A stretch of DNA of 64,000 nucleotides, from contig JAGQSC010000019.1 of assembly GCA_020439745.1 (NCBI GenBank), forward strand, positions 496,001-560,000. The letters are read 5' to 3'. A program made the position numbers and the translations under genes. This document shows, piece by piece, positions 1-64,000 of this stretch (its first letter is position 1; every line of letters starts with the position of its first letter). The notes beneath the pieces are model-generated. The model ran no database searches and had not been told where the DNA came from. It was given only the letters and a program-made list of their open reading frames with translations. The DNA is from Acidobacteriota bacterium (lineage in GTDB: Bacteria > Acidobacteriota > Holophagae > Acanthopleuribacterales > Acanthopleuribacteraceae).

Positions 1-213
1 GTCGTTGCTGAGTTGCCTTAACCGCCCGGCCAGCGATTGGATCCCCTCACCCTGCTCAAACAACTGGATGATGGCGTCGGTTACGCCAGAAGGCGCCGAA
101 ACAACCACTAAGACTCGGTGTGGTTTGGGTCGACCTATGGCCGCCGAGACACGGAGAAACCCACTGGCATTAGCCAGGCTGGACCCTCCGTATTTGTGGA
201 CCTCAAAGCTCAC
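1..213 (-). CDS. Aspartokinase N-terminus (partial; possibly bifunctional with homoserine dehydrogenase)
   Basis: The 71 visible residues open with MSFEVHKYGGSSLANASGF, the phosphate-binding KxGGSS start of aspartate kinases, followed by a VLVVVSAPSGVTD strand typical of the amino-acid-kinase fold. The enzyme phosphorylates aspartate as the first step towards methionine, threonine and lysine. The GTG start overlaps the metB stop as GTGA, so the two are translationally coupled. In Xanthomonas-like genomes the same metX-metB order is followed by an aspartokinase/homoserine dehydrogenase fusion, which would supply the homoserine used by MetX. The gene runs off the left edge, so whether the dehydrogenase half is present cannot be seen. 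Confidence 0.85.
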   Translation of the reverse strand, partial: MSFEVHKYGGSSLANASGFLRVSAAIGRPKPHRVLVVVSAPSGVTDAIIQLFEQGEGIQSLAGRLRQLSND

Positions 214-1385
214 TGGACGCCTCGCAAATAGACGGTATGGGGGGCGTCCAAAGCGGCATTCAGATCTCGAGTCAAATCGAGAGGATCTTCAATGCCCACT
301 GAAAGTCGAATGAGTTGATCGCTGATGCCTGCTAACGCTCTACTTCCAGCATCCATAGCAGCATGGGTCATGGTAGCGGGATGGGCCACTAGGCTTTCCA
401 CCCCGCCTAACGACTCGGCCAATGAAAAACAGTTCAATCGACGGATGAACGCAGCAAGGTCAGCTTGACCACCTTCCAATTCGAAACTCACCATGCCACC
501 AAATCCCGTTTGCTGAGATGCAGCCACTTGATGACCCACGTGATCGTGAAATCCCGGGAAATAGACCTGTCGTACCCGTGGATGGCGGCGCAGGCAGTTC
601 GCCACTTCAATGGCATTTTCGCAGTGTATGCGCATTCTTGCCGACAGCGTGCGCAGTCCGCGTAACGTGAGATAGCTATCAAACGGAGAGCCTGTGATGC
701 CCAGGCAGTTGGCCCACCAAATTAATTGCTCTCCAAGTTCAGTAGATCGGGCCACAACAGCCCCGCCCACAACATCGCTATGCCCATTGATGTACTTGGT
801 GGTGCTGTGCACGACGATGTCGGCCCCCAACCGCAGCGGTTGCTGGAGTTCGGGCGACAAAAACGTGTTATCGACGACCACCAGGGCGTCCACTGCTCGC
901 GCTGCCTGAACGACAGCGGTGATATCGGTGATTCTCAACAATGGGTTGCTGGGGGTTTCTACCCAGAACATGCGGGGCTTCTTGATTCGGCAGGACCCCA
1001 GCACCAACGGATCGGTCAAATCGGCGAACATCACCTGGAAATGGCCCTTCTTTGCCAGATGGGTAAAAAGGCGGTGGGTACCGCCATAACAGTCCATGGA
1101 AACCACCAGCAAGTCTTCGGATTCCAGCAAATGGGTACATAGCGTCACCGCAGCCATGCCAGTGGCTGTTATCACGGCTCGCTGACCGCCTTCCAAGGCG
1201 GCAAGTGTTTCGCCAAGCACATCGCGGGTAGGATTGCCGGAACGGGTGTAGTCGTAGGGCCGTTTGACGTTGAAGTCTTCAAAGGTGTAGTTGCTCGATA
1301 GATAGAGCGGTGGAATCACGGCTCCGTGCTGGGTATCGGTTTCGATCCCATGACGGACCGCTTGGGTAGCCAGACTAACTTTCAT
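210..1385 (-). CDS. metB: Cystathionine gamma-synthase / O-succinylhomoserine (thiol)-lyase
   Basis: This is a 391-residue PLP enzyme of the Cys/Met metabolism family. The PLP lysine lies in STTKYINGHSDVV (about K197), the ring-stacking region in ATGMAAV (75-80) and the cofactor aspartate in VVDNTF (about D172). Colinearity with E. coli MetB runs the whole length, including the YTRSGNPTRD and SLGGVESL motifs. It condenses activated homoserine with cysteine to give cystathionine, or with sulfide to give homocysteine. The start overlaps the end of metX by 11 bases and the stop overlaps the aspartokinase GTG, so it sits inside a tight operon. Acetyl versus succinyl donor preference cannot be decided from sequence alone. 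Confidence 0.93.
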   Translation of the reverse strand: MKVSLATQAVRHGIETDTQHGAVIPPLYLSSNYTFEDFNVKRPYDYTRSGNPTRDVLGETLAALEGGQRAVITATGMAAVTLCTHLLESEDLLVVSMDCYGGTHRLFTHLAKKGHFQVMFADLTDPLVLGSCRIKKPRMFWVETPSNPLLRITDITAVVQAARAVDALVVVDNTFLSPELQQPLRLGADIVVHSTTKYINGHSDVVGGAVVARSTELGEQLIWWANCLGITGSPFDSYLTLRGLRTLSARMRIHCENAIEVANCLRRHPRVRQVYFPGFHDHVGHQVAASQQTGFGGMVSFELEGGQADLAAFIRRLNCFSLAESLGGVESLVAHPATMTHAAMDAGSRALAGISDQLIRLSVGIEDPLDLTRDLNAALDAPHTVYLRGVQ

Positions 1386-2406
1386 GATTCCTCCACGTTC
1401 TCACCCCACGAAAACACCGTTTCACATGAGGTTGCAGCACCTGACGCAGGATGGCATTGATCGTTTCCGGTTCCTTCAAGAACGCGTCGTGTCCGTATCT
1501 CGAAGAGAACTCAAAAACCGTTACGGGACAAGCGGCCTGGTGCGCGAAATGGGTCATCTGATCCGAGGGCACCAATTGATCCTCGCGAACCGATACCAGT
1601 GCGACGGGGACACGAAGAGACTTCGGGTCCACGAAATGGCGATCAATGGCGTTAGAGAGCGCCACAAACGAGTCCCCACTAAATCGCTCTGCAAAACGTT
1701 CACCACAGTGCTGCAGGTAGCTGGCCACTGATGCGAGGTCATCTGAAACGTCGGCACTGTTGAATCGCTGGTTGAATTCTCGCTGTGTGCGGTAGGTGGT
1801 CATGGCCAACGCACGAGCCAACACGACGCCCTTTTGCTCGTAACCCGCATCACGCGCCAGTTTCACGATCGATTGCTGAATCCAGCGAAGCGATAACGCA
1901 CTGGCGGTGGCCCGATTACTGGCCGAAACAGCGATCACCTGATGGACAGCGTGCGGGTACAGGTCCGCAAACGCCAACCCCACCATACCCCCAAACGAGG
2001 CACCAACCCATGCGTTGATCTGTGAAAGTCCCAGTCCGCGCCATACAGCGTGCAACGCTCGGGCCTGGTCGTGACTCGTGAGATAAGGAACTTCCGTGGC
2101 CAGGTCGCTGAGTCCCGATGACTCACCCGCGCCTCCCAAGAAATCGATGCCGAGCAAACGATAGCGTTTGGGATCCAAAGCGCCCTCGGGCCCAGCGACC
2201 TCTGGCCACCACCCACCCCTGTTTTGGGAGCTGGCTGAGCGGTGAGCAGAGATGCCGCCCATCACCACGACCAGAGGTGCGTGAGTTGGGCCTACCAGTT
2301 CGTAGGCAATCTTGACGCGGTGCGCAAATAGACCACAGTCCAGTTTGAGCGAACATTCGAAGAGACCCTTTTGAGGTTCGAATTGAGTTTGGCGCGCCAA
2401 GGTCAT
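1375..2406 (-). CDS. metX: Homoserine O-acyltransferase, MetX type
   Basis: This 343-residue alpha/beta-hydrolase activates homoserine for MetB. The nucleophile elbow is GASFGGM (about S137); the acid lies in VSVRED (about D276) and the base in RYGHD (about H306), completing the triad. The GGISA stretch near residue 50 resembles the short Xanthomonas/Lysobacter MetX proteins, which use succinyl-CoA rather than acetyl-CoA; that donor assignment is an inference. The start has AAGGAG just upstream, 9 bases after the metF stop. Its position between metF and metB fits methionine synthesis. It is slightly shorter than classic MetX (about 370 residues). Confidence 0.88.
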   Translation of the reverse strand: MTLARQTQFEPQKGLFECSLKLDCGLFAHRVKIAYELVGPTHAPLVVVMGGISAHRSASSQNRGGWWPEVAGPEGALDPKRYRLLGIDFLGGAGESSGLSDLATEVPYLTSHDQARALHAVWRGLGLSQINAWVGASFGGMVGLAFADLYPHAVHQVIAVSASNRATASALSLRWIQQSIVKLARDAGYEQKGVVLARALAMTTYRTQREFNQRFNSADVSDDLASVASYLQHCGERFAERFSGDSFVALSNAIDRHFVDPKSLRVPVALVSVREDQLVPSDQMTHFAHQAACPVTVFEFSSRYGHDAFLKEPETINAILRQVLQPHVKRCFRGVRTWRNHES

Positions 2407-2415
2407 GAGTACTCC

Positions 2416-3258
2416 TTATGCAGTTGCGCGAACCGGTTGGGGCCGAACACCCAACGCATGACAGATGGCATAGGTCATGTCGTACCGGTTCAATGTGTAA
2501 AAGTGAAAGGCGTGCACACCCTCTCGCTGCAGCTGGCGAACCTGGTCGATGGCGTAGTTCACTGCCAGTATGCGAAAGGTGTCTGGGTCGTCGTCCAAAC
2601 CTTCAAAATAGGCATCCAGTGAATTAGGGATGGTGGTCCCACAACGCTTGGCGAATCGTCGTAGCTTATCGAGTCGGGTAATGGGAAGAATGCCGGGAAT
2701 GATCTCAGACGAGATCCCGGCGCGCGCGCATCGATCACGAAATCGCAGGAAGGCATCGTTGTCGAAGAAGAATTGCGTGATGGCGCGCGCAGCGCCGGAA
2801 TTCAGTTTCCGCTTGAGATTCTCAATATCAAAAGCGGCATTAGGTGCTTCGGGGTGAGTTTCAGGATAGGCGGCAACGGCAATCTCAAAATCGGCTACGC
2901 TACGCGCCAATTTCACCAGATCTTCGGCATAGCGAAGATCTGGGTGCAGCGTCAGGTCGTGAAGATCTCCACGGACGGCCACCAATTGACGGATCCCGCG
3001 GGCCCAGTATCGGCGCAAGGCCGCGCGAATACTTTCAGGCGTCTCGCCTGCACAGGTCAGATGGGGCGCGGCGGTTAGGCGTGTGAGCTCACGAATCCGC
3101 TCAATCACGCTGTGGGTGCGGGCGCGAGTGAGCGGATCTGCGCCGTAGGTTACCGACACAAACCGAGGCCTCAATTGTTCGAGCGTAAAGACAGAGCGCC
3201 AGAGTGTGGCTTCCATGTGTGCATTTTTGGGTGGAAAAAACTCAAACGAGACGTGCAT
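2416..3258 (-). CDS. metF: 5,10-methylenetetrahydrofolate reductase
   Basis: This is a flavin-dependent TIM-barrel enzyme that reduces methylene-THF to methyl-THF for the final methylation of homocysteine. The N-terminal VSFEFFPPKN, the VTYGA strand, the APHLTC motif, AITQFFFDND and the C-terminal FHFYTLNR are all MetF hallmarks, and the 280-residue length is normal. I place the start at the ATG at 3258, preceded by TGAGGT, rather than the upstream in-frame ATG at 3300, which lacks a ribosome site. It is the first gene of the metF-metX-metB-aspartokinase operon, and a 24-bp near-palindrome lies 45 bp upstream of the start. Confidence 0.93.
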   Translation of the reverse strand: MHVSFEFFPPKNAHMEATLWRSVFTLEQLRPRFVSVTYGADPLTRARTHSVIERIRELTRLTAAPHLTCAGETPESIRAALRRYWARGIRQLVAVRGDLHDLTLHPDLRYAEDLVKLARSVADFEIAVAAYPETHPEAPNAAFDIENLKRKLNSGAARAITQFFFDNDAFLRFRDRCARAGISSEIIPGILPITRLDKLRRFAKRCGTTIPNSLDAYFEGLDDDPDTFRILAVNYAIDQVRQLQREGVHAFHFYTLNRYDMTYAICHALGVRPQPVRATA

Positions 3259-3302
3259 ATCAACCTCAGGACCCGGATCATACGCATCCCATAAACTCAT
3301 GT

Positions 3303-3326
3303 CAACATAAAAATGTCTTTATATTG
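3303..3326 (-). promoter_or_regulatory. Candidate operator: 24-bp near-palindrome upstream of metF
   Basis: Nine of the twelve base pairs between the two halves match: the outer CAA/TTG and the inner ATAAA/TTTAT arms are perfect, with mismatches only at pairs 4, 10 and 12. It overlaps a TATAAA that could act as the -10 box for metF. The position and symmetry suggest a dimeric repressor site. AT-rich palindromes of this kind are known for ArsR-type methionine regulators (SahR/SamR), but I cannot assign the regulator, and none is encoded nearby. No SAM riboswitch fold was recognised. Confidence 0.5.
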
Positions 3327-3537
3327 TTATTTTGCTGGCGGGCACGGCGAACTTCGCCAGACGGCCATTTCGTTGGTCTCATGATCAAGACCTGTACCCA
3401 TTAAGTTAGCTGCCAACTAGGGAGCCATGAGCACTGCACAAGAAGAACGTTTCCCGTTTGTCAGATCAAGGTAAGGCCTCGATTTAATTCGCTAGTTTTA
3501 AAGAGCTTCCTGGCAAATAACCCTAAAACAGGCCCAT

Positions 3538-3566
3538 TTGTGAGCCTTTCAAATCGGTTCTACATT
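3538..3566 (+). promoter_or_regulatory. Sigma-70-like promoter for the PHP-GT4-PAP2 genes
   Basis: TTGTGA (3538-3543) and TACATT (3561-3566) are separated by exactly 17 bases. The predicted transcript starts near 3573, upstream of the ATG at 3587 but on top of the ATG at 3572, which supports the later start codon. Confidence 0.45.
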
Positions 3567-3586
3567 GATCCATGACTGGGGGTTCT

Positions 3587-5719
3587 ATGTCACGACAACG
3601 CACGTTTTCAGATCTCTATGGCCTGTATATGAAATCCATCGAGCCATTGCATCTGGACGATACCCTGCGCGTGGATCTTCACTGCCACGACCACAACAGT
3701 AACGTCACAGAAGAGCTGTGGGGTCGATTGTTGCGATTACCGGAGACCTGGCTACCATCCGAAGATCTGGTAGCCGAACTCAAACGCAACGGCAGCGATG
3801 TCATCACCATCACCAATCACAATAACGCGCGGTCCTGCTGGAATTTGATGGATCGCGGCGTGGACGTATTGCCAGGGTGTGAGTTCACTTGTACGCTGCC
3901 GGATGTAGACGTAAAGATACACGTGCTGACCTATGGTTTCACCCCGGATCAAGAGCAAAAGCTGCATATCCTCAGGCGCGATCTGTACCGTTTCGCGCAA
4001 TACGCCAACGAACACCAGATTCCTTTGGTGCTTGCCCACCCCACCTATTTCTATAACCCGCGGAAGATTGCACCCAGTCGTATTCTGGCCCGGTTTGCCA
4101 TGGTGTTTACGCGCTTCGAAGTGCTCAACGGGCAAAGAGGCCTCCGACACAACTTGCTGACGTGGCGGTGGTTGCGGTCCATTGACGAAACACAGATGGA
4201 ACACTGGCAAAAGGAAACAGGACTGGACCCCTTTGACTTCAACGCGGAGCCCTATTACAAATGCGCCATTGGCGGGTCTGACGATCATATGGGCCTGTTC
4301 GCAGGTTCATGCGGCACATGGTGTACCGTTCCCGATCTGGCCCACCGTCGCCAGGATACCCCCCTGTCCCAACTCGCCCTTGAAGCGATTCGTGAAGGAA
4401 GAACGTCACCTTTCGGTTATATCGACGGAGAGACCAAGCTCAGCGCAGCCCTACTTTCCTACTTCTGCCAACTGGCCACAAACATGAAGGACCCGGGCCT
4501 GGTTCGGCTGTTCATGCATCAAGGATCGCTGAAGGACAAACTCACTTGCCTGGCCATCGGCAACGGACTGATGGAATTGCAGCGCCACAAAACATCCATG
4601 CGATTCGTGAAGACCTTGCAGGATGCATTGCACGGGAAGCCGCCCGGACCCGTAGTGCGGTGGATGGCAGGAACGGAATATGGACCCGTAGTGGATCGAC
4701 TGAAGCGCGTGGCCCTATCGCGCAAGGAAAGTATGGAAGCCTATTTGTCTGAACTAAGGGGTCTGATCCCCGACCTGTATCGCCTGTTTCAGGCGATTGT
4801 TGTATCAAAAGCGAGTCAGAACAAAGACACCAACCAGGGCTCAGGTCAACCGTTCGAAAAAATGGAGATGCCTAGCCATCTAAGAGCCTTGTTCACCGGC
4901 GAACCTCACATCGCCAGTCCTGATGTGGTTCCGTTGAACCTAAGTAAGAGATTGGATCAGTCATCTTTTCCCATGCTGGCATCCCTGCTTGTAGCGAGCG
5001 CCAACTGCCTTTCGGCTCACACCATGTCCAAAGATGCGGATCTACACCGTAAACTGGAACAGACGTTCCTCTCGCCAGGCATAAAACCGCGAACGCTATG
5101 GTTGACAAGTGACGACGATGACGCATTTCACCAACAACTTGTGGCCAAGTCTCCCCAGATTGACATCGGCATGATTGCGGTGGAGGAACGGGCGTTCGCA
5201 CAACATCACTTCGCCCCGATCACCAGCGTCACCTTGGCGGGTTATCAGTTCCAGGTACCCGATTTGATGTCCATTCACGCGGCTTTGTCCAACGGCGATT
5301 ATGATCAGGTTGTGTGTAGTGGATCACCACTAGTGGGTCTCGCGGGTCTTTACTTGCGATTCACGTTTCGGATTGCCGTGCATTGTGTGAGTCATGATGG
5401 TTTTCAAACATACAGCGACGCTGCCAAGACTCAAGCTGCAACCGATCGCGTACGGCGTTTTGCAAGGGCCTATTACCGAGGCTTTGACCGTTTGCTCGTT
5501 ACCTCTGATGCGCAACATCAGGCGTTGAGCGGCCCCAGCTTTTTGCTGCACCCAACTCAATTGGCGTGCGCCCCGGATTGGCATTCCATGGAGGCTTCGC
5601 AACGTGCGGACGCTGCCATCAGTTGGCTCAGGCGACATCATCGAGCATCGCAACTAAACGGCGCCTACCCGTTTGATCTTTGGGAGGAGATCACCAGTCT
5701 GGTCAACGTCCAGGAATAG
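3587..5719 (+). CDS. PHP-domain metal hydrolase with a C-terminal glycosyltransferase-like lobe
   Basis: In this 710-residue protein the first 270 residues carry the PHP metal-site pattern: DLHCHDHN (30-37), ITNHNN (75-80), GCEFT (97-101), LAHP and GGSDDH. The last 200 residues resemble the acceptor lobe of GT-B (GT4) enzymes, including a DYDQVVCSGSPLVGLAGLYLR-like strand and helix and a DRLLVTSDA strand. No donor-binding lobe with an E-x7-E motif follows. GGGGG precedes the ATG at 3587. The gene heads a PHP/GT4/PAP2 set, pointing to a lipid-linked or envelope glycan product. The PHP domain is presumably a phosphatase or phosphodiesterase; the substrate is unknown. Confidence 0.7.
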   Translation: MSRQRTFSDLYGLYMKSIEPLHLDDTLRVDLHCHDHNSNVTEELWGRLLRLPETWLPSEDLVAELKRNGSDVITITNHNNARSCWNLMDRGVDVLPGCEFTCTLPDVDVKIHVLTYGFTPDQEQKLHILRRDLYRFAQYANEHQIPLVLAHPTYFYNPRKIAPSRILARFAMVFTRFEVLNGQRGLRHNLLTWRWLRSIDETQMEHWQKETGLDPFDFNAEPYYKCAIGGSDDHMGLFAGSCGTWCTVPDLAHRRQDTPLSQLALEAIREGRTSPFGYIDGETKLSAALLSYFCQLATNMKDPGLVRLFMHQGSLKDKLTCLAIGNGLMELQRHKTSMRFVKTLQDALHGKPPGPVVRWMAGTEYGPVVDRLKRVALSRKESMEAYLSELRGLIPDLYRLFQAIVVSKASQNKDTNQGSGQPFEKMEMPSHLRALFTGEPHIASPDVVPLNLSKRLDQSSFPMLASLLVASANCLSAHTMSKDADLHRKLEQTFLSPGIKPRTLWLTSDDDDAFHQQLVAKSPQIDIGMIAVEERAFAQHHFAPITSVTLAGYQFQVPDLMSIHAALSNGDYDQVVCSGSPLVGLAGLYLRFTFRIAVHCVSHDGFQTYSDAAKTQAATDRVRRFARAYYRGFDRLLVTSDAQHQALSGPSFLLHPTQLACAPDWHSMEASQRADAAISWLRRHHRASQLNGAYPFDLWEEITSLVNVQE

Positions 5720-5798
5720 GCGACTCCTTACACAACCAAAGCAAAAGGCTCGCGATCCGCTCATCACGTGCTAACGCGCAGTCGTTATCTTGCTTAGC

Positions 5799-6944
5799 AT
5801 GAAGAAATTGCGACTTGCTGTTGTCACAGAGACATTTCCTCCTGAAATCAATGGTGTTTCCCTCACGATTGGTCAACTGGTCTCACGGCTCAGCGCACGA
5901 GGCCACGACGTACAGGTTATTTGCCCTCATCAAGATGGTTTTCAACAACAAGACGATGTCAGCGACGGTTTGTTCCTGACCAAGGGATACCCGATCCCCT
6001 TCTATCCGGGCCTGAAATTCGGCGCACCTGAAATTGGACGCCTCAAACGCTTCTGGCAGGAGCAACGACCTGACGTGGTTCAAATAGTCACTGAAGGACC
6101 GTTGGGTTGGGCAGCTATTCGCGCTGCGCGCGCGCTCGAGATCCCCATGGTGAGTGACTACCACACGCATTTTGATGCATATAGCGCACACTACGGATTC
6201 TCAATTGTGAAGCCCATCCTTTTTCGTTACCTGAAGTGGTTTCATAATCAGACGGAAACCACATTGGTTCCTACGACGCAATTACTCAATACGCTGCAGC
6301 AACAAGGCTACGACCATTTGCATGTGGTTGGTAGAGGCATTGATACCCAGAAATTTGGTCCCCAACACCGGAGCGCATCGCTACGAAGTCAGTGGGACGC
6401 GTCCGAGCTGGTGCTGCTTTATGTGGGTCGCATAGCACCTGAGAAAAATATCGACCTTGCGGTATCGGCTTATCACCACATTAAAGAAGCCATTCCCGGG
6501 ACCAAGTTTGTATTGGTGGGTGATGGACCCGCCCGTGCAAGACTGCAACAGCAGTTTCCCTCGCTTATCTTCACCGGGTCACTCACAGGTCCTCAACTGT
6601 CACAACACTACGCTTCGGCAGATATGTTTCTCTTTCCCAGCATGACCGATACATTCGGAAATGTGGTCCTGGAAGCCATGTCCAGCGGCCTACCGGTGGT
6701 CGCCTATGACGGTGCGGCGGCAAGGGAACTTGTTCAGCCCGGGATCAACGGATTTCTGGCACCATTTGGCGATGACAAGGCCTACCTCGCACAGGCCGTT
6801 CTCGCAGCCAAGCAGCTTTTTCAACTTCCAGCCATGGGCGCTTCGGCTCGGCTTGCCGCCGAAAAATGTGAATGGGAATCGGTGGTCAACGATTTGGAAC
6901 AGATTCTATGTGACGTAGCCATTGGGAAGGAATGCCATGCCTAG
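5799..6944 (+). CDS. Glycosyltransferase family 4
   Basis: This 381-residue GT-B enzyme starts with the TETFPPEINGVSLTIGQL acceptor-lobe signature seen in MgtA-like mannosyl/glucosyl-diacylglycerol transferases. The C-terminal donor lobe has LLYVGRIAPEKN, VLVGDGP and DTFGNVVLEAMSSGLPVVA, the last containing the retaining E-x7-E motif. I take the ATG at 5799; an in-frame TTG lies 9 bases upstream. The start of the PAP2 gene overlaps its end by 8 bases, so the two are probably coupled. A role in glycolipid synthesis is inferred from the family and the phosphatase partner; the sugar and lipid are not predictable. Confidence 0.85.
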   Translation: MKKLRLAVVTETFPPEINGVSLTIGQLVSRLSARGHDVQVICPHQDGFQQQDDVSDGLFLTKGYPIPFYPGLKFGAPEIGRLKRFWQEQRPDVVQIVTEGPLGWAAIRAARALEIPMVSDYHTHFDAYSAHYGFSIVKPILFRYLKWFHNQTETTLVPTTQLLNTLQQQGYDHLHVVGRGIDTQKFGPQHRSASLRSQWDASELVLLYVGRIAPEKNIDLAVSAYHHIKEAIPGTKFVLVGDGPARARLQQQFPSLIFTGSLTGPQLSQHYASADMFLFPSMTDTFGNVVLEAMSSGLPVVAYDGAAARELVQPGINGFLAPFGDDKAYLAQAVLAAKQLFQLPAMGASARLAAEKCEWESVVNDLEQILCDVAIGKECHA

Positions 6945-7473
6945 TATGCTTCGATCTGCCGTTTTTCGCCTGGAACAAATGGAGACGCCGGTTTGTGTGG
7001 TTATGAACCGCATCAAGCGACGTCTGTGGTTACAACGATTCTTCTCAATGATCAGTCGCATAGGTAACGGCGGGATATGGGTGGTGGTCGCCATGTTTCT
7101 ACCCGTTGTGTTGGGCCATGCGGCTTGGGGCGTGATTGGCCAAATGGCTGTCGCTGCGGTGATTGGCATTGTCGCCTATCGCGCCATCAAGCAGCGCACA
7201 TCGCGACTACGACCCTTCATGATCCACCGCGATGTGGACCAATTGATTCCTCCCTTGGACCATTACAGCTTTCCATCCGGCCACACCCTCCACGCCGTGT
7301 CGTTTACATTGATCTTGGTGCAAGCCTACCCGCTTCTGGCATGGCTACTGGTGCCCTTCTCCATCCTCACAGCCCTATCGCGTATGACACTAGGCCTTCA
7401 TTTCCCTTCCGATGTACTTTCAGGCGCATTACTGGGCGGGTTGATTGGTCAGTCAATACTTCTCATCGTCTGA
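6937..7473 (+). CDS. PAP2-family membrane phosphatase
   Basis: This 178-residue integral membrane protein has all three PAP2 motifs: K-x6-RP (K85 to RP93), PSGH (113-116) and SR-x5-H-x3-D (148-159). Several hydrophobic helices surround them, as in undecaprenyl-pyrophosphate or phosphatidate phosphatases. GGAAGG lies before the ATG at 6937, inside the end of the GT4 gene. With that glycosyltransferase and the PHP protein it probably dephosphorylates a lipid phosphate in the same pathway. Sequence motifs cannot separate PgpB-, BacA- and LpxE-type substrates. Confidence 0.85.
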   Translation: MPSMLRSAVFRLEQMETPVCVVMNRIKRRLWLQRFFSMISRIGNGGIWVVVAMFLPVVLGHAAWGVIGQMAVAAVIGIVAYRAIKQRTSRLRPFMIHRDVDQLIPPLDHYSFPSGHTLHAVSFTLILVQAYPLLAWLLVPFSILTALSRMTLGLHFPSDVLSGALLGGLIGQSILLIV

Positions 7474-7900
7474 TTTTGTCCCTGCATACCATCGTCGCCT
7501 GCGACACGAGGCTTGCGGATGGCGAAGCCTGTTGATTGATTGAGTCACGCAGTCATATTGAGACCAGTCAAATGGGAGGCTGTATCCCTTCATATCGAAT
7601 GCGCAAAGATCTCACGCGAAGGCGCGAAGCCCGCGAAGAACGAAAACATGACGCGAGGACCCTGAGCGTACGCGAGCGCCTGGTCGCCGACGGGACCTTC
7701 AAAAGTGGCTTAATCGGTTTAAGGTTCCTTGACTATTGGCCCCACAACAAATCACTTACTTCGCGCGAGTCCTTTCGTGACTTCGTGTATGGCTTCGATT
7801 CTTCGCGAGCTTCGCGCCTTCGCGTCAGACCCTTTTTCATGTCTTCGTGGCTTCGTGTGAGATATTCACGCGACGACGCATACGTGTTGCCTGGCAACCT
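7474..7900. other. 427-base noncoding gap between PAP2 and the DUF-type membrane protein
   Basis: It holds a weak hairpin at 7509-7530 (AGGCTT/AAGCCT arms) just after the PAP2 stop and the CTTCGCG repeat element listed separately. An open frame of 122 codons crosses it on the plus strand, but its Arg/Glu-rich product is simply a translation of the repeat, so I do not call it a gene. No tRNA or convincing promoter was seen. Confidence 0.6.
7609..7862. repeat. CTTCGCG/CTTCGTG-type inverted repeat element, about 250 bp
   Basis: The left arm 7614-7640 and the right arm 7799-7825 are inverted copies, 26 of 27 bases identical, built from repeated CGCGAAG units. A second outer partial copy (7842-7862, CTTCGTGGCTTCGTGTGAGAT) matches the left edge again. 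The interior (7650-7790) is unique-looking sequence. Elements built from CTTCGTG/CTTCGCG units are common intergenic repeats in environmental bacteria and often produce spurious ORFs. It could be a MITE-like or REP-like element; no transposase is present. Confidence 0.7.
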
Positions 7901-8359
7901 CTAGAACAGACCAGGGACAATCCCGATGACCAAACCAATCGTGGCGCCGTAAACCGCATAGGCCAACATGAACGACATGATTTCGGCTGGCTGAAATCCG
8001 CCCTCTCTCTTAATCGGGGCATCTTCTTCAACCAAAACCGTCATCATCATCATGGCCAAAATTCCGTGGGTGACACCAATCAAGGCACAGGTAATCACAA
8101 TCAGCACAGCCGATGGCTCACTCGGCGTGGGCACAATTAAGAACAGAGCGGTATACAGATAGGCAAAGATCACACCCATCAGAAAGTGCAGCGCCTTCAT
8201 GCTGATCTGTGATTCGTCCTTACTGTGAAACACACTGCCTAACCGAGAAATGAAATGTAGTTCGGGCAGGTGCATCCAGCGTTCTTCGCGTAGGACAAGA
8301 CTCATGGTGACCACACCTAGCAGCCCTGCCAAAAAGGGGTAAATCGTCCAAAGTGACAT
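7901..8359 (-). CDS. Small integral membrane protein, unknown function
   Basis: The 152-residue product has about four hydrophobic helices: residues 5-23, 58-77, 83-107 and 125-150. Between helices 1 and 2 lies a soluble loop with several His, Glu and Asp residues. A near-perfect GGAGGT sits 5 bases before the ATG, so translation is likely. It follows the caspase-like gene on the same strand after 94 bases. I do not recognise the family and propose no function. Confidence 0.6.
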   Translation of the reverse strand: MSLWTIYPFLAGLLGVVTMSLVLREERWMHLPELHFISRLGSVFHSKDESQISMKALHFLMGVIFAYLYTALFLIVPTPSEPSAVLIVITCALIGVTHGILAMMMMTVLVEEDAPIKREGGFQPAEIMSFMLAYAVYGATIGLVIGIVPGLF

Positions 8360-8453
8360 AAGCCACCTCCAAAGTTGGCAAATAGCGGATCCAACTGAAA
8401 TATATGATCAGATGACCGAAAAGTCATTTATTTCTTTGTTGCAGGTTTCATCA

Positions 8454-9791
8454 CTATTTTTTCCGGTGCGGTGAGTCTCTGGGCACAAAGGTCCAGCGAA
8501 CCTTGGCGATGCCGTGACACTGGAGCTCCAAGAAGAAGACATCGTATTCCCCGGGCTTGCTGCGCTTGAACATGCGACCCGATGCGCCGACCACTTCGCC
8601 ATCCACCACATCACCGCCATAGCCTGCCGCTTCGATTTGCAGTTCCATGTACCCATCCACTACATCCGTCTCCTTTTCCAAGGTGACTCGATGCGCATTG
8701 ACACCCACACGCTGGGCATGAGTGCCATGCGCCAACGATAACCGCCATGTCTCCATGCGCATGACTGGTGTCATGGCGACCGACGCCAGACGGGGGCCTC
8801 GTTTATGGATCTGCACATTGAACGGTACAGGATTCAGGGGTTCCAAAACCATGGGCATATCGTCCCAGTAGATTTCCACCTCAAAGCCATCCTTTTGCGA
8901 CGCGAACCGGAACGAGCCATCGTCCAAGTGCCATTCCGAGGTCGGTGTTTTCATGGATGTCCCTGACTCATATTGACGAGTCTCCGGGTTCAGCACCTCA
9001 AAATCCACGCCATGAAGGAACAAGAAATGGGCATTGGGTATGGGTGCAGGACAGTTGGTTTGGGGGTCGATTTGATGTCGCGCAGCAATGGGCACCACGT
9101 CCCAGTCCCCTTCCACAGGAATCTCACCACCGGTTGGAGGTGCGGCGCCCGTGGCCTTTCGCACCAGATACTGGAACAAGGTCTCTGCCTGCCCAATGGT
9201 GATGTCGTTGCGCGAGGCGCGTATGGTGCCTCCATTCCGCGACATCAATGCCTGGCCCAGATCACTCACAAACGCCTGGCCACTGGGCGTGGCGTAGGAG
9301 GAACAGTTTAGGAGCACCACTTCCGCGCCGGGTGCAAGCGCTCGTGATACGGTCCTCAGTTCGGCCAGTCGTTTGGTGGTCTGTTCGATGGAGAACTCCA
9401 CGGCTGAATTGACGACACCCTGTTCATCGTTGACGCGCTTTGCTGCCTTGGAGCGTTGCAGTTCACGGCATAATTCCAAAACGTTCACATCGTCGGGCAT
9501 GATCATGCCCTTCCCCAACTTCACACTTGGGTTCTCGCGGGCACCGTGACCGGCAATGATGAGAAAGCCCACCTGTTTGCCCTCGTCGGCCATGCGGTTG
9601 AGGATGCGGAACAGGTCGCCGGCATCGTCCGGCTCAATGATCTGATCGATCTGTGGGTGTCTTTGCACGTATGCCGATATCAAACGCTCCGATGCATCGC
9701 CACCTTCCAAATGCGGAATCGCGGCCAACCCAATCGGGTCCTGTGCCCAAACCAAACAACCAAGCCAAAGCCCAAGCGCCCATTTCATCAT
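8454..9791 (-). CDS. Exported caspase-like (clan CD) protein
   Basis: The start is set at ATG 9791, preceded by GGGG, which gives a 445-residue protein with a signal peptide ending near WAQ (residue 17). The core has the clan CD dyad: a hydrophobic strand into GHG (LIIAGHG, H82) and a second strand into Cys (VVLLNCSSYATPSG, C163), as in caspases, legumains and their bacterial relatives. After residue 240 come beta-rich segments without a recognised domain. Prokaryotic metacaspases are often cytoplasmic; here export is predicted. It is divergent from an exported TPR protein, with which it may share a control region. Specificity cannot be predicted. Confidence 0.6.
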   Translation of the reverse strand: MMKWALGLWLGCLVWAQDPIGLAAIPHLEGGDASERLISAYVQRHPQIDQIIEPDDAGDLFRILNRMADEGKQVGFLIIAGHGARENPSVKLGKGMIMPDDVNVLELCRELQRSKAAKRVNDEQGVVNSAVEFSIEQTTKRLAELRTVSRALAPGAEVVLLNCSSYATPSGQAFVSDLGQALMSRNGGTIRASRNDITIGQAETLFQYLVRKATGAAPPTGGEIPVEGDWDVVPIAARHQIDPQTNCPAPIPNAHFLFLHGVDFEVLNPETRQYESGTSMKTPTSEWHLDDGSFRFASQKDGFEVEIYWDDMPMVLEPLNPVPFNVQIHKRGPRLASVAMTPVMRMETWRLSLAHGTHAQRVGVNAHRVTLEKETDVVDGYMELQIEAAGYGGDVVDGEVVGASGRMFKRSKPGEYDVFFLELQCHGIAKVRWTFVPRDSPHRKK

Positions 9792-9991
9792 CAACCCCAC
9801 AAGCCATCCTGTTTCGTTAAAAGTAAGTGCCACCCAGCCATAAAAACAACCCAAATCACAGGATCTACACAAGGACGAACGTGGGGTGACCCATAACATC
9901 GATGGAGATCATTCACATCCTTGCGCACAGGAATAAGCCACAACTGGATTTTTGCGTATTGGGACGCGAGATTGAGGGGCAAGGAGGAATT

Positions 9992-11578
9992 ATGCAAGTT
10001 CTCTGTATTTTGCTGATGGTGTCGGGGATTGATCGATCACCCTATGCCATCGGTGATTTTCACCGCCAGGTGACCACGCAATCCAGTGACGCTCAGCTTT
10101 GGTTCGACCGCGGACTGGCTTTGGTTTTCGCATTCAATCACGAAGAGGCGATTGCCTGCTTCTCACGTGCATTAGAGGCCGATCCCCAATGTGCGATGGC
10201 CCATTGGGGTATCGCTTATGCATCGGGTCCCAACATCAACAACGTGGAAATGGACGAGACAGCAAGGGCCCGTGCCACAGAACATGTCCAGAAAGCAAGT
10301 GCGTTGAAAGGTGCGCCTGTGGAGATGGCACTCATCCATGCGATTGGCACCCGCTACGGGCTAGACGATCAACAGGAGCCGCGGAACCGCGCCTATGCGG
10401 ATGCCATGCGTCAGGTGGCAGCCAACTATCCCAACGACGCAGACGTGACGGCGCTTTTTGCGGAGTCGCTCATGATCTTGAGGCCCTGGAAACACTGGAC
10501 ACCTGAGGGCCAGATGGCACCCGAAACCCCGGAAATTATCGGCACGTTAGAGGCAGGTCTGTCGAAGTGGCCCAAACACGTAGCCCTATGCCACTACTAC
10601 ATCCACGCCATGGAGGCTTCGCCTCATCCCGAAAAGGCGATGCCGGCAGCCAATGTGTTGCGCGACGCCATGCCGGGTGCAGGCCACTTGCTGCACATGC
10701 CGGCCCACATCGATGTATTGGTCGGGAACTACCAAGACTCCATCATTGCCAACCAAAAGGGGCTGGAAGCGGACCGAGCCTTTGTGACCATGCGCGGCGA
10801 CCTTAACTTCTACACCCTTTACCGCCTGCACAACTATCACTTCATCGTCTATTCCGCCATGTTTGATGGGCAGCGTGCACTTGCTCTCGAGGCCGCCGAG
10901 GCGATCATCGTGCCTCAGCCGCTCCTGGACCAGATGGCTGATTTCGTCGAAGCCTTTTTGGCCACCCGGCTTCATGTATTTATCCGGTTTGGCAATTGGG
11001 ACACCATTCTTGCAGAACCAGAGCCACCCAGCGATCACTTCATGTCACGTGCCGTGTGGCGTCACGCGAGGACGTTGGCTTTCGCAGCCACCAGGCGCGT
11101 GGACGAGGCAGATGCCGAACGGGCCTTGTTCCAAGCCGCGGTGGAAGCAATACCCGAGAGCCGACTTCTGTTCAACAACAGTTGCAAGGACGTAATGGGT
11201 GTGGCATCGGCCATGGTCGATGGCGAAATCGCCTATCGCAAGGGCCAATTCGAGGATGCGTTCCGTCATTTGCGGGAAGCTGTCTCACGCGATGACGCTC
11301 TTAACTACGACGAGCCTTGGGGTTGGATGCAACCGGCGCGACATGCGCTGGGCGCCTTACTGCTGGAACAGGGCAAGATCGAAGAAGCCGAATCGGTGTA
11401 TCTCGCCGATCTTAAACGCCATCCCAAAAACGTGTGGGCGCTTCATGGTCTCGCTGAATGCACCGAACGTAAAGGTAAGGATGCGACAGCGGTCAAGGAC
11501 CAACTGAAAAAGGCCTGTTCCAGAGCCGACGTCCCCATTACCACTTCCTGCTATTGCCGCATCGGAACCAAAGATTAA
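9992..11578 (+). CDS. Exported TPR-repeat protein
   Basis: The ATG at 9992 follows a strong AAGGAGG and begins a signal-like helix (MQVLCILLMVSG). An upstream in-frame ATG at 9902 has neither property. The 528-residue product contains TPR units such as AQLWFDRGLALVFAFNHEEA and AMAHWGIAYA near the N-terminus, and further units around residues 400-500. A LLHMPAHIDVLVGNYQD block in the middle is typical of a widespread bacterial TPR family of unknown role. The intergenic region shared with the caspase-like gene is about 200 bases. Confidence 0.7.
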   Translation: MQVLCILLMVSGIDRSPYAIGDFHRQVTTQSSDAQLWFDRGLALVFAFNHEEAIACFSRALEADPQCAMAHWGIAYASGPNINNVEMDETARARATEHVQKASALKGAPVEMALIHAIGTRYGLDDQQEPRNRAYADAMRQVAANYPNDADVTALFAESLMILRPWKHWTPEGQMAPETPEIIGTLEAGLSKWPKHVALCHYYIHAMEASPHPEKAMPAANVLRDAMPGAGHLLHMPAHIDVLVGNYQDSIIANQKGLEADRAFVTMRGDLNFYTLYRLHNYHFIVYSAMFDGQRALALEAAEAIIVPQPLLDQMADFVEAFLATRLHVFIRFGNWDTILAEPEPPSDHFMSRAVWRHARTLAFAATRRVDEADAERALFQAAVEAIPESRLLFNNSCKDVMGVASAMVDGEIAYRKGQFEDAFRHLREAVSRDDALNYDEPWGWMQPARHALGALLLEQGKIEEAESVYLADLKRHPKNVWALHGLAECTERKGKDATAVKDQLKKACSRADVPITTSCYCRIGTKD

Positions 11579-11595
11579 CTAACCGACATCTCACG

Positions 11596-11634
11596 CCACC
11601 CTAACCGAACACCAACATGCGCTTGTTAGGGTGG
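11596..11634. terminator. Hairpin downstream of the exported TPR gene
   Basis: CCACCCTAAC (11596-11605) and GTTAGGGTGG (11625-11634) form a perfect 10-bp stem around a 19-base loop, 17 bases after the TPR stop. No T-run follows, so factor-independent termination is uncertain. Confidence 0.45.
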
Positions 11635-11746
11635 TAGCATGGGGTCACCACCAAATAAAAACCTCTTCAATCGGCTTGATGTGTGGCTCAAGTCACTTTC
11701 GGAAACAGCACTGCTTATTGAGGTATGCAACGGGCCAGAAACGCGC

Positions 11747-11771
11747 CAGCGCGAGTCAAAGACCCGCGCTG
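11747..11771 (-). terminator. Hairpin ending the sulfur operon
   Basis: CAGCGCG-a-GTC pairs with GAC-c-CGCGCTG around an AAA loop, giving a 10-pair stem with one mismatch, 25 bases beyond the fadL-like stop. On the minus strand a short TTTCTGG follows. It lies between convergent genes, a natural place for a terminator. Confidence 0.5.
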
Positions 11772-11796
11772 ACGTTGACCATCGCGATGGTGCAAG

Positions 11797-13254
11797 CTAG
11801 AAGTCAAGGCTGTATTGCAAGCTCCAGTTGAGTTGTTCGTGCGTCGATGTGACGGCCGGAATGGTGGTTCCATTGCCGGGGTTAGTTGCCTCGTTTTGCA
11901 ATGAGTAGACCAATGCCAGATGGGCCGCACCCGGGCCGACAGGATAACTCAACCCTGCAGTGATGTGGTCTTCAACAATCGCTGGGAAGAGTGCATTGAG
12001 GTAAGCATCCGGGATGGGATTGTCTGTCAGGTTCACACCACCTCTCACTGAGAGATGACGCATTTGATGTGAAACACCAAGCGCATATACCGCCTGATCG
12101 TCCCAGTTCTGGAACAAAGTGGCCTCCATGTTCAGGCCTGCAAAATTCCCATTATGTGAGGCTTGTCCGACGTCAAACGACATCACAAAGTCATCCATCA
12201 CATCGGACCACTGGTAAAACTTGAAGTCACCTACCAGCATGGTTTGGTCCGAGATCGCATATGACATGCCCAGTCCAAAGGTCCAGGGCCATTGAAAGTC
12301 GCGCACCGCTACCTTGCCCGTCAGTGGCACGGTCACATCCGCATAGGTACCACTCGGCATTTGCCCCTGAGCCAAACCTGTGTCCATGCGAACTGACATC
12401 GTCATGGAAGCATGTCTTGCCTCCAAATCCTGTAAGTAGGTCTTGGAGTGGATTGTGCCGCCAATCGAGAATCGGTCACTGGCACGATATAGGAACCCAA
12501 ATTTTCCAGCTATCCCATAACCACGGGAAGCACCGGTAAAATCGCTATCGTTACTGAAATCGAAGTAGGCGTAATTCATCGACTGAATGCCCTGACCACC
12601 AAATGGTTCGAACATAGAACCCAGAGCCTGGATCATGGTGCCACTCACGGCACCTATGTTCTGCGCCATCGGGTTGGCCATATCCACGAACTGGGCCTGA
12701 TTCAGCGCCATCTGCAAATCCAGACCTGCCCACACGAGGTCAAAACTTCCGGCAATACTCATGCGTTCGTTAAGCCGATAGGCAATAGGCGCAATCACTC
12801 GGCCTACACTTACTTCCGAACGCTGTGTTAATCCGTAATCCATGCCCAACCATGAATCGGCGGGATACTCGCAGCCCATACCTCCCTGCGCGTACATGCC
12901 TACCCCGTAGACCAAGTTCCCCCGTCGCTTCGCCCAAGCCAGGGAAGGCATATAAAACGCATCCGACATGGACGTGGCTATCAGCTCACCTTGGGGCGTA
13001 TAGACGGATGTCTCCACATCGGGTCCTAATCTTCGGATGGCAAACTCAAATTGGGCCTTGCCGTCTTTCATGTAGACCAAAGTAGCGGGGTTATTCATCA
13101 CGGCTGCCAGTCCATTGTCAAAAGCCATTGAAGCGCCGCCAAGACTTGTCGAAACTGGACCCCAGCCCTCCAGGTTCATACCGTCCGTGCCAAACACGCA
13201 CAAAGGTAACGCCATGATCCCCAACCATCGAATTACTTGATATTTTCGCAACAT
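11797..13254 (-). CDS. FadL/OmpP1/TodX-type outer-membrane channel
   Basis: This 485-residue beta-barrel precursor has a signal peptide (residues 1 to about 22) and a mature N-terminus TDGMNLEGWGPVSTSLGGASMA followed by VMNNPATL, the FadL hatch region with its NPA motif. The C-terminus ends in aromatic LQYSLDF, as required for BAM insertion. FadL-family channels pass hydrophobic molecules across the outer membrane. It is the last gene of an operon with DsrE2-, TusE- and SQR-like proteins, 34 bases after the DsrE2 stop, with AAAGGAGG before its ATG. A role in moving hydrophobic sulfur or a thiol-containing substrate is inference only. Confidence 0.85.
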   Translation of the reverse strand: MLRKYQVIRWLGIMALPLCVFGTDGMNLEGWGPVSTSLGGASMAFDNGLAAVMNNPATLVYMKDGKAQFEFAIRRLGPDVETSVYTPQGELIATSMSDAFYMPSLAWAKRRGNLVYGVGMYAQGGMGCEYPADSWLGMDYGLTQRSEVSVGRVIAPIAYRLNERMSIAGSFDLVWAGLDLQMALNQAQFVDMANPMAQNIGAVSGTMIQALGSMFEPFGGQGIQSMNYAYFDFSNDSDFTGASRGYGIAGKFGFLYRASDRFSIGGTIHSKTYLQDLEARHASMTMSVRMDTGLAQGQMPSGTYADVTVPLTGKVAVRDFQWPWTFGLGMSYAISDQTMLVGDFKFYQWSDVMDDFVMSFDVGQASHNGNFAGLNMEATLFQNWDDQAVYALGVSHQMRHLSVRGGVNLTDNPIPDAYLNALFPAIVEDHITAGLSYPVGPGAAHLALVYSLQNEATNPGNGTTIPAVTSTHEQLNWSLQYSLDF

Positions 13255-13288
13255 CGCACCCTCCTTTCGGGCTTCCCAAAATCACCCA

Positions 13289-13795
13289 TCAGATGAAGAT
13301 GATTTGTGCATCGGCGGCGAGATCCATGAAATCCATAGCGGTAATGATTTCCTTCACTTGCGGGACCAAGTCGTCCTTTTCCAGCTTGAACATGTCCATG
13401 GCCATCTGGCAGCCATACATTTCCGCCCCCGCATCATCTAGGATCTCCAGCATCTCTCGAATGCTTGGGATATCCAGCTTCTCCATTTCCCGTTTCATCA
13501 TGGTTGTTGCGATGCCTTCCATGCCAGGCAAGCCAGCTATCATGGCCGGAACAGGCACCGACGGATTTCCCACAAAGGTTAGGTGCAAATGATCTATTTT
13601 CTTTTTGTTGACAATATCCAGACCCCAGAACGTAAAGAACAGCGTAGCTTCCACCCCGCACATACGCGCAGCGTTTGCCAAGATTAGTCCGGGATAAGCC
13701 ATGTCCAAGCTGCCTTTGGAGCAGATAATCGCGAGTTTTGTCATTGTGTGTTTCTGGGTCTCTTCTTGATTGACTTCTTTTTCAAGTACGTTCAT
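13289..13795 (-). CDS. DsrE2-like sulfurtransferase (DsrE/DsrF/DrsH family)
   Basis: The 168-residue protein has the DsrE2 pattern: KLAIICSKGSLDMAYPGLILA, FFTFWGLDIV and a late YGCQMAMDMF cysteine (C129) on the strand that binds sulfane sulfur in this family. Other cysteines are C25 and C46. Such proteins carry persulfide between sulfur-oxidising or tRNA-thiolating partners. It sits directly downstream of the TusE/DsrC-like gene (9-base gap, GGAGGA ribosome site), so a relay between the two is likely. A purely cytoplasmic form is predicted; no transmembrane segment is evident. Confidence 0.8.
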   Translation of the reverse strand: MNVLEKEVNQEETQKHTMTKLAIICSKGSLDMAYPGLILANAARMCGVEATLFFTFWGLDIVNKKKIDHLHLTFVGNPSVPVPAMIAGLPGMEGIATTMMKREMEKLDIPSIREMLEILDDAGAEMYGCQMAMDMFKLEKDDLVPQVKEIITAMDFMDLAADAQIIFI

Positions 13796-13804
13796 CGTTT
13801 CCTC

Positions 13805-14113
13805 CTACAGGCATGACTTGGGTTTGGGAACCCCGGCAATCTTGGCAATCAATTTTCCGGGCCCTTTGGGAAACAACAGGTAAATTTGCTTTATCGCGAC
13901 ACCCGTCTGTTGGGCGATGCGCCGGAGTCCCGGAGATTGTCCCTTACTGGCGAAATCTTCACGGGCGAAGTTGATCAGGCGCCAATGGTCTGGGGTCAAT
14001 TGGATGTTCAAGTCATCGGCAATGGCCTCGCCAAGATCCATGGTCCATTCAGTGGGGTTCAATAGGTAGCCATCCTTGTCCATGGCCACATGGGTATAGG
14101 TAGCGGTCGTCAT
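13805..14113 (-). CDS. TusE/DsrC-family sulfur-relay protein with a single C-terminal cysteine
   Basis: The 102-residue protein carries the family core: DKDGYLLNPTEWTMDLGEAIA, LTPDHWRLINFARE and the C-terminal KPKSCL. The penultimate cysteine (CysA) is present. The second cysteine of true DsrC, about ten residues earlier, is absent, so it groups with TusE-type carriers rather than with DsrC of dissimilatory sulfite reductase. AAGGAGG lies 5 bases before the ATG at 14113; an adjacent ATG at 14116 is possible. It begins 10 bases after the SQR-like stop. It probably accepts persulfide from, or passes it to, the DsrE2-like protein. Confidence 0.85.
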   Translation of the reverse strand: MTTATYTHVAMDKDGYLLNPTEWTMDLGEAIADDLNIQLTPDHWRLINFAREDFASKGQSPGLRRIAQQTGVAIKQIYLLFPKGPGKLIAKIAGVPKPKSCL

Positions 14114-14123
14114 CATGTCCTCC

Positions 14124-15350
14124 TTAAGATGCAATCTGCTTCTTTCCGCTGAGATTCATTTGTGGAGAGATGGGGAGTGGCCTACCCGGCAGTAATGCGT
14201 GCCAGTAGATGGGTCTGAACGCCAGTTTTCCCCAATGGTTGATCCGGCTTTCTGCCATTAAAGAGAAGGGACCCAAATGCGGCACGGGAAAATACCCGGG
14301 CAGGGGTTCCACATCGTAGTTGAAGTCGATCAACATGGCTTTTCCGCCACCTGTCTCCACGAAACAGTTGGCATGGCCATCGAACGCGGCTTTCATGGGT
14401 TTATCGGCCACGTAGTCCTGTATGTTCTGTTTGAGTATCTCTGCTTGGAAGTGCGCCACAGAACCGGCTTTAGATGACGGAAGGTCCGTGGCATCGCCCA
14501 ACACAAACACATCCTCCATCTGCAGCGCGCGTAATGTATGTTTGTCAGTGGGTACAAAATCCAACTCGTCGCCCAGTTCTGATGTCCCAATGAATGCCGC
14601 GCCCGAATGAATGGGTACCGACACCAAGAGATCAAATCCAACGTGGCGTTCGTCATAGGAAACCAACCGTCTATCCGTAACTTCCGCGGTCATAAACTCG
14701 GTTTCCAAACGGATATTTTTTTCTTCCAACAAGTAGCCCAACGTTTTGGCAGCATAAGGTTTTGTGAACGCCGCATCCAGTGGTGTGGCGTAGACGAGTT
14801 CCACGTCATCTCGCATACCGCGTCGTTTAAAATAATCATCCGCCAAAAAAAGGAACTCCAATGGAGCAACTGGACACTTGATAGGCATTTCCACGACGTT
14901 TACGACGAGTCGCCCACCCTTGAAATTCGCCAGGGCAGAACGCAGAGCTTGGGCCCCTCTTACCGTGTAGAAATCGTGTACACCTGCAATCGGTCCATCC
15001 TCAAGGCCGGGTGTCATATCTGGGCGGATGCGGGTACCGCTCGCCAGAATCGCCAAGTCGTACTCCAAGACGGAATCATCATCAAGAACCACGCTTTTTT
15101 TTGCGTGATCCATTTGGCGAATCGCCAGAGGTTTCCACTGCACGCCACGTTTGAATGTGTGATTCCTCGGTCTCGTTAGCTTGCGATCGTCCAGCATTCC
15201 AAAAGGCAAAAAAAGGAGCCCTGGCTGGTACACATGATGGCGATCCGGTTCCACCACTGTGACCTGCCATTCGGTTCCTAATCGATCGACGAGGGAATTG
15301 GCCATCATGGTGCCAGCAGTTCCACCACCGAGAATAAGCAGCTTTTTCAT
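14124..15350 (-). CDS. Sulfide:quinone oxidoreductase-like FAD flavoprotein
   Basis: The 408-residue flavoprotein opens with KKLLILGGGTAGTMMA (FAD-binding GxGxxG type) and has the late FVLGDATD FAD motif (282-290). The conserved PIKCPVAP segment of the SQR/flavocytochrome c family gives C159; a second cysteine, C329, could complete the redox pair. No transmembrane helix is needed in this family; the amphipathic C-terminus usually docks to the membrane. It would oxidise sulfide or persulfide and reduce quinone. AGGAGGT lies 5 bases before the ATG. It is the first gene behind the sigma-54 promoter. Confidence 0.78.
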   Translation of the reverse strand: MKKLLILGGGTAGTMMANSLVDRLGTEWQVTVVEPDRHHVYQPGLLFLPFGMLDDRKLTRPRNHTFKRGVQWKPLAIRQMDHAKKSVVLDDDSVLEYDLAILASGTRIRPDMTPGLEDGPIAGVHDFYTVRGAQALRSALANFKGGRLVVNVVEMPIKCPVAPLEFLFLADDYFKRRGMRDDVELVYATPLDAAFTKPYAAKTLGYLLEEKNIRLETEFMTAEVTDRRLVSYDERHVGFDLLVSVPIHSGAAFIGTSELGDELDFVPTDKHTLRALQMEDVFVLGDATDLPSSKAGSVAHFQAEILKQNIQDYVADKPMKAAFDGHANCFVETGGGKAMLIDFNYDVEPLPGYFPVPHLGPFSLMAESRINHWGKLAFRPIYWHALLPGRPLPISPQMNLSGKKQIAS

Positions 15351-15373
15351 GACATACCTCCTGCCGCATAAGG

Positions 15374-15388
15374 GCAACAGGTATGCCA
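15374..15388 (-). promoter_or_regulatory. Sigma-54 (-24/-12) promoter of the sulfur operon
   Basis: The minus strand reads TGGCATACCTGTTGC. The invariant GG and GC are separated by exactly 10 bases, and the flanks match the TGGCAC-N5-TTGC consensus at most positions. Transcription would start near 15362, leaving a very short leader that begins about at the SQR-like Shine-Dalgarno site. Confidence 0.8.
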
Positions 15389-15446
15389 AATCCCAGATTG
15401 GATATTTAGTCTATTATTTTCAGACCTTTACAGGGTTTTCCGGCGA

Positions 15447-15524
15447 TGTAACAATTTGTTTCATTAGACTGACTTGTTACACTTTGTTTCAGGCACTGGT
15501 CGCTACATGAAACAAACTGTTTAA
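15447..15524. promoter_or_regulatory. Three upstream activator sites (TGWWACA-N3-TGTTTMA)
   Basis: Three 17-bp sites share spacing and sequence: 15447-15463 (TGTAACA/TGTTTCA), 15475-15491 (TGTTACA/TGTTTCA) and 15508-15524 (TGAAACA/TGTTTAA). Sites 1 and 3 are near-perfect inverted repeats. They lie roughly 60 to 140 bases upstream of the sigma-54 promoter, the usual enhancer distance. Site 3 overlaps the stop codon of the adjacent activator gene. They are the probable binding sites of that activator. Confidence 0.7.
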
Positions 15525-16855
15525 ACGAGTCCTTCGGCCTTCATGCGACGCCACAACGTCGTGCGACTGATCCCTAAATGTTCGGCAGCCTTTGATTTGT
15601 TCCATCGGCACTGTGTGAGTGCCTGCACCAATTGTGACCGTGGCGTTTTTTGAGACTCTATTGGGACAGGCTCCGGAAATAGTCGTGTTTCATGCCCAAT
15701 CTTCGAGACCTCGGCATGATCTCGAATGTCTTGGGGCAATTCATCCACCTGAATAAACTGTCCTTGGCTGATTGTGGCGGCGTACTCGAGTGCGTTTTCC
15801 AGCTCTCGGACGTTGCCAGGCCAGGGGTACGACAACAGGGCCCTCATGGTCAAGGAAGGTAGAAACTGTTGTCGCCCTGTGCGTTCGGCAATACGCGTCA
15901 TGAGAAACCTCGCCAAGGCTTCAATATCTTCTTTTCTTTGGCGCAAGGGCGGTATGTGGATAGGAATCACGCGAAGCCGGTAGTACAGATCATCGCGAAA
16001 CTCATTCCTCTGGATCATTCGCTCCAGATCCCGATTGGTGGCGGCAATGATTCGTGCTTCAAGCTTGAGGGCTCTCGGGTCGCCCAGTTTCTCGTATTGC
16101 CGTTCCTGCAAAACACGCAACAGTTTCACTTGCAGCGGCAGGGGTACGTCGCCGATCTCGTCAAGAAACAGCGTACCTCCACGAGCTAGTTCTAGTCGTC
16201 CTGGCTTGTCGCGATGAGCTCCTGTATAGGCACCACGAACGTGACCAAACAATTCGTTCTCCAGCAATGTGTCAGGAAAAGCGGAACAGTTAACCGCGAC
16301 GAAAGGCCCTTCTCTCTGTGGTGACCTTTTATGGATGGCACGTGCAATGACTTCCTTGCCCGTGCCACTCTCACCGGTTATCAATACTGTGGCATCGCTC
16401 TGTTGCAACAGATCAATCATATGATCGATGTGTTGAATCGCTGGCGAGACGGCAATAAAGTCGCGGCCAAATGCGGTCGTGGCCTGATCTTGGGCCGGCT
16501 TGATGGCACAGAAGTAGACGGCGTTCGGATCTTCGAGTTGGATTTCAGAGGGCGCTGCAGCGGAAGAAACGGACACCAGTCTGGTGCCGCGAAGAGGACA
16601 ATTGAGAAATGCCCGGCGACCTTCATCTACTTCACCGGCCCTTAACCGGCGTTTGATCTCCGTGACGGTTTGTTGGCGTTCGCCAAAAATCAAATCGTCC
16701 AATGTTCGGCCTGAAACTCGATTGGCCGCACCATCGCAAATTAGGCCGTCAAAACTGCGACCCGCCTGAATAATACGGAATTGATCGTCCAACAAAATCA
16801 ATGCACGACCCAGTGATTCAAAAAAAAGATCAGCACGATCAAATGCACTATCCAT
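15521..16855 (-). CDS. Sigma-54-dependent activator with PAS sensor, FisR-like
   Basis: The 444-residue protein has a PAS-like N-terminal sensor (about 8-120), an AAA+ core with Walker A GESGTGKE (161-168), the sigma-54-contacting loop GAYTGA (208-213) and Walker B TLFLDE, then a Fis-type helix-turn-helix at the C-terminus (AAEHLGISRTTLWRRM). The sensor has three cysteines, C40, C86 and C116. FisR of Cupriavidus is a sigma-54 activator that senses polysulfide through sensor cysteines and switches on sqr; the same gene pairing here suggests an equivalent role. Phe of the usual GAFTGA is Tyr, a tolerated variant. Confidence 0.85.
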   Translation of the reverse strand: MDSAFDRADLFFESLGRALILLDDQFRIIQAGRSFDGLICDGAANRVSGRTLDDLIFGERQQTVTEIKRRLRAGEVDEGRRAFLNCPLRGTRLVSVSSAAAPSEIQLEDPNAVYFCAIKPAQDQATTAFGRDFIAVSPAIQHIDHMIDLLQQSDATVLITGESGTGKEVIARAIHKRSPQREGPFVAVNCSAFPDTLLENELFGHVRGAYTGAHRDKPGRLELARGGTLFLDEIGDVPLPLQVKLLRVLQERQYEKLGDPRALKLEARIIAATNRDLERMIQRNEFRDDLYYRLRVIPIHIPPLRQRKEDIEALARFLMTRIAERTGRQQFLPSLTMRALLSYPWPGNVRELENALEYAATISQGQFIQVDELPQDIRDHAEVSKIGHETRLFPEPVPIESQKTPRSQLVQALTQCRWNKSKAAEHLGISRTTLWRRMKAEGLV

Positions 16856-16905
16856 GACTTGATCAATGTATCACAGCTCAGCTCGGCTTCATGTAGAATG
16901 ACACC

Positions 16906-17088
16906 ATGTTCAAGCTCTTGGGTGCCGTAGTGGCTTTGTACGCGTTTTATGCGCTTTCACAGGGTGAGGTGTACGCTAAATCCGGCATGTGGGGCAAGCA
17001 AGTCAGTCGTGATGAACAACCCATTTCGTTCTGGTCGACCGTCGTCATCTATTTCGTGTTGGCCGCTTTCCTGATGGTTTTTTTCTGA
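16906..17088 (+). CDS. Small membrane protein (60 aa), conserved type
   Basis: Two hydrophobic helices (residues 2-20 and 43-60) flank a short loop with KSGMWGKQVSRDEQPISFW. Small proteins with a similar SGxWGxxVSRxxxPxxFW loop occur in many Gram-negative genomes, without known function. A TAGAAT -10-like box at 16894 lies only 6 bases before the ATG and no clear ribosome site is seen, so the mRNA may have little or no leader. It is divergent from the sigma-54 activator. Confidence 0.65.
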   Translation: MFKLLGAVVALYAFYALSQGEVYAKSGMWGKQVSRDEQPISFWSTVVIYFVLAAFLMVFF

Positions 17089-17141
17089 ACTTCACCTATG
17101 CGCGCTTTGGATCACACGCATGTCATTCAAGGGGGTTCGAT

Positions 17142-18047
17142 ATGTGGCTGATGTTGGCCGTAATGATGATTGGGCAGGAACCGCAGCCATACGTGGTTGT
17201 ACTGGGTGTCGCCCAGGACGCAGGCGTGCCGCAAGCGGGAACCCAAGGGGATCCGGCTTGGGACGATCCTCACATGCGTCGGTTCGCGGCCTGTTTGGGG
17301 CTGGTAGATCCCGCCAGCGGCCAGCGATGGATGTTTGAAGCCACGCCAGACTTTAAGTACCAACTCCACCATTTGAATACCGTGGAGCCCGCCGATGACA
17401 GGCCCGGCCTGAATGGCATCTTCATCACCCACGCTCACATCGGACACTACACGGGTTTGATGCACCTGGGCCACGAAGTGATGGGTGCCCAAAACGTGCC
17501 TGTGTTTGTGATGCCTCGAATGGCCAAATTTCTCGCTTCCAATGGACCCTGGGACCAGTTGGTGCGCTACAAGAACTTACAGCTCCATCATCTCGAAGAA
17601 GGCGCAGGAATTCGCCTCACTGACCATCTCACCGTGACCCCATTCCGCGTACCCCATCGCGAAGAGTACTCAGAAGTTGTGGGATATCGCATTCAGGGCC
17701 CTCACAAATCGGTCCTTTTCTTGCCCGATATCGACAAGTGGGAACGGTTCGATGCCCAAGGCACCCGGATCGAGATGCTGATCGAATCCGTCGACTACGC
17801 GTTTCTGGACGCCACCTTTTATGCCGATGGCGAGATTCCGGGTCGTGCGATGACCGAGATCCCCCATCCATTCATCACCGAGAGCATGGACCGGTTCGAT
17901 CAGATGTCCGAACATCACCGAAAGAAGATCATATTCATCCACCTCAACCATACGAATCCGGCACTGAACCCTACAAGCGATGCCGCCAAAACGGTCAGGA
18001 ATCGAGGCTACACGATTGCGGTTGAGGGATTACAACTTCCGCTTTGA
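17142..18047 (+). CDS. MBL-fold hydrolase, PqqB-like
   Basis: The 301-residue protein has a metallo-beta-lactamase fold signature. The N-terminal VVVLGVAQDAGVPQAG matches a family often annotated as PqqB-like. The metal motif reads THAHIGH, so the aspartate of the usual HxHxDH is replaced by glycine. Later ligand candidates are VPHREE, LPDIDKW and HLNHTNP. The first 11 residues could be a short signal peptide. GGGGG precedes the ATG. No other pqq genes are nearby, so a role in PQQ synthesis is unlikely; the substrate is unknown. Confidence 0.7.
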   Translation: MWLMLAVMMIGQEPQPYVVVLGVAQDAGVPQAGTQGDPAWDDPHMRRFAACLGLVDPASGQRWMFEATPDFKYQLHHLNTVEPADDRPGLNGIFITHAHIGHYTGLMHLGHEVMGAQNVPVFVMPRMAKFLASNGPWDQLVRYKNLQLHHLEEGAGIRLTDHLTVTPFRVPHREEYSEVVGYRIQGPHKSVLFLPDIDKWERFDAQGTRIEMLIESVDYAFLDATFYADGEIPGRAMTEIPHPFITESMDRFDQMSEHHRKKIIFIHLNHTNPALNPTSDAAKTVRNRGYTIAVEGLQLPL

Positions 18048-18157
18048 GTCCAGTCTCCAAGGGAAGGCAGGCACAACCGTTAAGGTTGACCCTCCGACCC
18101 GTGTCTCGTGTTCTACTACTAGCGATTAATTGCTTTCAGCCTTCAAGACGAAGCCAG

Positions 18158-18186
18158 TTGATAACCCGTAATCCCAGGGATATGAT
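18158..18186 (+). promoter_or_regulatory. Sigma-70 promoter giving a leaderless nat transcript
   Basis: TTGATA (18158-18163), a 17-base spacer and TATGAT (18181-18186) make a good promoter. Only six bases separate the -10 box from the ATG at 18193, so transcription should begin at or within a base or two of the start codon. No Shine-Dalgarno site is present. Confidence 0.6.
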
Positions 18187-18192
18187 TCTTCC

Positions 18193-18984
18193 ATGCACAA
18201 TCACCTTAGTCCTCACCAAATTGACGCCTATTTACTGCGCATTGGTCTCAAGGAGCCACCTGAAGCCAATCTGCAGGGTTTGAAATCCCTTCATCGCGCG
18301 CAGTTTTTTCACATTCCTTTTGAGAATCTAAACATCCGCTTGGGCCGAGGTGTATCGCTTGACCCGGAAACTGTATTTGAGAAGCTAGTTACCGATCGGC
18401 GCGGTGGATACTGTTTTGAGCTCAACGGGTTAATGCTGCGGGCACTTCGATCCTTTGGATTCGACGCTCGGGCATTATTGGCTCGAGTGCACCTTGGCGA
18501 TGAACCCAGTGGAAAAACCCATCAACTGAATCTGGTTCATTTACCCGAAGGAGATTGGACGATAGACGTGGGATTTGGGGCAGGTGGGCCTCAGTTCGTG
18601 TTGCCATTAAGCGAGGGTACCTTCACCGATGAACGTGCATCTTATCGGCTGAGCATGGAAGCACCTTGGGGCTGGATGATGCGAACCCTGGACGACGGAA
18701 CATGGAAGGATAGCTACAGTTTCTCCACCGCTCATGTCACTGCGGCAGATATCGAGATGGGTAACCACTACACGTCTACGTCGCCCAACAGCCATTTCAC
18801 TCAGATCAGCACCGTGAGTTTACCTACTGCATCTGGTCGGATTAGTTTGCGGGATCTGCAATGGACAGAATGGGCGGGTGACCGCAAGACCACGCGAATG
18901 CTCGAACCCATCGAATTTGTGCAGGTCTTGGATCACCGTTTCGGAATCAACATTCCCCATCCGCCGCCGTTTTCCCAATCCTAG
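18193..18984 (+). CDS. nat: Arylamine N-acetyltransferase
   Basis: The 263-residue enzyme has the NAT catalytic triad: Cys in RRGGYCFELN (C74), His in KTHQLNLV (H110) and Asp in TIDVGFG (D125). HIPFENLNI near residue 40 is another family signature. NATs move an acetyl (sometimes propionyl or malonyl) group from CoA to arylamines or hydrazines in the cytoplasm. The length is normal. The gene overlaps the convergent SRPBCC gene by 4 bases and probably has a leaderless transcript. Confidence 0.92.
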   Translation: MHNHLSPHQIDAYLLRIGLKEPPEANLQGLKSLHRAQFFHIPFENLNIRLGRGVSLDPETVFEKLVTDRRGGYCFELNGLMLRALRSFGFDARALLARVHLGDEPSGKTHQLNLVHLPEGDWTIDVGFGAGGPQFVLPLSEGTFTDERASYRLSMEAPWGWMMRTLDDGTWKDSYSFSTAHVTAADIEMGNHYTSTSPNSHFTQISTVSLPTASGRISLRDLQWTEWAGDRKTTRMLEPIEFVQVLDHRFGINIPHPPPFSQS

Positions 18985-19997
18985 TCAACCGGGAAATAGA
19001 TGTGTGTGATTAGGTCGGCTTCGTCCGTGTTACCTGGATCACTGACATATTCATCCCACGAGCGATCAGACGCTTCAAAGGCGTAGAGTTCCATAAACGC
19101 CGCAATCTTCTGATAGGTGTTCGGCAGCTCATGGTAAGGCCCTTTATGTACGAATTGAAGCGCATTACCGGCATAAGTGGTGCCCATCATGACGCCACCT
19201 TCAAATTCACCATCAAAGGGCTCAATGGGAATGGCGGTATCGAACACATACCCGTCTTCACGGATTTCGGTGTTAATACTCAATGGTTGGCCGGCCTGCT
19301 TGGCGCCCTTAGCTGCAAGCTGGGCCAAAATCTGACCATAGGCTTGGCCCATGGCTGCCCCAATGGATTCACTCTCGGTACCTGTCGTGATCGTCAAGTA
19401 CGCGATGGGTGTTGCTTCTGTTTCCACCATCGACACATCCAAGCCGGAAATATCAAACGGCGGTGCGCTCTCAGCCAAAGACTTCAAGGCAGCCAGTCCC
19501 TTTTCGTAATCCCCACCGATCATCTTGTCGAACATCAAACCAAAATAGCGTCCGATCAGATTCATGCCGAATGCTGTATCGAAACCCCAGGTGACTTTGG
19601 TGCCATCACCTTCGGGCGCCATCACAAAGAAGGCGTCAGCTACACCTTGCGGTCCGAAGTCGAGTTTTGAACGAACTTCGCTACATGCCGTTGACGAAAC
19701 GATCTCCTGGCTACCTGAACCCACATTCTTGTTGTCACTGCTCCAACTCTGCTTCGCACCCACACCCCATTCAGGGCCAGTCCTTTCGTACGTGGTACCC
19801 GCCGGGTCGATCTGAGCCCAGGGCGACCAGCGATTGAAGCCGCGGTAACTGTTCACCAAAGCATATACGTGACATGCCGGAGCATTGATGACAATCGAAC
19901 GTTCCACGTGGGCAGTATTCGGCAAAAAGAAACCAACGCCCACAACCACCACGATTAAGGCTACTAACAACCACAGAATTATCTTCAGCACTTTCAT
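18981..19997 (-). CDS. Membrane-anchored SRPBCC domain fused to a GyrI/AraC effector-binding-like domain
   Basis: An N-terminal hydrophobic helix (about 4-26) is followed by a polyketide-cyclase/START-like SRPBCC domain (about 32-170, with ERSIVINAPACHVYALVNSYRGF) and a GyrI-like or AraC effector-binding domain (about 188-338, ending in a LITHIYFPVD strand). Both domain types form hydrophobic ligand pockets, so this is a likely small-molecule binder at the membrane; the ligand is unknown. GGGAGAGAAG lies before the ATG. The fusion occurs widely in bacteria as a hypothetical protein. Confidence 0.75.
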   Translation of the reverse strand: MKVLKIILWLLVALIVVVVGVGFFLPNTAHVERSIVINAPACHVYALVNSYRGFNRWSPWAQIDPAGTTYERTGPEWGVGAKQSWSSDNKNVGSGSQEIVSSTACSEVRSKLDFGPQGVADAFFVMAPEGDGTKVTWGFDTAFGMNLIGRYFGLMFDKMIGGDYEKGLAALKSLAESAPPFDISGLDVSMVETEATPIAYLTITTGTESESIGAAMGQAYGQILAQLAAKGAKQAGQPLSINTEIREDGYVFDTAIPIEPFDGEFEGGVMMGTTYAGNALQFVHKGPYHELPNTYQKIAAFMELYAFEASDRSWDEYVSDPGNTDEADLITHIYFPVD

Positions 19998-20123
19998 CTC
20001 TTCTCTCCCTTTTACCCCAGGACATGCCTTCCGTGACCAAAACGTAAGCTAGGCACGAAGTTCGAACGCATGTAATTCTGGAACAGTACTCAGATCAAAG
20101 CACAATCCGCCCAAAAGCGGAAG

Positions 20124-20444
20124 TCAGAGCCACCTGAATAGCCACAACGCAATCATGCCCGACAATATCGTCCACAGCAGGTTCTTGGTGCGCCACGCCA
20201 CCAGTCCCGCAATCAGTGCGGCTGGGTATTCAGGGTTTCTAAGTGTTAACGGCACCTTCCCCTCTTGGAGGAATAAACTACTTGTTACCAACGCGGTCAA
20301 AACCGTAGGTGGGACCAGTCGCAGAATGCGTCGCAAGACTTCAGGCTCTTTGAGTCGATCACCCAAGCCGATAAACGCAAACCGAAGCAGAAACGTCACC
20401 AACCCCACCACACCGATTACGAACCAAACATGTACCGTACTCAA
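20124..20444 (-). CDS. azlD: AzlD-type branched-chain amino acid export subunit
   Basis: The 106-residue membrane protein has about four helices and the AzlD pattern WFVIGVVGLVTFLLRFAFIGL, LRLVPPTVLTALV and AALIAGLVAWRTKNLLWTI. A longer in-frame extension exists, but it lies within azlC, and AzlD proteins are about 100-110 residues. I therefore place the start at a TTG that overlaps the azlC stop as TTGA, with GAGGGTGG upstream. AzlC and AzlD form a small exporter for branched-chain or related amino acids. Confidence 0.8.
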   Translation of the reverse strand: MSTVHVWFVIGVVGLVTFLLRFAFIGLGDRLKEPEVLRRILRLVPPTVLTALVTSSLFLQEGKVPLTLRNPEYPAALIAGLVAWRTKNLLWTILSGMIALWLFRWL

Positions 20445-21157
20445 GATCGACCACCCTCTACCAGCAATCCAACGACTACCCCCACTGCGATCGCGGCAAT
20501 AAAACCCAAATTCATGGGCATCCATGCAAGCAGCAATACGGATAACCCAGCAGACAAACTGGCAGCGACGGCTACTCGATCTTTCAAGGCCGGCACCATC
20601 AGTGCAATAAAGGTCAGTGGGATGGCGAAGTCCAATGACCAGTCTTGGGGTATTCGAGCGCCCAACACAATGCCCAACGCACTTCCAATCTGCCAGGTGA
20701 TCCAAAGCCCCATGGCCGCTCCTAAATAATAGTAGCGCTTGTGGGGTGCTCGCGGCTCATCCTCAAATCTCAATGACGCCAGGACAAAAGCTTGGTCCGT
20801 CAATAGGTAAGCGACAAGGCTGCGCCATCGAAGTGTCAAATGTCGGAAATGGGGGGCCATGGCCGCACTATAGATCAGCATGCGCAGGTTGATGATCCAG
20901 GCCGTAACGATAACGACGTAGATAGGCGCATGGCTCCCCATTAACTCCAAAGCCGCTAATTGGGATGCACCGGCAAAGATGAACAAAGAAAAGCCTATGG
21001 CCTCCCAAGGTGTCAATCCCACGGATATGGCGGTGGACCCGGCAATCAGGGCAAAGGGAAAGACCCCGATGAGTAGGGGTAACACGCGCGTGGCCCCCTC
21101 CAACCAAACAGCACCGCGGCTCACTTCAGTATTCATGCAAAGGGTCGCCGAAACCAT
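20441..21157 (-). CDS. azlC: AzlC-type branched-chain amino acid export subunit
   Basis: The 238-residue integral membrane protein has the family marks PLLIGVFPFALIAGSTA, SLFIFAGASQLAALELMG and WIINLRMLIYSAAMAPH. GGAGGT lies 4 bases before the ATG at 21157, supporting this start over a longer frame from 21232. It is coupled to azlD. Divergently, 92 bases away, is a MocR-type regulator, the kind often found beside amino-acid exporters. Confidence 0.88.
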   Translation of the reverse strand: MVSATLCMNTEVSRGAVWLEGATRVLPLLIGVFPFALIAGSTAISVGLTPWEAIGFSLFIFAGASQLAALELMGSHAPIYVVIVTAWIINLRMLIYSAAMAPHFRHLTLRWRSLVAYLLTDQAFVLASLRFEDEPRAPHKRYYYLGAAMGLWITWQIGSALGIVLGARIPQDWSLDFAIPLTFIALMVPALKDRVAVAASLSAGLSVLLLAWMPMNLGFIAAIAVGVVVGLLVEGGRS

Positions 21158-21249
21158 GGCACCTCCATGAGCTGCATGATAGCGACAAAGATATTTAGAT
21201 AACAGATACAGTTTTGTGATAAGTAAGGGCAACAGATGGTGGAGGAGAT

Positions 21250-22659
21250 ATGTTCATCTACGAAGATCTGGCCGAACGGGTGGCCGATCATATTCGACGC
21301 GGCGACTTGAAACCCGGAGAACGAGTGCCATCTCTGCGGAAGATGAGTCGTGTCATGGGCGTGAGTATGACCTCCGCCATGCGTGCCTATGGCATGTTGG
21401 AGGACAGGGGCATGATTGAGTCGCGTCCCAAGTCCGGTTATTTTGTCCGACTGCTTCCGTCGCGAATCCCGCGACTCCTCACCAACACGGCAGAATCGTC
21501 CACATGCGCCGTGGACAAGGGCCGCATCATTAATGACTTTATGGAAACACTCCACGATCCGCGGTTCCTACATTTTGGCTGTGCTTCGCCCCACCCCACG
21601 CTCTTACCGCTACAACGCGTGGCCAATCAACTGAGTCGCGTTGCCCGCCGAGATCCAAACCGCATGATGAACTATGTCTTTCCACCAGGGGGCCCAGCCC
21701 TTCGACGACAAATCGCGTTGCATGGGCTGAATCACCAATGTCGCTTCACTGCAGAGGACGTGCTGATTACCAACGGGTGTATGGAAGCCCTTTACCTGAG
21801 TCTTAAGGGACTGACTCAGCCAGGCGATCACGTGTTGATTGAGTCACCTACATACTTCAATGTGCTGCAGCTTTTGGATAATTTGGGTTTGAAGGCGGTC
21901 GTGGTGCCAGCCCATCCCAACACGGGTGTCGATATCAAACAACTGGCGATGACCCTTGAAAAACAACCCATCAAGGCCATCTTGCTCGTCCCCAGTTTCA
22001 ACAACCCACTGGGATGCTCGGTGCCACAGGATGAAAGATCAACCCTAGTAAAACTGGCCGTACGTCACCGAGTGCCGATTATTGAGGACGACGTGTATGG
22101 TGATTTGTACCTCGAAGGTGAGCGACCCAAACCGTTGAAGTCATTCGACACGGATGGCTGGGTCATCCTGTGTTCGAGTTTCTCCAAAACACTGGCGCCT
22201 GGACTTCGTGTGGGTTATGCCGTGTCTGAGCGTTTCCGCGACTCGCTCAAACAGGTTCAGTTCATGTCCACTTTGGCTCCCGCCACACCCACTCAAGAAA
22301 CTGTGGCTGCGTTTATTCAAAGTGGCCACTATCAACGTCACCTAAAAAAGCTACGTCAGCAACTCAAAGGTCTGCTGGCTCAATTCACTGCCCAGTTGGA
22401 ACGCTGTTTTCCAGAAGGGACCCGTATCGCGCATCCATTAGGAGGGTTCGTCCTTTGGCTTGCACTTCCAAATGGGACCGACAGTTTCAAGCTCTTTGAC
22501 CGCGCCAAGCAGTATCAAATCTCATTCGTACCGGGCCCACTCTTTTCTCCGCGTGACGAGTATCGCAACTGTATTCGGCTCACCTATGCGCATCCATTCG
22601 ACGACACGGTGAAATCCAAAATCCAATTGCTGGGCCAGCTTTGTACTCAATCCCAATAA
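21250..22659 (+). CDS. MocR/PdxR-family regulator (GntR HTH plus aminotransferase domain)
   Basis: Residues 1-72 form a GntR winged helix-turn-helix (GDLKPGERVPSLRKMSRVMGVS, then RPKSGYFV). Residues 90-469 are an aminotransferase class I fold with the PLP lysine in SSFSKTLAPG (K313) and the VPSFNNPLG and IIEDDVYGDLY motifs. Such proteins are PLP-dependent transcription factors. The azlCD operon is divergent across a short shared region, so it is the probable target. GGAGGAGAT precedes the ATG. The 3' end overlaps the convergent kinase gene by 13 bases. Confidence 0.85.
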   Translation: MFIYEDLAERVADHIRRGDLKPGERVPSLRKMSRVMGVSMTSAMRAYGMLEDRGMIESRPKSGYFVRLLPSRIPRLLTNTAESSTCAVDKGRIINDFMETLHDPRFLHFGCASPHPTLLPLQRVANQLSRVARRDPNRMMNYVFPPGGPALRRQIALHGLNHQCRFTAEDVLITNGCMEALYLSLKGLTQPGDHVLIESPTYFNVLQLLDNLGLKAVVVPAHPNTGVDIKQLAMTLEKQPIKAILLVPSFNNPLGCSVPQDERSTLVKLAVRHRVPIIEDDVYGDLYLEGERPKPLKSFDTDGWVILCSSFSKTLAPGLRVGYAVSERFRDSLKQVQFMSTLAPATPTQETVAAFIQSGHYQRHLKKLRQQLKGLLAQFTAQLERCFPEGTRIAHPLGGFVLWLALPNGTDSFKLFDRAKQYQISFVPGPLFSPRDEYRNCIRLTYAHPFDDTVKSKIQLLGQLCTQSQ

Positions 22660-25600
22660 CCGGGCGCAAGTACATTGAGCATAGCTCGGTGGTCGACAAT
22701 ACCCTGTGCCTGAAACCATGCTTTGGCGGCCTCACGCATCTCCCTCCCTTGGTCGCCACCCACCAACTGGCCACATCGATAACGGGCGGCGGCTTCGCAG
22801 CCGTGCATGTTCTGATCTTCGCCTTCAGTCGCCACCTGATTGAGCAAAGCAACCGCACGGTCGCGTTCACCCATGCCTGCGCACACCCCGGCATCCATCA
22901 AAAGGGCAAGTGGCCGCGCCCACGACAGCTTGTCCCCCATCATCCTACTCACTGTTTGGCGCACGATCCTCATCTCTCTTGAATCCTTTTTGCGATGGAT
23001 ACTCCATGCCGCCAAGGCACAACGACCACGAATCGATAGTGCCTCTGTCCTGGTGAACTGGATTCTCAGAAACATGGCCCGCTTGACCTGCGGCCATTTG
23101 GATTCAAAGACTTCGAATGCCTCGCGGAACTTGCCATTGTAAAGAGACGTCTCTCCAACTCCAGTCATGTGCCAATAGTGTTGAATCATAAAGCTCTTGG
23201 TCGACCACTGCTTCCGTGCCACATCCAGCTCTTCAAGTGCCATTCGGGGCTCGTTGGCTGCCAACCAACTGACCCAGGTTATACGGCTACGCAAGTTGTT
23301 CTCTGCATAGAGATCGCCTCGCGCCTGACTATCTTTTAGCAAAGCCGGAAGCCGCTGTGACACCTCGGCGTAACCACCCATAAACAGCAATGATCGCATC
23401 AAAAAAAGTACCGACGTATCGATTTCCCAAGTGGCCGCTGTACATTGGCTGCGTAGGATCTTTTCCGAACGCTCCAAGCGATCGAAAGCCACGCGCCATT
23501 TACCCTCTAAATATGAGGCGATACCAGAAACCATGTGGCTGAGTCCGGACGCGTGCGGGTTATCCACCTTTTGACTTATTTGGGTGGAAGCAAGAATCAA
23601 CGACTGGGTCCGTTTCGATTTCTTACGACCCGAGGTCGCTGAATAGCCTCCCTCAATAGCCAGAGCACGGGCCACACGATAGGGCTCCCCTGCCTTCAGT
23701 GCCAACAACAAATGGCGGGTACCAAAATCCATACCGCGTATGGGATCCACAATGCCCAGCCCAACAGATACGGACCAACAGGCATCGATGCGAATTAACT
23801 CCTCTTGAGAGATCTGCGATGTGTCCCGTTCGCGGAACGAAACGCCGCGAATCTTGAGCAGTAGCCGCCGCAAAAGCAAAGACAACAAGGCCTTACCAGG
23901 TGTCTGAGGAAGGCTCATCCCTATCCCTTGGAGCACCTGTTGAATGACCGCCATACCCTGGTCAATGCGACCGCTGATCAGTAACTGTTCTGCTGCTCGG
24001 CGTTGTAGTTCCAATGCCACTGCGGCCTTCTCGCCCTGCGCGGCCAACAGGAAAGAATCGGCTGCTTCTGCGCCCCTGCCCGCATTGACCAACGCGTTAC
24101 CCAATTTCACATACATTTGAGGCGCGATTGGACCTTTCTCAAGATCCAGCGCAATCTTATAAAGTCGGGCGGCCCGGTCAAAAGCCAGCGCTTGAGAGGC
24201 TCGATCGGCTGCTTCCGTGACAAACGACGCGGCCCGATCCGATTCACCGGCTTCTTGAAAGTGGAACGCGAGACTTTCCGGATCTGCTTGTCCCGTTAAA
24301 TGAAAAGTCTGCGCCAGCATCATGTGATAGGCGCTGAGTTTGTCCGGGTCAATCTGCGCCACGACAGCTTCTCGAATCTTGTCGTGATAACACTCTACGC
24401 GTTCCTGACGGCGGTCCCCTCGAATGCGCACAAAGCGCATCACGCGCAAAGTCGCCAGGGCTCCATGGATATCAGTAAGCTCAGTAGCCTGGCGAGCCGC
24501 TTCGAGATCGATTGGCTTGCCGGCCAAGGAAATGACTTCCAGCAGCTTTCGCGCATCTTCCGGGAGCGCCTGAACCTGTTTTTGAATCACGCGCATGACC
24601 AGAGCGGATGCGCTGTCACCTTCCAAGTCGGGTCCATTGGAGCGGTCCGTAACGGCATAGCGAACCAATGATTCTATGAAGAACGGGCAGCCGTCTGATT
24701 CCAGCGCGATCCGCTCAATCATGGATTCTGCCAAATCCTGCGAACCCAACAAGCGACGTGCCAACTCTATCGATTCCGTGGGCGTCAATTCACCCACCAC
24801 CATCTCGGTCCAATTACTGGTTGTCTCCAGTTCGGACCACTTCAATGTATCCAGGAACGCACTGGACTCAGCTTCCTCGTCTCGATAACTACCAAGGAAG
24901 AGCAGGGACGGCGCATCTGGCCCACGCATCACGTCATTCAACAACAGAGCACTGTCCAGGTCACCCCACTGCAAATCGTCCACGGCCAAGACAAGTAAAC
25001 GTTTTTCGGCAATGCGCGCAAAGCACTCCCGCAGCACCGCAAAAGCACGGCGCCGCTGTTCAAAGGAGTCGGGAATGGCAGCCGTAAGGCCAGGCCTGCG
25101 AGCAATGGCGTTGACACGCATAAGCACAGGAAACAGCCGAGCCAGAACATGGATGTCATTAGGTACCATGGCCTCTGCTTCCTCGTCGGAAAGGCTTTTC
25201 AGGTAGCGCGAATAGGTGTCAATCAATTGATCGAGCGCTTTGTATGGCATCGACTCCCGCTGAAAGCACCGACCCTCAAATACCAGTGCGTCGCTGTGTT
25301 CGTGTCGAACATGACTGAGGAACATACGCAAAACAACGGTCTTTCCCATGCCCGATGGGCCGTGTAACATGACGGCTCTCATGGCACCAGCATTCACAAG
25401 ATCCAGGTTGGCCACGAGGATGTTGTGTAAGTCGTAGCGCATCAGATAGCTCTGTGACTCGGATGTGCGACCACTCGAGCTGGGCCCAATTTCAACCTTT
25501 GATCCCAATGCTTCAAGGATCTGAGTCCCGTTGGGCCGCTTAATGGGGTCGCGGTGCAGCAGAGCCATGCACAATCTGGCAAGGTGGGCGGGTATCGTAG

Positions 25601-26333
25601 CATCGATTTCGGTCAGCAAGGGCGGATCGTTGTGTTGTTTTTGAATGATGGTTTGGACCACGCTGCCCTGAAAGGGCAATCGACCAGCGAGTGCCTCGTA
25701 CATCATGGCACCAAGCCCATACCAATCGCTGGCAGGATCCACGCGAATGCCGGCACCTTGCTCAGGCGACATGTAAGCGGGCGTCCCACTTATCGATTCG
25801 TCGATACTTTCAAACACACGACCGCCAGCCAGATCACGCACAAGTCCCAGATCCAGCAGCACGAGTCGATCTTCCCGTGTGATCAGCACGTTATTGGGTT
25901 TTAGATCACAATGGATCTTTCCAGTAGCGTGGAGCGCCATCAGCGCATGTGTTAGCTGCTCAGCCGCGTGATGCAGCCTGAAGATGTCCACCCGCTCTTC
26001 GGGCTCGTCTAACCCAAGTCCGTCCGGTCGCCTGGCTCGAACGTAAGACAGGAAATCCTGTCCCTCGACCATCTCCATGGTGAAAAACCAATGACCCTGA
26101 TCCGAGGCAAGGTCGTAAAGACGAACCAAATTGGGATGGTTTACATCAGCCAAGGCTCTGAACTCGCGTTTGAATCGGTACAACGTGGCCGGCTCCAAAC
26201 GCGACAGTAGTTTCAAGGCCAGGTTGGACTGTTTGACCCGATCAAAGACCTCGTACACGGTTCCAGTCATGCCCGTACCCAGCTTGCGCTGAATCACATA
26301 GCGATCGGTCCCCTGAAACGAATCGGTACTCAT
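22647..26333 (-). CDS. Multidomain Ser/Thr protein kinase with AAA-type ATPase and TPR region (PknK-like)
   Basis: In this 1228-residue cytoplasmic protein, residues 10-280 form a protein kinase: GTGMTGTV glycine loop (19-26), ATP lysine K41, catalytic loop HCDLKPNN (141-148), metal motif DLG (161-163) and SPE (189-191). Residues 310-600 contain an ATPase with Walker A GPSGMGKT (325-332) and a LAVDDLQWGD Walker B. From about 700 there are TPR-like helices. This layout matches large kinase-ATPase-TPR signalling proteins of myxobacteria and acidobacteria. The HCD and DLG variants are conservative changes of HRD and DFG. It is transcribed alone or after the exported gene upstream; the target is unknown. 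Confidence 0.85.
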   Translation of the reverse strand: MSTDSFQGTDRYVIQRKLGTGMTGTVYEVFDRVKQSNLALKLLSRLEPATLYRFKREFRALADVNHPNLVRLYDLASDQGHWFFTMEMVEGQDFLSYVRARRPDGLGLDEPEERVDIFRLHHAAEQLTHALMALHATGKIHCDLKPNNVLITREDRLVLLDLGLVRDLAGGRVFESIDESISGTPAYMSPEQGAGIRVDPASDWYGLGAMMYEALAGRLPFQGSVVQTIIQKQHNDPPLLTEIDATIPAHLARLCMALLHRDPIKRPNGTQILEALGSKVEIGPSSSGRTSESQSYLMRYDLHNILVANLDLVNAGAMRAVMLHGPSGMGKTVVLRMFLSHVRHEHSDALVFEGRCFQRESMPYKALDQLIDTYSRYLKSLSDEEAEAMVPNDIHVLARLFPVLMRVNAIARRPGLTAAIPDSFEQRRRAFAVLRECFARIAEKRLLVLAVDDLQWGDLDSALLLNDVMRGPDAPSLLFLGSYRDEEAESSAFLDTLKWSELETTSNWTEMVVGELTPTESIELARRLLGSQDLAESMIERIALESDGCPFFIESLVRYAVTDRSNGPDLEGDSASALVMRVIQKQVQALPEDARKLLEVISLAGKPIDLEAARQATELTDIHGALATLRVMRFVRIRGDRRQERVECYHDKIREAVVAQIDPDKLSAYHMMLAQTFHLTGQADPESLAFHFQEAGESDRAASFVTEAADRASQALAFDRAARLYKIALDLEKGPIAPQMYVKLGNALVNAGRGAEAADSFLLAAQGEKAAVALELQRRAAEQLLISGRIDQGMAVIQQVLQGIGMSLPQTPGKALLSLLLRRLLLKIRGVSFRERDTSQISQEELIRIDACWSVSVGLGIVDPIRGMDFGTRHLLLALKAGEPYRVARALAIEGGYSATSGRKKSKRTQSLILASTQISQKVDNPHASGLSHMVSGIASYLEGKWRVAFDRLERSEKILRSQCTAATWEIDTSVLFLMRSLLFMGGYAEVSQRLPALLKDSQARGDLYAENNLRSRITWVSWLAANEPRMALEELDVARKQWSTKSFMIQHYWHMTGVGETSLYNGKFREAFEVFESKWPQVKRAMFLRIQFTRTEALSIRGRCALAAWSIHRKKDSREMRIVRQTVSRMMGDKLSWARPLALLMDAGVCAGMGERDRAVALLNQVATEGEDQNMHGCEAAARYRCGQLVGGDQGREMREAAKAWFQAQGIVDHRAMLNVLAPGYWD

Positions 26334-26444
26334 GATGGCCTTTACATGTTTGTTGACAGTATAGCCGCAAACGAATTCAGGGAGACATTCAGGCTTATCT
26401 CACGTCAGAGGATGGAATTTTGCTGACTTTGAGGTTCGGCGACA

Positions 26445-27791
26445 TCAAGGCATACATATGAAATGGAGTAGATCGATCACGTCCCATGTATCCGGCCAAA
26501 TGGGAAGTTGATCATTCAATTGGGGACAAATGGCAAACAAATCGAGACCTATCACGGCATCCAGAGACCCCATGCTGTAATCCAGATCAACTGAAAGAAA
26601 CAACATACCGTTATCAGCGAAATCCAAACCAGGCCCCACAATGGTTGATGCATTCAGGTCTGTAACCATGGCATCGGCAACACCGTCGCCTGTCACATCG
26701 ACAAAATCTCCGGTCGACAGGATGCGACGACTCCCTGCGAGATGACCAGCCTGACTGGCGTAAAACAGATGTTCATCGGCGCTGAGACCCCAAATGAAGA
26801 CCGATTGATTGCGATTGTTGATGGATAACGCCTGCACGGTTGCCGGACTCGACAGGAGGACCCCATCCAGCAGGTCCCCTTCCCGAAGCCCAATTTGTGC
26901 ATTAAAAGCGATGAACTCATCTTCGGTAACGGCACCATTGGTATCGCCACTAAACAGATAATTTCCAAACCTATTGATGGTGACATTGGAGAATGTGTTC
27001 CAGTGGTCACCCTGGCCGGTGGGTTCCGATTCCCGCGCCACCAAAACGCCATCCACATACACAAACCCATCCGAAGCGGGGACACCTGTATCCATAAAAA
27101 GAGCAGCGATCAGATGCATTCCGTTGTCGGAAAAATGATAATCAAAATCAATTCCTGACGGCGAAGCAATCGCAAATCCGTCTACAAGATCGCCAGACGC
27201 CAAAACACGAATCACATCTCCAGCTGAGGACGTGGGACTCCGATAAAGCACACGAGCCTGAGTAAATCCAACACCTGTCAGGTCCAATCCCGAGACCCAA
27301 CTTGACTGACCGCTAGGTTGCATCTGAGGTCGACTACAGAAGGTAATCGTGGCAGGTGCCGCAAACCCAGGTGCAGGATCCGATTCAGAAAGCAGCAACC
27401 CGTTATGCGTCCAAACGGTATCATCCGCACCAATAGCCGGACTAAAAATGAACTGTCCGAGATTGCCTACACCCATAGTCGATTCACCGCCAGACATAAA
27501 CATCACCGAGCTATTCACAAACACGATGCCGCTGTCGTACCAAACAAAGCCATCGGTGTTCATGCCATCGCTCAAGGTACCGGTAAATCCAACCTTTCCA
27601 GTACCGTCCGTAAAGGGTGATCGAATTTGAGTTACTGCTAGACCCGCAATACCCGCCGGTATATCGCCCTCCTGAAGCACCAACTGCACCGACAAAACCG
27701 TGCCAGGCGCTGTAGACACAGAACCCGTTCCAATCGGATGGAAGAGAAATCCACACCAAATACTCAATTGAAATACATACCAAGCCAGCAT
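26445..27791 (-). CDS. Exported beta-rich protein, unknown function
   Basis: The 448-residue product starts with a hydrophobic segment (residues 1-20) consistent with export. The rest consists of loosely repeating units of about 60 residues with patterns such as FADNGMLFLSVD, FSDNGMHLIAAL and INRFGNYLFSGD. This resembles a beta-propeller or choice-of-anchor tandem-repeat protein. The C-terminus ends in WDVIDLLHFICMP. AAGGAG lies upstream of the ATG. It is one of several exported proteins in this region; I cannot name a function. Confidence 0.55.
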   Translation of the reverse strand: MLAWYVFQLSIWCGFLFHPIGTGSVSTAPGTVLSVQLVLQEGDIPAGIAGLAVTQIRSPFTDGTGKVGFTGTLSDGMNTDGFVWYDSGIVFVNSSVMFMSGGESTMGVGNLGQFIFSPAIGADDTVWTHNGLLLSESDPAPGFAAPATITFCSRPQMQPSGQSSWVSGLDLTGVGFTQARVLYRSPTSSAGDVIRVLASGDLVDGFAIASPSGIDFDYHFSDNGMHLIAALFMDTGVPASDGFVYVDGVLVARESEPTGQGDHWNTFSNVTINRFGNYLFSGDTNGAVTEDEFIAFNAQIGLREGDLLDGVLLSSPATVQALSINNRNQSVFIWGLSADEHLFYASQAGHLAGSRRILSTGDFVDVTGDGVADAMVTDLNASTIVGPGLDFADNGMLFLSVDLDYSMGSLDAVIGLDLFAICPQLNDQLPIWPDTWDVIDLLHFICMP

Positions 27792-27962
27792 AACCAGATC
27801 ACTCCTTGAAAAAGAACGCTCTGATAACTACCCCGAAATAAGGGTCAGAAACCCGCCACTTTTCTCACTGGCTTCAATTAGCTTGCACCTTCCGGGACGA
27901 CGAAATTGGGGCACAGATCGATGCAGCCGCTCTTGTGACGCTGGTTATGTGGCTTGCCCGAA

Positions 27963-29645
27963 TTATTGCCAGTTGGCGCGCAAGTAGACGCCCCGCTTCA
28001 AGGGACCTGTGGCAAATCCCTTGGCAACACCGTCGAAGAAGACATTTTTGAAACGCAGCGGAATGGGGTCACTGCGAAACAGCGTGTCGCCCGCCATGAG
28101 GTGATAGTGCAAATGGGGCGCACTGGAGTTGCCCGAATTGCCTAGCAAGCCCAACACCTGGCCTCGTTTTACGACCTCGCCCATCGCTACACGCACTGAA
28201 CCCTGTTGCATATGAGCCAAGAAACTGAACTCACCGTTGCCGTGGTCAATCACCACCGAATTGCCACCCACCCGCCAAAGTGGGTCGGGCAGTTTGTTCA
28301 ATGATTCTTTGTCCACGCGAGGGGGATTGGCGTTATCGGGCACGTCATTGCGTGTGTAAACCACAACCCCATCTGCCGGTGCCAGTACTTCTCGTCCCCA
28401 CGAAACAAAATCCTGATTTGTAGCGGCATAGCCCGATACCAACTGCCGATCAGGTCCCAGCGCCAGAATATCCAAAGCATGGTGTTGACTCCACTCCTGC
28501 GCGTGGTGCTCGTTGAAGTCACCGCCCGCAAGAATCACGAAATAACCCTCCAAAGGGAACCAAAGCTCGGTTTTGGGTTCATAACGGCTCAGCGTCACCT
28601 CCAGGGACTCGTTCAAAGTCGTGCCGTCATGCGCAACCAAGGTCAGATCTACCTGCATCTTATCCACCGGGGGCTCTGTCATAAAAGAACATTGAAAACG
28701 AAGATCGAAAACTTCGTCCAATCCGGCTGCCGTGGCAAAACGCACGCCCGACAGACCTGAAAGCGAAGGCTTGTTGAGCGTGCGCGTTTCCAGCAGTTCT
28801 TCCCCTGAATAATATTTGAGGGACGCATGAGTAGGCGTCAATGATCGCCCGTAGGTTTCGGACACCACCACATGAAAAAACCAACTCTCTTGATTGATGG
28901 AACCAAAAAGGCCGTCATTCTCTTTGTAAATCGTTCGGGGAACCGTCATCAAACCGATCCCGAAGGGTTGGTCGGCATATCGCTGATCAGGATGTTCAAA
29001 AAAACCCGGCGCGAAGCGTTCGACAACTTCCACCTGATCGAGGGTGATTTGGACCAGCCTTTGCGGGGTGTCGCGACGTTCCGAAAACGGAACCATACAA
29101 CCAGCGACCACTCTGTAGTCGTCATACGTAATCTTTGTCTCCTGATCGCCTTGCCAACGTACTTCCATGTGTGGCAGGTACGTTTCCGCTTCGAGCCAAA
29201 ACTGGTTCTTTCGATCCTCCCCTTCCTGGAACTCAAGCCCCCAATACCTGCGACCTTCGATCTCCTTCGCGCCCAGCGATCGACCGCGGATGCCGCGACG
29301 CGCATACGCCAATAGCGGAAACGACAAATGGGATCTGCGGGCCTGATCCAACGCGTCGCCTTCAAGCGCTCGCCAAATTCCGGCCTGCCTTGTCCAGCCC
29401 TCGTCCCCTTGACATAAGGTCTCAATGCGGATCAACTCAAAATCCAATAAGGTCTTCAGCCGGTCCGGCGCCTCCAACCACAGTTGGTAACGGCCTTCCA
29501 GACCGGAGGACGACACCTGGCCTGAGACATGAATGCAGGTGAGTTGGGATAGGGCTTCTTCTCCACCCAAAGCCTGCAACGCGCGACCCAGAAGATCGGG
29601 TTCCCCCACCCATGTCCACAGAGCGAGGCACCACATGAAACTCAT
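27963..29645 (-). CDS. Exported LolA-like / M23 peptidase-like protein
   Basis: With the start set at ATG 29645 (AAGG 9 bases upstream) the product has 560 residues and a signal-like N-terminus. The first 230 residues resemble the LolA/outer-membrane-lipoprotein-sorting fold (RALQALGGEEALSQLTCIHVSGQV, WGLEFQEGE). The C-terminal 180 residues are an M23 (LytM) domain with the zinc-site motifs HHALDI and PHLHYHL, and GNSVVIDHGNGEFSFLAH and LGNSGNS in between. It probably cleaves or binds peptidoglycan in the periplasm; the N-terminal domain may bind lipid or lipoprotein. Confidence 0.8.
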   Translation of the reverse strand: MSFMWCLALWTWVGEPDLLGRALQALGGEEALSQLTCIHVSGQVSSSGLEGRYQLWLEAPDRLKTLLDFELIRIETLCQGDEGWTRQAGIWRALEGDALDQARRSHLSFPLLAYARRGIRGRSLGAKEIEGRRYWGLEFQEGEDRKNQFWLEAETYLPHMEVRWQGDQETKITYDDYRVVAGCMVPFSERRDTPQRLVQITLDQVEVVERFAPGFFEHPDQRYADQPFGIGLMTVPRTIYKENDGLFGSINQESWFFHVVVSETYGRSLTPTHASLKYYSGEELLETRTLNKPSLSGLSGVRFATAAGLDEVFDLRFQCSFMTEPPVDKMQVDLTLVAHDGTTLNESLEVTLSRYEPKTELWFPLEGYFVILAGGDFNEHHAQEWSQHHALDILALGPDRQLVSGYAATNQDFVSWGREVLAPADGVVVYTRNDVPDNANPPRVDKESLNKLPDPLWRVGGNSVVIDHGNGEFSFLAHMQQGSVRVAMGEVVKRGQVLGLLGNSGNSSAPHLHYHLMAGDTLFRSDPIPLRFKNVFFDGVAKGFATGPLKRGVYLRANWQ

Positions 29646-29687
29646 GACGGCCATCCTTATTGGTGAATTGGACTATTTAATCATGAA

Positions 29688-30107
29688 TTAGACGGGACCC
29701 AGGCAATCACAGCCATCGCGAACCAGTGTGGTTAGGTTTGGCGCGTGCGTTAACGTATTGTGAATGATGCAGGAATCGACCGCCCGTTTTAGACCTGCAC
29801 GATGACGTTCACTTAACTCAAACGGCAAACACACTCGAATTTCAATGGACGCAATGCGGATCGGTTTTTCCGTCGATTTGCTGCCTTCGACTTCAATGCG
29901 CAAGTCTCGGCTATCCAGGTCACGTGCTTCGCAATACTTTACGGCATAAAACCCAACACAACTTCCCAACGAGGCAAGGAACCATTCTGGTGGTGTCATG
30001 CCTTTGTCCTCGCCACCATTGGTGCGTGGCTGGTCGCTGACCATCTCGTGATCGCGGCTCACCGCCTTAAAACTCAAACCCGATTCATGAGTCAAATGTA
30101 CATGCAT
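29688..30107 (-). CDS. OsmC/Ohr-family peroxidase-like protein
   Basis: This 139-residue protein has the two conserved cysteine contexts of the OsmC fold: LASLGSCVGFYAVKYC and VDSCIIHNTLTHAP. MTPPEWFLASLGSC is the standard OsmC/YhfA start of helix 1. Such proteins reduce organic hydroperoxides or bind small thiol oxidants. GGGGGG lies 5 bases before the ATG at 30107; a GTG just upstream is less well placed. The gene is 33 bases or more upstream of the M23 gene on the same strand and may be cotranscribed. Confidence 0.85.
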   Translation of the reverse strand: MHVHLTHESGLSFKAVSRDHEMVSDQPRTNGGEDKGMTPPEWFLASLGSCVGFYAVKYCEARDLDSRDLRIEVEGSKSTEKPIRIASIEIRVCLPFELSERHRAGLKRAVDSCIIHNTLTHAPNLTTLVRDGCDCLGPV

Positions 30108-30269
30108 CACTTCCCCCCTTCACCGGCATCTTAGTGAAATTGACGTTGATGTCAATGGCTGACTAACGGGTCCTTTTCTGTGGCGTCCCTGCGGGACTCA
30201 TTGGTTGCGTGCCCTGCGATAGGCACCGCGCGCCAAAGCCTCCTGCACTGATTGTCAACTCGGCGACAT

Positions 30270-30288
30270 GGGGCCGCGAGGCGGCCCC
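30270..30288 (-). terminator. Hairpin after the DUF11-repeat gene
   Basis: GGGGCCGC and GCGGCCCC form a perfect 8-bp stem around a GAG loop, only 6 bases beyond the DUF11 gene stop. No T-run follows on the minus strand, so termination strength is uncertain. Confidence 0.5.
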
Positions 30289-30294
30289 TATCAA

Positions 30295-33078
30295 TTACTG
30301 ATCGTCCGCAGCGTCCAGATTACAGCCAGTGTTGTTCTGCTCATCCAGAGCTTCGGCTAGTTTCAACATCTCGTTGCGATCGAGAGTGGCCAACGCATTG
30401 TTCACCAAGACACGGACCACCAGATCTGAATAGGTGAAATCGATAGACGGGTGGGCCCCATTCAACAGAGACGCTACGGCCTGTTTGATCAGGTTCTTCG
30501 CGCCACCAAGAGCACCGGGGCCACCCCCATATCTCAAGCCGTCGTCCAAGGTGTCCGAAGCCAACTCTGGGTACAACGCGATTTGTTCAAATACGTCAAC
30601 CAACAGATCCTCAGGGGCATAGCCAACCCACGACTCTGGATGGTTCTTCCAATAGCCATGTGAACAACCATCTGCACCCTGACCTACACCAAAATAATGG
30701 CTGGGATCGGTATCCGTTGCCTGTTGACCACTTGCTGAAAAGACGACTACAGAACCCAGGTTTTCGTACTGACCGCGAACGGCTTCGCCCGTAGCGGTAC
30801 AAATCATCGATTCACCGGGTTCCAACGTGGCTGATGGACAGGTAATTGCGCCGATTTGGTCATCAGTAACCGCGATGTCTTCGACGGCTACTTCTCCCGT
30901 ATTGGTGACCAGGTAGGTCCACTCAATGGATTGACCCACATTCAGCAGGGGGCCCGGGGCTTCATCGGCTTGCTCACCGTTGGTCATCTTTTCGATGTCG
31001 ATTTCAGGGGGCAGCGAGACACCCAAATAATGACTGGGGTCGGACGCGTTGGCTGTTTGCCCAGTGGAGGATGTGCCTGTGGCCACACCCAGATTTTGAT
31101 ATTGACCCAATTGCGCAACGCCCGAAATGGTACACGTCATGGACGCACCTGGCTCGAGACTGGCCATAGGGCAACTTACCTCTCCCTCCTGGTCGTCGTT
31201 TACCGTGACGTTGAACAGCGTCACACTACCCGTATTGCTAACCACATAGCTCCACACCACAGGCGTGCCTTCCAAGACACTGGGGCCCGGTGCCAGATCG
31301 GCATCCTCGCCGTTGGTAAGTTTTTGCAGGGAGATCTGCGGCGCAGCTTGTTGGCCGAAATAATGGGTGGCGTCGGAATCGCGCGCTTGGTTACCTGCCC
31401 CGTCATCAGCGGTGACTGTAGCAACCATGGCGAATTGACCGGGTTGTGCGGCTTGCCTGGCGGTACATATCATGGAGGCGCCCGGTTCCAAGCTGGTACC
31501 GGAACAGCGCACCACCAGATTAGCCGAATTGGTGACATTAATGTTGTGCAATGTGACAGAACTCGTGTTGGTCACTTCGAATGTGAAACTGACCACCGAT
31601 CCTACGTTCACAGTGGGTCCGGGTGGTGTGTCGGCATCCACGCCATTGGCAAGCGCCTCGATATCCACACTCAGTTCAAAGTCATCGCCAAAATAATGGC
31701 TGCGGTCGGAGGCTGAGACAGAAGTCCCATTGGGTCGTGTCGCTGTGACCGTAGCCGTATTGACGTACTGACCTGCCTGAGCTGTTCCAGAACCTGTACA
31801 GGTGACCGATTGACCCGGAAGCAACTCGATGATGGGCGCACATGAAACGGCGACACCTTGGTCGTCGGTGACCACGATATTGGTCAACGTTTCCTGGCCT
31901 AGGTTAGAGACTACATATGTCCATTCAACAGGATCTCCAACATTGATGACAGGTCCCGGAGGAAAGTCGGCGTCCACACCATTGGTCCACTTTTCCATGC
32001 CAATGAATCTGGCCACTTCCAATCCGACATAGTGACAGGGGTCCGTGGCTTGAACCTGTTCACCCGAAGGACCGCGGGCTGTGGCTGTGCCTACGTTGGC
32101 CATGGCTCCGGCAACCGCAAAATCATTGGCCGTACAGACGAGGGTTTCACCGGGACCGATTACATTCGTGTTGCACCGTCCCACCAGCCCAAAAGCATCA
32201 AACACCGCGAGGTCGGTGAGGGTGTCCGAGCCTGTGTTGGTGACCACAAACGACCATGTCAGAGCGTCCCCAGCGTTAAAGGTCGGTCCCGGCGGGTCAT
32301 CTGCATCGATGCCATTGACCAGCAGATCCACGGTCAAACTGAGGTTGGGGTTCACGCCCAGATAGTGACTCGTATCCACATCACTGACCGATGCACCGTT
32401 GGGTCCAAATGCCGATACCAAGGCCACGTTACTGTATTGGCCCAAGGTGGCCACGCCTTGCGCGGTGCAAGTCATTGATTCATTAGGCATCAATGACGTG
32501 GTAGGACAGGACACTGCCACACCGCGATTGTCGGTCACAACGATGTCGGTGAGCAGGGTTGTACCCGTATTGGTCACCACGTATTCCCACACGACCGGAT
32601 CGCCAACAGTAATTGAAGGGCCTGGTGCTTCATCTGCATCAAAACCATTGGTGGATTTTTCTACGTCGATGGCCACGTCAAAGGACCCGCCATAATAGTG
32701 GCTCAAATCGGAATCTGAGATCTCCATGCCACTAGGATCGGTCGCAAACACCGTCGCAGCATTTTGGTATTGACCCGCTTGGGCAGGCTCGCGTCCCATG
32801 CACTCCATGGTTTCGCCGGGTGCCAAGGAAAACAAGGGACATCTGACCACCACATTTTGATCGTCGATGATGAACACATGGTCCAGAGGAACGCTTCCGT
32901 TATTGGTAACAACATAGGTCCATTCCACCAAAGACCCCACTTCCACACTAGGACCGGGCGGGGTATCGGCATCTTGACCCATCGTCAGTTTCTCTAATCT
33001 TATCGACGCCACTTGAGCATAAACACCCACAGACAGGCTCAACACAAGCAGTACGCGTACCAATACAGAACGTTCCAT
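30295..33078 (-). CDS. Exported surface protein with seven DUF11-type repeats
   Basis: The 927-residue protein has a signal peptide (to VYAQ, about residue 21) and seven tandem units of about 110 residues. Each opens with a version of EKxTNGxDADxxPGPxxxVGxxVxWxYVVTNTG and closes with SDxSHYxG, typical of DUF11 Ig-like modules. Each unit holds a cysteine pair. The C-terminal 120 residues start with GCSHGYWKNHPESW, a segment that often ends such proteins. The ATG at 33078 has GAGGAG upstream; a frame extending to 33129 lacks this. It is probably a cell-surface or extracellular adhesin or stalk protein; the partner is unknown. Confidence 0.85.
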   Translation of the reverse strand: MERSVLVRVLLVLSLSVGVYAQVASIRLEKLTMGQDADTPPGPSVEVGSLVEWTYVVTNNGSVPLDHVFIIDDQNVVVRCPLFSLAPGETMECMGREPAQAGQYQNAATVFATDPSGMEISDSDLSHYYGGSFDVAIDVEKSTNGFDADEAPGPSITVGDPVVWEYVVTNTGTTLLTDIVVTDNRGVAVSCPTTSLMPNESMTCTAQGVATLGQYSNVALVSAFGPNGASVSDVDTSHYLGVNPNLSLTVDLLVNGIDADDPPGPTFNAGDALTWSFVVTNTGSDTLTDLAVFDAFGLVGRCNTNVIGPGETLVCTANDFAVAGAMANVGTATARGPSGEQVQATDPCHYVGLEVARFIGMEKWTNGVDADFPPGPVINVGDPVEWTYVVSNLGQETLTNIVVTDDQGVAVSCAPIIELLPGQSVTCTGSGTAQAGQYVNTATVTATRPNGTSVSASDRSHYFGDDFELSVDIEALANGVDADTPPGPTVNVGSVVSFTFEVTNTSSVTLHNINVTNSANLVVRCSGTSLEPGASMICTARQAAQPGQFAMVATVTADDGAGNQARDSDATHYFGQQAAPQISLQKLTNGEDADLAPGPSVLEGTPVVWSYVVSNTGSVTLFNVTVNDDQEGEVSCPMASLEPGASMTCTISGVAQLGQYQNLGVATGTSSTGQTANASDPSHYLGVSLPPEIDIEKMTNGEQADEAPGPLLNVGQSIEWTYLVTNTGEVAVEDIAVTDDQIGAITCPSATLEPGESMICTATGEAVRGQYENLGSVVVFSASGQQATDTDPSHYFGVGQGADGCSHGYWKNHPESWVGYAPEDLLVDVFEQIALYPELASDTLDDGLRYGGGPGALGGAKNLIKQAVASLLNGAHPSIDFTYSDLVVRVLVNNALATLDRNEMLKLAEALDEQNNTGCNLDAADDQ

Positions 33079-33119
33079 AACAGGCTCCTCGACCATCTGG
33101 TTGCATGTACAAAAAATCG

Positions 33120-33133
33120 AAATTTGCAAATTT
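33120..33133. promoter_or_regulatory. Perfect 14-bp palindrome in the DUF11 leader
   Basis: AAATTTGCAAATTT is fully symmetric. It lies about 8 bases downstream of the predicted transcription start and 42 bases before the ATG. It could be an operator or an RNA hairpin; nothing identifies the binding factor. Confidence 0.35.
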
Positions 33134-33147
33134 TGTTTACAACAGAC

Positions 33148-33176
33148 AATCTAGAGCATGAGACGTCTATGGTCAA
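33148..33176 (-). promoter_or_regulatory. Sigma-70-like promoter for the DUF11-repeat gene
   Basis: On the minus strand TTGACC (33176-33171) and TAGATT (33153-33148) are separated by exactly 17 bases. The leader is about 60 bases and contains the AAATTTGCAAATTT palindrome. Confidence 0.5.
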
Positions 33177-33229
33177 ACAAGAAAATCACAAACGAAGAGA
33201 CCAAAGTCCCCGGATGATGTGTTCAGTGC

Positions 33230-34246
33230 CTATTCGACTTCAAAATACTGGAGCTCAACTGGCACCATGATCAGCACTTCGAAGATCGCACGCACGCTGC
33301 TATTGGTAATTTCCGGGAACCAGACTTTGTATGTGCTGCCATTCGATGAGCGGACGAAGATGCCATTAAAGAGTCCGTTGGCACCTTCTGTGCCGCAGAA
33401 ATTGCCGCTACCCGTAATCATCCCAGGCACATCACCCATGGTGACCGTCCTATAGTCCTGTCCTGAAATATCTGCATAAGTGGCCCCACCTGTCATTTGC
33501 AGCGTGGCATTGCCACCGCAACCATCAGGTGCGATGACGTTCAAATCGTTGGTGGTATCCCCGTCAAAATCGAAAGCCTGACCAACATTACGCGTGGTGG
33601 ATGGCTCTTGACTTACGGTTATGTTGTCCATGAACGTATTGCCCATGCCAGACGCGTTGTTAGCCATTAGCGACACGGTAAAAGTATTCGCAGTTCCAAA
33701 ATAGAACGCCGGATTTTGAACGCCACTAGTCCCCAATCCATCAAAGTCCCAGTTCCAACTAGTGGGTGAATTGGTGGAGGTATCGGTGAAAAACCCAATT
33801 AAGTCGTAGGATGAGCTCGTAAAACTAGACACCGGTGGCGACCCACCACAAGCGCCCAGTGAAACATAGGTGATGTTAATACCCACATTCGGTGTAATGG
33901 TATTCACGACGAACTTTCCGTAACGAGAACCGTCTTTCACCAAGGTCACGTCGCCTTCACTTGGCAAATACGCATTGGGCGGAAAGGTCGTAAACGTGTA
34001 CACCGCCGCCAGAGCATCCACACAATCGGTATTTGCGAAATTGTCCCCGCTAGACGCGGATCCGGCACCGTTGATACGAATAAACCCCGTGGGAGGACTG
34101 CCGCTCAAATGCCTCACACCCACATCGTTGTTCGCGACCCCATCTTCAGTCACGTCGACGTCCTGATTCTCAAGCACATCCAAAGTGGTTTGGGCCCAGA
34201 TGTTCAAGCTCAGAAAGACGCACAAACCGCATAGTATCCGCAACAT
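33230..34246 (-). CDS. Exported PKD-domain protein, unknown function
   Basis: The 338-residue protein has a signal peptide (residues 1 to about 18, ending in WAQ). Residues 140-210 form a PKD-like Ig fold with the telltale TSWNWDFDGLGTSGVQNPAFYF. The flanking parts are beta-rich with two cysteines near 120 and 240. PKD domains usually serve protein-protein or carbohydrate contact outside the cell. It is on the same strand as, and upstream of, the DUF11 gene, but the latter has its own promoter, so cotranscription is not required. Confidence 0.7.
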   Translation of the reverse strand: MLRILCGLCVFLSLNIWAQTTLDVLENQDVDVTEDGVANNDVGVRHLSGSPPTGFIRINGAGSASSGDNFANTDCVDALAAVYTFTTFPPNAYLPSEGDVTLVKDGSRYGKFVVNTITPNVGINITYVSLGACGGSPPVSSFTSSSYDLIGFFTDTSTNSPTSWNWDFDGLGTSGVQNPAFYFGTANTFTVSLMANNASGMGNTFMDNITVSQEPSTTRNVGQAFDFDGDTTNDLNVIAPDGCGGNATLQMTGGATYADISGQDYRTVTMGDVPGMITGSGNFCGTEGANGLFNGIFVRSSNGSTYKVWFPEITNSSVRAIFEVLIMVPVELQYFEVE

Positions 34247-34400
34247 ATCTCTACCCCATCAACTGTATCTCCGTCACACATATGTAGCACATTCCCAAGC
34301 TTTTCTGATCCTTTTTGTGTCTGGAGAGCCGTAATTCCTTGGGTTCCTGATTCTAATGAATCGCACGTCCAAACGTTACCTCTCAAAGAGGAGGTGATAT

Positions 34401-35039
34401 GTGATAAAGGCTATGGTTTTTGTGATGTTAATGGGATTTGTGGTTGTATTCGGACAAGAGCCCAAAAGGAAGTGGGTAACGCTCGAGCGACCGAGCCCAC
34501 CGCAATCCGCCAACAATACCGTTCCCGACTTTCGTCTGGACTCGAGCAAGCCAGCAATATACATAGAATTCGAACGCCATGGCCAAGCGATTCAGCCCAT
34601 GGAACTGCGTCTGGCCGAAACTGGCGAGGCCACATTCTCCAGTCGCAAAGGAAGGGATGTTTGGCTCCGGCTCCATAACAACACACATTGGGCCATACAA
34701 TTCCGAACTGCGAGCATGTATCTCAGCAGCGAGATTTGGCACACACCTGATCATGGGATTTGCGCACTGGCAGATGGTGCAGAGGTGGGTCTGATCTATT
34801 ACCTCGAAGACGAAGAAGGCAAGCGCACCTGCATGGGAGGCGGGGGATGCATGTCATCAACGGCATGGCTGATTCCCGGGCGGTCACTGATATTTTCGGT
34901 CCCGAGAAAGGCGCTTCGCAAAAGCGAACAGATTTGTGTGGTGTTCACCTATGAATGGGAAACGTACAAAAGTTTTCCCTCATACAGCCCTACGGAACAT
35001 GCGGTTCGATTTTCGAGCCAACTTGGTTTAGAGAAGTAA
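34401..35039 (+). CDS. Exported protein of unknown function upstream of blaI
   Basis: The 212-residue product starts at a GTG with GAGGAGG 5 to 6 bases upstream and has a signal peptide ending near VFGQ. The mature part contains a beta-rich domain with RLHNNTHWAIQF and a DGICALADGAEVGLIYYLED stretch, and a cysteine-flanked CMGGGGC. I do not recognise a family. An ACCTC/GAGGT stem could sequester the ribosome site. It points towards blaI, but its own promoter is not evident and the BlaI genes have a separate promoter. Confidence 0.6.
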   Translation: MIKAMVFVMLMGFVVVFGQEPKRKWVTLERPSPPQSANNTVPDFRLDSSKPAIYIEFERHGQAIQPMELRLAETGEATFSSRKGRDVWLRLHNNTHWAIQFRTASMYLSSEIWHTPDHGICALADGAEVGLIYYLEDEEGKRTCMGGGGCMSSTAWLIPGRSLIFSVPRKALRKSEQICVVFTYEWETYKSFPSYSPTEHAVRFSSQLGLEK

Positions 35040-35121
35040 CTGCATCACAACCCATCTATCGCCAGCGATTGCTATCTGGTCAGTTCACAGACTGATTTCG
35101 TGTGAGAGATGAGAAAACAGC

Positions 35122-35150
35122 TTGACAAGTTTTTTTGCGGCACCTATCTT
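35122..35150 (+). promoter_or_regulatory. Strong sigma-70 promoter of blaI-blaR1
   Basis: A perfect TTGACA (35122-35127) and TATCTT (35145-35150) are separated by 17 bases. The predicted start lies near 35157, inside the operator described next. Confidence 0.7.
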
Positions 35151-35154
35151 GTAA

Positions 35155-35172
35155 CTACTAATTCTTTAGTAG
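35155..35172. promoter_or_regulatory. BlaI-type operator overlapping the transcription start
   Basis: CTACTAA and TTAGTAG form seven perfect inverted pairs around a four-base centre. It overlaps the predicted +1 and lies 6 bases before blaI, the standard arrangement for autorepression by BlaI/MecI dimers, whose known sites are similar TACTA/TAGTA-type palindromes. Confidence 0.65.
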
Positions 35173-35178
35173 GTGGAC

Positions 35179-35568
35179 ATGCCACGACGAACATCACCCA
35201 CGCTCACCGATGCGGAGCTGCCTATCATGGAGGTCCTTTGGCTATTGGGTGAGGCACGGGTGTCCGATCTCGTAGAGGCCCTGGACCAGGATCCGAAACC
35301 CGCCTATACCACCGTCTCCACCATGTTGCGTGTCCTAGAAAAAAAGGGCTGTGTGGGCCATCGACAAGACGGGCGCGCTCATGTGTTTGTTCCGCTCATT
35401 CAGCGCAGTGATGCGCAACAGAATGCGCTGCAGTTTGTGCTCAACCGGTTCTTCGACGACTCGCCCGGTCTATTGGTGCAGAATCTTGCCGACCAGGCAG
35501 ACTTGAACCGAGCGGATATCAAGCGCCTGAAGGCCATGATTGACGCATTCGAGGAACGCCATGAATGA
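35179..35568 (+). CDS. blaI: BlaI/MecI-family transcriptional repressor
   Basis: The 129-residue protein matches BlaI: LTDAELPIMEVLWLLGEARVSDLVEAL, then the recognition helix AYTTVSTMLRVLEKKGCVGHR, and a C-terminal dimer domain. AGGTGG precedes the ATG at 35179; an in-frame GTG two codons earlier overlaps that site. BlaI dimers bind the operator just upstream and are cleaved when a partner protease is activated. The M56 gene begins inside its last codons. The signal need not be a beta-lactam in this organism. Confidence 0.9.
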   Translation: MPRRTSPTLTDAELPIMEVLWLLGEARVSDLVEALDQDPKPAYTTVSTMLRVLEKKGCVGHRQDGRAHVFVPLIQRSDAQQNALQFVLNRFFDDSPGLLVQNLADQADLNRADIKRLKAMIDAFEERHE

Positions 35569-37045
35569 GGTGTTCTTATGGGTCGTTGTCGCTTCGCTAT
35601 CCCAAGCGCTTTGGTTCCTGCCGCTTTGGGCCCTGAACCACAAGCTCGAGCAACGACTGAATCCTCAATGGTATTACCGAATCTGGATCTTTGCATTCCT
35701 AGGTCTCACGCTGGCGCCACTCATCGGATTGGTGTTGAAACAAGCCGAGCCGGTGACGTTATCCGCTACCCCGATCACCATCGCGCCTGAAATCATGGCC
35801 GCAAGTCAGCCTGCCGACAGGTGGCAGCATCTGGGCCCAATCTGGATGTGCGGTTTCGTATTGTTCTCCATGATTTTTGTCCGCCACATGCTGAAAGCAC
35901 GCGCTTGGGCACGCAAGGGCGAGCCACTCCCCCAAAAACACCGACAAAGGCTGCAGCATTGGTGTCAATTGATGGGTATCCGGCGGCCCATCGAAGCGCG
36001 CGTGATTGACCATCCCGCCGCACCATTTACTTTGGGAACTTTGCGCCCGCACATTCTCTACCGCTCAAATGGAAGCATGTGGTCTGACCGGCGAGACTTC
36101 GATGCTGCTACCTGCCATGAGTTGGCGCACATCAAACGGTTAGACAGTTTGCAGCAAACCACTGCATGGATTTTGGCCAATCTCTTTTTCTTCAACCCCC
36201 TGGTATGGGTGGCCTTGAGGAAAATCAAGGAAGCCGCAGAATTCTGTTGCGATCAACAGGCCATCCAACAAGGCATCGCACGTAAAGCCTATGCACAACT
36301 CATCCTACGACTCGTGACGCAACACCGGTCGGGTGCATTTCCCATGAGCGGGCACCCAAACCTCATTGAAAGAAGGGTTAAGAATATGATGCTGAACCAC
36401 AAAAAGAACAGACTGGGGATATCCATCGCCATTGCCGTGGCCGCTTTTGGTTTGCAGGGCATGATCTGGCTGCCCAATGCACCTGAGTTGCCTATTCAAA
36501 AAGACGAGAAGGCAGAACTCAAAAAAGAACTGGAAGCATTGCGACAGGAAAACGAAGCACTTCGCGCAGAACTTGAGGCACAAAGAGAAGCCGAACATGC
36601 TGCAGCCTGGGAAGCCGACATGCGACGAGAGGTTGAAATGCTGCGGCAAGCTGAAGAGCTAAACCGAAGCCAAGAGGAGCAAAAGGCGCTGCGGGCAGAA
36701 CAAATGAAGATGGCCCGCGAACAACTCATCGCCCTAGAGGCCGAGCGCAATGCGGCACTGGCGGAAGCCAAATTGCAACAGGCCGAGGTACTCAAGTTGC
36801 AACAAAAGGAACTGCAAGAGTTGCAAACCAAATTGCGCATGGAAAACGAAAAGAGATTGGCCGAATTGCAGGCTCTAGACGCCTTGAAAACGCATGAAGT
36901 AGAGTTGGCAAATCAACGCCAGTTATTGGCGCAACGCCTCAAAGAGCTTGAAATGGCGGCACAGAAACAGGCACTTACGGTCGAGCAAGAGCGCCTGTCA
37001 CGGGAGCTCAAGGAGCAACTGCAACAGCTCTCAGAAGAGGAGTAA
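35561..37045 (+). CDS. M56/BlaR1-like membrane metalloprotease with coiled-coil tail
   Basis: This 494-residue protein has N-terminal membrane helices and the zinc motif HELAH (186-190) with a downstream EFCCDQQA glutamate, the M56 signature. Another hydrophobic helix (about 284-306) follows. Residues 313-494 are an almost continuous Glu/Gln/Leu/Ala-rich coiled coil instead of the penicillin-binding sensor of BlaR1. The start (ATG 35561, GAGGAA upstream) overlaps blaI by 8 bases, so the two are coupled. It presumably inactivates BlaI on a signal sensed by the coiled coil or its partner; the inducer is unknown. Confidence 0.82.
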   Translation: MNEVFLWVVVASLSQALWFLPLWALNHKLEQRLNPQWYYRIWIFAFLGLTLAPLIGLVLKQAEPVTLSATPITIAPEIMAASQPADRWQHLGPIWMCGFVLFSMIFVRHMLKARAWARKGEPLPQKHRQRLQHWCQLMGIRRPIEARVIDHPAAPFTLGTLRPHILYRSNGSMWSDRRDFDAATCHELAHIKRLDSLQQTTAWILANLFFFNPLVWVALRKIKEAAEFCCDQQAIQQGIARKAYAQLILRLVTQHRSGAFPMSGHPNLIERRVKNMMLNHKKNRLGISIAIAVAAFGLQGMIWLPNAPELPIQKDEKAELKKELEALRQENEALRAELEAQREAEHAAAWEADMRREVEMLRQAEELNRSQEEQKALRAEQMKMAREQLIALEAERNAALAEAKLQQAEVLKLQQKELQELQTKLRMENEKRLAELQALDALKTHEVELANQRQLLAQRLKELEMAAQKQALTVEQERLSRELKEQLQQLSEEE

Positions 37046-37057
37046 TGAGGCTAAAAA

Positions 37058-37333
37058 TCATTCAGCTCCAACGACGTGGCCCATGACATGCCAACAAATA
37101 TGGCTTTCTAGATTGTCGCTGACAAGCGACTCTATAAGCGCCTGAGCATCATCCAATCGTCCACACTCTGTCCAACAAAAGGCGAGCAGAGCCTTGGTAT
37201 CTGCGTGCTCAGGAACCTCTTCCACAAGACGGCGAAGTTCACGTTCAGCAGAAGCAAACTGTCGAGCATGCATCAATTCGTTAATCAATCGATATCGGGC
37301 TCGAAGTTTTGAGAAGATTTCGTTTTCATGCAT
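37058..37333 (-). CDS. Small TPR-like protein (91 aa)
   Basis: The product has helical repeats of TPR type, with RQFASAERELRRLVEEVPEHADTKALLAFCWTECGRLDDAQALIESL covering about two units. Its ATG overlaps the preceding nucleotidyltransferase stop by 8 bases (ATGCATGA), so it is translationally coupled. The context suggests an adaptor for the nucleotidyltransferases; no direct evidence for this. Confidence 0.6.
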   Translation of the reverse strand: MHENEIFSKLRARYRLINELMHARQFASAERELRRLVEEVPEHADTKALLAFCWTECGRLDDAQALIESLVSDNLESHICWHVMGHVVGAE

Positions 37334-38099
37334 GATGATCGATCATCACCGTGCGTCGAAAGAGATCATCTAAATCTCCATACGAGCGTTTTTCGGGCGT
37401 CGCCAACAATTCGACTCGCATTTTCTGTTGGGCTATCGTCTCATTGATCCATGCCCGTTGACGTGCGCCCAACATCCATGTCGCGTCTTCGCCTAGCGTC
37501 TCCTTTTCCTTTTTCATGTTGACCACAGCGTCTCGAAGATCTGTGGGTAGCTCACTTTGTTGGAAAAGGTCGTCAAATAGAACTGGAGGCACCGTTTGTT
37601 TCTCAAGCAACCAACCCGCCGCCAAGAGGGTACGCAACACATAAAAAAGACGCTTCAACGAGATGTTTTGAACGCATTGGCAATCCCGCCACAGTCGGTC
37701 GGCCATGACGTGATAGTGATAGAAAAGCGTTCTCGGGTTCAATATCTCAGGTAAAAGGTCGCAGACCGATTGTCGAAAACCACCATGGTCGCAATAGACA
37801 ATCGGGCTGTGCAACCATTCCAACAACGCACCGTTGTTCTTGATCAACAAACGCAACGCCTTGCGAAGGTCCCAACCGGACACGTCCAAGTCGCCCGGTA
37901 ACATGGCTTCAATCACATCGCGTTGCGCCCCCAATTTTAGGTACCAGGTTAGTGGATGCACGTAGATGAATCGCACATCGTAGTCGCTGTCCGGCGATGC
38001 AAAACCCCAAGCGCGACTACCCGATTCACAGGCATACAACACCTTCACGCCGTGTTCTTGCTCCATAGAGACGAGCGCCGATTGGATAGCATCATGCAT
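37326..38099 (-). CDS. RlaP-type (PF10127-like) nucleotidyltransferase, second copy
   Basis: The 257-residue protein has the polymerase-beta nucleotidyltransferase motif GSRAWGFASPDSDYDVRFIY, with the metal-binding aspartates at about D39 and D41. This family (COG3541, RNA-repair pathway DNA polymerase beta family) occurs in RNA-repair contexts and in phages. The start overlaps the end of the first copy by 8 bases (ATGCATGA). The two copies differ strongly apart from the motif. The substrate, perhaps a tRNA or other RNA end, is not known. Confidence 0.78.
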   Translation of the reverse strand: MHDAIQSALVSMEQEHGVKVLYACESGSRAWGFASPDSDYDVRFIYVHPLTWYLKLGAQRDVIEAMLPGDLDVSGWDLRKALRLLIKNNGALLEWLHSPIVYCDHGGFRQSVCDLLPEILNPRTLFYHYHVMADRLWRDCQCVQNISLKRLFYVLRTLLAAGWLLEKQTVPPVLFDDLFQQSELPTDLRDAVVNMKKEKETLGEDATWMLGARQRAWINETIAQQKMRVELLATPEKRSYGDLDDLFRRTVMIDHHA

Positions 38100-39177
38100 G
38101 ATCGCGCTCCCATTGTTGGGTCACATCGCATAATAACTGGTTGATCAATGGAAGATCTGGCGATTCAGGCAAAGGCGCGCAATCCGTCAATGTTTCCAAC
38201 TCCTCGGTCAGTTTGGCGGCCCGCTCTATCAATAGATCGTAGGAAAAGTCGCCACGCCGTATGCTCAGCAAGTAATCCAAATCGGCGCCGCTGAAACGCG
38301 TTTTCGGTTCACCCTCGGTAAGCAGTTTCTTCGCTGAAAAAAGTAAGCGGAACGTGTGCATCATATTCTTGGCGTCATAATCCAACACGCCCTGCTCTTG
38401 GTCCCGCCATCTCGCCTCATTGCGTGCATCACGCCACTGCCAGTAGTTCTTGTGGTCCCGTTTCGCCTGGGCAAACCGCTCTTCGTTCACCGTTAACAGA
38501 CCAATACACCTGTGCTCATCCTCGCGCGCCACGCTACGAGACCGAATCGCACCGTCTGCCACCAAACCAGGGCCACCCAGTAGATAAACGCGATAGACAA
38601 AAGGACTGTGATTCACTTTTACAGCCGCTAATTCAGAGGGATTCAACCCGCTCTCGTGAAATGAGACAGGTCGATAGCGAGGTTCAGCGTTTGTGGGGTT
38701 GGGCAGGAACCAACAGTAATCCAACAAACAGGGTGGCTGCTCCGGCCACGGGTTGTTGATCCACTTGTTGCGGCCGCGTGCTTTCTTGATTTGCGTATGG
38801 GCATAGGCGACGTAAGAATCAAAGACGCGTTTCGAAAGAAATGCCATTCGGTGGCGAGATATTTCTGTCATGTAGCAGGTATTGACCAACACGCATTCAT
38901 CCGGGACGAACAGCAGCTCCAAGATGTTGGGATTGGCCATTGCTGCCAGTTCAAAAAAGCGACGCAATGAATAAAACACCCGGTCACCTCGGTCATCGCT
39001 CACTTGCGCGGGAACCTCATCCAATCTCAAGTAGTGATCGGCCGGAACCACAAACAGACCGCGTTCATCCCGATCACTTTCAGGTCCCTGCGTTCCATAA
39101 AGATGACTACCGGTGACTGTTTTAAAAATCACCGCTGGATGGCCGCGGTCCAGGTCGTCAAACTGCCAATTGCTCAT
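38092..39177 (-). CDS. RlaP-type (PF10127-like) nucleotidyltransferase, first copy
   Basis: The 361-residue protein has the nucleotidyltransferase motif GSHLYGTQGPESDRDERGLFV (GS at 23-24, aspartates at 35 and 37). A middle region NPWPEQPPCLLDYCWFLP and a C-terminal helical part (HTFRLLFSAKKLLTEGE, where the HTFRLL helix is typical of the family) follow. The ATG at 39177 lies 10 bases after the radical SAM stop; a longer frame would overlap that gene. It is the first of a tandem pair. No RtcB ligase or Rnl gene is in the window. Confidence 0.78.
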   Translation of the reverse strand: MSNWQFDDLDRGHPAVIFKTVTGSHLYGTQGPESDRDERGLFVVPADHYLRLDEVPAQVSDDRGDRVFYSLRRFFELAAMANPNILELLFVPDECVLVNTCYMTEISRHRMAFLSKRVFDSYVAYAHTQIKKARGRNKWINNPWPEQPPCLLDYCWFLPNPTNAEPRYRPVSFHESGLNPSELAAVKVNHSPFVYRVYLLGGPGLVADGAIRSRSVAREDEHRCIGLLTVNEERFAQAKRDHKNYWQWRDARNEARWRDQEQGVLDYDAKNMMHTFRLLFSAKKLLTEGEPKTRFSGADLDYLLSIRRGDFSYDLLIERAAKLTEELETLTDCAPLPESPDLPLINQLLCDVTQQWERDHA

Positions 39178-39187
39178 GTGCTCGAGT

Positions 39188-40510
39188 TTAACCCAATAGC
39201 TCCCATAACGGACCGCGGACACCGCGGGCTCGGGCCCGCCGACAGAACCGACTGGGACCCTCCAGCCCAGGAAACCACCAGTTCCGCCGCACCTTTTTGA
39301 GCTCTTTTGCGGTTTGGAGCAGGTGCGGTTCCACCTGAGGGCTCACATAAAAGAGAGGACGCAACAAATCTTCGGTCCCATCCAAGAATCCATCGCGCAA
39401 TAAGCGACCGTGAACGGGCGTGCATGGATACACACGAACACCCAAGAAAGCGACCACCGCCGTGGGTGCACAGGCACTCACGCGTGTGATGGTCTGATTC
39501 AAGGTCTCATCTGTTTCATCAGGTCCGCCCAGGATAAGACTCATCGAGAATTTCAAGCCGATCTCGTGACACCACCGGGACACACGTTCCACATCTTCGA
39601 CCCGAAAAGATTTTCCTAGAGCATGCAAGGTGGGTTCGCTCAGCGAATCGGTCCCCAAATCGATGCTGGTACAACCGGACTCTTTCATCATCTGGAGTAG
39701 TGACCGATCCAACCCCACAGGGGTCACTTGAGCCGTCCAACCCATCGCAACCCCCTCGTCGATCAGGGCCCGGCATAGCTCTTTGGCGTGATGGCTTGGG
39801 ACATTGAAAACATTGTCCACAAAATAGACATAGTCCACACCATAGGCATCTTGTGTTTGTTTCAGGTACTGTGCCACTGACCCTGGCCACTGCATACGCA
39901 CGTGCCGACCCTCCAACAAGGGATAGGTGCAATAGCTACACTTGAACGCGCACCCCCTTTTGCTTTGTACATTCAACATGCCGCCTTCAGACAAATATCG
40001 CTTCACGTCAACTAGATCTAGCGCTGGTAATGCATGCACGTCTGACGAGCTTCGGAGAATGGGTTGTTTGGGCCGATCACCGTTCATGAGGCACTGGATC
40101 AACTGCGCAAAAGCCTGCTCCCCTGATCCTGCAACGCCATAGTCTGCTGGGAGCAGATCCATCAATGCCTGGGGAAACAGGGAAAAGGCTGACCCGCCCA
40201 ATACAGTCAGACAGCTTGGTAATGCTTCACGCACCAAGGTCAAGGCCTCTTGGTAATGACTCAGAAAACAGCGCGCCCTGGGCCAAGCCACATCGTCCAC
40301 GTTGCGCAACGACAGGCCCACCAGATCCGGTTGAAAATCGCTCAGCAATCCTGAAAGTTCGGTTCGCCAAGCTTCTCCTGAGAAACACGCATCAAAAAAC
40401 GCTACTTCGCATCCTTCAGCTCGAGCCGTCTCAGCCACACAAAGTGCACCCAACGGCATCACGGGATCAGGTTGTTGTTCCTGGTTTAGGGCCGCAATCA
40501 ACACGCGCAT
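39188..40510 (-). CDS. B12-binding-fold radical SAM protein
   Basis: This 440-residue protein begins with a Rossmann-like B12-binding domain (MRVLIAALNQEQ to about 150, with LVGLSLRNVDD and LTVLGGSAFS) and a radical SAM barrel with CxxxCxxC at C187, C191 and C194 (KRGCAFKCSYC). The ATG at 40510 gives the standard family N-terminus; the frame continues upstream to a TTG inside the EIIA gene, which I do not use. The DxHxxG cobalamin motif is not obvious, so base-on B12 is doubtful. It lies upstream of the RlaP pair; the substrate is unknown. Confidence 0.8.
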   Translation of the reverse strand: MRVLIAALNQEQQPDPVMPLGALCVAETARAEGCEVAFFDACFSGEAWRTELSGLLSDFQPDLVGLSLRNVDDVAWPRARCFLSHYQEALTLVREALPSCLTVLGGSAFSLFPQALMDLLPADYGVAGSGEQAFAQLIQCLMNGDRPKQPILRSSSDVHALPALDLVDVKRYLSEGGMLNVQSKRGCAFKCSYCTYPLLEGRHVRMQWPGSVAQYLKQTQDAYGVDYVYFVDNVFNVPSHHAKELCRALIDEGVAMGWTAQVTPVGLDRSLLQMMKESGCTSIDLGTDSLSEPTLHALGKSFRVEDVERVSRWCHEIGLKFSMSLILGGPDETDETLNQTITRVSACAPTAVVAFLGVRVYPCTPVHGRLLRDGFLDGTEDLLRPLFYVSPQVEPHLLQTAKELKKVRRNWWFPGLEGPSRFCRRARARGVRGPLWELLG

Positions 40511-40565
40511 GTTGTCATTTTGGGCTGCAAGCCCCGACAGCTGTATGACGCGAGACAGGGTTTGG

Positions 40566-41168
40566 CTATTCCAGCGCGTCAATCACCGCTTGAATGCCAT
40601 CGGCAGCTGCAATCGTCTCCCGAAACACCGGGTTCCGCACGTTCTTAGCCAGTTGCTGCAAGATTTTTAGATGTGCTTGAGTCTGGGGCACAAGCAACAC
40701 AAACAGCAAGTTGACTTCCTTTTGGTCGAAGGAAAAATAGGGAATAGCCCGTTTCAGTTGGACCAAGCAAATAGAACTGTAAGGCAAATCCAGGGAACTG
40801 GGACTGGAAACGTGCGGGAAAGCAATGCCGTGGCCCACACCCGTCGATGAGATACGTTCACGCTCTTTTAGCGCATTAAGTATCATTTCCCGATTGGCTT
40901 GTGGGTGTAACTCCATAGCAGCAAGCGCGTTCTCCAGCACTTCATCCACAGAGGAACCGTCAATGTCTCGAATAAATCCTCCGCGCATGAGCGCCCAAGG
41001 CACATCGGTCAGAACATCGCCGATCGGCTTCTGCAACTGAAAGCAATGGCAGAACGCGTCAAGGTCCTCGGTTTCCAACCCAGATCCTGGCAGGAATTCA
41101 TGCTCTTGCCAGTGGTGGATGTGTTGCTGGTTCACGCCAAGGTAACGGGCTGCATCTTGAATATTCAT
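40566..41168 (-). CDS. HTH domain fused to PTS EIIA (PtsN-like)
   Basis: Residues 1-40 resemble a MerR/excisionase helix-turn-helix (MNIQDAARYLGVNQQHIHHWQE). Residues 55-200 are a PTS EIIA of the fructose/nitrogen type with the phospho-histidine in GVGHGIAFPHV (H119). I use the ATG at 41168 with TAGGT upstream rather than an upstream frame overlapping rlmKL. EIIA-Ntr-like proteins relay phosphate from PTS components to control metabolism or transporters. An EIIA attached to a DNA-binding-like domain suggests a phosphorylation-sensitive regulator, which is inference. Confidence 0.75.
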   Translation of the reverse strand: MNIQDAARYLGVNQQHIHHWQEHEFLPGSGLETEDLDAFCHCFQLQKPIGDVLTDVPWALMRGGFIRDIDGSSVDEVLENALAAMELHPQANREMILNALKERERISSTGVGHGIAFPHVSSPSSLDLPYSSICLVQLKRAIPYFSFDQKEVNLLFVLLVPQTQAHLKILQQLAKNVRNPVFRETIAAADGIQAVIDALE

Positions 41169-41206
41169 AATACCTACAATTCTTTTATCGACGAACGAGC
41201 CTTTTC

Positions 41207-43345
41207 TTATAAGCGCTGCATCACAAAACATTGGTGGATGGGCGGCAGGCGATCGAAATCGGCTGGCATCGTAGATTTCGTCACATCCGTCACCTTCAGA
41301 CCACAACGAGCTACTTCAGCTTCATCCAATCTGAATTTTCGGCGGTTGGTCGAGAAAACCAACTCGCCACCCTCGTCTAAAAGGTGCAAAGCACGGCGGA
41401 TCAGACCCAAGTAATCACGCTGGATGTCCAGAGTTCGGTTCATCCGTTTGGAATTGGAAAAAGAGGGAGGATCCATGAAGATCAAATCAAACAACTCGCG
41501 ATTGCGTTCCATCCATGAAAAGACATCGGCCTGATGGAACCGGTGCCTGGACTCGGTAAACCCATTCAGAGCCATGTTGCGTTGCGCCCATTCGAGGTAG
41601 GTGTGTGACATGTCCACAGACGTCGTGCTCTTGGCACCACCTGCCGCACAATACACGGTGGCGGAACCTGTATAGCAAAACAGATTCAACACGTGTTTGC
41701 CCTGGGCCTTTTCTCTCAGCATCACGCGCACATCGCGGTGATCAAGGAATAATCCGGTATCCAGGTACTGCCACAAATCGACTTCAAAACGCAGCCCGTT
41801 TTCCTGAACAACACATGGCTCGCCCATGTCGTTCGCAGGCGTGTATTGCTGTTTTCCTGACTGCGGTCGCCGTATTTTCAATGACACCTTTGTCCTGTCC
41901 ACCTTGAGTACTTCCGGTGCCACCAACAGGACTTCTCGCCATCGACGAGCCGCCTTTCCGGCGTCGACCGTTTTGGGTGGTGCGTATTCGGCAATCACCA
42001 CATGATCGTCATAGCGATCGATGGCCACATTGTATTCAGGCATATCAGCATCGTAGACGCGATAACAGCTCACGCCCTTCATCGGGTCTTCAAGCCGCTC
42101 TTGGTTCTTGATCAATCGGTTGCGAAACATCTCCGCACCTGGATCCAAGTGAACGGCGAAACCCTCAGAGGGCTGAATCGTCACGTCGCTTTTGTGAAGA
42201 ACGTTGGCTTCGTTCACGGTCAAATCAACGAGACTACAGGGAATGGCACCGTTATAAAAACGGGTGACTTTGCTAGCCTTGATACCCAACAACTTGCCCA
42301 AACCATCGTCGGCCGTCAATAAGCCGACCCGCCAACCATCTGCCTTGTTGCGCAAGAACTCTCCTATTTGACTATATAGACCCACCAGTTGAACTTCGTC
42401 ACTCAACCGTACGCCATAAGGGGGGTTGGAAACCAACAAACCCGGCACCGGCAGTTCAAAGTCCGGCCACTGCTCAACAGAACGGCGTGCCGCGCTGACA
42501 TCACCTTCCACGCCTGCCCTGGAAAGGTTCATGCGACAGGCTCGAACAGCACGCTCGTCCCGGTCAAACCCCCGAAACACCTGGCTTGCGGACACCATCG
42601 ATGCCCGTGCTTCTGTTTTCAGCGTCTCCCAAAGATCAGAACGACTGCCCAACCACGAAGCGGCCGCCGAGTTCGCCCTGTCCAGCCCGGGCGCGCGATT
42701 CATGGCCATCCAGGCCGCTTCGATCAGAAACGTGCCCGATCCACACATCACATCGACGAAACTGGCTCCTGCCTCTGCGAATTTGGGCCACTCCAAACGC
42801 AATAGGATAGCGGCGGCGAGGTTTTCCTTGATCGGGGCGTCCACACTGCGCTGACGATAACCGCGTTCATGTAAGGGTCCACCACCCAGGTCCAGCGAAA
42901 TAGTGACTTCAGGTCCTTTCAAAGCCACATGAATCCGCAGGTCAGGTGATTGTTTATTGACATCGGGTCGCGATCCGCAATGGTCACGCACCACGTCGAC
43001 CAGGGCATCCTTCACTTTTAGACCTACGATTCGCGTGTCGCGAAATACGCCTCCGCTGCCATGGACTTCGACAGCAATGCTTGTGCGCGGAGGTACGTGG
43101 TCTTGCCACGCGACCGTGCGCGCCATCGCATAAAGATCTTCCAGTGATTTACACGGGCCACTGCACAGGGTGAGCAAAACACGCCCAGCCACCCGTGACC
43201 AGAGCGCTGTTTTCAGGGCTGTAGGTACATCACCGCGGGCGTAAACGCCCATCCGAGAAACTCGAACGTCACGCAACCCCAGCTCATTGAGTTCATCGGC
43301 CAAAAGGGATTCAAACCCGGCCGCGCAGGTCACGAATAGGTTCAC
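41207..43345 (-). CDS. rlmKL: 23S rRNA (m2G2445/m7G2069) methyltransferase
   Basis: This is a 712-residue two-enzyme fusion. The N-terminal half has a THUMP region (about 50-155) and a RlmL domain with SNPPYGVRL. The C-terminal half is RlmK, with VLNLFCYTGSATVYCAAGG, SVDMS and DLIFMDPPSFSN. The two domains methylate two guanosines in 23S rRNA using SAM. Full-length agreement with the gammaproteobacterial RlmKL (about 700 residues) is good. It starts at a GTG overlapping the E2 stop (GTGA). Confidence 0.9.
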   Translation of the reverse strand: MNLFVTCAAGFESLLADELNELGLRDVRVSRMGVYARGDVPTALKTALWSRVAGRVLLTLCSGPCKSLEDLYAMARTVAWQDHVPPRTSIAVEVHGSGGVFRDTRIVGLKVKDALVDVVRDHCGSRPDVNKQSPDLRIHVALKGPEVTISLDLGGGPLHERGYRQRSVDAPIKENLAAAILLRLEWPKFAEAGASFVDVMCGSGTFLIEAAWMAMNRAPGLDRANSAAASWLGSRSDLWETLKTEARASMVSASQVFRGFDRDERAVRACRMNLSRAGVEGDVSAARRSVEQWPDFELPVPGLLVSNPPYGVRLSDEVQLVGLYSQIGEFLRNKADGWRVGLLTADDGLGKLLGIKASKVTRFYNGAIPCSLVDLTVNEANVLHKSDVTIQPSEGFAVHLDPGAEMFRNRLIKNQERLEDPMKGVSCYRVYDADMPEYNVAIDRYDDHVVIAEYAPPKTVDAGKAARRWREVLLVAPEVLKVDRTKVSLKIRRPQSGKQQYTPANDMGEPCVVQENGLRFEVDLWQYLDTGLFLDHRDVRVMLREKAQGKHVLNLFCYTGSATVYCAAGGAKSTTSVDMSHTYLEWAQRNMALNGFTESRHRFHQADVFSWMERNRELFDLIFMDPPSFSNSKRMNRTLDIQRDYLGLIRRALHLLDEGGELVFSTNRRKFRLDEAEVARCGLKVTDVTKSTMPADFDRLPPIHQCFVMQRL

Positions 43346-44916
43346 TTGAGGGAAAGGAGAAACTTATCTGGATTCTCCAGATAACTCTTCACTTCCTGTG
43401 TAAACGACGCACCTACGTCGCCATCCACCACCCGATGATCAAACGACACAGCCACGTTCATCATTTTCCGAATGACGATTTGACCATTGCGTACAACCGC
43501 TCGATCTACGATGTTGTGCACTCCAAAAATCGCCACTTCCGGGTGATTGATGATGGGGGTCGCCAATAATCCACCCAACCGACCCAGGGACGTAATGGTA
43601 AACGTTCCATCCGATAGGTCAGCAGGAGAAGATTTGCGTGCTCGTGCACGGGCAGCCAGTGCATCGACGTCCGCGGCTATCTCAAGTACTGTTTTCTGAT
43701 CGGCATGTTTGACAACCGGCACCATCAATCCATGTTCGGTCGCTGTGGCAATACCCAAGTTGATATCGTGCTTGAACACCACTTCCATCGCCGCATCATC
43801 CACCGAGGCATTCATGATGGGGTACTTGCGGATGGATAGGGCGATCGCTTTCGCGATGAACGGAAGATAGGAGAGTTTCACACCCGAAGCTGCGGCATCG
43901 TCCTTAAGTCCGTTACGCAACGCCACCAGCCGATCCATCTCCACTTCTTCCACATAGGTGAAGTGCGGGACGATGCGTTTCGATTTGGCCATGTTGGCAT
44001 GGATCGCCTTACGCAAACCCTTGATGGGCTCACGGGTCTCGCCCTGACTGGGTGCAATGGATGTGGGTGCAAACGAAGGTGCAGTTTCAACGGCTGTCGT
44101 CGCGACAGGGGCCGGTTTCGCTGCAGGCGTGGCCTTAAAGGATTCGACATCGCTTCTGGTTATTCGGTGATGAGGACCCGAACCTACGATCTGATGTAAA
44201 TCGACACCGAGCTGTCCGGCAAGGCGACGTACAGCTGGCGTGGCTAAGGGCGTTCCGAACGCGCTGACTGACGGATTCTCACCCGCCACCATCGCAGGTC
44301 TTGTAGCAGGGGCCACAACCGGAGCAGGTTCCCGTGCGGGTTGCGCTGCCGGTTGGTCCGAAACTCCTGCACCACTGAACACAGCCAATTCCGCACCCAC
44401 CGCCACAATATCGCCGGGCGAAGCAGCCAACGAAACGATGGTGCCTGAAACGGGGGCGGGTATTTCTACGGTCGCCTTGTCCGTAAGCACCGAAACAAGT
44501 GGCTGGTCTTCAGCAATGGCATCACCCACACCCACATACCACTCAACGATCTCACCTTCCATCACACCTTCACCAATTTCTGGTAACGGAAAAGAGAACG
44601 AGCTCGCTGCCGCCTCGCGTTTGGTGGTTTGTGCATTGCTTTGGGGGGCTGGTTTAGACGGTGCAGCTGGAGCCGCTCCGCTATCGCCAAACACGGCGAT
44701 TGTCGATCCCACTTCGACCACATCGCCCGGTTGACCGTGAATGGCTTGTATGGTGCCTGCATCGGGTGCAGCAATTTCAACGGTCGCCTTGTCGGTCAAC
44801 ACGGAGACCAAGGGTTGGTCGGCAGCAACTTGATCGCCCACAGCAACATGCCATTCGACGATCTCACCCTCCATCACACCTTCACCGATTTCAGGTAATT
44901 TGAACTCAAAACTCAT
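43342..44916 (-). CDS. 2-oxo acid dehydrogenase E2 (dihydrolipoyl acyltransferase) with two lipoyl domains
   Basis: This is a 524-residue E2. Two lipoyl domains (2-76 and about 106-182) each have the lipoylated lysine in LTDKATVEI. A peripheral-subunit-binding domain (ATPAVRRLAGQLGVDLHQIVGSGPHHRI) precedes the catalytic domain with SFDHRVVDGD near the C-terminus. The PEIGEGVMEGEIVEW lipoyl start resembles branched-chain or broad 2-oxoacid E2s. The E1 and E3 genes are not in the window. lipA lies directly upstream (11-base gap), supplying the lipoyl group. The substrate (pyruvate versus branched-chain) is uncertain. Confidence 0.88.
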   Translation of the reverse strand: MSFEFKLPEIGEGVMEGEIVEWHVAVGDQVAADQPLVSVLTDKATVEIAAPDAGTIQAIHGQPGDVVEVGSTIAVFGDSGAAPAAPSKPAPQSNAQTTKREAAASSFSFPLPEIGEGVMEGEIVEWYVGVGDAIAEDQPLVSVLTDKATVEIPAPVSGTIVSLAASPGDIVAVGAELAVFSGAGVSDQPAAQPAREPAPVVAPATRPAMVAGENPSVSAFGTPLATPAVRRLAGQLGVDLHQIVGSGPHHRITRSDVESFKATPAAKPAPVATTAVETAPSFAPTSIAPSQGETREPIKGLRKAIHANMAKSKRIVPHFTYVEEVEMDRLVALRNGLKDDAAASGVKLSYLPFIAKAIALSIRKYPIMNASVDDAAMEVVFKHDINLGIATATEHGLMVPVVKHADQKTVLEIAADVDALAARARARKSSPADLSDGTFTITSLGRLGGLLATPIINHPEVAIFGVHNIVDRAVVRNGQIVIRKMMNVAVSFDHRVVDGDVGASFTQEVKSYLENPDKFLLSLK

Positions 44917-44927
44917 GCCTGTCTCCT

Positions 44928-45845
44928 TTAGACTTCCATAGCGCCGCGTACCGAGAGCGCCCGTTGTTTTGCCAAAAGGTTGGCCAAAAAGAATTCGCCA
45001 GCCTTATAAGACGACCGCACCAAAGGCCCGGCCGCCACATACAAAAAACCCAATCTGCGCGCTTGGTCTGCCAACAAATCGAATTCGTCTGGTGGTAAGA
45101 ACCGTTGAACGGACAAGTGTTTTCGGGTTGGTTGAAGGTATTGTCCCAATGTCAGAACGTCCACACCCACTTCGCGAAGGTCGATCATGGATTGCCTGAC
45201 TTCGTCATGAGTCTCACCAAGACCTAACATCAAAGACGATTTGGTGATACCTCGCGGTTCCATTTCCTTAACCATCTGCAAGACAGCCAGACTCTGTGCA
45301 TAAGTAGCGCGTGGATCTCGAACCGTGGGTGTCAACGATGCAACGGTTTCCAGGTTGTGCGCAAACACATCGGGTTTGGCGTTTAAGACCTTTTCGATAC
45401 TGGCCCGTTCACCTTGATAATCCGAAGTGAGGACTTCGATAAAGCAGTCTGGTTTGGCAGCTCGGATCGCGTCAATGACCGCAGCGAAATGGCCAGCTCC
45501 ACCATCGGGGAGATCATCGCGATCCACACAAGTGATCACCGCATAGTTCAGGTTCATTCGACTGACGATTTCCGCACACTTTGAAGGTTCATCGGCATCA
45601 ACCACCCCTTTGGGATTACCTGAAGCGACCGAACAAAACCGGCAGCCACGCGTGCACACTTCGCCGAGAATCATCAAGGTTGCCGTGCCGCTGGACCAGC
45701 ATTCCCCTAAGTTTGGGCATTTGGCTTCTTCGCAAACGGTGTATAGCTTCCGTTCACGCAAGTCCCGTTTCAGGTGATGGTGTTTATCGCCACCTGCAAG
45801 GGGTACCTGTAACCACGGCGGTTTACGACGCGAGACTTTCGGCAT
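44928..45845 (-). CDS. lipA: Lipoyl synthase
   Basis: The 305-residue radical SAM enzyme inserts sulfur at C6 and C8 of octanoyl groups. It has the auxiliary cluster cysteines C38, C43 and C49 (CEEAKCPNLGEC), the radical SAM cluster CTRGCRFC (C64, C68, C71) and the C-terminal VRSSY motif. I place the start at ATG 45845 with GGAG 7 bases upstream, inside the end of psd. Its neighbour, E2, has two lipoyl domains needing this modification. Confidence 0.93.
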   Translation of the reverse strand: MPKVSRRKPPWLQVPLAGGDKHHHLKRDLRERKLYTVCEEAKCPNLGECWSSGTATLMILGEVCTRGCRFCSVASGNPKGVVDADEPSKCAEIVSRMNLNYAVITCVDRDDLPDGGAGHFAAVIDAIRAAKPDCFIEVLTSDYQGERASIEKVLNAKPDVFAHNLETVASLTPTVRDPRATYAQSLAVLQMVKEMEPRGITKSSLMLGLGETHDEVRQSMIDLREVGVDVLTLGQYLQPTRKHLSVQRFLPPDEFDLLADQARRLGFLYVAAGPLVRSSYKAGEFFLANLLAKQRALSVRGAMEV

Positions 45846-46479
45846 GCGCATGCTCCGGTAGTCTGGCAAGGATATCGCTGCCACCGCGAATTTTCTGTCC
45901 CATGGCCACATTAAGCACGGCGTCACCAGGAAGGTTGATGTCCATTCGCGAGCCAAATCGAATCAAACCGTAACGCTCTCCCCGACCAACCTGGTCGCCC
46001 TTCTTTTTCCAACAGACAATGCGCCGAGCAATTAATCCTGCTATCTGGGTGACGTCAACGTAGCGTTCGCCTTGACTGATGCGGATCGCGTTGCGCTCGT
46101 TTTCTGACGAAGCGCGGGGATCGTAGGCGGCGAGAAACTTTCCTTCGGTGTATGTCATCTCGCTGATGGTCCCCTGCATGGGGCAGCGATTGATGTGCAC
46201 GTTAAACACATTGAGAAACACGGAAATCACCCAACGCTGTTGTTCATCGCGTCCAATATGGACAATTTTGCCATCGGCCGGAGAAACCAGATCCCGTTCA
46301 TCGCCCGGTATTTGTCGGTAGGGGTTGCGAAAAAAATAAGCCACATAACCTGCCAGCAAAAGGCAAAGCAACCCAACCCACAACGGCCATTTGAGGGTAA
46401 AAGATACAGCAGCTAACACGAGAAAGGGTGCCATGAACGGCCAGCCTTCGCGCGCTATCAGTTCGTTGTGTTTCCTCAA
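45823..46479 (-). CDS. psd: Phosphatidylserine decarboxylase
   Basis: The 218-residue protein is a short, membrane-attached Psd. It has two hydrophobic segments near 15-50, the SPADG motif (66-70), VNVHINRCP-like VFNVHINRCP (91-100) and the self-cleavage site FGS (175-177), which generates the pyruvoyl group on the alpha chain. It forms phosphatidylethanolamine. The start is a TTG with GGAGG 8 bases upstream; its end overlaps lipA by 23 bases. Confidence 0.92.
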   Translation of the reverse strand: MRKHNELIAREGWPFMAPFLVLAAVSFTLKWPLWVGLLCLLLAGYVAYFFRNPYRQIPGDERDLVSPADGKIVHIGRDEQQRWVISVFLNVFNVHINRCPMQGTISEMTYTEGKFLAAYDPRASSENERNAIRISQGERYVDVTQIAGLIARRIVCWKKKGDQVGRGERYGLIRFGSRMDINLPGDAVLNVAMGQKIRGGSDILARLPEHAHAESLAS

Positions 46480-46556
46480 ATGACCCGCCTCCTCACGAAC
46501 TTCGGCCTGACATCATAGCGTAAATAGGCGCGTACCGAAACCCTGAGCAAGTGAAC

Positions 46557-47267
46557 TCAATCCGCTCTCAAACGCAGTTTGGCCTGTGCCGTCCGCAGCG
46601 CCTCCGCACTCATGCTTGCTCGATGATCATCCAGAAACTTGCGCACGTCTTGAGCCCGCACGTGACTGAGGTCCCGCAACAGCCAACCCACAGCGGTCTG
46701 TTCAAACCGGTCATTCCCAAGCACCAACTGGTGACAGGCTTCCAGTGCTTTGGCCACATAGCCCCCAAAAGGTTCGGCTTTCTTGATGTAGGGAACAAAT
46801 GACACGACGCCAGCTCGTCGGCGCCAAAGCGACGTGGCTTTCGTCCAGGTGACCAATTGTTCCGCCATCGGTAAGCCCCCGCGCGCCATCCAAGGCCCCA
46901 GTAGTTTCACGCAAAACCAGTCGGTGACATTCCAATCTGCGATGTATCCAGCATCGAACCATTCAGCAATCGTAGCCAAATCCCGCCCGTGCTCCAATCT
47001 GGGGAGCAGATGTTCAGCCAGCCATAAGAGCGCCGCTAACTTGTCCTCAGCGTAACGGCTCGCCATCAACTCTGTGCATATTGCCATTTGCCGGTTCACG
47101 GTCTCGTCGAGGATCCCGTGTTCCGACAGCCAAGCCGCCGTGTGTTTGCGAGTAGCCTTCATCTCTGTACCGCGAAAAGGCGTGACCCCCTTCATGTAGG
47201 ATTCCCACCAATTCTTTTTCTGAAGCGTTGCAGCGGCCTGCAGCCTGTGTTGCAAGTCGTCAATCAC
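46557..47267 (-). CDS. AlkD-like DNA alkylation repair protein
   Basis: The 236-residue protein is all-helical (HEAT-like), with the AlkD patterns YMKGVTPFRGTEM, AALLWLAEHLLPR, WNVTDWFCVKLLG and WLLRDLSHVRAQDVRKFL. AlkD-type glycosylases remove bulky cationic alkylated bases without flipping them out. It is divergent from pyrF across 47 bases. Some family members have lost activity; the key Asp (NVTDW) and Trp residues are present. Confidence 0.82.
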   Translation of the reverse strand: MIDDLQHRLQAAATLQKKNWWESYMKGVTPFRGTEMKATRKHTAAWLSEHGILDETVNRQMAICTELMASRYAEDKLAALLWLAEHLLPRLEHGRDLATIAEWFDAGYIADWNVTDWFCVKLLGPWMARGGLPMAEQLVTWTKATSLWRRRAGVVSFVPYIKKAEPFGGYVAKALEACHQLVLGNDRFEQTAVGWLLRDLSHVRAQDVRKFLDDHRASMSAEALRTAQAKLRLRAD

Positions 47268-47285
47268 AGATCATCTCCTCCTGTC

Positions 47286-47291
47286 TATAAT
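47286..47291 (+). promoter_or_regulatory. -10 box of pyrF
   Basis: A perfect TATAAT lies 24 bases before the pyrF ATG. I see no good -35 at 16-18 bases, so it may need help from an activator or an extended -10. Confidence 0.4.
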
Positions 47292-47314
47292 ATCTCCGCC
47301 GTGGGAGGGTAGGG

Positions 47315-48211
47315 ATGAATCATTTTGGAGATCGCCTGGTTGGCGTTGTTGAGCAGAAACACAGTCGGTTGGTGGTAGGTCTAGACCCACATTGGCACCT
47401 GATTCCCGAATCATTTCGCCAGAAGCGCAAGGGTGATATTTACACCGTAATAGTTGATTACATGACCGGTGTGGTAGATGCGACCTATCCCTTCGCTGCA
47501 GCGTTCAAGCCTCAGTTGGCGTTCTTCGAACGCTTTGGTCCTCGAGGCATGGAGGCGCTTCAAGCGGTTATTCAAGTGGTCAAAAAGCACGATGGGATTG
47601 TGATCATGGACGGTAAACGCAACGATATTGGTAGTACGGCCGAGGCCTATGCGAGTGCCTATCTCCAGGATTCAGAGTTCGAGACGCCCTATCCAAGCGA
47701 CGCAATTACTCTGAACGCGTTATTGGGATCGGACAGCATTCACCCGTTCATTCAGCACCAGCAACACGGTGTCTTTGTTCTGGTGAAGACCAGCAACAAA
47801 CACAGCGGTGAATTTCAAGATCTCATGCTCTCTTCCGGCGAAACGCTTTCTGACCGATTGGCCAAGGCCGTGGAAGCATGGACAGAACCCCTACGCGGGG
47901 CGAGCGGATATGGCACAGTGGGTGCCGTGGTAGGCGCCACCTATCCCAGGCACATGGCCCGGTTACGTAAGCTCATGCCACACAGCTGGATCTTGGTTCC
48001 CGGTTACGGGGCGCAGGGCGGTTCGCTTGACGCTGTCAGAGCTGCATTCAACAAAGACGGTCTGGGTGCACTGGTAAGCTCATCTCGAGCCATCTGTTTT
48101 CCCCATCCAGATGCCGATTTTGCCGAGGTGCGCGATGCTGCAAAGGACGCCTGCAGCGAGATCAATCGGTTATGCCTGCCCATCAAATCGCAAAACCTAC
48201 CGCGTCCGTGA
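47315..48211 (+). CDS. pyrF: Orotidine 5'-phosphate decarboxylase (subfamily 2)
   Basis: The 298-residue enzyme makes UMP from OMP. It belongs to the longer subfamily with the catalytic motif DGKRNDIGSTAEAYA (K101, D104), VGLDPH near the N-terminus and YGTVGAVVGATYP in the phosphate-binding region. GGGAGGGTAGGG precedes the ATG. Its 3' end overlaps the convergent unknown gene by 15 bases. Confidence 0.92.
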   Translation: MNHFGDRLVGVVEQKHSRLVVGLDPHWHLIPESFRQKRKGDIYTVIVDYMTGVVDATYPFAAAFKPQLAFFERFGPRGMEALQAVIQVVKKHDGIVIMDGKRNDIGSTAEAYASAYLQDSEFETPYPSDAITLNALLGSDSIHPFIQHQQHGVFVLVKTSNKHSGEFQDLMLSSGETLSDRLAKAVEAWTEPLRGASGYGTVGAVVGATYPRHMARLRKLMPHSWILVPGYGAQGGSLDAVRAAFNKDGLGALVSSSRAICFPHPDADFAEVRDAAKDACSEINRLCLPIKSQNLPRP

Positions 48212-50410
48212 TTGGATGCTCTGTTCCACAAACAAGTCATCGATTACCGACATAGTTTCCCAGGTATGCCAGGCAGCGAGCATGGGTGCATCAATCACCG
48301 CATCTCCGGCGTTACCCAACAAGCTAACAGTGTCATGGGAATGTGCCCGCCATTCAATACGTACAGCGCCTTGCGGCATGGCATCCAGAACCTGGCTTAG
48401 TGGTCCGCTGTCGCGAACCATTTTGAACAGGATCTTGCCGACCACTCCAAATTGCTTTTCAGGATCGTCTTTCGTTCGAGAAAGTCGCCGAGAGAGGATG
48501 GGGTGCAAGCGAAACCAGCCCCTCACGTCATGTCCTTTGGTGGCTTTTAACCGCAACAAGGTGTCACTGAGATCGTTGATTGAGGTTTCGTCGAGGACCA
48601 TTCGGTACCCCAATTGCGCTTCCCGATAACGCGGTAACGAGGGCCAGGACTTGATTTCGTTAAGTTCGGCCCGATTACCAAGACAACGAATGATCCGACG
48701 ACTCACGTCCAGGTACTCGTGGAATGACAAGCGATCGTCCTCAAACAAATCCACGACCTCAATAAAGGCATCGCCCGAAGGATCCATCATGTCGGTTACA
48801 AAGCCGCGCAGTTGCGTGGTCCTGCGGTCGGATATGTCCAGGACCCGGAAATTGAATCTCGATGCATATGATAGGGCCCGTCCAGTGACTTCGTTTTCTT
48901 GTTCGATATCTTCCATTCGCCAGTCGTCATCCAGCATGGTCGTCCTGCGGCGCACGTTGATCAGACGAATCCCCAACTTGGCATAGGATTCGCTGTTGTT
49001 GTAGCGACTGTACACGGCCCGATCCCATGTCATTTCCGGCAGTCGCCCACGAATGAAACGATCCACCAGAAACGAATCGATATCACGACGGAAAGAGAAG
49101 TTGATCACAGCCGCCGCACCGAAGGCCAATCCATTTATGCGTACGCCTCGTTCCAATGCTCGGTGTGCCTCGTCTACTTGTACGGGATCATCCAACGGCA
49201 CCAATTTCTGCATGAAGAGGCGCGTACCATACCCCTTCTTCACGCGGTACTGTGCCGCTGTTCCTAATACCAATCGCAGAGGATCGAGCGGGCCGTCAAA
49301 ATCCGGGCGTATGCGCGTGTCAAATTCCAACAGGCGTTCCACGCGTCCGCCAAAACGTAGCTCCACGGCGCTGGACGAGTTCTTACTGACGCTGACAAAA
49401 AACGTGCCTTGCAATCCCACAAATGTGTTGAGTTTCCAGGGGTACTGGTCGCCAAATGAGGTGGGCCTTTCGCGCAGTTCGGCCAATGTCAGTCCAGATG
49501 TGCTGGGATACACCACTCTGATACCGATTGGCATGCGATCAAATGAGTGCGTGGAGTAAGGCAGTTCGCTAGTGGGTACGATCTTGGTGAACAAAGCGTC
49601 GAACCAGCGATCATAACCGTCGCGAATCACCACGATCCGTTTCTCAAGATTCAAAAACGCGCCTTCCTCTATTAACTCCCCATCGCCTCGAAGCCGGTTC
49701 CCCAAGAGAAACTCCGCACCCAGGCTATAAATATCAAACACCGAATAGGTGCCGGACAAATCGAGCCTGATCCTTCTGTCCACTCGGACCTTGGGACTAA
49801 TGCGGCTGAAATCTCCTTCAATATTCCAGTGCTTGGACAAAGTAAGTGGTACCCCGTCCAGATCCAGAACCTCATCCAAGAAGACCTCAGCCATGAAATT
49901 GGCAAATCGAGAACCCTTCTTAGCGTTGAGTTTGTCGTCAAACTTTAGGGCTGGGTAATGTTCGGTGGGCAATGCGTCTAATGGGAACGGTGCTACCCGC
50001 CTCAGGTCCGTGGCCAAAGGGTATTCCCTGAGAATCAGTAACGCCCCGCTGTTGGATTCCGCAACCACGCGGCCATTCTCGATATCTCCAAGAATATTGT
50101 CCCAAGTCACCCGATCAGGATGCCCCCAAATCTCGCATAATGCACCCAAATCACCAGGCTCAAGAAACCAGGATTCTGTGACGGTCACGCCGCCATCAGG
50201 CGAGCGGCGTACTTGACGTCGAAAAAGCACGGGACCTTCGAAGCCCTCCAGGGTCCACTCGAGTGCAAACTGATAATTCCCTTCGAAGGTACCCCACACC
50301 GAAGGCTGTTGTGTGGTCATTCGTGCCTGTATATCCCCCATCATCAAGCGTCGAACTTCGTGTTCGCCACCCCATAAGATCGCACTAAATCCAAAGAGCA
50401 TCCAATTCAT
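48197..50410 (-). CDS. Large exported protein of unknown function
   Basis: With the ATG at 50410 the protein has 737 residues and a short hydrophobic N-terminus (MNWMLFGFSAILWGG) that may be a signal peptide. The rest has many charged, aromatic and beta-prone segments and no motif I recognise. Near residues 440-560 there is an alternating strand pattern reminiscent of an outer-membrane barrel, but this is weak. The start overlaps the stop of the 42-residue ORF as ATGA. It is last in a coupled trio with the TPR-HTH protein. Confidence 0.6.
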   Translation of the reverse strand: MNWMLFGFSAILWGGEHEVRRLMMGDIQARMTTQQPSVWGTFEGNYQFALEWTLEGFEGPVLFRRQVRRSPDGGVTVTESWFLEPGDLGALCEIWGHPDRVTWDNILGDIENGRVVAESNSGALLILREYPLATDLRRVAPFPLDALPTEHYPALKFDDKLNAKKGSRFANFMAEVFLDEVLDLDGVPLTLSKHWNIEGDFSRISPKVRVDRRIRLDLSGTYSVFDIYSLGAEFLLGNRLRGDGELIEEGAFLNLEKRIVVIRDGYDRWFDALFTKIVPTSELPYSTHSFDRMPIGIRVVYPSTSGLTLAELRERPTSFGDQYPWKLNTFVGLQGTFFVSVSKNSSSAVELRFGGRVERLLEFDTRIRPDFDGPLDPLRLVLGTAAQYRVKKGYGTRLFMQKLVPLDDPVQVDEAHRALERGVRINGLAFGAAAVINFSFRRDIDSFLVDRFIRGRLPEMTWDRAVYSRYNNSESYAKLGIRLINVRRRTTMLDDDWRMEDIEQENEVTGRALSYASRFNFRVLDISDRRTTQLRGFVTDMMDPSGDAFIEVVDLFEDDRLSFHEYLDVSRRIIRCLGNRAELNEIKSWPSLPRYREAQLGYRMVLDETSINDLSDTLLRLKATKGHDVRGWFRLHPILSRRLSRTKDDPEKQFGVVGKILFKMVRDSGPLSQVLDAMPQGAVRIEWRAHSHDTVSLLGNAGDAVIDAPMLAAWHTWETMSVIDDLFVEQSIQSRTR

Positions 50411-50535
50411 GTTGGGTCGCTCGAATCTGGGGCGTTCCATTCCAATACGTATCGCGGCACATCATTGAGGTCCGTGTCTTCAAAGAGCGGAGGAACCCAG
50501 GTCATATCGACATCGGGCCACGGTTTATCTATCAT
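50407..50535 (-). CDS. 42-residue ORF coupled on both sides
   Basis: It starts at ATG 50535, overlapping the previous stop as ATGA, and ends at a TGA that overlaps the next ATG as ATGA. The acidic, Pro- and Trp-containing product begins MIDKPWPDVDMTWVPPLFED and ends WNAPDSSDPT, with no cysteine or hydrophobic helix. The double 4-base overlap is strong evidence of translation within the trio. No family is recognised; it may be a small partner of one of its neighbours. Confidence 0.6.
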   Translation of the reverse strand: MIDKPWPDVDMTWVPPLFEDTDLNDVPRYVLEWNAPDSSDPT

Positions 50536-51674
50536 GACTCGCCTTCGAAGAGATCGAGCTGTTCCTGAGAACGGATGGCGATTGGTTGGCTCCGTATTTC
50601 CAGTCCCAACTTCCTGAGGGTCTGGTAGTAGCGATCGAGTTCTGTCGGTGAAAAATGCAAAAGATCAGATCCACGGTGAAAGGGCAAGACGCCGCGTTGG
50701 GCTCGACCGAGCAACCGCTTGATGGGTATGCCATAACGTTCGGCTACCTGTACCAATGTCATAGGTTCCAATCGCTCCGGTTTCTTAGAGCGGAAATCGA
50801 ACACATGTTCAGCGATTTCTTTGGTGTAAGCAGAGTCAATCAAGAACGCCTTCGACAGATCGGCCAAATAGTCTTCGCCCAATCTCGCCTTTGCTTGTGC
50901 CAGCCCCAACAACGCCATGCAGTTGCGTCCATCCATTGCAAGCAATTCAGAGAAACAGGCGCGAGCCTTGGCGTCCTGGTCCAGATACAACCACACTTCA
51001 CCCAGTCCCAATCGGGGTTCAATCAAATTGGGATAGGCCTCAATCCACCTTTCCAACACACCCACACATTCTGAAATCCGCTTTGCGGAACGCAAACACA
51101 CGATGCGCAGCTCGAACGCCATTTCGTTCTTGGGATCCAATAAATGAACCCAAGAAAGTCGCTTTAGGCTCTGATCGTATTGATGTTTGTGCATCAGTTG
51201 AACCGATTCGTCCAAGAGCATCCGCACCCTGGCGGCCCTGGACTTGCGCAAGGTGGACCGCTCGCTTGAAGTCAAGCTCAATGTCTGGGTCCGTACCATC
51301 ACAGCCAACTCACCAAGCTCCTTGCCACCACTGTGAATGATTTGTGCCAATCTGATTTCCTGAAAGAACTCGCGCAATGAAGACACGACCGAATCGCTGA
51401 ATGTAAATGTAATCGATTGTTTCGTCTGGTAGCGTTGAATGAACGTATAAGCCATGTCCAATCCGTCTTGAATCATCAAATGCACCAGACAGGGCGCGTC
51501 GTTCAATTGGTCTTTGGACTCAACTTCAACCCACTGATAGTCGGTATCCACATCGGCGACTTCGATATACTCAAGCATGGATGCTGCTCCGCCTTGAAAC
51601 CATACTTCTATTCTATCCGCGATCCTGTGATCCTCAACACGGATCGCATCCGCTGGAATTGGTAAATTCAGCAA
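50532..51674 (-). CDS. TPR protein with a C-terminal MerR-like HTH
   Basis: The 380-residue protein has an N-terminal domain of unknown fold (1-130), TPR-like helices (about 150-290: QYDQSLKRLSWVHLLDPKNEMAFELR, EAYPNLIEPRLGLGEVWLYL) and a C-terminal segment MTLVQVAERYGIPIKRLLGRAQRGVLPFHR that looks like a MerR/excisionase helix-turn-helix. The start is uncertain: the frame opens at a TTG (51674) without a clear ribosome site, and ATG 51578 is an alternative. First gene of the coupled trio. Confidence 0.6.
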   Translation of the reverse strand: MLNLPIPADAIRVEDHRIADRIEVWFQGGAASMLEYIEVADVDTDYQWVEVESKDQLNDAPCLVHLMIQDGLDMAYTFIQRYQTKQSITFTFSDSVVSSLREFFQEIRLAQIIHSGGKELGELAVMVRTQTLSLTSSERSTLRKSRAARVRMLLDESVQLMHKHQYDQSLKRLSWVHLLDPKNEMAFELRIVCLRSAKRISECVGVLERWIEAYPNLIEPRLGLGEVWLYLDQDAKARACFSELLAMDGRNCMALLGLAQAKARLGEDYLADLSKAFLIDSAYTKEIAEHVFDFRSKKPERLEPMTLVQVAERYGIPIKRLLGRAQRGVLPFHRGSDLLHFSPTELDRYYQTLRKLGLEIRSQPIAIRSQEQLDLFEGES

Positions 51675-51779
51675 GGCCGGTGGCGTCAGGTTGCAAATCC
51701 ACTTGATTCACGCCAACGCAACACGCTAAAAAGGTTACAATGACTTGGATTTGGCCAGAAACGAGACAAAAGGCTCCCC

Positions 51780-52553
51780 ATGAAACTTGAAATACTCGGT
51801 TCATACGGCGGCAATGCCAACTTCTACAAGTTGACCAGCTTCCTGATCGACGATTTCCTGGCGTTGGATGCTGGTTGCCTTACTACCGCACTGAACCTGG
51901 ACAGGCAATATCAAGTGACCGACATCGTGATTTCACATTCACACATGGACCACACGGGCTCCTTGCCCTATCTCATCGACAACCAGTTCGGTCTGACGGA
52001 ATCACCCCTTCGCATATGGTCCAGTCCTTTTGTCCTGGATGCCTTGCGCCAACACATCTTCAATGATGTCATCTGGCCTGATTTCACCAAGCTGCCCAAT
52101 GAATCACAGCCATGCATGACGCTTGAGCCCATGTCACCGCTGGAAACCATACACATCCGACATCTACGCATCACACCCATTCCAGTCAACCACATCGTTC
52201 CCTGTTGTGCATTTCTGGTGGAGTCCACGCTTAGCGGTGCAGCCATCCTCTACACGGCAGACACAACCAATACGGATCAGATCTGGGAAATCGCCAACCA
52301 GAAAGAGAACCTCAAAGGTGTCATTGTGGATTGTTCGTTCCCGAACAATATGACCGATTTGGCGATTGCTTCCGGACACATGACCCCGCAGTTATTGGCC
52401 AAAGACCTCAAAAAGCTAAAGCGTCCCTGCAAGATTATGATCTACCACTTAAAACCGTCGTTTGACGGCAAGATGACTCAGGAGCTCGACGACCTAGGCC
52501 TTGAACTCGATTACGACATACAGGGAAAGGTATTCGAGTTCACTTCCACTTGA
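51780..52553 (+). CDS. MBL-fold hydrolase, cAMP phosphodiesterase class II-like
   Basis: The 257-residue protein has the metal motif SHSHMDHTGSLP and a late TADTTNTDQIW and HLKPSFDGK, as in class II cyclic-nucleotide phosphodiesterases (CpdP-type). It lacks a signal peptide. It begins the plus-strand run to the right. The cyclic nucleotide itself is inference from fold resemblance; other phosphodiester substrates are possible. Confidence 0.7.
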   Translation: MKLEILGSYGGNANFYKLTSFLIDDFLALDAGCLTTALNLDRQYQVTDIVISHSHMDHTGSLPYLIDNQFGLTESPLRIWSSPFVLDALRQHIFNDVIWPDFTKLPNESQPCMTLEPMSPLETIHIRHLRITPIPVNHIVPCCAFLVESTLSGAAILYTADTTNTDQIWEIANQKENLKGVIVDCSFPNNMTDLAIASGHMTPQLLAKDLKKLKRPCKIMIYHLKPSFDGKMTQELDDLGLELDYDIQGKVFEFTST

Positions 52554-52603
52554 ATCACTGCGCGGTTCAGCTAGGATAGGTGCATTCCAAGGGAGGTGGG
52601 TCG

Positions 52604-53782
52604 ATGATCGACCGCAGGCTAACGCGCGCCGTACATATTGGCAGTTGTGCTATTGGGGGTTCCAACCCCATAGCGGTCCAATCCATGATCACCGAAGACA
52701 CAGGTGACATTCAGGGTTGCGTCCATTCAATCATTGATCTCTACGAGCGCGGTTGTGAGATCATTCGCGTCACCACGCCTAACTTGAAGGACGCGGGTCA
52801 CTTGGATCAAATCCGTCAAGGACTCAAGAAACGCGGCCATGGCGACATACCTTTGGTCGCCGACATTCATCACAACGGCTGGAAAATCGCCGAAGCTGTC
52901 ACGCCCTATGTGGACAAAATTCGCATTAATCCCGGCCTCTTCGTGTTTAAACGCAGAGACGCGGCCCAGGAATTCACGACCCAGGAAATTGAAGAAGAAC
53001 GGCAGAAAATTGCAGAACACATGCGTCGCGTGATTGACGCATGCAAACTGAACGGAACGGCTATGAGGATCGGTGTGAATCACGGATCGCTCTCAGAACG
53101 CATGCTCTTCATCCATGGTGACACGCCCGAAGGCATGGTCGAAAGCGCCTTGGAATTTATCGATATCTGTGAAGACGAGGGCTTCTATGAACTGGTTGTA
53201 TCGCTCAAGGCATCACGCGTACCGGTGATGGTCGCCGCAAACCGTTTGCTTTCGGAACGTTATGCAACCCGATTCAATGCATATCCCATCCACTTGGGCG
53301 TCACTGAAGCCGGTGACGGCAGCTATGCCCGCATCAAATCGACAGCTGGCATCGCCACCCTACTGGCAGATGGTATCGGCGATACCATCCGAGTGAGTCT
53401 AGCTGAGGACCCTCGAGAAGAAATCCCTGTATGTTATGAGATCTTACAAGCGGTGGGATTGAGAAAGAGCAAGGTAGAGTTCATCGCTTGCCCCTCATGT
53501 GGCAGAACCAAGTTCAGCCTCACCGAAGTCGTACCGAAGGTGCGGGCGGCCACGGAGCATTTGGTGGGTTTGGACATTGCGATCATGGGATGTATTGTCA
53601 ACGGGCCAGGAGAGATGGCAGATGCTGATTACGGCTATGTCGGACAAGGACTGGGGCGAGTTTCGCTCTATCGCGGCCGCGAGGAAGTTCGCAAGAACGT
53701 TCCCGAGGAAGAAGGCATTGAGGCCTTGATCCGACTCATCAAAGACGACGGACGGTGGGTCGAACCGGTGCGTGCCCATTGA
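52604..53782 (+). CDS. ispG: 4-hydroxy-3-methylbut-2-en-1-yl diphosphate synthase
   Basis: The 392-residue IspG (GcpE) of the MEP isoprenoid pathway reduces MEcPP to HMBPP. Family marks include [20 protein letters not shown], and the [4Fe-4S] cysteines C296, C299 ([10 protein letters not shown]) and C330 ([10 protein letters not shown]). GGGAGGT lies 6 bases before the ATG at 52604; a GTG 24 bases earlier is in frame but has no site. The stop overlaps the next gene's TTG start (TTGA). Confidence 0.93.
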
Positions 53783-55620
53783 TCTTCTGTCAACTGTGCC
53801 TGGCCTCAAACCCGGTAAACGCCGAAACCTGTCGCAAATGCGGTCAGAATCTGATCGTGCTCATGGGCGATCAACAATGGGAAGAGCGAGAGCTGCCCAG
53901 GGTTTCCATGGAAGACCACTTTCTGGAACGCATCTCCAATATTGAGGACACCCTGAGCAACGTGCTCGATCACCTCAATCGGTTGTCTGAGTCGCTAGAG
54001 AGCATAGAGCGCAATGCGTTTATCACCCGTTCGGGCCTGTCTTCATTGATCGAAACGCTCAAGGACAGCAACCTGATTAAGGAGGAACAGCTACACCAAC
54101 GGTGGGAAGCCACCATGCTTGAACAAATGGAGGATGCCCGGCACCGCGAACGTTTTACCCAGATGAAGAGTCGGTTTCTGGCACTCTATCGCGGTGCACC
54201 CAACAAGTTCGCTTCGTTCAAAGCACTCATCGAAGAAGCCGAGTTCATGATCCTCTCCGATCGATACGACGAGAGCTCGCGTCCATTGAAACGCGCGCTT
54301 GCTTTGGACAAACAGAACTACGAACTGGCGTTCTATTTGGCAGAGCAAGCTCACGACCAGGGACTCAACAAGGATGCCAGAGCCTTATTGATTAAGGCTG
54401 TCAGTGCCAATCCCAACCACGAGGATTCGCTGGTACTGCTTTCGCTGATCGAATACAGCGAAGGCAATTTCGATGATGCCAAAGAACTCCTGCAACAAGC
54501 CATTACCACCAATCCCAATGACGAGTTGCCTTATCTGTGTCTCGGCTCCATTTACTCAACTGAGGGCAACCATACCGAAGCTGAGTACTTTCTCAAACGC
54601 GCTGTGTCTATCAAACCACAGGCCCAATCACATTATTTATTGGGTTTGTCACAACGTGAACTGGGCAATGCAAAGGGGTCCACCCAGCACTTGGAGTTAG
54701 CAACCGAGTTGGACCCCACACACGAGGATGCCTGGTTTAATCTAGGACTGGCCTATCTTGCGCGAGGATGGAACCGAAAAGCACGGAACTGTTTCAGCAC
54801 GGCCCTGGAATTGAATCCCAACAAATTGGAATTCCGCGAAGCCTTGCGGACCGGACAACCGCAGCTAAATGAACCACCCCCCGACATCGATGCCGAAAGC
54901 ATGGAGGTGTTTTCCTTTGCCGAATCGCTCTTCCGCCAAGGCAAATACAAGCAAGCTTTACCCCACTACCGCCAAGTCTTGCGGAAATATCCACTGAACT
55001 ACGTGGTGCTTTCATCCTATGCCGTGTTGGTATTTTCACTGAGGCGCTTCGATGAGGCTTTGAAGATTGCCGGCCAGCTGTTGGGACTGGAAATCCCTGT
55101 CTCAGTCCGTTGTGTAGCCTACACCATAAAAATGGAATCACTGCGTGCCTTGGGCCGATTCGATGATGCGGTCGAAGCTCTGGAGCGCATGGCGGCTGAG
55201 TTCCCAGATGGATATGGCCGAGTCATTGCCAATTACGGCATGTCTCTTACCATGGCGGACATGGGTCAAGACCTGAGACAGGCGGAACAACTCGCACGCG
55301 AAGCATTGAGGCTTAGCTCGCCAGATTTCAAACACCATGCTCTGGATGCACTCGGCTGGGTTTACTTTAAACAAGCCCGTTATGAGGAGTCACTCGAACT
55401 ACTCGAATCGGCACTAGCCATGGAGGAAAACCTGAATCACCTGTACCACTACGGCATGGTCTTGTTAGCAATGAACCTACAAGACAAGGCCTTTGAGGTC
55501 TTCGAGCGAGCCGTTCGCATTCGAGACGAGGGACCCAAGGTTGATGAATTCATCTTTTCATCCATCCGCCGAGAAATGAGTAGGATCGATATGCAGCGCG
55601 GTCGCAGAAAAAAACCGTAG
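53779..55620 (+). CDS. Zinc-ribbon TPR protein
   Basis: The 613-residue protein has an N-terminal zinc ribbon (CQLC near residue 4 and CRKCG near 18) and then a coiled-coil-like stretch. At least ten TPR units follow, from about 150 to the end, for example [54 protein letters not shown] and [22 protein letters not shown]. Start at a TTG overlapping the ispG stop. No transmembrane segment. A scaffolding role is plausible; nothing more specific can be said. Confidence 0.75.
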
Positions 55621-55627
55621 GCAAGGC

Positions 55628-57409
55628 TTGTCCGTTCCCGACCACCTAAAGCAGGCACTTCGCGACCTCCCGACGAAACCAGGGGTCTATCTGTTCCGCG
55701 ATCGCAAGAAAAAACTCTTGTATGTCGGCAAGGCGCGTAACTTAAAGAACCGCGTCCGGTCCTATTTCAGCCATCATGATCGAGGCCCGCGCATTCAGCG
55801 CATGATCCAGTTGGTTTCGGACCTTAGTGTGGTGGTTACCGCGACAGAGGCCGAGGCTTTGCTTCTGGAAAACAGTCTCATCAAGAACAACAAGCCACAA
55901 TACAACGTGATGCTGCGGGACGATAAGACCTATCCCTACATACTGGTCACCGACGAAACCTATCCCCGCGTCTTGTTCACCCGGCGAAAGAAATCCAGAG
56001 CTGGTCGCGTTTTTGGACCTTTTCCAAGTGCGCGTAACGCGCGTCAGGCGATCCGCGTCCTCCATCACCACTTCAAAATCAGAAACTGCGATCTTGAGTT
56101 GGGAGAAAAGCGATATCGACCCTGCCTGCAGTACCATATCAAGCGATGTGACGCACCTTGCGATTTCCTGGTTGACCGCGACACGTACCAACAGGGTGTT
56201 CAAAGGGCTCAGCTCTTTCTCGAAGGCAAGACCGATGACCTAATCCAAGAATTGAAGGCATCCATGGATGCGGCATCCCGAGCCACAGCATTTGAGAAGG
56301 CTGCCTATCTGCGTGACCTTTTGGGTACCGTTCATGCCGTCCAACGATCTCAAGTCGTTACCGAACTGCCCTATGATCGCTTGGACGCCGTGGGTATGGT
56401 GGTGAATCAGTGGGAGGGATGCATCGTGATTCTTTCCATCCGCAATGGATCCTTGGTGCGCAGCACTCAGCATCAGGTGGAATGGGACAGCGTCCCAGAA
56501 GACGACTTTGTCGATTGGATCAGCCACTACTATATGAACCATGAGGACCCACCACGTGATCTCGTGGTCAGGCAGCCCGCCCGTTTTGAACTGTTAATGG
56601 AGACTATGGCAGCACAAGGTACGCCCTTAAGTGTGGTGGAGCCGCAACGCGGTGCCAAACTCAAACTCCTGGCGATGGCTGAAGAAAACGCCGCCACAGC
56701 CTATCAACTAAAAGGACAGAATGAACCGCTCCAGGCGCTTGAGCAATTGGCCAATCATTTGGATCTCGTTGATTTGCCGGAACACATCGAATGCTTCGAT
56801 ATCAGCCACATCCAAGGCAAACACACGGTCGCCTCTATGGTCCACTTTAGTCAAGGCCTACCTGACAAGTCCCAATACCGAAGATACAACATCAAACAGG
56901 TCGCAGGTATTGACGACTACGCATCCATGGCTGAAGTCGTCCACCGACGCTACAAACGGTTGCTGGATGAGGGTCAACCCCTACCGCAACTCATCGTCGT
57001 GGATGGCGGACTTGGTCAACTCCACGCTGCACACAAGGTTCTGTCCCAATTGGGTTTAGGCGATCATCCACTGATCAGCCTGGCGAAACGCGAAGAACTG
57101 GTTTATCGGGTGGGCACCAACCAACCCTTGGTTTTGCCCTACCGCGACACGGCCCTTCGCCTGCTGCAGCAGCTCCGCGACGAGGCCCACCGATTTGGCG
57201 TCACCTTTCACCGAAAAAAACGTGGAAAAGCCATGACCCAATCCGACCTAGCCCATATCGAAGGCATTGGTCCTTTCCGCCAACAAAAACTCTTGCGGCA
57301 TTTTGGGAGCGTAGAGGCAATTCGTGCCGCAAGCCTGGATCAACTCGGAAAAGTGATCGGCCACAAGACCGCAGCCCGCGTCTTTGACTATTTTCGCGAA
57401 ACCCCCTAG
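55628..57409 (+). CDS. uvrC: Excinuclease ABC subunit C
   Basis: The 593-residue endonuclease of nucleotide-excision repair has a GIY-YIG domain (GVYLFRDRKKKLLYVGKARNL, 19-39), a C-rich region (RPCLQYHIKRCDAPC), a UVR motif near 200-235, the RNase H-like 5' nuclease domain (ECFDISHIQG, LIVVDGGLGQLHAA) and C-terminal helix-hairpin-helix motifs (IEGIGPFRQQKLLRHFGS). It starts at a TTG 7 bases after the TPR stop with AGGCAAGG upstream. Length is typical. Confidence 0.94.
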   Translation: MSVPDHLKQALRDLPTKPGVYLFRDRKKKLLYVGKARNLKNRVRSYFSHHDRGPRIQRMIQLVSDLSVVVTATEAEALLLENSLIKNNKPQYNVMLRDDKTYPYILVTDETYPRVLFTRRKKSRAGRVFGPFPSARNARQAIRVLHHHFKIRNCDLELGEKRYRPCLQYHIKRCDAPCDFLVDRDTYQQGVQRAQLFLEGKTDDLIQELKASMDAASRATAFEKAAYLRDLLGTVHAVQRSQVVTELPYDRLDAVGMVVNQWEGCIVILSIRNGSLVRSTQHQVEWDSVPEDDFVDWISHYYMNHEDPPRDLVVRQPARFELLMETMAAQGTPLSVVEPQRGAKLKLLAMAEENAATAYQLKGQNEPLQALEQLANHLDLVDLPEHIECFDISHIQGKHTVASMVHFSQGLPDKSQYRRYNIKQVAGIDDYASMAEVVHRRYKRLLDEGQPLPQLIVVDGGLGQLHAAHKVLSQLGLGDHPLISLAKREELVYRVGTNQPLVLPYRDTALRLLQQLRDEAHRFGVTFHRKKRGKAMTQSDLAHIEGIGPFRQQKLLRHFGSVEAIRAASLDQLGKVIGHKTAARVFDYFRETP

Positions 57410-57776
57410 CCGACGCTGCCATTTCGGCATTGACAGCTGACGCCCGAAAAGGACGGATCGCGTCCGACATCCATCACAACGATTCCTTTCCATGACGACC
57501 ATGATCAGCAACTTCATACGGCATGCTGTTAAACAGCTAAAAACAAATAACTTAATCAATCGCCTGATCAGCGTTAACCCAGTTGAGTTTACATTGGCAT
57601 ACGAATTGCTCCATTGAAGGACGTAAGTGAATCTCCTCCTCCTAGCCAATTGGCGCTGGCCTTCGGGTCAGCGCCTTTACTTTTTCTTGGGGCGCATCGC
57701 CCATATGCTTGTGATTTGCAACACGACTCGCATTTGGGTATAAATGACACTGGGAACGCATGGATCGAGGTGTGTC
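57410..57776 (+). other. 367-base intergenic region, possible small RNA
   Basis: No protein-coding frame fits. The region ends in a strong UUCG-loop terminator (57652-57685), 240 bases beyond the uvrC stop. Just before it is a C-rich stretch, CTCCTCCTCCTAGCC (57633-57647), complementary to Shine-Dalgarno sequences, an arrangement seen in bacterial sRNAs. No convincing promoter was found, so it may also be a long uvrC 3' UTR. The -10-like TATAAA (57740-57745) lies ahead of the lipoprotein gene. Confidence 0.3.
57652..57685 (+). terminator. Rho-independent terminator with UUCG tetraloop
   Basis: GGCGCTGGCC and GGTCAGCGCC form a 10-bp stem (one G-T pair) closed by a stable C(TTCG)G tetraloop, followed by TTTACTTTTT. 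It ends uvrC or an sRNA upstream. Confidence 0.85.
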
Positions 57777-58343
57777 ATGAAAACGAGCTTGAAGATCTGT
57801 CTCATTGCACTGGCCACTTGCCTGTTTTGGGGATGTAAGGATGTACGTGAGGCGGAGGCCGAAAGGCTCTACGAAGCTGCCTTGAAATATACCGATAACC
57901 AGGACTATACCCACGCATTGGAACTTCTCCAACGGATCAGTATCGAATACAACGAAACTGAAGTCGCCGTGCGGGCGCAACGTGAATACACAAACCTGGA
58001 GTCGCTGTACCAAATGGATATCGATAACCAGAGATTGAAAGCCTCCAAGAAATTTACGCGGATCGCGTTGGCCCTGGACCAGTACCAGTTACGCTACATC
58101 AGTTTTCCCTTGACCCTCAAAGATCTGGAAAAATTGCCACCGGACCATCGTCCTGACCTCACCGATGAATGGGGCAACCCATTTCACTACCGTGCCTACG
58201 CCTCAGAAGGTGTTCCCGAATATGAGCCCGACAACTACGCGTTGGCTTCATTTGGTAAAGATGGTCTTCCCGGTGGTACAGGCTTGGACCAGGACCGTTT
58301 TTATCAAAAGGGTGTGGAAGTAGGCCAACTCGTCTTGCCCTAA
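57777..58343 (+). CDS. Lipoprotein with a GspG-like (pseudopilin) C-terminal domain
   Basis: The 188-residue product has a lipoprotein signal (LATCLFWGC, C20). A short helical region (about 25-85) follows. Residues 88-172 read ALDQYQLRYISFPLTLKDLEKL...DEWGNPFHYRAY...FGKDGLPGGTG, closely like the periplasmic part of major pseudopilin GspG including the calcium-loop region. The hydrophobic N-terminal pilin helix with its GFTLIE cleavage site is absent. GAGGTG lies 6 bases before the ATG. It may attach to a type II secretion or pilin-like assembly at the membrane; the role is unknown. Confidence 0.65.
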   Translation: MKTSLKICLIALATCLFWGCKDVREAEAERLYEAALKYTDNQDYTHALELLQRISIEYNETEVAVRAQREYTNLESLYQMDIDNQRLKASKKFTRIALALDQYQLRYISFPLTLKDLEKLPPDHRPDLTDEWGNPFHYRAYASEGVPEYEPDNYALASFGKDGLPGGTGLDQDRFYQKGVEVGQLVLP

Positions 58344-58389
58344 AGGCCCATAGACGTCGTCCATCAGATAGGACGAAGGAAATATACTC

Positions 58390-59487
58390 GTGAGTATCCA
58401 GCGAATTACAGAAAGGCTTCGCCAGATAGAAGCCCAATACCATCAAATTGTGGCCAAAATGAGCGATCCTGGCGTGGCATCAGACCCAGATACCTTTCAG
58501 AAGCTAGCCAAACAGCATCGCGATCTCGAGCCCATCGTTCAGGCATTTCAAATCTACCGCTCCATGGAAACGGAACGAGATGAATACGAGCAAATCCTCA
58601 ATGACCCTGAATCCGATGCCGAATGGGTGGCATTAGCAGAGGCAGAACTGCCCCCGCTAAAGCGAAAACTCGAAACTCAAGTTTTGGAATTGCAACGTCT
58701 CTTGTTGCCCAAGGATGATCGAGACGGCAAAAACGTGATTCTCGAAATCAGGGCAGGGACTGGAGGCGAGGAAGCAGCACTTTTTGCCGGTGAAATGTAT
58801 CGTGCCTACTCACGATTTGCCGAACAACAAGGTTGGCGCGTCTCGACTATGTCTGTGAGTGAAACGGGGATTGGGGGCCTGAAAGAGGTGACGGCGGTCG
58901 TAGAGGGCAAGGATGTCTTCAGCAAGCTCAAATACGAAAGTGGCACACATCGTGTTCAGCGCGTCCCTCAAACCGAAACCCAGGGGCGGGTGCACACCTC
59001 TGCAATCACAGTGGCAGTTCTTCCAGAAGCTCAGAACATCGATATTGATCTGGACGAAAACGATTTGCGTGTGGATCGTTTTCGCAGTTCCGGGGCTGGT
59101 GGACAGCACGTGAACACCACAGACTCAGCCATTCGAATTACCCATATCCCCACAGGGATCGTCGTTTCTTGTCAGGATGAAAAATCCCAAATCAAGAACC
59201 GTGAAAAGGCAATGCGTGTGTTGCGTGCCCACCTTTACGAGCTCAAGGAACGCGAACAACAAGAAAAAATTGCAGCGGAACGCAAGAGTCAAGTGGGTTC
59301 CGGCGACCGCTCGGAAAAGATACGTACCTACAACTTCCCCCAGGGTCGCGTCACGGACCACCGTATCAAGTTTACGTTGTACCAACTGGACGCATTTATG
59401 AATGGTGCTATGGATGAAATGATCCGTGCGTGTCGTGCCTTTTTTGAGGCCCAACGTATCCAGGAACAGCTAGCTGCGGGCACATGA
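58390..59487 (+). CDS. prfA: Peptide chain release factor 1
   Basis: The 365-residue RF1 has the peptidyl-tRNA hydrolysis motif GAGGQHVN and a codon-recognition PxT element (PQTETQGRVHTS), so it reads UAA and UAG. SGTHRVQRVP and RTYNFPQGRVTDHRI complete the family pattern. The GTG start has AAGGAA upstream. It is coupled to prmC by an ATGA overlap, the standard pairing with the methylase that modifies its GGQ glutamine. Confidence 0.94.
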   Translation: MSIQRITERLRQIEAQYHQIVAKMSDPGVASDPDTFQKLAKQHRDLEPIVQAFQIYRSMETERDEYEQILNDPESDAEWVALAEAELPPLKRKLETQVLELQRLLLPKDDRDGKNVILEIRAGTGGEEAALFAGEMYRAYSRFAEQQGWRVSTMSVSETGIGGLKEVTAVVEGKDVFSKLKYESGTHRVQRVPQTETQGRVHTSAITVAVLPEAQNIDIDLDENDLRVDRFRSSGAGGQHVNTTDSAIRITHIPTGIVVSCQDEKSQIKNREKAMRVLRAHLYELKEREQQEKIAAERKSQVGSGDRSEKIRTYNFPQGRVTDHRIKFTLYQLDAFMNGAMDEMIRACRAFFEAQRIQEQLAAGT

Positions 59488-60329
59488 CGCACGTTTTTGA
59501 GGCCCTTGGGTTGGCCGACGTGGTGCTGGCAGAGGTACCTATAGTCGACAAGCGGTGGATCGCGCGTCGGTTGCTCCAACGGCACACGCAACAATCCCTG
59601 TTCGATAACTATGAGCCACTGGATCAAGCGGTTTTTGAGGCTTATTGGGATGATCTGAAAAGACTTGCCGCAGGAGAACCCATCGGATACATCGAGGGTA
59701 CGGTTGAGTTTCTGGACTGGACGTTCAAAAGTGATGCGCGGGCGCTGTGTCCTCGGCAGGAGACAGAGTATTTGGTATCGTTACTGCGCCAACAGATTTC
59801 TGATGGGAGCACCATTATCGATCTCGGCTGTGGTTCCGGTGTGATTGGCCTGAGCCTAGCCGCCGCATTTCCCAACGCCCGCGTAACCCTGGTTGACATA
59901 TCAAGGGAAGCCCTCGAATTAACACGTGAAAACGCGGCACACATGGGTGTGGCCGAACGGGTACACATCCATCAGTCAGATTGGTGGCGTGATATTCCGA
60001 ACACGGAAACCTTCGATTGGATCATTAGTAACCCCCCCTATGTCGCACGCAATGATGAGGTAGAGTCCGGTGTTCGGCGATTTGAACCCGCGTTGGCACT
60101 GGATAGCGGCGAGGATGGAACCGATGATCTCTTTGCCATTCTTCAGCAACTCGATCGAAGGCTCGCACCCGGTGGACAGGCTTGGTTCGAGTTGGGCCAT
60201 AATCACGCAAACCAACTCAACGAAACGCTTAAGCAAATCTTTGATGTTTCTTGGCATCCCGACCCTTGGGGTGTTGTACGTTACCTACAAATTCAAAAAG
60301 GATCTTCTCATTCATGGCCAAACTCGTAA
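59484..60329 (+). CDS. prmC: Release factor glutamine methyltransferase
   Basis: The 281-residue SAM enzyme methylates the GGQ glutamine of release factors. It has an N-terminal helical domain, a PRQETEYLV motif, the SAM-binding DLGCGSGVIGLSLA and the catalytic NPPYV. The ATG overlaps the prfA stop (ATGA), and the last 16 bases overlap the murA start. Confidence 0.93.
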   Translation: MTHVFEALGLADVVLAEVPIVDKRWIARRLLQRHTQQSLFDNYEPLDQAVFEAYWDDLKRLAAGEPIGYIEGTVEFLDWTFKSDARALCPRQETEYLVSLLRQQISDGSTIIDLGCGSGVIGLSLAAAFPNARVTLVDISREALELTRENAAHMGVAERVHIHQSDWWRDIPNTETFDWIISNPPYVARNDEVESGVRRFEPALALDSGEDGTDDLFAILQQLDRRLAPGGQAWFELGHNHANQLNETLKQIFDVSWHPDPWGVVRYLQIQKGSSHSWPNS

Positions 60330-61567
60330 TTCAAGGCAATGGACCTTTGAATGGACGCGTCGCAATTAGTGGCGCCAAAAACTCCGCCCTCCCTTGTCTC
60401 ACTGCGTGCATTCTCAGTTCAGAACCCGTTACGTTGACCAATGTGCCTCAAGTGGATGATGTGGCAACCATGTGCACGCTGCTGAGCGAGTTGGGTATGG
60501 GTGTCAGGAACTTGAGTCACGGTGTTGAAATTGATGGAAGCAGCATTCACGCCCATGCCACGCGCTACGATCTTGTAAAGGCGATGCGCGCATCGATCCT
60601 TGCCTTAGGTCCATTGTTGGCGAGGTTAGGTCGCGCCGAAATCAGCTTACCCGGGGGCTGTGCCATTGGCGCACGACCTGTGGATCTCCACATCAATGCC
60701 TTGAAACAACTAGGTGCTGAAATCACGCTGGAACACGGAAACATCGAAGCGCGATGTACTCGACTCAAAGGCACTGAAATTTACTTCGACAAGGTCACCG
60801 TCACTGGAACAGAGAATGTGTTGATGGCAGCTACCTTGGCTGAGGGTACCACCGTCATCCACAATGCCGCACTTGAACCTGAAATCGAGGACTTAGCTCA
60901 CTTGCTTCGAGCCATGGGTGCCCAAATCAAAGGGGAGGGCACCAGCACGATTGCCATAGAAGGGGTTCGTGAACTCAAAGGAGCCACGCACGAGGTCATT
61001 CCTGACCGTATCGAAACTGGCACCTACGTATGTGCGGCTGCGATTACGGCAGGCCACCTCTTTATTGACAAGTGCCGCCCCAACCATTTATCTCGATTTC
61101 TGGAACAGATGCAACGCGTAGGTCTGCCGCTCTCCGTGAATGGCGACACGATAGAGGTCAAACCCCATACGGGTCTGTTGGGCAAAGATGTGCAAACCAT
61201 GCCCCACCCAGGGTTTCCAACTGACATGCAAGCACAGTATATGGCCGTCATGACGCAAGCCAAAGGGCGTTCGCTCATTACTGAGTCCATCTTCGAAAAC
61301 CGTTTCATGCACGCTGTGGAAATGAAACGCATGGGCGCTGACATTCGAATTGATGGTCACAACGCCATTGTAACGGGTCCCACCAACCTTTCTGGCACCG
61401 ACGTTCAGGCCACGGACTTGCGCGCTTCGGCATCACTTGTATTGGCCGGCCTAGTCGCTGATGGTGAAACTGTCATCCACGAAATACAGCACTTGGCCCG
61501 AGGTTATGACCGACTGGATGAAAAGCTGGTCATGGCGGGGGCTCGCATCGAGCGCGTCGCTATTTGA
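60314..61567 (+). CDS. murA: UDP-N-acetylglucosamine 1-carboxyvinyltransferase
   Basis: The 417-residue enzyme adds PEP to UDP-GlcNAc, the first step of peptidoglycan synthesis. K22 (SGAKNSALP) and the catalytic cysteine C116 (SLPGGCAIGARPVDLH) are present, so it should be fosfomycin-sensitive in principle. The C-terminal DLRASASLVLAGL is standard. I place the start at ATG 60314, where the family N-terminus MAKLVIQGNGPLNGRV begins; an upstream frame within prmC is not used. Confidence 0.94.
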   Translation: MAKLVIQGNGPLNGRVAISGAKNSALPCLTACILSSEPVTLTNVPQVDDVATMCTLLSELGMGVRNLSHGVEIDGSSIHAHATRYDLVKAMRASILALGPLLARLGRAEISLPGGCAIGARPVDLHINALKQLGAEITLEHGNIEARCTRLKGTEIYFDKVTVTGTENVLMAATLAEGTTVIHNAALEPEIEDLAHLLRAMGAQIKGEGTSTIAIEGVRELKGATHEVIPDRIETGTYVCAAAITAGHLFIDKCRPNHLSRFLEQMQRVGLPLSVNGDTIEVKPHTGLLGKDVQTMPHPGFPTDMQAQYMAVMTQAKGRSLITESIFENRFMHAVEMKRMGADIRIDGHNAIVTGPTNLSGTDVQATDLRASASLVLAGLVADGETVIHEIQHLARGYDRLDEKLVMAGARIERVAI

Positions 61568-61645
61568 CCGATATTTGCGGGATATGCTAGCCTTTTTTAC
61601 CGCACCTCGGTTATTGGAACGAAAAGGCATGGGAGCAGGGGACAT

Positions 61646-62101
61646 ATGGCCAAAAAGATCGACTTGGACGAAGCCGTCAAACTTTTTCAGGAAAAACAGT
61701 TCGGCAAGGCATCCAAGGCCATGGACACGCTCATTTCAACATCTGAATTGGACATCTTTACACTTAACAGGCTACGCCAATTCAAAACCATAGCCGATCG
61801 GCAATCTACCAACGGTTCATCCGACAAGGAAAAGCCCACATTGAATCAAGCGGTGTTTTTTATGAACCGTCGTGACTACGCGAACGCCGAGGAGATCTTG
61901 GACCAGATTGATATTTCACAAGACGTCTCTCTGTATCTGAAATCAGAGATTGCAGCCGAGCAAGGTCGTCTGGAGAAAGCGGCCGAGTTCCTTCAAAAAG
62001 CGGTCAGCCTGAATCGTGACAATGTGGGCTATGCCAAGAATTCGCGTTCGTTTCATGGCCACTTGAACGACAAGAAGTTCGCCTTCCTATTCACCAAGTG
62101 A
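61646..62101 (+). CDS. TPR-like helical protein (151 aa)
   Basis: The product is all-helical and charged, with TPR-like units [25 protein letters not shown] and [23 protein letters not shown] and [28 protein letters not shown] lies before the ATG. Its stop overlaps the GTG of the GlmU-like gene, so they are coupled and may work together. No known family is assigned. Confidence 0.65.
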
Positions 62102-63189
62102 GCGCTTCGCGAATCTTTATCTGGCGCGTTGAGCCCGAGATCATTTCCCAATCAATTGCCGGTATTGGCGTAGGCGATCACATGCAACGCCTGGTTGATC
62201 AGCTGGGAAACTGCGACCTGATCACCCTGAAACCTGGTGCATGTCCCGAAAACATCCCAGACCATCAAGGGTTCATTTGGGTTGATGGTGCATTCCCTTT
62301 TATGACAGCCGAACTGTTACAGCAACTCATCGACCAGGCACCAGCCGCTCTGTTCGCCACCAATCTAAGACCTTACGGCGTTCGCGCTGAAAACCGTTCG
62401 ATGGTTGCCGAGGACAGGGACTTCTTTGATCGGAGCCCATCACGAAACACGCTCGACGTAGATCCGCTCGCACTTCAAGCACTGGTCGATGCCACAACCT
62501 ATGCCGATCTCAATGCCTATGCCTACGAAGTAAAGAGACGTGACCTGATGCAAATCGGTGTATTGATGCCGATTGCCGAGAATGTGTATGTGGATCGCGA
62601 CGCATGTGTGGCCCCAGGAGCAACACTGCATCCAGGGGCTAAGCTTGAAGGCCGGACGCGTGTGGGCGCGGGCTCTTCGATCGGCATGGGATCCCTGTTA
62701 ATCGACGCAGAGATTGGCGAATCTGTGGAGGTTCGTGCCTACTGCGTCATTGACAAGAGCACGGTCGACAACGGTGCAGCAGTCGGACCATTTGCCCATT
62801 TACGCCCTGGAACCCATCTTGGACCCGATGTACGAGTGGGCAACTTCGTGGAAACCAAGAATGCCAAGCTCGGTCAAGGCAGCAAGGCCAGTCATTTGAG
62901 TTACTTGGGCGATGCCGAAATAGGTCGGGAGTGTAATATTGGTGCTGGTACCATCACATGCAACTACGATGGCGTCCATAAGAACATAACCACCTTGGGC
63001 GATCGCGTGTTTATCGGCTCCGATAGTCAATTGGTGGCCCCCATCCATCTTGGTGATGACGCTTATGTGGCTGCCGGTACCACCGTGACTCGGGACGTGG
63101 AGGCCGGTGCATTGGCCATCGCGAGAACACGACAGACCAACAAGGCTGGCTGGTCACAACTGATTAAGGACAAAGCAAAAACGCGTTAG
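62098..63189 (+). CDS. GlmU-like left-handed beta-helix acetyltransferase with a non-canonical N-terminus
   Basis: The C-terminal 200 residues are a clear GlmU-type hexapeptide-repeat acetyltransferase: [53 protein letters not shown] and [11 protein letters not shown]. The first 150 residues are short and lack the LAAGxGTRM nucleotide-binding signature of the uridylyltransferase domain, although a DGAFPFM segment could be a remnant. Thus it probably acetylates glucosamine-1-phosphate only, or has a different N-terminal role. It starts at a GTG (GTGA overlap). Confidence 0.75.
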
Positions 63190-64000
63190 CAGGCGATCAG
63201 TGGGTCAATTAGGGGCAACTGTAATTTGCCTGCCGCTTGAGCTTTGCGACCCAATTGCTCTATGGCTGCCACCCCTTTTTTTCCCAAGTCGTGGGTAAAC
63301 GCATTTACGTACAGATCCACATGCTGTCGCATCACCCGCGGATCCATTTCCTGGGCATACCTAGCCATAAACGCATCGGCGTCCCGTACATGGTCATCGG
63401 CGTATTGCAAACTTGAGCGGAGCGCCTTTGCCACCTTAAGCGCGAAGTGACGCCCCAGACTGCGCTTGATGGCAATCCCCCCCAACGGAATAGGTGCTTG
63501 GGCATGAGTTTCCCACCATGAACCTAAATCGACACGTTGAACCAGACCCATTTGTTCATAGGTAAATCGAGATTCGTGGATGATCAGACCGGCATCGGCT
63601 CGGCGTGCTGACACGGCATCCATAATCTCGTCAAACGGCATATATGACAGTTGCAGTCTTGGGCCACCCCATAACTCAAGTAACAGGTTAGCGGTGGTCC
63701 AACGGCCCGGCGACACAACCCTTAAGGTTTCCAGCGGCGCATTGAGGTGTTCCTCGCGACAGACCAATAATGGACCACAGCCGAAACCCAAAGCAGCGCC
63801 AACAGGTAACATGGCGTACGATTCACTTGCATGCAAAAAGGCGTGAAAGCTGACCTTACATATGTCCGCCTGACGGGCAAAACACATCTGGTTCAAAGCC
63901 TCAATATCATGGAATTCAACATTCACCTCAGGTCCGGGTACATGGCCGCATAACCAGCCAAAAAAGGCATAGGTATCATTGGGACAGGGAGAGATGGCGA
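63186..64000 (-). CDS. mqnD: 1,4-dihydroxy-6-naphthoate synthase (partial)
   Basis: The frame is open to the right edge. Its upstream end reads [20 protein letters not shown], the conserved MqnD N-terminus, and continues with [23 protein letters not shown] and LLVCREEHL. MqnD splits cyclic de-hypoxanthinylated futalosine in the futalosine menaquinone route. It begins shortly beyond the window and is convergent to the GlmU-like gene, overlapping its stop by 4 bases. Confidence 0.88.

Follow-up and report, generated by a model that had tools for sequence, protein, structure and literature searches.

A TodX-type outer-membrane channel in a putative sigma-54-controlled sulfide oxidation operon of an Acidobacteriota bacterium

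Why would genes for sulfide oxidation and sulfur relay share an operon with an outer-membrane channel for hydrophobic compounds? The question is raised by a locus of Acidobacteriota bacterium GCA_020439745.1 (contig JAGQSC010000019.1, positions 496,001-560,000 of the forward strand), a stretch of 64,000 nt that we refer to as the window. A sequence-only reading of this DNA had placed SQR-like, TusE-like, DsrE2-like and FadL-type genes in one operon, and all four are indeed present on the same strand with short gaps. They run on the minus strand in the order sqr, tusE/dsrC, dsrE2 and fadL, with coordinates unchanged from that reading, intergenic gaps of 7-35 nt and a Shine-Dalgarno-like sequence before each gene. 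Site scans of the window found no promoter-like or terminator-like sites in the gap between dsrE2 and fadL. Comparison with other loci gives good support for treating the four genes as one unit. The same reading had closed the operon with a hairpin terminator, which was not supported. The 14-bp GC-rich stem 3' of fadL (11744..11774, minus strand; z = -2.66) may mark the transcript 3' end, but it lacks a U-run, and the intrinsic-terminator scan did not call it.

Sulfur enzymes and relay proteins of the operon

The first gene, sqr (14124..15350, minus strand; ATG at 15350, stop at 14124), matches NF049943, "type III sulfide quinone reductase, selenoprotein subtype," across the full profile (1-406 of 406) and scores 567 bits, above the cut-off of 525. 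Human SQR is its best solved relative (E 7e-44), and Cys159 and Cys329 align with two cysteines of the human enzyme; the two catalytic cysteines are kept in 127/129 and 128/129 aligned rows. We classify the product as a type III sulfide:quinone oxidoreductase with predicted enzyme activity. While it is a full-length member of the selenoprotein subtype, it differs in carrying Cys in HANC, whose probable counterpart is the HxxU selenocysteine motif given in PMC13188914.

The second gene (13805..~14116, minus strand) encodes a TusE/DsrC-type sulfur relay protein (TIGR03342; 84.3 bits, cut-off 53.5). Its C-terminus, ...KSCL, retains only the penultimate Cys, which is present in 106/108 aligned rows, and Ala rather than Cys stands 11 positions earlier. 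Two more specific identities were rejected: DsrC proper, the DsrAB co-substrate, because the second Cys is replaced by Ala and the genome has no dsrA match; and TusE of the tRNA thiolation relay, because this 97% complete genome has no PF01206 match for TusA (control positive) and the protein scores 63 against 191 for the TusE equivalog.

The third gene (13289..13795, minus strand) encodes a DsrE2-type soluble sulfur carrier (PF13686, E 5e-39) with Cys129 in a YGCQ motif, a position at which Cys is the only residue aligned (100 rows). Its membership in PF13686 does not extend to the NF047629 equivalog (124.8 vs 210 bits). The idea that DsrE2 ties the operon to sulfur disproportionation was dropped, since this protein has been rejected as a marker of that process (PMC12998232) and dsrA is absent here.

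The two small proteins recall the DsrEFH-DsrC and TusBCD-TusE relays, in which a DsrE-type donor is paired with a TusE/DsrC-type acceptor that has a penultimate Cys (PMC3397948). The window has such a donor and acceptor. It differs, however, in having a single DsrE2 rather than a three-subunit complex, in lacking the second DsrC cysteine as well as genomic dsrA and TusA, and in coupling the relay genes to SQR. A Blh-like persulfide dioxygenase is encoded elsewhere in the genome; in other loci, Blh is the operon's neighbor and fadL is followed by a di-heme cytochrome.

The channel, its linkage to the core and its ancestry

The last gene, fadL (11797..13254, minus strand), encodes a FadL/TodX-type outer-membrane hydrophobic channel with 6.1% Met (PF03349, E 3e-19; 69.3 bits, cut-off 29.7) and an invariant N-terminal NPA motif (N55, P56, A57). 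Its best solved relatives are TbuX (E 1e-49), TodX and CymD. Bearing on the 14-strand barrel with hatch of such transporters, a Foldseek search with a model of modest confidence (mean pLDDT 57.5) returned TbuX first (E 1.6e-27), then TodX (5e-27), and also FadL, with TM scores of 0.54-0.66. The TodX/TbuX/StyE/XylN channels are both the closest solved relatives and the sister group in the tree, and they too are outer-membrane proteins encoded inside catabolic gene clusters; the closest characterized relatives transport toluene, styrene and xylene. The differences are in partners, composition and sequence: the window channel accompanies sulfur enzymes rather than oxygenases, is rich in Met (6-7% in comparison with a mean of 1.6%) and is only ~26-33% identical to the hydrocarbon channels, 56-57% being reached only with a family-level orthologue.

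This kinship raises the possibility that the channel imports a hydrophobic organic compound (a thiol, a disulfide, or a thiophene-like or aromatic one), and that SQR removes the sulfide released by its breakdown. The grouping with StyE, XylN and TbuX-like channels, whose genes lie beside aromatic oxygenases, would fit. In the linked loci, however, neither an oxygenase nor a C-S lyase gene was seen repeatedly; the additional genes that do recur encode the activator, DUF1641, a di-heme cytochrome and Blh. We consider organosulfur or hydrocarbon uptake quite unlikely.

The sqr-tusE-dsrE2 core occurs in Acidobacteriota, Myxococcota, Calditrichota, Bacteroidota, Actinomycetota, Bacillota and Chloroflexota. 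Most of these loci have no FadL, which is the less common part, so the relay evidently works without it. Even so, 7/93 scanned loci have a FadL no more than 4 kb from the core where 0.42 were expected, a 16-fold excess (Poisson 3e-7, or 8e-5 if counted as 5 lineages), and the pairing of FadL with a sulfide oxidation operon occurs in at least 17 genomes from three phyla. A genome of the same family carries an orthologous FadL (57% identity) directly after dsrE2, and 8 further genomes with fadL in that position (gaps 15-92 nt) came from a sample that was scanned later and drawn from one other class of Acidobacteriota. Absence of a conserved neighborhood, which the sequence-only reading had named as refuting its idea, was checked and did not hold: conservation is strong. 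FadL had also been called the least expected part of the operon; it is an unusual component, but it is not peculiar to this genome. Position varies while strand and contiguity stay constant: fadL is last, after dsrE2, in most loci and first, before sqr, in two (L148 and L029).

Could the channel be a passenger, either an unspecific FadL that joined by chance or one serving general lipid uptake or envelope repair under sulfide stress? FadL genes are common (~3.5 per genome), and the many core loci without one would agree with this. Opposed to it are the excess, upheld in the later sample; retention of the linked gene in 11 genomes of one class; and several likely recruitments, always of the TodX type in the tree and into two operon positions. 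We regard a passenger as improbable, and it is well supported by these counts that the linkage is not due to chance and that the gene has been selectively kept with the core.

The first tree (72 rows, with a background biased to high Pfam scores and the window FadL as unlabelled row L112) grouped the linked channels as one clade that also held one unlinked row. That clade did not survive the addition of FadLs with lower scores and of named hydrocarbon channels, and a one-clade origin was given up for several recruitments. In the wider tree, all linked channels included fall on the TodX/StyE/XylN side and are interleaved with unlinked ones, and they were therefore probably recruited several times. 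One close homologue (L213) is unlinked, and no neighbors of the SQR, TusE or DsrE2 families were found for unlinked TodX-side FadLs. A phylum search with the window FadL alone returned almost nothing; the only other match, from G343, has no recognized sulfur-gene neighbors. Because the family diverges too fast for such a query, profiles were used instead. The entry L259 is the second half of the operon FadL of G409.

Promoter, activator and kinship with FisR operons

Upstream of sqr lies a gene for a sigma-54-dependent activator (15521..16855, minus strand) with a PAS-like N-terminus, an AAA+ domain and a Fis HTH (PF00158, E 5e-68; HTH_8), and at least a dozen loci have this gene immediately before sqr. 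The intervening region holds a cluster of activator-binding-like half sites, TGTTTCA / TGWAACA / TGTTACA (15447..15524, no strand), with 5 in 190 bp where the window-wide density predicts 0.09; similar half sites are enriched in most orthologous intergenic regions. A candidate sigma-54 promoter, TGGCATACCTGTTGCC (-24/-12, TGGCAT-N5-TTGC; 15373..15388, minus strand), matches 9/11 consensus positions with correct spacing ~25-35 nt before the sqr ATG. By itself this match is not significant, as the window has 12 such sites, but most orthologous loci have a site scoring 9 or 10 of 11 at the corresponding place. We propose that the upstream activator likely controls the whole operon.

Sequence evidence also speaks against expression of fadL independent of the sigma-54 promoter, the other refuting outcome named in the sequence-only reading: no internal promoter or terminator is seen before fadL in the window, and at locus L148 the activator-like sites and a weak sigma-54-like site (8/11) are followed first by fadL. 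In the other fadL-first locus, it follows an ArsR regulator.

The activator may be FisR-like: its domain order, placement and promoter fit. It lacks two N-terminal Cys common to nearly all orthologues, so sulfur sensing by the window protein is putative. FisR is a sigma-54 activator that controls sulfide-inducible sqr/pdo operons (PMC7315123). As in Cupriavidus pinatubonensis and Acinetobacter baumannii, the sqr operon of the window has a sigma-54 promoter and a neighboring sigma-54 activator gene, and it is probably sulfur-induced. Those operons, in contrast, carry pdo (plus tauE in A. baumannii), whereas the window operon has tusE, dsrE2 and fadL, leaves the dioxygenase to another part of the genome, and comes with an SQR of another subtype and an activator without the orthologue-conserved Cys.

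The resemblance to FisR-controlled detoxification operons (PMC7315123) also brings in outward transport, by which S8 from SQR and thiol chemistry would collect in the envelope and leave through a passive FadL, the operon serving sulfide detoxification. In its favor, FadL-type channels are passive, export signals are absent from SQR, TusE and DsrE2, and sulfide is the starting point of all chemistry known here. Nevertheless, characterized FadL/TodX proteins are uptake channels, S8 made inside can leave by partitioning, and a relief valve is missing from most core loci. We find this direction unlikely.

Substrate and proposed function

It is reasonable to suppose that a hydrophobic sulfur compound passes through the channel; its substrate and the direction of transport are inferred. 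We see about an even chance that the locus is a sigma-54-controlled operon oxidizing sulfide and zero-valent sulfur, to which a TodX-type channel was added that admits a small hydrophobic sulfur compound. In this uptake model, the PAS-AAA+ activator would sense sulfane sulfur, as FisR does, and turn on all four genes. The channel would pass S8 or an organic polysulfane, the simplest candidates, through the lipopolysaccharide barrier, and the compound would cross the inner membrane unaided, as toluene does with TodX, so that no inner-membrane transporter would be needed. Cytoplasmic thiols would open it to persulfide and H2S; SQR would oxidize the H2S into quinone, DsrE2 and TusE would carry sulfane sulfur on single cysteines, and the persulfide dioxygenase encoded elsewhere would convert it to sulfite. 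More tentatively, the linked TodX-type FadLs may be dedicated S8/organic polysulfane channels, repeatedly recruited from hydrocarbon-type channels into sulfane-sulfur-induced oxidation operons.

The uptake model agrees with the linkage, the conserved regulation, the TodX-side position, the conserved catalytic Cys, the absence of dsrA and TusA, and the Blh-like dioxygenase. It agrees less well with the aromatic hydrocarbon substrates of characterized close relatives, the FadL-free majority of core loci, the lack of one exclusive clade, the unlinked L213 and the two Cys missing from the window activator.

A literature search, with subscription journals mostly outside it, returned no paper joining FadL, sulfide quinone and sulfane sulfur. 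According to a 2023 study, acidophilic and neutrophilic sulfur oxidizers alike have no S0-transport membrane protein with experimental confirmation (PMC10045233). The linked FadL is a concrete, testable candidate for an outer-membrane route of solid or dissolved S8, and solved structural relatives exist. Finally, sqr-tusE-dsrE2 is a widespread and little-discussed module, found here in a genome without dsrA.

The four-gene operon and its genome

The four genes that the sequence-only reading had proposed as one operon were recovered at the location it gave; all lie on the minus strand, 7-35 nt apart, and each start is preceded by a Shine-Dalgarno-like sequence. Family scans establish their identity: SQR (NF049943, 567 bits) and TusE/DsrC (TIGR03342) score over cut-off, the DsrE2-type protein matches PF13686 but scores under the DsrE2 equivalog cut-off, and the FadL/TodX channel (11797-13254) matches PF03349. 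Among proteins of known structure, SQR is related to human SQR and the channel to TbuX, TodX and CymD; the channel's AlphaFold model, of low-to-moderate confidence, matches TbuX and TodX, then E. coli FadL. The catalytic cysteines of SQR, TusE and DsrE2 are present and near-invariant across more than 100 aligned rows, near-duplicates among them. None of the three shows an export signal, and they presumably reside in the cytoplasm or on the cytoplasmic side of the inner membrane.

The 5.1-Mb Acidobacteriota genome encodes seven PF03349 matches and a single copy each of TusE/DsrC and DsrE2, both within the operon (13289-14134) and each the sole member of its family genome-wide. Neither dsrA nor TusA was found in this genome; the relay therefore can supply neither the Dsr pathway nor the usual tRNA-thiolation relay, and sulfur for tRNA 2-thiouridine must come by another route. 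The TusE/DsrC protein carries alanine where DsrC has its second cysteine, in agreement with a report on organisms without DsrAB (PMC3397948). A Blh-like dioxygenase domain elsewhere in the genome scores 284 bits, which falls short of the two-domain Blh model's cut-off.

Recurrence of the core module and of its FadL neighbor

Across 80 related loci from GTDB genomes, the order sqr-tusE-dsrE2 (the core) occurs in Acidobacteriota, Myxococcota, Calditrichota, KSB1, Bacteroidota, Actinomycetota, Bacillota, and Chloroflexota. The module is patchy within the window's own phylum, where SQR is present in 24/396 genomes (2/7 in its family). In several phyla, a DUF1641 gene separates sqr and tusE; Myxococcota carry DUF1641 fused N-terminally to the TusE/DsrC domain (examples of DUF1641: L030:9232-10200; L039:9236-9922). 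This placement and fusion suggest that DUF1641 takes part directly and physically in the relay.

With the window excluded, 7 of 93 loci have FadL no more than 4 kb from the core, counted with a profile that recovers 36/36 Pfam-validated FadL loci. Background density (255 matches in 359 Mb) predicts 0.42 such pairs (Poisson 3e-7, or 8e-5 counting five lineages only). In all linked loci, FadL is on the same strand and at most 160 nt from the adjacent core gene. Its position varies: in L148 it comes first, between the activator gene and sqr, preceded by two half sites and a weak sigma-54-like site, and in L029 it lies between an ArsR gene and sqr. A same-family genome encodes an orthologue (57% identity) behind a partial dsrE2 at the start of a contig. 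This related genome (L195 and L008; G398/G402) has two distinct dsrE2 fragments, both at contig ends, which suggests that it holds two operon copies, one with fadL.

Once these figures had been computed, we scanned 149 further genomes from the class of G413, 22 of which encode SQR. Eight previously unseen genomes feature FadL immediately 3' of dsrE2 (gaps 15-92 nt), though all are of a single class and partially dependent on earlier hits there; L294, L297, and L298 have complete downstream regions without FadL after dsrE2. Overall, the arrangement is real and recurrent: genome comparison shows which families the genes belong to, that they form an operon with conserved linkage and regulatory signals, and what type of channel it includes. 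A small di-heme cytochrome directly follows fadL in most of the eight, and a Blh persulfide dioxygenase is nearby in five loci of this set; neither was found within the window's 64 kb. The di-heme c-type protein of this other Acidobacteriota class (CxxCHDKPGSKLLTDKGKYxELM ... CTxCHVRKPGS) is encoded at L291:8859-9428, L295:3808-4197, L299:1878-2270, L020:5801-6307, and L259:933-1400, and also in L301, L303, L290, L293, and L300. The L020 protein matched no Pfam family.

Regulation

Operons with sqr are known to be switched on by FisR, a sigma-54 activator (PMC7315123), and the window operon is probably a variant of such FisR-type sulfide-oxidation operons. The region before sqr contains a -24/-12 site and five TGTTTCA/TGWAACA-type half sites (0.09 expected). 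Both signals, the former at 9-10 of 11 consensus positions, recur in most activator-bearing orthologous loci; L021 has a best site of 8 of 11, and L291 has no site at 9. The window activator (15521-16855) lacks two N-terminal cysteines, at aligned positions 21 and 108, that most or nearly all orthologues retain, although the operon is intact. Calditrichota loci (L039:10907-11398 and similar) encode a cysteine-rich MerR regulator after dsrE2 and are missing the sigma-54 activator; L029 has an ArsR regulator instead.

Channel type and putative substrate

In a quick-method tree of 97 FadL sequences, nine of nine operon-linked FadLs fall in the part that also includes StyE, XylN, and other hydrocarbon channels. 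Linked and unlinked sequences are interspersed, with six label changes, at least four on well-supported branches; a single linked clade in a first, smaller tree was rejected as an artefact of sampling. Together, the window FadL and its orthologue form the sister group of the hydrocarbon channels (99% support).

No paper joining FadL with this sulfide-oxidation pathway turned up in literature searches. A 2023 study reports that sulfur oxidizers, whether acidophilic or neutrophilic, have no experimentally confirmed membrane protein for S0 transport (PMC10045233).

Sulfide passes membranes freely; if the operon oxidized sulfide alone, an outer-membrane channel would therefore make little sense unless its substrate were hydrophobic. 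TodX-type systems handle toluene by an outer-membrane channel without an inner-membrane carrier. Given this precedent and the enzymes' presumed inner location, the most economical reading is that the channel takes up S8 or an organic polysulfane. We infer the operon inducer, the substrate, the direction of sulfur flow and each transfer between proteins: the channel would admit S8 or the organic polysulfane, thiols would open it to persulfide and H2S, SQR would oxidize the H2S, DsrE2 and TusE would carry the sulfane sulfur, and a dioxygenase would oxidize it.

Methionine content is 6.1% in the window FadL and 6.9% in its orthologue (L195:479-1963), relative to a background mean of 1.6%; one unlinked FadL reaches 5.9%. 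The pair has 21 methionines in common, and the enrichment, some of it in inserted stretches that TodX lacks (residues 183-226 and 277-313), may reflect ligand chemistry.
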